Source: Thermopetrobacter sp. (GTDB lineage: Bacteria > Pseudomonadota > Alphaproteobacteria > Rhizobiales > Aestuariivirgaceae). Taken from it: a stretch of DNA of 13,196 nucleotides. Positions 1 through 13,196 of this stretch are shown piece by piece. Position 1 is the stretch's first letter; the number at the start of each line of letters is the position of its first letter. A program made the translations under genes and the position numbers. A model generated the notes under the pieces. It did not search any database and was not told the DNA's origin. It saw nothing but the letters and a program-made list of their open reading frames with translations. Where the stretch lies: assembly GCA_011374735.1 (NCBI GenBank), contig DRPD01000001.1, positions 1 to 13,196 of the forward strand, written 5' to 3'.

Positions 1-46
1 CCGCGTCGCCGGGGCCGAGGCCCAGTCCGTAGAATGTGCCGCTCAT
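1..46 (-). CDS. cobI: Precorrin-2 C20-methyltransferase, first 15 codons only
   Basis: Only the N-terminus is inside the window; it reads MSGTFYGLGLGPGDA. The G-x-G-x-GPGD pattern is the start of the tetrapyrrole methylase fold, and the F/L-YG-x-G-x-GPGD form is typical of precorrin-2 C20-methyltransferases (CobI/CbiL), which add the second peripheral methyl group, at C20, using S-adenosylmethionine. The start codon lies within the cobL stop (ATGA overlap), and a GGGAG Shine-Dalgarno sequence sits about six bases upstream inside cobL, so it is translated in the same operon. CobJ and CobM begin in a similar way, so the exact paralogue is inferred from a short stretch. The gene continues beyond position 1. 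Confidence 0.75.
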   Translation of the reverse strand, partial: MSGTFYGLGLGPGDA

Positions 47-1260
47 GGCTTCTCCCACACCCATTGCAGGACCGGCAGGGCCGGTTTCAAGGCCGAATGT
101 GGGCCGATCGCGGCTTCGGTTTCAACACTCAGGCGTGCCAATTCCCCACCAAATCGCGCCTGACAGGTCAGCAGGGCGCGTTGCGCGCCCAGGGTGACGG
201 CATGGGCGATCAGCACGCCGCCGGGCTTCAGGCGCGCCCGCGCGGCGGCCCTAAGCGCGTCATCGCCCACCGATCCGCCAAGGAACAGCGCATCGGCGGG
301 CGGCAAGGTGGCGAGGGTGTTCATGGCCTCGCCGTGATGCACCCGCAGATGCGGCGCGCCGAGGCGGCGGGCGTTGGCGGCGATCATCTCGCCACGCGCC
401 GCATCGCGCTCGATGGCGTGGGCGGTGGCGTCCGGCCCGGCCAGGCGCAGCCACTCCACGCAGATGCCGCCGCAGCCCGCGCCGATATCGATCAGCGTGC
501 GCCCCGGCGCGGGCAGCAGGCGCGGGATGGTCATGGCCCGCACATGGCGCTTGCTCAGCTGGCCGTCGTGAACGAACATGTCATCGGGCAGGCCCGGCGC
601 CAGCGGCCACCATGCGGCGCCGTCTTCGGCGGCGAGTTCCAGCGCCAGCACGTGCAGATCGGGCACCGATGCCGTGGCGAGGTCATGGGCGGTCAGGGTG
701 AGGTGGCGCTCCTGCGGCCCGTCCAGATGGGCCAGCACATGGGCGGTGCTGCCGCCGAATCCCGTTTCCGTCAGCAGCTCGCCCACCGCCCGCGCCGTCT
801 CCGCTCCGCCGGTCAACAGCATCAGCCGGGCGGCGGGGCGCAGATGGCGGTGCAGCAGCTCCACGGGGCGGCCATGCAGCGACAGCGTTTCCACCCGTTG
901 CAACGGCCAGCCCAGCCGGGCGGCGGCCAGCGCGAAAGCCGACGGCGCGGGATGCACGCTGAGCGCCGCAGGCCCGAAAGCCTCCGCCAGCAGGACGCCG
1001 ACGCCAAATCGGAACGGATCGCCGCTGGCCAGCACGGCGACATGCCGGCCCGCGTCGCGGGCCATGGCGATGGCGTCGCGGGGCAGGGCGAAGGGCTTGG
1101 GCCAGACATGGGCGCGCCGTTGCAATGCCTCCGGCAACGCCGCCTTCAGCCGCTCCGACGTCCAGATGACATCCGCCGATTCCAGCGCCGCGCGGGCGGC
1201 GGGCGCAAGGCCGTCCAGCCCCGCCTCGGTCATGCCGATGACGTGAATGGGCGGCCTCAT
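43..1260 (-). CDS. cobL: Precorrin-6Y C5,15-methyltransferase (decarboxylating)
   Basis: 405 residues, the usual length of CobL, which fuses CbiE and CbiT. The N-terminal tetrapyrrole-methylase half begins with HVIGMTEAGLDGL (residues 6-18) and has the ASGDPFRFGVG loop (78-88) of the CbiE family. The C-terminal half (about 227-405) is a class I SAM methyltransferase: DDMFVHDGQLSKRHVRA (226-242) followed by the glycine-rich LIDIGAGCGGICVEW (256-270). Known for the family: it methylates C5 and C15 of dihydro-precorrin-6 and removes the ring C acetate carboxyl, giving precorrin-8. The start is the ATG at 1260, which overlaps the cobH stop as ATGA and has GAGG five bases upstream. A longer open frame to 1497 lies inside cobH in another frame and is not real. 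Cytoplasmic, second to last visible gene of the cobalamin operon. Confidence 0.95.
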   Translation of the reverse strand: MRPPIHVIGMTEAGLDGLAPAARAALESADVIWTSERLKAALPEALQRRAHVWPKPFALPRDAIAMARDAGRHVAVLASGDPFRFGVGVLLAEAFGPAALSVHPAPSAFALAAARLGWPLQRVETLSLHGRPVELLHRHLRPAARLMLLTGGAETARAVGELLTETGFGGSTAHVLAHLDGPQERHLTLTAHDLATASVPDLHVLALELAAEDGAAWWPLAPGLPDDMFVHDGQLSKRHVRAMTIPRLLPAPGRTLIDIGAGCGGICVEWLRLAGPDATAHAIERDAARGEMIAANARRLGAPHLRVHHGEAMNTLATLPPADALFLGGSVGDDALRAAARARLKPGGVLIAHAVTLGAQRALLTCQARFGGELARLSVETEAAIGPHSALKPALPVLQWVWEKP

Positions 1261-1886
1261 GGCGTCCTCGTGCCGGCGATGACGGCGTTGAAGGCCGCCG
1301 CCGCCATGCCGGCCCCGCCGCGCCGGCCCTTCAGGGTGGCGATGGGGCAGGGAGCGGCCCCGATCAGCGCCCGCTTCGATTCCGCCGCGCCGATGAAGCC
1401 GACGGGAAAGGCGATGATGGCGGCGGGCGTCGGCGCGCCCTCTTCCAGCAGCCGCAACAGGGTGAACAGGGCGGTGGGGGCGTTGCCGATCACGCACACC
1501 GCGCCTTCCAGCTCATCAAGCCAGCGTTCCACGGCCGCCGCGGAGCGGGTGATGCCGCGCTTCTTGGCCAATCGGCCGGTTGCGGGATCGTTCAGGGTGC
1601 AGACGACCTCCACGCCGTCCGGCAGCAGGCGACGGATCAGCCCGGCGCGGGTCATCTCCGCGTCGCACAACACCGGCCGGCCGTCTTGCAGCGCCTTGCC
1701 GACGGCGGCGGGCAGGTGGTCATCGATGACGAGATCGTCGATCACGTCGGGCATGCCGCAGGCGTGGATGATCCGCGCCGCGATGGGCCGGACCGCTTCG
1801 GGCAAGATGCTCAAATCCACCTCCGCCTCGATCATGGCGAAGGAGCGGCGCATGATGGCGGCGGGGTCGTTGAGCCAGGTGTTCAT
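1257..1886 (-). CDS. cobH: Precorrin-8X methylmutase
   Basis: 209 residues, normal for CobH/CbiC. The family pattern is clear: N-terminal DPAAIMRRSFAMIEAE (7-22), then ARIIHACGMPDV (37-48) whose His41 corresponds to the catalytic histidine of the family, VLCDAEMTRAG, VIGNAPTALF and the C-terminal PVGFIGAAESK. The enzyme moves the C11 methyl group of precorrin-8X to C12, giving hydrogenobyrinate (or the cobalt equivalent in organisms that insert cobalt early). The gene overlaps cbiX at its start and cobL at its end by ATGA, implying coupled translation. The Shine-Dalgarno AAGGAG ends only two bases before the ATG, closer than usual, which fits re-initiation after cbiX rather than fresh binding. 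Confidence 0.95.
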   Translation of the reverse strand: MNTWLNDPAAIMRRSFAMIEAEVDLSILPEAVRPIAARIIHACGMPDVIDDLVIDDHLPAAVGKALQDGRPVLCDAEMTRAGLIRRLLPDGVEVVCTLNDPATGRLAKKRGITRSAAAVERWLDELEGAVCVIGNAPTALFTLLRLLEEGAPTPAAIIAFPVGFIGAAESKRALIGAAPCPIATLKGRRGGAGMAAAAFNAVIAGTRTP

Positions 1887-2854
1887 TGCTCCTTCAGGGT
1901 CTTCGGGCCCAGGGGGTGGTCGGCGTGGGGGTAGGGAGGATGGTGATGATGGTGGTCATGGCCATGATCGTGATGATGATGGCCGCCGCCCTCCACGTGA
2001 TGATGATGACTCATCTGCGGCTCGCCCACCTGATGCTCGAAGCCCGGGATCCGCGCGCGATACTTGCACAGCGCGCAGTTCATGGCCGTGTCGCCTTCCA
2101 GTATCCCCTCCGCGCGAGCGATGAAGGTGTCCACCACCAGCGGATGATCGTTCAGATACGGCGCCTTGACGAACTCGATGTCGGAAAAGCGCGCCGCCGC
2201 GGCGTCCACCGCCGAATAGATGCGCTCCACCAGCACGCCGGTGAACAGGAACCACGGAAACACGATAATGCGCCGAAAGCCCAGGCGGGCCGCCCGTTGA
2301 AGCGCCGGGGCGACGAGCGGGAAGGTGACGCCGGAATAGGCCGTCTCGGCCCAGCCGAAGCCGAAGCCCTCGGTCAGCAGGCGGGTCAGCTTGGCCACGT
2401 TGGCGTTGGCGTCCGGATCGGAAGAGCCGCGGCCCACCACCATCAGCAGGGTGTCGTGGCGCGAGATGTGATCGCCCGCCGCCCGTTCCGCCTCTTCGAT
2501 GCGCGCCGCCGCCGCCTTCAGCATGGCCGACGTGATGCCCAGCTCGCGCGCGTAGTCGATGCGCACGCCATGTTCCGCCGCGTAGCGGTTGAGCACCGAG
2601 GGGATGTCGTTCTTCGCATGCCCGGCGGCGAACAGCATGCCGGGCACCGCCAGGATGCGTTCGCAACCCTTTTTCCTGAGCGCGTCCAGCCCGTCGCGGA
2701 TGATCGGCGTGGCGAACTCCAGATAGCCGTGGGCCACCGGCCAGCGCCCGCCCACCTTGTCACGCACCTTCCGTGCCAGCCGCGCGAATTCGGCCACGGC
2801 GCGCGCATCGCGGCTGCCATGGCCGCAGATCATCAGGCCCGTTCTGCCGCTCAT
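1883..2854 (-). CDS. cbiX: Sirohydrochlorin cobaltochelatase, long His-rich form
   Basis: 323 residues, a two-domain CbiX of the long type. The first chelatase half has LMICGHGSRD (7-16, His12 as the metal-site histidine) and AAGHAKNDIP (76-85, His79). The second half has VVGRGSSDPDANAN (139-152), where Arg replaces the GHGS histidine, and FPWFLFTGVLVERI. A C-terminal tail adds M-x-C-x-x-C (258-263, Cys260 and Cys263), known in CbiX as part of an Fe-S site, and a very His-rich segment (283-310). Family role: inserts Co(II) into sirohydrochlorin or a related precursor; the His tail is thought to bind or store cobalt. It is first of the cbiX-cobH-cobL-cobI chain. Its own Shine-Dalgarno is weak (GGGG about 11 bases upstream), and an upstream 18-codon ORF stops four bases before the start, suggesting translational coupling. 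The His codons make 1930-2015 low-complexity DNA. Confidence 0.93.
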   Translation of the reverse strand: MSGRTGLMICGHGSRDARAVAEFARLARKVRDKVGGRWPVAHGYLEFATPIIRDGLDALRKKGCERILAVPGMLFAAGHAKNDIPSVLNRYAAEHGVRIDYARELGITSAMLKAAAARIEEAERAAGDHISRHDTLLMVVGRGSSDPDANANVAKLTRLLTEGFGFGWAETAYSGVTFPLVAPALQRAARLGFRRIIVFPWFLFTGVLVERIYSAVDAAAARFSDIEFVKAPYLNDHPLVVDTFIARAEGILEGDTAMNCALCKYRARIPGFEHQVGEPQMSHHHHVEGGGHHHHDHGHDHHHHHPPYPHADHPLGPKTLKEQ

Positions 2855-2858
2855 GGGA

Positions 2859-2915
2859 TCAGCCCCGCCAATGGCCGCGGGAACAGGCGAGCGGATGTGG
2901 GAAAGTGGTTCTCAT
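2859..2915 (-). CDS. Putative 18-codon leader ORF coupled to cbiX
   Basis: The ORF reads MRTTFPHPLACSRGHWRG and then stops. It has the best ribosome binding site of the cobalamin region, AAGGAGG with five bases to the ATG. Its stop lies four bases before the cbiX ATG, in a different frame (offset 61 bases), so it is not an N-terminal extension of CbiX. I recognise no family; two His, one Cys and a Trp are present, but no transmembrane segment. The arrangement suggests that ribosomes load on this ORF and re-initiate at cbiX, whose own site is poor. It could be a coupling device, a regulatory leader peptide or a decayed gene start. Translation is inferred from the SD and spacing alone. Confidence 0.5.
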   Translation of the reverse strand: MRTTFPHPLACSRGHWRG

Positions 2916-2945
2916 GACGTCCTCCTTGACGATGGGATCACGCAA

Positions 2946-3030
2946 GGCAGGCGTCGGAAGATCGTGCAGTCGCGGACTGTTGGCCCCCGGATTGGGTCGG
3001 CCGCACCGCTGAGCGCCTTCCAAGCACTGC
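2946..3030 (-). promoter_or_regulatory. Reduced cobalamin-riboswitch-like element upstream of cbiX
   Basis: On the minus strand, in order: GGAAGGCG (3021-3014), GCGGTGCGG (3009-3001), CCCAATCCG (2996-2988), CCGCGACTGCACG (2975-2963) and CCGACGCCTGCC (2957-2946). These resemble, in the same order, the cobalamin riboswitch elements GGUGCGG..CC-AAU-CCG, CCCGCAACUGU and the B12-box end CCGAAGACCUGCC. GGAAGGCG can pair with CGCCTGCC at seven of eight positions as a closing stem. The canonical GGGAA just before GGUG and the peripheral CACUG/GGGAAGG arm are missing, so the element is about 85 bases rather than about 200. It lies between the HAD stop and the leader ORF of the cobalamin operon, where such a switch is expected. 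It may be a compact variant, a decayed switch or a chance likeness. Confidence 0.42.
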
Positions 3031-3040
3031 GTCAATCGGC

Positions 3041-3781
3041 TTACAGGGCCGGGCGCCGGCCGTCAACCGGGATGCCGAGCCAATCGAGCGCCGCCAGCGC
3101 GTCGGCCGCCACGTGATCGGCCAGCCGCGCCAGCTGGTCATGGCCGGAGGTGCCGGACAGCACGCCGATGAACAGCGCGCAGCCGGCGGCGCGGGCCATC
3201 TCGCCGTCCTGCACGTTATCACCAATCACCACGGTGCGATCAGGTGGCGCGCCGGTGGCGGCGGCGAAGGCATGGACGGGGTCGGCGGCCGGCTTGGGGT
3301 GCGGCACGTCATCGACGCCGGCAGCGAAGTCGAACAGGTCGGCGAGGCGGAAGGAAACAATGGCCTTGCGCACCGATTGCGGCGAGTCGTTGCTGATGAC
3401 CCCCAGCTTCACGCCCCTGGCCCGCAAACGCTCCAGGCGGCGGCGCAGTTCGGCCATGTCGATGAGCGGATGGGCCGGCAGCTGAAGGCCGCGGCGGGTG
3501 ATGCGTTCGATCATGTCCGCCTCGCTCCAGCCGGCGCTCAGCGGCCGCCACAGGCGGGCCAGATCGGCGATGGTGCCGGCCGCCCATACCGAGCCGGGGA
3601 TGCAGGCGTCGTTCGCGGCGTCGTATCCGGCCGCCGCCAGCAGCCGCCCGGCGCGCGCCGTATCATGGCCGGCGAACTCCCATGCCAGCTCCTTCACCAG
3701 CGGCGCCCAGGTGCGTTCGAAGTCCACCAGCACGCCGTCCTTGTCGAAGATGACGGCGCCGATGTCGCGCCCATTCATCAT
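3041..3781 (-). CDS. HAD-superfamily hydrolase, phosphoglycolate-phosphatase-like
   Basis: 246 residues with all four HAD motifs. Motif I is VIFDKDGVLVD (10-20, nucleophile Asp13 and Asp15), motif II is GVISND (127-132, Ser130), motif III is HPKP (161-164, Lys163) and motif IV is VIGDNVQDGEM (185-195, Asp188 and Asp192). A helical cap (about 21-110) lies between motifs I and II, as in subfamily I phosphatases of the Gph type. It probably removes phosphate from a small metabolite in the cytoplasm, but the substrate cannot be read from the sequence. The start overlaps the nitroreductase stop (ATGA), so the two are co-translated. The ATG at 3778 is an equally possible start. Whether transcription continues into the cobalamin genes, about 125 bases on, is open. 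Confidence 0.88.
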   Translation of the reverse strand: MMNGRDIGAVIFDKDGVLVDFERTWAPLVKELAWEFAGHDTARAGRLLAAAGYDAANDACIPGSVWAAGTIADLARLWRPLSAGWSEADMIERITRRGLQLPAHPLIDMAELRRRLERLRARGVKLGVISNDSPQSVRKAIVSFRLADLFDFAAGVDDVPHPKPAADPVHAFAAATGAPPDRTVVIGDNVQDGEMARAAGCALFIGVLSGTSGHDQLARLADHVAADALAALDWLGIPVDGRRPAL

Positions 3782-4464
3782 GCGGCGGGGGGCTCCCAGA
3801 AGGTGGTCAGATCGCGCCAGAAGGGGCGGCGGCGGTCTTGCGGCGGCGGCGTGCCGGGCATGATCGAGCCGATGTAGAACACCCCGGCGACGCTTTCGCC
3901 GTCTTCAAGCCCAAGCAGCCGCGCTACCCGTTCGTCAGTGGCCAGCCAGCCGGTGCGCCACTGCGCGGCGTAGTCCATGGCGGTGGCGGCGGCCAGCAGG
4001 TTCTGGCACACCGCGCCGACGCACAACAGCTGCTCCCATTGATGGATCTTCGGGTGGGCCCGGGGGCGGGCGATGACGAAGACGACCAGCGGCACCGCCT
4101 GCATCATGTCGAACAATGGCTTCTTTCCCTGTCGCTCATCGCCGCTCATGGCCTCCCACACATCCCGCACATGCTCCGCGAAGGCCTCCCTGCCCGCGCC
4201 TTGCAGCACGATGAAGCGCCACGGCTCCAGCTTGCCGTGATCGGGCGCCCGGGCGGCGATCTCCAGCATCAGCCCCAGCTCTTCCGCCGTCGGCCCCGGC
4301 GGCCCCATCCGCGCCACGTCCGCGGAGCGGCGGGTGCGCAGGAAGGAGAGAATGTCCCCGGTGTCGTTGAGCACCGACGGGTGCAGCTCGAAGCCCCGGC
4401 GGCCGGAGCGGCTGGTGATGGTGGTGTGGGGCAGGGGCGCGGGATCGGGGCTTTTCATGGGCAT
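3778..4464 (-). CDS. YdjA-like nitroreductase family flavoprotein
   Basis: 228 residues. The FMN-binding nitroreductase signature is clear: FLRTRRSADVARM (41-53), then PGPTAEELGLMLEIAARAPDHGKLEPWRFIVL as one block (56-87), QWEQLLCVGAVCQNLLAAA (142-160) and GLEDGESVAGVFYIG (185-199). The APDHGKLEPWRF form matches the YdjA group, NAD(P)H-dependent reductases of unknown physiological substrate, rather than BluB. The N-terminus has about 38 residues before the YdjA core. The ATG at 4464 is supported by GGAAGG eight bases upstream; an in-frame GTG at 4374 would give a shorter protein. It is first of an apparent two-gene unit with the HAD hydrolase, and a CtrA-type box lies about 33 bases upstream of its start. 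Confidence 0.88.
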   Translation of the reverse strand: MPMKSPDPAPLPHTTITSRSGRRGFELHPSVLNDTGDILSFLRTRRSADVARMGPPGPTAEELGLMLEIAARAPDHGKLEPWRFIVLQGAGREAFAEHVRDVWEAMSGDERQGKKPLFDMMQAVPLVVFVIARPRAHPKIHQWEQLLCVGAVCQNLLAAATAMDYAAQWRTGWLATDERVARLLGLEDGESVAGVFYIGSIMPGTPPPQDRRRPFWRDLTTFWEPPAA

Positions 4465-4496
4465 GTGGCGGGCCTTCCAGAGCGGTCGTCGGCGAC

Positions 4497-4512
4497 GTTA
4501 ACCATCGATTAA
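4497..4512 (-). promoter_or_regulatory. CtrA-type box, TTAA-N7-TTAAC
   Basis: The minus strand reads TTAATCGATGGTTAAC, a perfect match to the alphaproteobacterial CtrA consensus TTAA-N7-TTAAC. It is in the divergent intergenic region, 32 bases upstream of the nitroreductase ATG and 113 bases upstream of the plus-strand gene at 4626. In GC-rich DNA, two TTAA tetramers at this exact spacing are rare by chance. The position suggests control of the nitroreductase-HAD unit, by activation or repression. A hairpin (4513-4532, GCATCC/GGATGC) adjoins it. Binding itself is inferred. Confidence 0.5.
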
Positions 4513-4625
4513 GCATCCGATTGTCGGGATGCAAGAGGCGTGGTTATCTACACGCGCCGGCCGGATGCGGACAAGGAGGGCCAGCCTTGGGGGGAGAGAG
4601 GTTTTCCGGCGGGTGGCATGATCCC

Positions 4626-5492
4626 ATGAACGATCATGGCAGTTTCAGCACACTCAGGGGCCGTCGCCGGTGGGCGATGGCCCCGCTCTTTCTGGCATTG
4701 ACGATGACGGCCACGGCGGGGTTGACGCCGCCTGAGCCCGGCACCACCACGCCGTCCGCCGCCAGCGGCGGCCCCCTCGCGCCGCTTCAGGTGCAGCGGC
4801 GCATCCGTGAAACAGCTGATGGCAAGACGCGCCTTTCTCTGGCGGCGCGGTTGACGCGCCATGGCGGCCTGATCCGGCGGCCCATCCGCTGGCGGGTGGT
4901 GGCGGCGGACAGGATGGTGGTGTTCGACGGCGCCCGGCCGGCCCTCGATCTGGCCCTGCCACCCGGCCGCTATGACATTTTCGCCCGCTATGGCCTGAGA
5001 CGCATCACCTATTCGGTCAAGGTGCGTGCCGCAGAGCGCCACGAGCTGGTGTTCGTGCTCGATGTCGGCGCGCTGCGCGCCCTGGCCGGGCTGTGGCGGC
5101 TGCCGCTGCCGCCGGACGTCGCGGTGGAATACCGGCTGCACGCGGCGGGCCGGGCATCCCCCCTGTTGAACCACCGCCAGGCGGGGCGCGTCGTGCGGCT
5201 GATGGCCGGGCGATATGAATTGCGGGTGCGTTATCGGCCCGGCAACGTGGAAACGCGCGCCGGCGTCACCGTGAAGGCCGGCGTTCTCTCCACCTTGCAA
5301 ATCCGCGCCAAAGCCGGCCTCGCGCGTATCCGGGCGGCGCGCTGGCGCATCCGCGCCGCCGCTGATGGCTGGCGCGCCTCCGGGCAGGGAGGCGCGGCGC
5401 TGGTGCTGGCGCCGGGGCGCTATGAGCTTCACATCGAGGGGATGGTGCGGCCGTTCGTCGTGCAGGCCGGGCGGCGCGTCGAGCTGCCTTGA
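4626..5492 (+). CDS. Unknown exported protein with three PGRY-type beta repeats
   Basis: 288 residues from the ATG at 4626. The N-terminus is basic (RGRRRW, 11-16) followed by a hydrophobic stretch (17-33) and a Pro/Thr/Ser-rich linker, which fits a signal peptide or a single membrane anchor. The remainder is beta-rich with about three repeats, each ending in an L-x-L-x-PGRY-type turn: [14 protein letters not shown] (108-121), [13 protein letters not shown] (191-203) and [14 protein letters not shown] (259-272). Repeats 2 and 3 also begin alike, with [10 protein letters not shown] and [10 protein letters not shown]. The pattern recalls PEGA-like or carboxypeptidase-regulatory-like domains, but I cannot assign a family. 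The start is uncertain: an upstream open frame reaches 4521 and an internal ATG at 4677 would begin just before the hydrophobic stretch; no Shine-Dalgarno is strong. It lies 79 bases before gatC and no function is evident from context. Confidence 0.72.
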
Positions 5493-5499
5493 AATCCGG

Positions 5500-5528
5500 T
5501 TGCCTTGCCCCGGCGGGATGTGTATCAC
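5500..5528 (+). promoter_or_regulatory. Possible sigma-70-type promoter for gatCA
   Basis: TTGCCT (5500-5505) and TATCAC (5523-5528) are separated by 17 bases, each matching four of six consensus bases. The pair sits just after the stop of the upstream gene and about 44 bases before the gatC start. Weak but well placed. Confidence 0.35.
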
Positions 5529-5571
5529 CCCATGCGAGTGGCGCGAGGGCGCATCAAGCGGAGACATTGCC

Positions 5572-5859
5572 ATGGCCGTCGATGAACAGATCGTGCGCAA
5601 GGTGGCGCGGCTGGCCCGCATCCGGCTGGACGACGACAAGGTGGAAAGCATGGCCCGCGAACTGGCCGCCATCTTCGCCTGGATCGACCAGCTGTCGGAA
5701 GTGGACACCCGCGGCGTGGAGCCGATGACCTCGGTGGAGGCCATGGCCATGAAGAAACGCCCCGACGTGGTCACCGACGGCGATCGCGTCGCAGACGTGC
5801 TGGCCAACGCGCCGGCCCGCGAGGGCGACTTCTTCGTCGTGCCCAAGGTGGTCGAATAA
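5572..5859 (+). CDS. gatC: Asp/Glu-tRNA amidotransferase subunit C
   Basis: 95 residues, standard for GatC. Family features are [12 protein letters not shown] (8-19), [20 protein letters not shown] (30-49), EPMTSV and the C-terminal [19 protein letters not shown] pattern. GatC is the small subunit that wraps around GatA and stabilises its contact with GatB in GatCAB, which amidates misacylated Glu-tRNA(Gln) and/or Asp-tRNA(Asn) in the cytoplasm. The start is the ATG at 5572, with CGGAG about eight bases upstream; the longer open frame to 5365 lies inside the preceding gene and is rejected. gatA follows after 21 bases. Confidence 0.95.
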
Positions 5860-5880
5860 CCGAACAATCGGGGTTCCATC

Positions 5881-7358
<1,478 letters not shown>

Positions 7359-7362
<4 letters not shown>

Positions 7363-7610
7363 CCCCGCGCCGCCGCGTTCCGTCCGTTCTCGTCTCCGTG
7401 GCGCTGGCGCTGAAGGCGCTGCTGGTGCTGGTGTGGCTGACCATGGCCGTGGCCGGCTGGATCTGGTTCTCCGCCGCCGCCCGGGCGGGCATCCACCCCG
7501 GCCTGAGCGAGATCATCACCATCGCGCTGGTGTTCGCCATGTCGCTCGTCGTCTGGTGGTGGGCCGGGCGGCTGGCCGGCAAGCACCGGCGGCCGGGACG
7601 CAAAACCTGA
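7359..7610 (+). CDS. Small two-helix membrane protein of unknown function
   Basis: 83 residues from the ATG at 7359, which overlaps the gatA stop by ATGA; a GTG at 7344 would add five residues. There is a basic N-terminus (TPRRR), a first transmembrane segment (about 10-34, rich in Leu/Val/Trp), a short loop containing [10 protein letters not shown], a second segment (about 47-68, ending [11 protein letters not shown]) and a strongly basic tail (KHRRPGRK), which by the positive-inside rule would leave both ends in the cytoplasm. I recognise no family. The overlap implies translational coupling to gatA, which is unusual for a housekeeping amidotransferase gene; this may only be compact packing. 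Confidence 0.7.
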
Positions 7611-7684
7611 GCGGCCACATCCGGATTTCCACAGCCCGCGTTTTCGGGCCTATACAAACCGGCCCGATTGCCGCACTTTTCAAA

Positions 7685-7708
7685 CCGGCGGATGGAGTGA
7701 TTCGCCGG
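7685..7708 (+). promoter_or_regulatory. Stem-loop in the leader of the cold-shock-domain gene
   Basis: CCGGCGGA (7685-7692) can pair with TTCGCCGG (7701-7708), eight pairs including one G-U, around an eight-base loop. No T-run follows, so it is a poor terminator. It lies about 70 bases before the start of a cold-shock-domain gene, a gene class whose mRNA leaders are often structured. The rest of 7611-7778 holds a small GCCCG/CGGGC hairpin (7634-7649), a TATACA at 7651 without a good -35, and a GTGATTCG direct repeat. Confidence 0.3.
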
Positions 7709-7778
7709 GGGTGATTCGTCGCGCAAGGCATTCATCTCATTATGCAAGTCTTGATCACGATAGTGGAGTATCGGGTTC

Positions 7779-8447
7779 ATGCCGGGGGAAAAGAGAAATC
7801 TGCGCAGCCTGCCGATGGAAGAACAGGCCGCCGCGCGGGGTGAGGAGCAGGAACGCCGCGACACCCAGCAGGAGCGGAAAGAGGAAACCAAGCCATACCG
7901 CGTCGTGGAAGGGCCGCCGCCGGAGGAAGTCACCGTCTATCGGATCACCGGCTTCATCAAGTGGTTCGACGTGGCGCGCGGTTACGGATTCGTCATCCCC
8001 GACAACGGGATGGCCGACGTGCTGATCCATCACAGCTGCCTGATCCGCGACAAGTATCCGGTGCCGCCGGAAGGCACCCGCGTGGTGTGCGACGTGGTGC
8101 TGCGCCAGAAGGGCTATCAGGTGCTCAAGGTGCTGCAGATGGACACCTCCACCGCCATTCACCCGGCCGAACGCCCGGCCCGCCTGCGCAAGCCGGAAGT
8201 CGTGCCGACCAGCGGCTGGGTGGAAGCCACGGTGAAGTGGTTCAACCGCGGCCGTGGCTACGGGTTCCTCAACGAGGACGATGACCCGGCCGACATCTTC
8301 GTGCACATGGAAGTGCTGCGCAAGACCGGCATCGACGAGTTGACGCCCGGGCAGCGGGTGTGGGTGCGCTATGGTGAAGGGCCGAAAGGCCTGATGGCCA
8401 CGGAAGTGCGCCGCGATCTCGAAGAGGGCCCGCCGCTCGATCATTGA
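7779..8447 (+). CDS. Tandem cold-shock-domain RNA-binding protein
   Basis: 222 residues with two cold-shock domains. Domain 1 (about 55-121) has [20 protein letters not shown] (RNP1, 56-75) and ADVLIHHS (RNP2, 79-86). Domain 2 (about 147-212) has [15 protein letters not shown] (150-164) and ADIFVHME (171-178), closer to consensus. An N-terminal region of about 50 residues is highly charged (Glu, Arg, Gln) and probably disordered; a basic linker joins the domains. Two-domain CspD-like proteins are common in alphaproteobacteria and bind single-stranded RNA or DNA; the precise role is unknown. The aromatic binding residues are largely kept in both domains, so both may bind. The start at 7779 has only a distant GGAG; ATG 7815 is an alternative without a better site. 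Confidence 0.9.
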
Positions 8448-8556
8448 GCCCCGCCGGCGGCCTTTACCATGGCCTGATGTTCTTGCTTCCACTCGCGCGG
8501 GTTCAGGCGCCCGCGCCATTGAACTGCCCGCGTTTCCGTGTCATGTATTGGCCGGG

Positions 8557-8571
8557 CCGCCCCACGGGCGG
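8557..8571 (+). repeat. Short GC hairpin upstream of tatA
   Basis: CCGCCC (8557-8562) and GGGCGG (8566-8571) form a perfect six-pair stem with a CAC loop. It ends 15 bases before the AGGAG of tatA and has no T-run. It is the clearest structure in the 151-base gap between the cold-shock gene and tatA; it may shape the tatA leader or be fortuitous. A weak TTGAAC (8519-8524) upstream lacks a convincing -10. Confidence 0.25.
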
Positions 8572-8598
8572 AAAGCGAGGCAATTCAGGAGTGATTTG

Positions 8599-8838
8599 AT
8601 GGGCGCGTTCTCGATTTGGCATTGGCTGATCGTGCTGGCCGTGGTGCTCATTCTGTTCGGCGGTTCGGGCAAGATCTCGTCGCTGATGGGCGATGTCGCC
8701 AAGGGCATCAAGAGCTTCCGCAAGGGCTTGCAGGACGCTGACGACACCGACGAGGCGTCGACGCAGGCGCTGGAGGACAAAGCCGCCGGGAAGGTGGAAA
8801 ACGCCGAAAACACCGCCAGCAAGTCCCGGCAGGGCTAG
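8599..8838 (+). CDS. tatA: Sec-independent protein translocase subunit TatA
   Basis: 79 residues. It has the short periplasmic N-terminus and single transmembrane helix of TatA ([15 protein letters not shown], 6-20), the FG hinge (20-21), an amphipathic helix ([20 protein letters not shown], 25-44) and a charged, flexible tail. TatA oligomers form the passage for folded twin-arginine substrates across the inner membrane. The [14 protein letters not shown] pattern is the alphaproteobacterial TatA form. AGGAG lies seven bases before the ATG, an excellent site; the open frame upstream to 8548 is not used. It is first gene of tatABC, with tatB 49 bases on. Confidence 0.95.
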
Positions 8839-8887
8839 AACCCCGACCCTGGCGCCGCCGGGGCGTTCGTGAAGGGGCCGTATTCCC

Positions 8888-9340
8888 ATGTTCGACTTTG
8901 GCCTGGGCGCGACAGAGCTGATGCTCATCGCCGTGGTCGCCTTGATCGTGGTGGGGCCGAAGGAGCTGCCCGCCCTGTTGCGAACCGTCGGCGCGCTGGT
9001 GTCCAGGGTGCGCGCCCTGGCCGGCGAGTTCAAGGGCCAGCTGGACGAGTTGATGGAAGAATCCGGCGTCGATGACATCAAGAAGACCATGAAGGGCGAC
9101 ATCGACTCGGTGCGCGATGTGGCGGTGGCCGATCTGGACGCCCAGTTCGCCGACCTGGACAAGGAGTTTCAGGACTCCATCGCCGGTGAGGAGAAGGGGA
9201 AAGTGCCGGCGGCGGACGACGAGGCCCTGCTGGATGAAGAGGAGCGCGCCCCGATGCCGCCGCTGAAGGACGAACCGGCACAGTCCGAAAAGCCGGCGAA
9301 GGGCGAGGACAGGGGCGGAAAACGGGAGAAGGGGGCATGA
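8888..9340 (+). CDS. tatB: Sec-independent protein translocase subunit TatB
   Basis: 150 residues. It begins [21 protein letters not shown], the TatB signature with Glu10 in the position of the conserved early Glu, followed by the membrane helix and the GPKELP hinge (23-28). A long amphipathic helix follows (about 29-60), then an acidic, Pro-rich tail of low complexity (from about 100) ending in Lys/Arg/Glu. With TatC it forms the receptor complex for twin-arginine signal peptides. The stop overlaps the tatC start (ATGA), which supports equal expression of the two partners. The Shine-Dalgarno is a slightly distant AAGGGG. Confidence 0.94.
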
Positions 9341-10167
9341 GCGCGCCCGATCCCAAGCCCGATGCGCCCGGACGGGAGGCCGACGAGGTGGCGGCCTCCG
9401 AAGCGCCGTTGCTGGAGCATCTGATCGAGCTGCGCCAGCGCCTGATCCGCTCGTTCATCGGCTTCATCATCGCCTTCATCGTCAGCTTCTATTTCGCCAA
9501 TCCGATCTTCAATTTCCTGCTCATTCCCTACAAGTGGGCATTGGGCGACGCCTCGCATCTGCGCCTGATCTACACCGCGCCGCAGGAATTCTTCTTCACC
9601 CAATTGAAGATCGGCATGTTCGGCGGGCTGTTCCTGGCCTTTCCGCTGATCGCCATGGAGATCTACAAGTTCGTCGCGCCGGGCCTCTACAAGCACGAAC
9701 GGGCCGCCTTCCGCCCGTGGCTGATCGCCACGCCGGTGCTGTTCGTGGCCGGCGCGGCGCTGGTGTTCTTCTTCATCCTGCCGGTGGCGCTGCGCTTTTT
9801 CGCGGCCTTCCAGCAAACGGCGGAGGAAGGCCGCGCCGCCATCGAGCTGCTGCCCAAGGTGTCGGAATACCTGGCCCTGGTGATGACCCTCATCTTCGCC
9901 TTCGGCATCGCCTTTCAGTTGCCGGTGATCCTCACCCTGCTGGGGCGCATCGGGGTGGTGTCATCCGATCAGCTGCGCAAGGGGCGGCGCTATGCCATCG
10001 TCGGGGTGGTGGTCATCGCCGCCATCTTCACGCCGCCCGATCCGTTCTCGCAGATCGGGCTGGCCATTCCCATGGTGGGCCTGTATGAGCTGGCCATCTG
10101 GCTGGTGGCGCGGGCCGAACGGCGGCGTGGCGACGGCGAAGAGGAAGAGACGCAAGGCGCGACCTGA
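9337..10167 (+). CDS. tatC: Sec-independent protein translocase subunit TatC
   Basis: 276 residues, six predicted membrane helices. The N-terminal cytoplasmic motif [12 protein letters not shown] (25-36) contains the conserved HL-x-ELR-x-R signal-peptide contact. Also seen are [20 protein letters not shown] (98-117) with the following [24 protein letters not shown] (189-199) and FTPPDPFSQ (231-239). TatC recognises the twin-arginine signal peptide and starts assembly of the translocase. Gln194 stands where E. coli has Glu170; I believe Gln is common here in alphaproteobacteria. The N-terminus carries about 20 extra polar residues and the C-terminus an acidic tail. The stop lies inside an inverted repeat at 10151-10181. 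Confidence 0.97.
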
Positions 10168-10181
10168 ATGGACGCCTTGCG
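10151..10181 (+). terminator. Inverted repeat over the tatC stop, possible terminator
   Basis: CGCAAGGCG (10151-10159) and CGCCTTGCG (10173-10181) are a perfect nine-base inverted repeat with a 13-base loop that contains the tatC stop codon. No T-run follows, so as an intrinsic terminator it is incomplete; it may instead attenuate transcription or protect the tat mRNA 3' end. Confidence 0.4.
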
Positions 10182-10204
10182 CCGCCTTGCCGCGCCGATA
10201 CACT
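10177..10204 (+). promoter_or_regulatory. Weak promoter candidate for serS
   Basis: TTGCGC (10177-10182) and TACACT (10199-10204) have a 16-base spacing, matching three and four of six consensus bases. It lies about 44 bases before the serS ATG. It overlaps the inverted repeat at the tatC end. serS may equally be read through from the tat operon. Confidence 0.28.
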
Positions 10205-10247
10205 GCCGGTAACGATTCTTCTTCTCCTTCAAGGTGGGGTAGCACCG

Positions 10248-11522
10248 ATGTTCGATATCCGCTGGATCGCCGAGGACGCGGAAGCCTTCGATCACGCCAT
10301 GGCGCGGCGCGGGCTGAAGCCGCAGGCGGCGGCGCTGCTGGCGCTGGACGAGAAGCGCCGCGCCACCTTGACCGAATTGCAGCGGTTGCAGGAGCGGCGC
10401 AACGCCGCCAGCAAGAAGATCGGCCAGGCCATGGCGGCCGGCGACAGGGAGGAGGCGGAGCGGCTGAAGGCGGAGGTGGCGGCGCTGAAGAACCGCTTGC
10501 AGGAGTTGGAGGAACGGGCGCGCCGCCAGCGCGAGGAGCTGGAGCGGGCCATGGCGGTGCTGCCCAACATGCCACTTGACGAAGTGCCGGACGGGGAGGG
10601 CGAAGACGACAACGTGGAGGTGCGCAAGGTCGGCGCGCCGCCCGCCTTCGACTTCGCGCCCAAGGAGCATTACGCGCTGGGCGAGGCGCTGGGGCTGATG
10701 GACTTCGAGGCGGCGGCGAAGATGTCCGGCGCCCGATTCGTGGTGCTGAAGGGGGCGCTGGCGCGCCTGCAACGGGCCCTGGGGCAGTTCATGCTCGACG
10801 TGCAGACGGCCGAGGCCGGGTATGCGGAAACCGATCCGCCGCTGCTGGTGCGCGACGCGGCGCTGTTCGGCACCGGCCAGCTGCCGAAGTTCGCCGAGGA
10901 TCTGTTCGCCACCACCGACGGGCGCTGGCTGATCCCCACCGCGGAGGTGCCGCTGACCAACCTGGTGCGGGATAGCATCGTGGAGGAAGAGGCGCTGCCG
11001 ATGCGGGTGTGCGCGTTGACGCCGTGCTTTCGCGCCGAGGCCGGGGCGGCGGGGCGCGACACCCGCGGCATGATCCGCCAGCACCAGTTTCCCAAAGTGG
11101 AGCTGGTCAGCATCACCACCCCTGAAGACGGCCGCGCCGAACTGGACCGCAAGCTGGCGGCGGCGGAAGACATCCTGAAGCGCCTGGAGCTGCCCTACCG
11201 GGTGGTGCTGCTGTGCGCGCAGGACATGGGCGCGGCGGCGCGGATCACTTTCGATCTGGAGGTCTGGCTGCCCGGGCAGGCGCGATACCGGGAGATTTCC
11301 TCCGTCTCCCTGTGCGGCGACTATCAGGCCCGGCGCATGAATGCCCGCTATCGCCCGGCCGGCGACAAGAAGCCGCGCTTCGTGCACACCCTGAACGGCT
11401 CCGGGCTGGCGGTGGGCCGGGCGCTGGTGGCGGTGATGGAGAACTATCAGAACGCCGACGGCACCATCACGGTGCCGGACGCGCTGCGCCCCTACATGGG
11501 CGGCCTGAAGGTGATCGGTTAA
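10248..11522 (+). CDS. serS: Seryl-tRNA synthetase
   Basis: 424 residues, normal length. The N-terminal domain begins [14 protein letters not shown] and forms the long antiparallel coiled coil (about 30-105) that grips the long variable arm of tRNA(Ser). The class II catalytic core has the serine-binding loop TAEVPL (231-236), motif 2 [20 protein letters not shown] (258-277), HQFPKVEL (279-286) and motif 3 [19 protein letters not shown] (383-401). [13 protein letters not shown] (351-363) corresponds to the family stretch usually written SSCSNCEDFQARR, slightly changed. It charges tRNA(Ser), and selenocysteine tRNA where present. AAGGTGGGG lies eight bases or so before the start. serS follows tatC in many alphaproteobacteria. 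Confidence 0.97.
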
Positions 11523-11546
11523 GGCGCGGCATGAAAACGCCGCGCC
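11523..11546. terminator. Shared terminator hairpin between convergent serS and rpmG
   Basis: GGCGCGGC (11523-11530) and GCCGCGCC (11539-11546) form a perfect eight-pair GC stem with loop ATGAAAAC. It starts directly after the serS TAA and ends three bases before the end of rpmG, so it can serve both strands. The T-tract is short: the minus strand continues TTAACC. Confidence 0.55.
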
Positions 11547-11549
11547 ACC

Positions 11550-11717
11550 TCACTTGATCTTGGCTTCCTTGAATTCCACGTGCTTGCGCACCACCGGGTC
11601 GTATTTGCGCTTGACCAGCTTGTCGGTCATGGTGCGGGTGTTCTTCTTCGTCACGTAGTAGTAACCGGTGCCGGCGCTGCTCACCAGCTTGATCTTGATG
11701 GTGGTGGCCTTGGCCAT
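11550..11717 (-). CDS. rpmG: 50S ribosomal protein L33
   Basis: 55 residues, starting [20 protein letters not shown] and ending [10 protein letters not shown]. The family pattern [34 protein letters not shown] is complete. It has no CxxC pairs, so it is the zinc-free type. It sits on the large subunit near the E site. The ATG at 11717 has AAGGAG eight bases upstream. It is convergent with serS and shares its terminator. Its promoter is probably the TTGACT box at 11816-11821, which makes it a separate unit from the DUF983 gene upstream on the same strand. Confidence 0.96.
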
Positions 11718-11792
11718 GTGTCTCTCTCCTTGCAGGAAATGTCGCTGGCCACCGGCGGGGCGGCGGCGGAATCTCGTGTCGGGTCGCTAGGG

Positions 11793-11821
11793 CTAATGCC
11801 CCAAGCCCCGGCCCAAGTCAA
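11793..11821 (-). promoter_or_regulatory. Promoter of rpmG
   Basis: On the minus strand TTGACT (11821-11816; five of six consensus bases) is followed after 17 bases by CATTAG (11798-11793; three of six). The -35 box overlaps the stop codon of the DUF983 gene. The mRNA leader would be about 70 bases to the rpmG ATG. Strong -35 and correct spacing; the -10 is poor. Confidence 0.5.
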
Positions 11822-12300
11822 GCGGCGCGGCGTGGCTCCTCCGGTGTATCCACCGTGTCGGCGCGGGACGTGACGGGCCGGTGCGGGCGGCACATGGCGG
11901 CATACTGAAAGCCGAACAGCCGCCAGGCCCATTGCAGCCCCACCATCATGCCCTTGATGGGCCGGACGAGGGCGGCGAAAACCAGCGCGGCGAGCAACAT
12001 GCCGGCGATGGCGCGGGGCGGAAAGTCGATCACTTCATGAAGTGCCAGTTCGGAAATGCCACCGGCATGGGCGGCCAACAGCCCGGCGATCAACAGCGCC
12101 GGATAACCGGCGCGATGGTGATACAGCTCCTCGCCACACGCCGCGCAAGCGCGCGCGATGCGGCCCTTGCCATCATGCAGCGCGCCCACGCCGCAGGCCG
12201 GGCAGCGGCCGCCCAGCCCGCGCAGCATGGCGCGCCGCCAGGAACGAGCCCGGGGCGGCGGGTTGTGCGCATGCGTCGTCTGGCGGGACTGATTCGTCAT
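11818..12300 (-). CDS. DUF983 family membrane protein with zinc ribbon
   Basis: 160 residues from the ATG at 12300. Near the N-terminus MLRGLGGRCPACGVGAL (25-41) supplies Cys33 and Cys36, and ACAACGEELYHHRAG (51-65) supplies Cys52 and Cys55: a four-Cys zinc ribbon as in DUF983. Two membrane helices follow (about 66-88 and 98-114), the second in the characteristic PPRAIAGMLLAALVF context, then RPIKGMMVGLQWAWRLFGF. Function unknown for the family. The usual acidic Asp-Asp-Ala-Pro-Pro after the second CxxC is replaced by AGYPALL. An in-frame ATG at 12414 would add 38 Arg/His-rich residues; I prefer 12300, although neither start has a strong ribosome site. The 177 bases between this start and hflX contain only an A/T-stem hairpin (12420-12441). 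Confidence 0.85.
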   Translation of the reverse strand: MTNQSRQTTHAHNPPPRARSWRRAMLRGLGGRCPACGVGALHDGKGRIARACAACGEELYHHRAGYPALLIAGLLAAHAGGISELALHEVIDFPPRAIAGMLLAALVFAALVRPIKGMMVGLQWAWRLFGFQYAAMCRPHRPVTSRADTVDTPEEPRRAA

Positions 12301-12477
12301 GCCGATCAGTGTGGCGCGCCGCCGTGGCGGGAAAAAGCCGGCATGACGCCTCGCGACAGCATGCCGCATCCCATGCGAAGTCGCGTGAGGGCGGCGCGTT
12401 GCAAACCGCTTCATGCCCCCATCAAAGCCTGTGTTTTGATGATTTGGAGGCTGGATGGGGCGGTGGTGGGTCTGGGG

Positions 12478-13196
12478 TCATTCAGCGGCCAGGCGGCCTT
12501 GCGCGGCGGGTTGCAACCGGTCGCCGAAGCGGCGCTCGGCGCGCGCCAGATCGGCCGCCGAGAGACGCAGCGTGAGAGTCATCGCGCCGTCGTCATCGGT
12601 GTGCCGGCGCAGCACTTCCGCATGCCGGTGGCACCAGGCCAGATCGGCCCCGGCGGCGGGCGGCAGGCGCAAGGTGCGCATCACGTCGTCGGCCGACAGC
12701 CGCCGGGCGATCATGTCGCGCAACGCGTCGAGCCCCTCGCCGGTGACGGCGGAAACGATCACCACGTCGTCGCGCCGCGCCGCCAATGCCCGCAAGCGCC
12801 GTTCGGCCGCCGCATCGAGCAGGTCGGCCTTGTTCCACACCTCGATCATGTTGCCGCGCCGCGTCTCGTCGATGCCGATCTCGGCCAGCACGCGGGCCAC
12901 GTCATCGGCCTGCGCCGCCGCTTCCTCCTCGTCGCTCATGTCGCGCACGTGCAGCAGGATGTCGGCCTCCACCACCTCCTCCAGGGTGGCGCGGAAGGCG
13001 GCCACGAGCTGGGTCGGCAAATCGGAGATGAAGCCCACGGTATCCGACAGGATGGCCTTGCGCCCGCCGGGCAGGGCCAGTTGGCGCATGGTCGGATCGA
13101 GGGTGGCGAACAGCTGATCCCTAGCCATCACCCCGGCCTCGGTGAGGGCGTTGAACAGGGTGCTCTTGCCGGCGTTGGTGTAACCGGCCAGCGCCA
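12478..13196 (-). CDS. hflX: GTPase HflX, C-terminal part (5' end outside the window)
   Basis: 238 complete codons are inside the window; the first visible residues are ALAGYTNAGKSTLFNAL, the G1 P-loop. Next come ATLDPTMRQL (G2 region), ILSDTVGFISDLPTQLVAAF (G3 and switch II, typical of HflX), VWNKADLL (G4) and VSAVTGEGLDAL (G5). A short C-terminal domain follows, ending LAAE. HflX binds the 50S subunit and splits stalled ribosomes, especially in heat stress. The N-terminal nucleotide-binding and helical linker domains lie beyond position 13196. The open frame is uninterrupted through the edge, so a start near 13131 is an artefact of the frame search and not the real start. Confidence 0.95.
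   Translation of the reverse strand, partial: ALAGYTNAGKSTLFNALTEAGVMARDQLFATLDPTMRQLALPGGRKAILSDTVGFISDLPTQLVAAFRATLEEVVEADILLHVRDMSDEEEAAAQADDVARVLAEIGIDETRRGNMIEVWNKADLLDAAAERRLRALAARRDDVVIVSAVTGEGLDALRDMIARRLSADDVMRTLRLPPAAGADLAWCHRHAEVLRRHTDDDGAMTLTLRLSAADLARAERRFGDRLQPAAQGRLAAE

Follow-up and report, generated by a model that had tools for sequence, protein, structure and literature searches.

The leader upstream of cbiX in the 13,196-nucleotide stretch of Thermopetrobacter sp. DNA analyzed here (the window) is one copy of an RNA family that is conserved in the Alphaproteobacteria. On comparative evidence from sequence, this family, which we term cbiX RNA, occurs mainly in Hyphomicrobiales in front of cbiX-cobH-cobL and rarely in front of cobH or cobE, and an earlier observation of such a leader is thereby confirmed. 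The fold, the gene context and a pair of mutually exclusive helices are all supported by comparison of the loci. We consider it likely that cbiX RNA is a cis-regulatory family which arose from the 5' half of the cobalamin riboswitch and switches translation, the putative signal most likely being a corrinoid.

The leader lies on the minus strand between an open reading frame for a HAD hydrolase, which ends at 3041 about 10 nt before the element, and cbiX (1883..2854, minus strand; Pfam CbiX, 171.7 bits). Downstream are cobH (CbiC, 1257..1886, minus strand; Pfam CbiC, 216.7 bits) and cobL (CbiE plus CbiT, 55..1257, minus strand; TIGR02467 and TIGR02469 above cut-off), and the start of a CobI-like reading frame was read by eye at the left end of the window. 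The C-terminal part of CbiX (1921-2010, minus strand) seemed histidine-rich when its repeats were read by eye. Between leader and cbiX there is an 18-codon reading frame (2859..2915, minus strand) whose stop codon is 4 nt before cbiX. At this place other loci often have a gene for a small protein of membrane type in which HPGH..GH.H motifs occur. In both loci tested, L004 (1596-1796) and L055 (1221-1424), this small first gene was identified as DUF6732, for which we found no naming paper in the open PMC literature. The 18-codon frame of the window has the same position as these two genes and may be what is left of a DUF6732 gene.

An earlier note on this DNA had described the leader as a compact cobalamin-riboswitch-like RNA, and the letters it reported are present on the minus strand, namely CCTTG at 2947-2943, CAAGG at 2928-2924, TTGACG at 3035-3030, and GGAAGGCG and CGCCTGCC within its interval. 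When the leader was searched for in 40 related genomes, a common core of about 28 nt was found in congeners and in other genera of the family; loci L002-L010 have this core with cbiX downstream (three of them are also L051, L064 and L065). R1, a covariance model from a hand-set structure on five relatives with the window excluded, scored 40.1 bits at 3031-2965 of the window (genome-wide E 8.4e-7); no other place in this genome matched R1 at E<=0.1. That a model without the window recovers the leader speaks for more than chance. At the same threshold 178 of 397 genomes of the order matched, partly through cobalamin riboswitches. By our own count from the R1 matches, not all of which were checked, 102 genomes had a hit of at least 50 bits; the best cobalamin riboswitch identified with R1 (L128) scored 49.3 bits. 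An exact pattern retrieved 45 named records with titles referring to Hyphomicrobiales or one of its genera, to Alphaproteobacteria or to a broader group; they include Jiella, Aureimonas, Aurantimonas, Fulvimarina, Devosia, Maritalea, Cucumibacter, Amorphus, Acuticoccus, Aestuariivirga and Taklimakanibacter. Model R2, built from alignment A4 with the window included, matched 18 of 398 genomes of a phylum sample at E<=0.001, all of the window's class, and 49 of 60 genomes of the family at E<=0.01, both counts including cobalamin riboswitches.

In the fold of the family, helix P1 (GCAGC/GCUGC) encloses the hairpin P2 (GUUCC/GGAAC), the linker CUGAAAGCGAU and an arm that reads P3 (UCCGG/CCGGA), UGC, P4 (GGCC-GA-CCC..GGG-GGCC) and AA; the linker of the family is of the CUGAAAGC type. 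Alignment A4 holds 64 loci, of which 59 rows are distinct since duplicates remain (e.g. L061/L118, L062/L084 and L072/L121). It leaves out L001, L006, L007 and L009, which are the same places as the window, L065, L051 and L064, as well as L011-L050, loci on contigs equally long as one included, and L053 and L101, where the element is at the contig end. Alignment A6 has 22 distinct rows without the window and comprises 17 loci of the order without RF00174 match, from 20 lower-scoring loci that we chose from the R1 matches, and six loci outside the order without canonical core. All were found with R1 and none with the pattern; the contig of L163 is equally long as that of L083, a locus in A4. 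In the seed alignment A3 the window and L003/L010/L002 were left out because the MAFFT alignment A1 had placed P1 of the window in the P2 columns.

In A4, whose pattern-found loci are fixed by the exact pattern in part of linker and arm, 97.6% of 1281 cells were paired versus 93.3 in shuffled alignments, both sides had changed in 9 of 22 pairs (5.8 shuffled) and compensatory cells numbered 64 versus 15.3. The signal in A6 was 96.8% of 476 cells paired versus 79.2, both sides changed in 19 of 22 pairs (9.9 shuffled), 95 compensatory cells versus 25.2 and a covariation score of 0.656 versus 0.279. With the structure slid along the alignment, pairing reached at most 54.6% (A4) and 52.5% (A6); both alignments were fitted to the structure, and those based on R1 are biased towards the structure of that model. 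RNAalifold on A4 alone predicted P1, P2 and most of P4, and did not predict P3.

The copy in the window (P1 to P4, 2965..3031, minus strand; included in A4) keeps P1, P3 and P4 and has lost P2. Its P1 pairs GCAGU (3026..3030) with ACUGC (2966..2970), as against GCAGC/GCUGC in the relatives, in which this helix covaries. The linker region (3010..3025) has gaps at the P2 columns of A4, where the relatives have their hairpin. P3, which also covaries, pairs GCGG (3006..3009) with CCGC (2972..2975) in place of UCCGG/CCGGA, and the P4 arm GGCC-GA-CCC-AAUCC-GGG-GGCC (2982..3002) is common to the cobalamin riboswitches of the relatives. At 40.1 bits, compared with up to 98.6, the window scores low, and its copy, being without P2, could be a reduced one. 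Minimum-energy folds of the window contain P4 and a hairpin at the Shine-Dalgarno (SD) sequence, with P1 and P3 missing, and the window folded alone had no extra stability over shuffles (z 0.09, 0.43 and -0.92). The interval of the earlier note needs correction: the conserved element is 3031-2965, and the leader as a whole runs from 3031 to 2913, so that the platform extends past the low end of that interval. In a congener (genome G003), the copy before cbiX at L005 (1489-1564, minus strand) has a decayed look, the 3' strand of P1 and that of P3 having been lost.

Gene context was kept across the family. In 62 of the 64 loci the 1.5 kb downstream contained cbiX in the same orientation; L070 is followed directly by cobH, and in L088 only 3 nt of sequence follow the element. 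Three of the 20 lower-scoring hits in the order carry RF00174 and have no cbiX in about 6 kb. Among the other 17, without RF00174, cbiX was present in 14, cobH-cobL in L165 and cobE in L161 and L167; in L161 cobE is followed by a tetrapyrrole methylase gene, cobA by position. As the three exceptions precede cobH-cobL or cobE, the context in the checked loci is always early corrin synthesis. Thirty loci were fetched from a class sample. Seven of these, the window included, lacked the canonical core and all seven preceded cbiX. R1 hits outside such leaders were cobalamin riboswitches, with the canonical core in 23 of 23 and no cbiX in the 1.5 kb fetched.

We then compared cbiX RNA with known riboswitches. 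The Rfam scan of the window gave no match to the cobalamin family, even with lax filters. No RF00174 match was obtained at the elements of the window, L002-L010 and 20 of the 30 loci L051-L080, nor at those of L111, L090, L061, L078, L002-L004 and L010, and the covariance model of the AdoCbl variant (RF01689) had no match in the window, L002-L010, L111, L090, L061 and L078. The search with both models that the note had proposed therefore came out negative. In these scans, wide and local, matches at the elements were at chance level only. The P5/junction core CCCCGCAACUGU was present in none of the 64 loci, window included, up to 400 nt downstream, and the same was true of the C-CGCAACTG core within 400 nt. 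A GGGAA block pairing with CCU was not found and GCGAU-type bases stand there instead. The covarying structure of A4 and A6 contains no P5 or P6 and hence no four-way junction P3-P6 with L4-L6 contact. The absence of standard parts that the note had described is borne out by the missing Rfam cobalamin match and the missing core in all 64 loci. Present as in RF00174 are the P4 arm with L4 (GGUG..AA..CC) and the placement before B12 genes. By four tests with negative outcome cbiX RNA is not a member of RF00174, though probably derived from it.

The likeness between the two RNAs covers the 5' hairpin, the AAAG linker, the P4 arm with its inserted helix (GGUGC..GACCCAA..CCAA) and the CUGCC that follows, and both control B12 synthesis genes. 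Closing of the RF00174 5' strand with the 3' CUGCC strand is also similar to an alternative helix of cbiX RNA described below. Unlike RF00174, cbiX RNA is without GGGAA, the CCCGCAACUG core, P5, P6 and the CACUG/GGGAAGG arm, has a new short P1 and measures about 67-80 nt versus about 200. When R1 was run on 30 RF00174 loci of relatives, 16 matched inside the riboswitch at E<=1, the best with 39.6 bits (L040), and the riboswitch copy of L157 scored 44.3 bits. The Jiella/Aurantimonas leaders L090, L102 and L111 begin with GACGGTGCCCC, the same as the L040 riboswitch. The inserted L4 helix with CGACCCAA of cbiX RNA was also seen in the RF00174-type loci L128, L134, L139, L140, L040 and L035, some of them from other orders of the class. 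Judged from these sequences, cbiX RNA is most simply read as a descendant of the 5' half of a cobalamin riboswitch; this leaves room for convergence in the likeness of one arm.

The AdoCbl-variant RNA is likewise a reduced relative of the cobalamin riboswitch and is listed as marine (Weinberg 2010, PMC2864571). No match to the NiCo (czcD) riboswitch was obtained in the Rfam scan of the window. That RNA is tied to metal transport and has a four-way fold. It is described as cobalt-sensing (PMC7689651). We found no description of an element like cbiX RNA in the open PMC literature, as far as its texts were accessible, and supplements or subscription journals may hold one; the family is apparently undescribed.

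The second part of the leader can form two competing helices. In the predicted folds of the window the anti-SD strand GACGCCUGCCUUG (2943..2955, minus strand) forms a hairpin with the SD strand CAAGGAGGACGUC (2916..2928, minus strand), which contains the SD AAGGAGG at 2927-2921 (P(unpaired) 0.02). Alternatively, the 5' segment (P1 5' strand plus P2; 3013..3031 in the window, minus strand) may leave P1 and pair with 2964-2946, with a duplex energy of -20.2 kcal/mol. Both pairings were assayed in 37 of the 64 loci, which remained when the 55 having a usable start codon were thinned at 85% likeness. Anti-SD and SD strands of the same locus gave a mean of -17.2 kcal/mol versus -13.2 with the partners of other loci, and the 5' segment with the anti-SD region gave -21.4 versus -18.9. 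After subtraction of row and column means, the observed value was reached by 0 of 20000 permutations for each of the two pairings, and leaving the window out did not change the result (0/20000). Controls gave 9083 (linker), 3620 (3' strands of P1/P3) and 17248 (5' segment with SD) of 20000; the P3/P4 arm with the anti-SD region was mildly positive (709/20000). The segment cut from the alignment at P2 gave -5.1 kcal/mol for the window; it was then set by hand and later taken as a longer column range. The longest perfect SD helix averaged 7.4 bp versus 5.8 in shuffles. An interaction in which only the P2 loop kisses the anti-SD strand was considered and rejected because the longer 5' segment has the larger own-partner excess (centered values -2.49 versus -1.10 for P2 loop plus 3' strand).

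The two helices are mutually exclusive, and the one with the 5' segment excludes P1 and P2 as well. These results uphold the suggestion that CCTTG/CAAGG pairing could affect translation, the anti-SD/SD helix being locus-specific. The end-to-end closing stem of GGAAGGCG with CGCCTGCC was not upheld: these letters belong to the competing helix with the anti-SD strand (-15.6 kcal/mol for the shorter segment), and we reject them as P1 because the covarying closing pairs are GCAGC/GCUGC. A closing stem does covary in the relatives, but it is not the one proposed. Energies favor the SD-covered state without ligand in the window (-48.3 kcal/mol at the minimum, -42.2 for the best SD-free structure) and in most of six relatives tried, and hence reaching the on state may depend on kinetics or on a further factor. 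At L178 (2970-3047, minus strand) P1 is directly followed by AGGA, which resembles an SD, and by the start codon of a reading frame of the HPGH type, so that P1 itself could cover the ribosome site there.

In the mechanism that we propose, the anti-SD strand would cover the SD when the aptamer-like domain is folded and held, and the first reading frame and cbiX would be off. Upon opening of the domain, its 5' strand would capture the anti-SD strand and the SD would be free. In the window, ribosomes would be passed on from the 18-codon frame to cbiX 4 nt later. The signal would most likely be a corrinoid, giving feedback on corrin-ring synthesis. According to a review, the P3-P6 four-way junction, organized by the L4-L6 T-loop contact, makes the main contact to cobalamin (PMC10907184). 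As this junction is missing, corrinoids would need another mode of binding, unless the signal is a different one.

The latter possibility leads to a rival reading, in which the same RNA switch would respond to Co2+, sirohydrochlorin or another early intermediate through a new pocket in linker and arm. We give it a minor chance. It accords with the loss of the cobalamin-contacting junction (PMC10907184), with a cobalt chelatase often being the first gene, once preceded by a HupE/UreJ-type transporter gene (L068), and with full-size cobalamin riboswitches in 35 of 40 relatives, in two of which (G013 and G016) a full-size copy lies in the same cluster, separated from cbiX RNA by cobN and located about 6.6 and 8.8 kb upstream of it on the same strand. 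Full-size riboswitches of this kind are those of L156 (11710-11922, minus strand) and L157 (14166-14379, minus strand), which precede cobN and share cluster and strand with cbiX RNA, so that one B12 cluster holds two related RNAs. The window's genome (92.7% complete) had no RF00174 match; 8 of 10 congeners had one. However, the element also precedes cobH without cbiX (L070/L158, L165) and cobE (L161, L167), so the target that these loci have in common is neither CbiX nor cobalt insertion; moreover, no Rfam metal riboswitch matched the window.

A translational element without small-molecule ligand, be it an arm bound by protein or a basal brake coupling cbiX to upstream translation, is in our view unlikely. 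The arm is strictly kept in both types of RNA, as expected of a protein site, and ribosomes could melt the element because the upstream HAD frame ends so close to it. Against this stand the ligand-binding nature of the parent riboswitch and the conservation of unpaired linker and T-loop-like bases along with the helices, in a sample that has selection bias. That the leader is a decayed cobalamin riboswitch or a product of chance is highly improbable in spite of the lack of an Rfam match, single-sequence folding no better than shuffles, the missing P2 of the window and the lost 3' strands of L005, since many genera and families share this short form, with covariation and with the gene context kept. 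The same conservation excludes the coincidence that the earlier note had allowed for and makes simple decay unlikely for the family, if not for the P2-less copy of the window, which could be reduced. For the translational switch that we favor, we tentatively offer a more specific version as a possibility: a halved riboswitch in which linker and L4-type arm are closed by a new P1 and make up a new pocket. Its signal would be a different one, either a corrin intermediate, Co2+ or a corrinoid bound anew, and it would switch translation of early corrin genes beside full-size riboswitches in the same genomes.

cbiX RNA could be proposed as a new family for Rfam, and it would be a new class if its ligand differs from that of the cobalamin riboswitch. 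One arm is nearly letter-for-letter identical in both RNAs, so that the role of L4 can be tested. If our reading is true, a large riboswitch was pared down to about one third of its length with its task kept or changed, and the corrin-ring operon of many Alphaproteobacteria would have a control element that is missing from Rfam.
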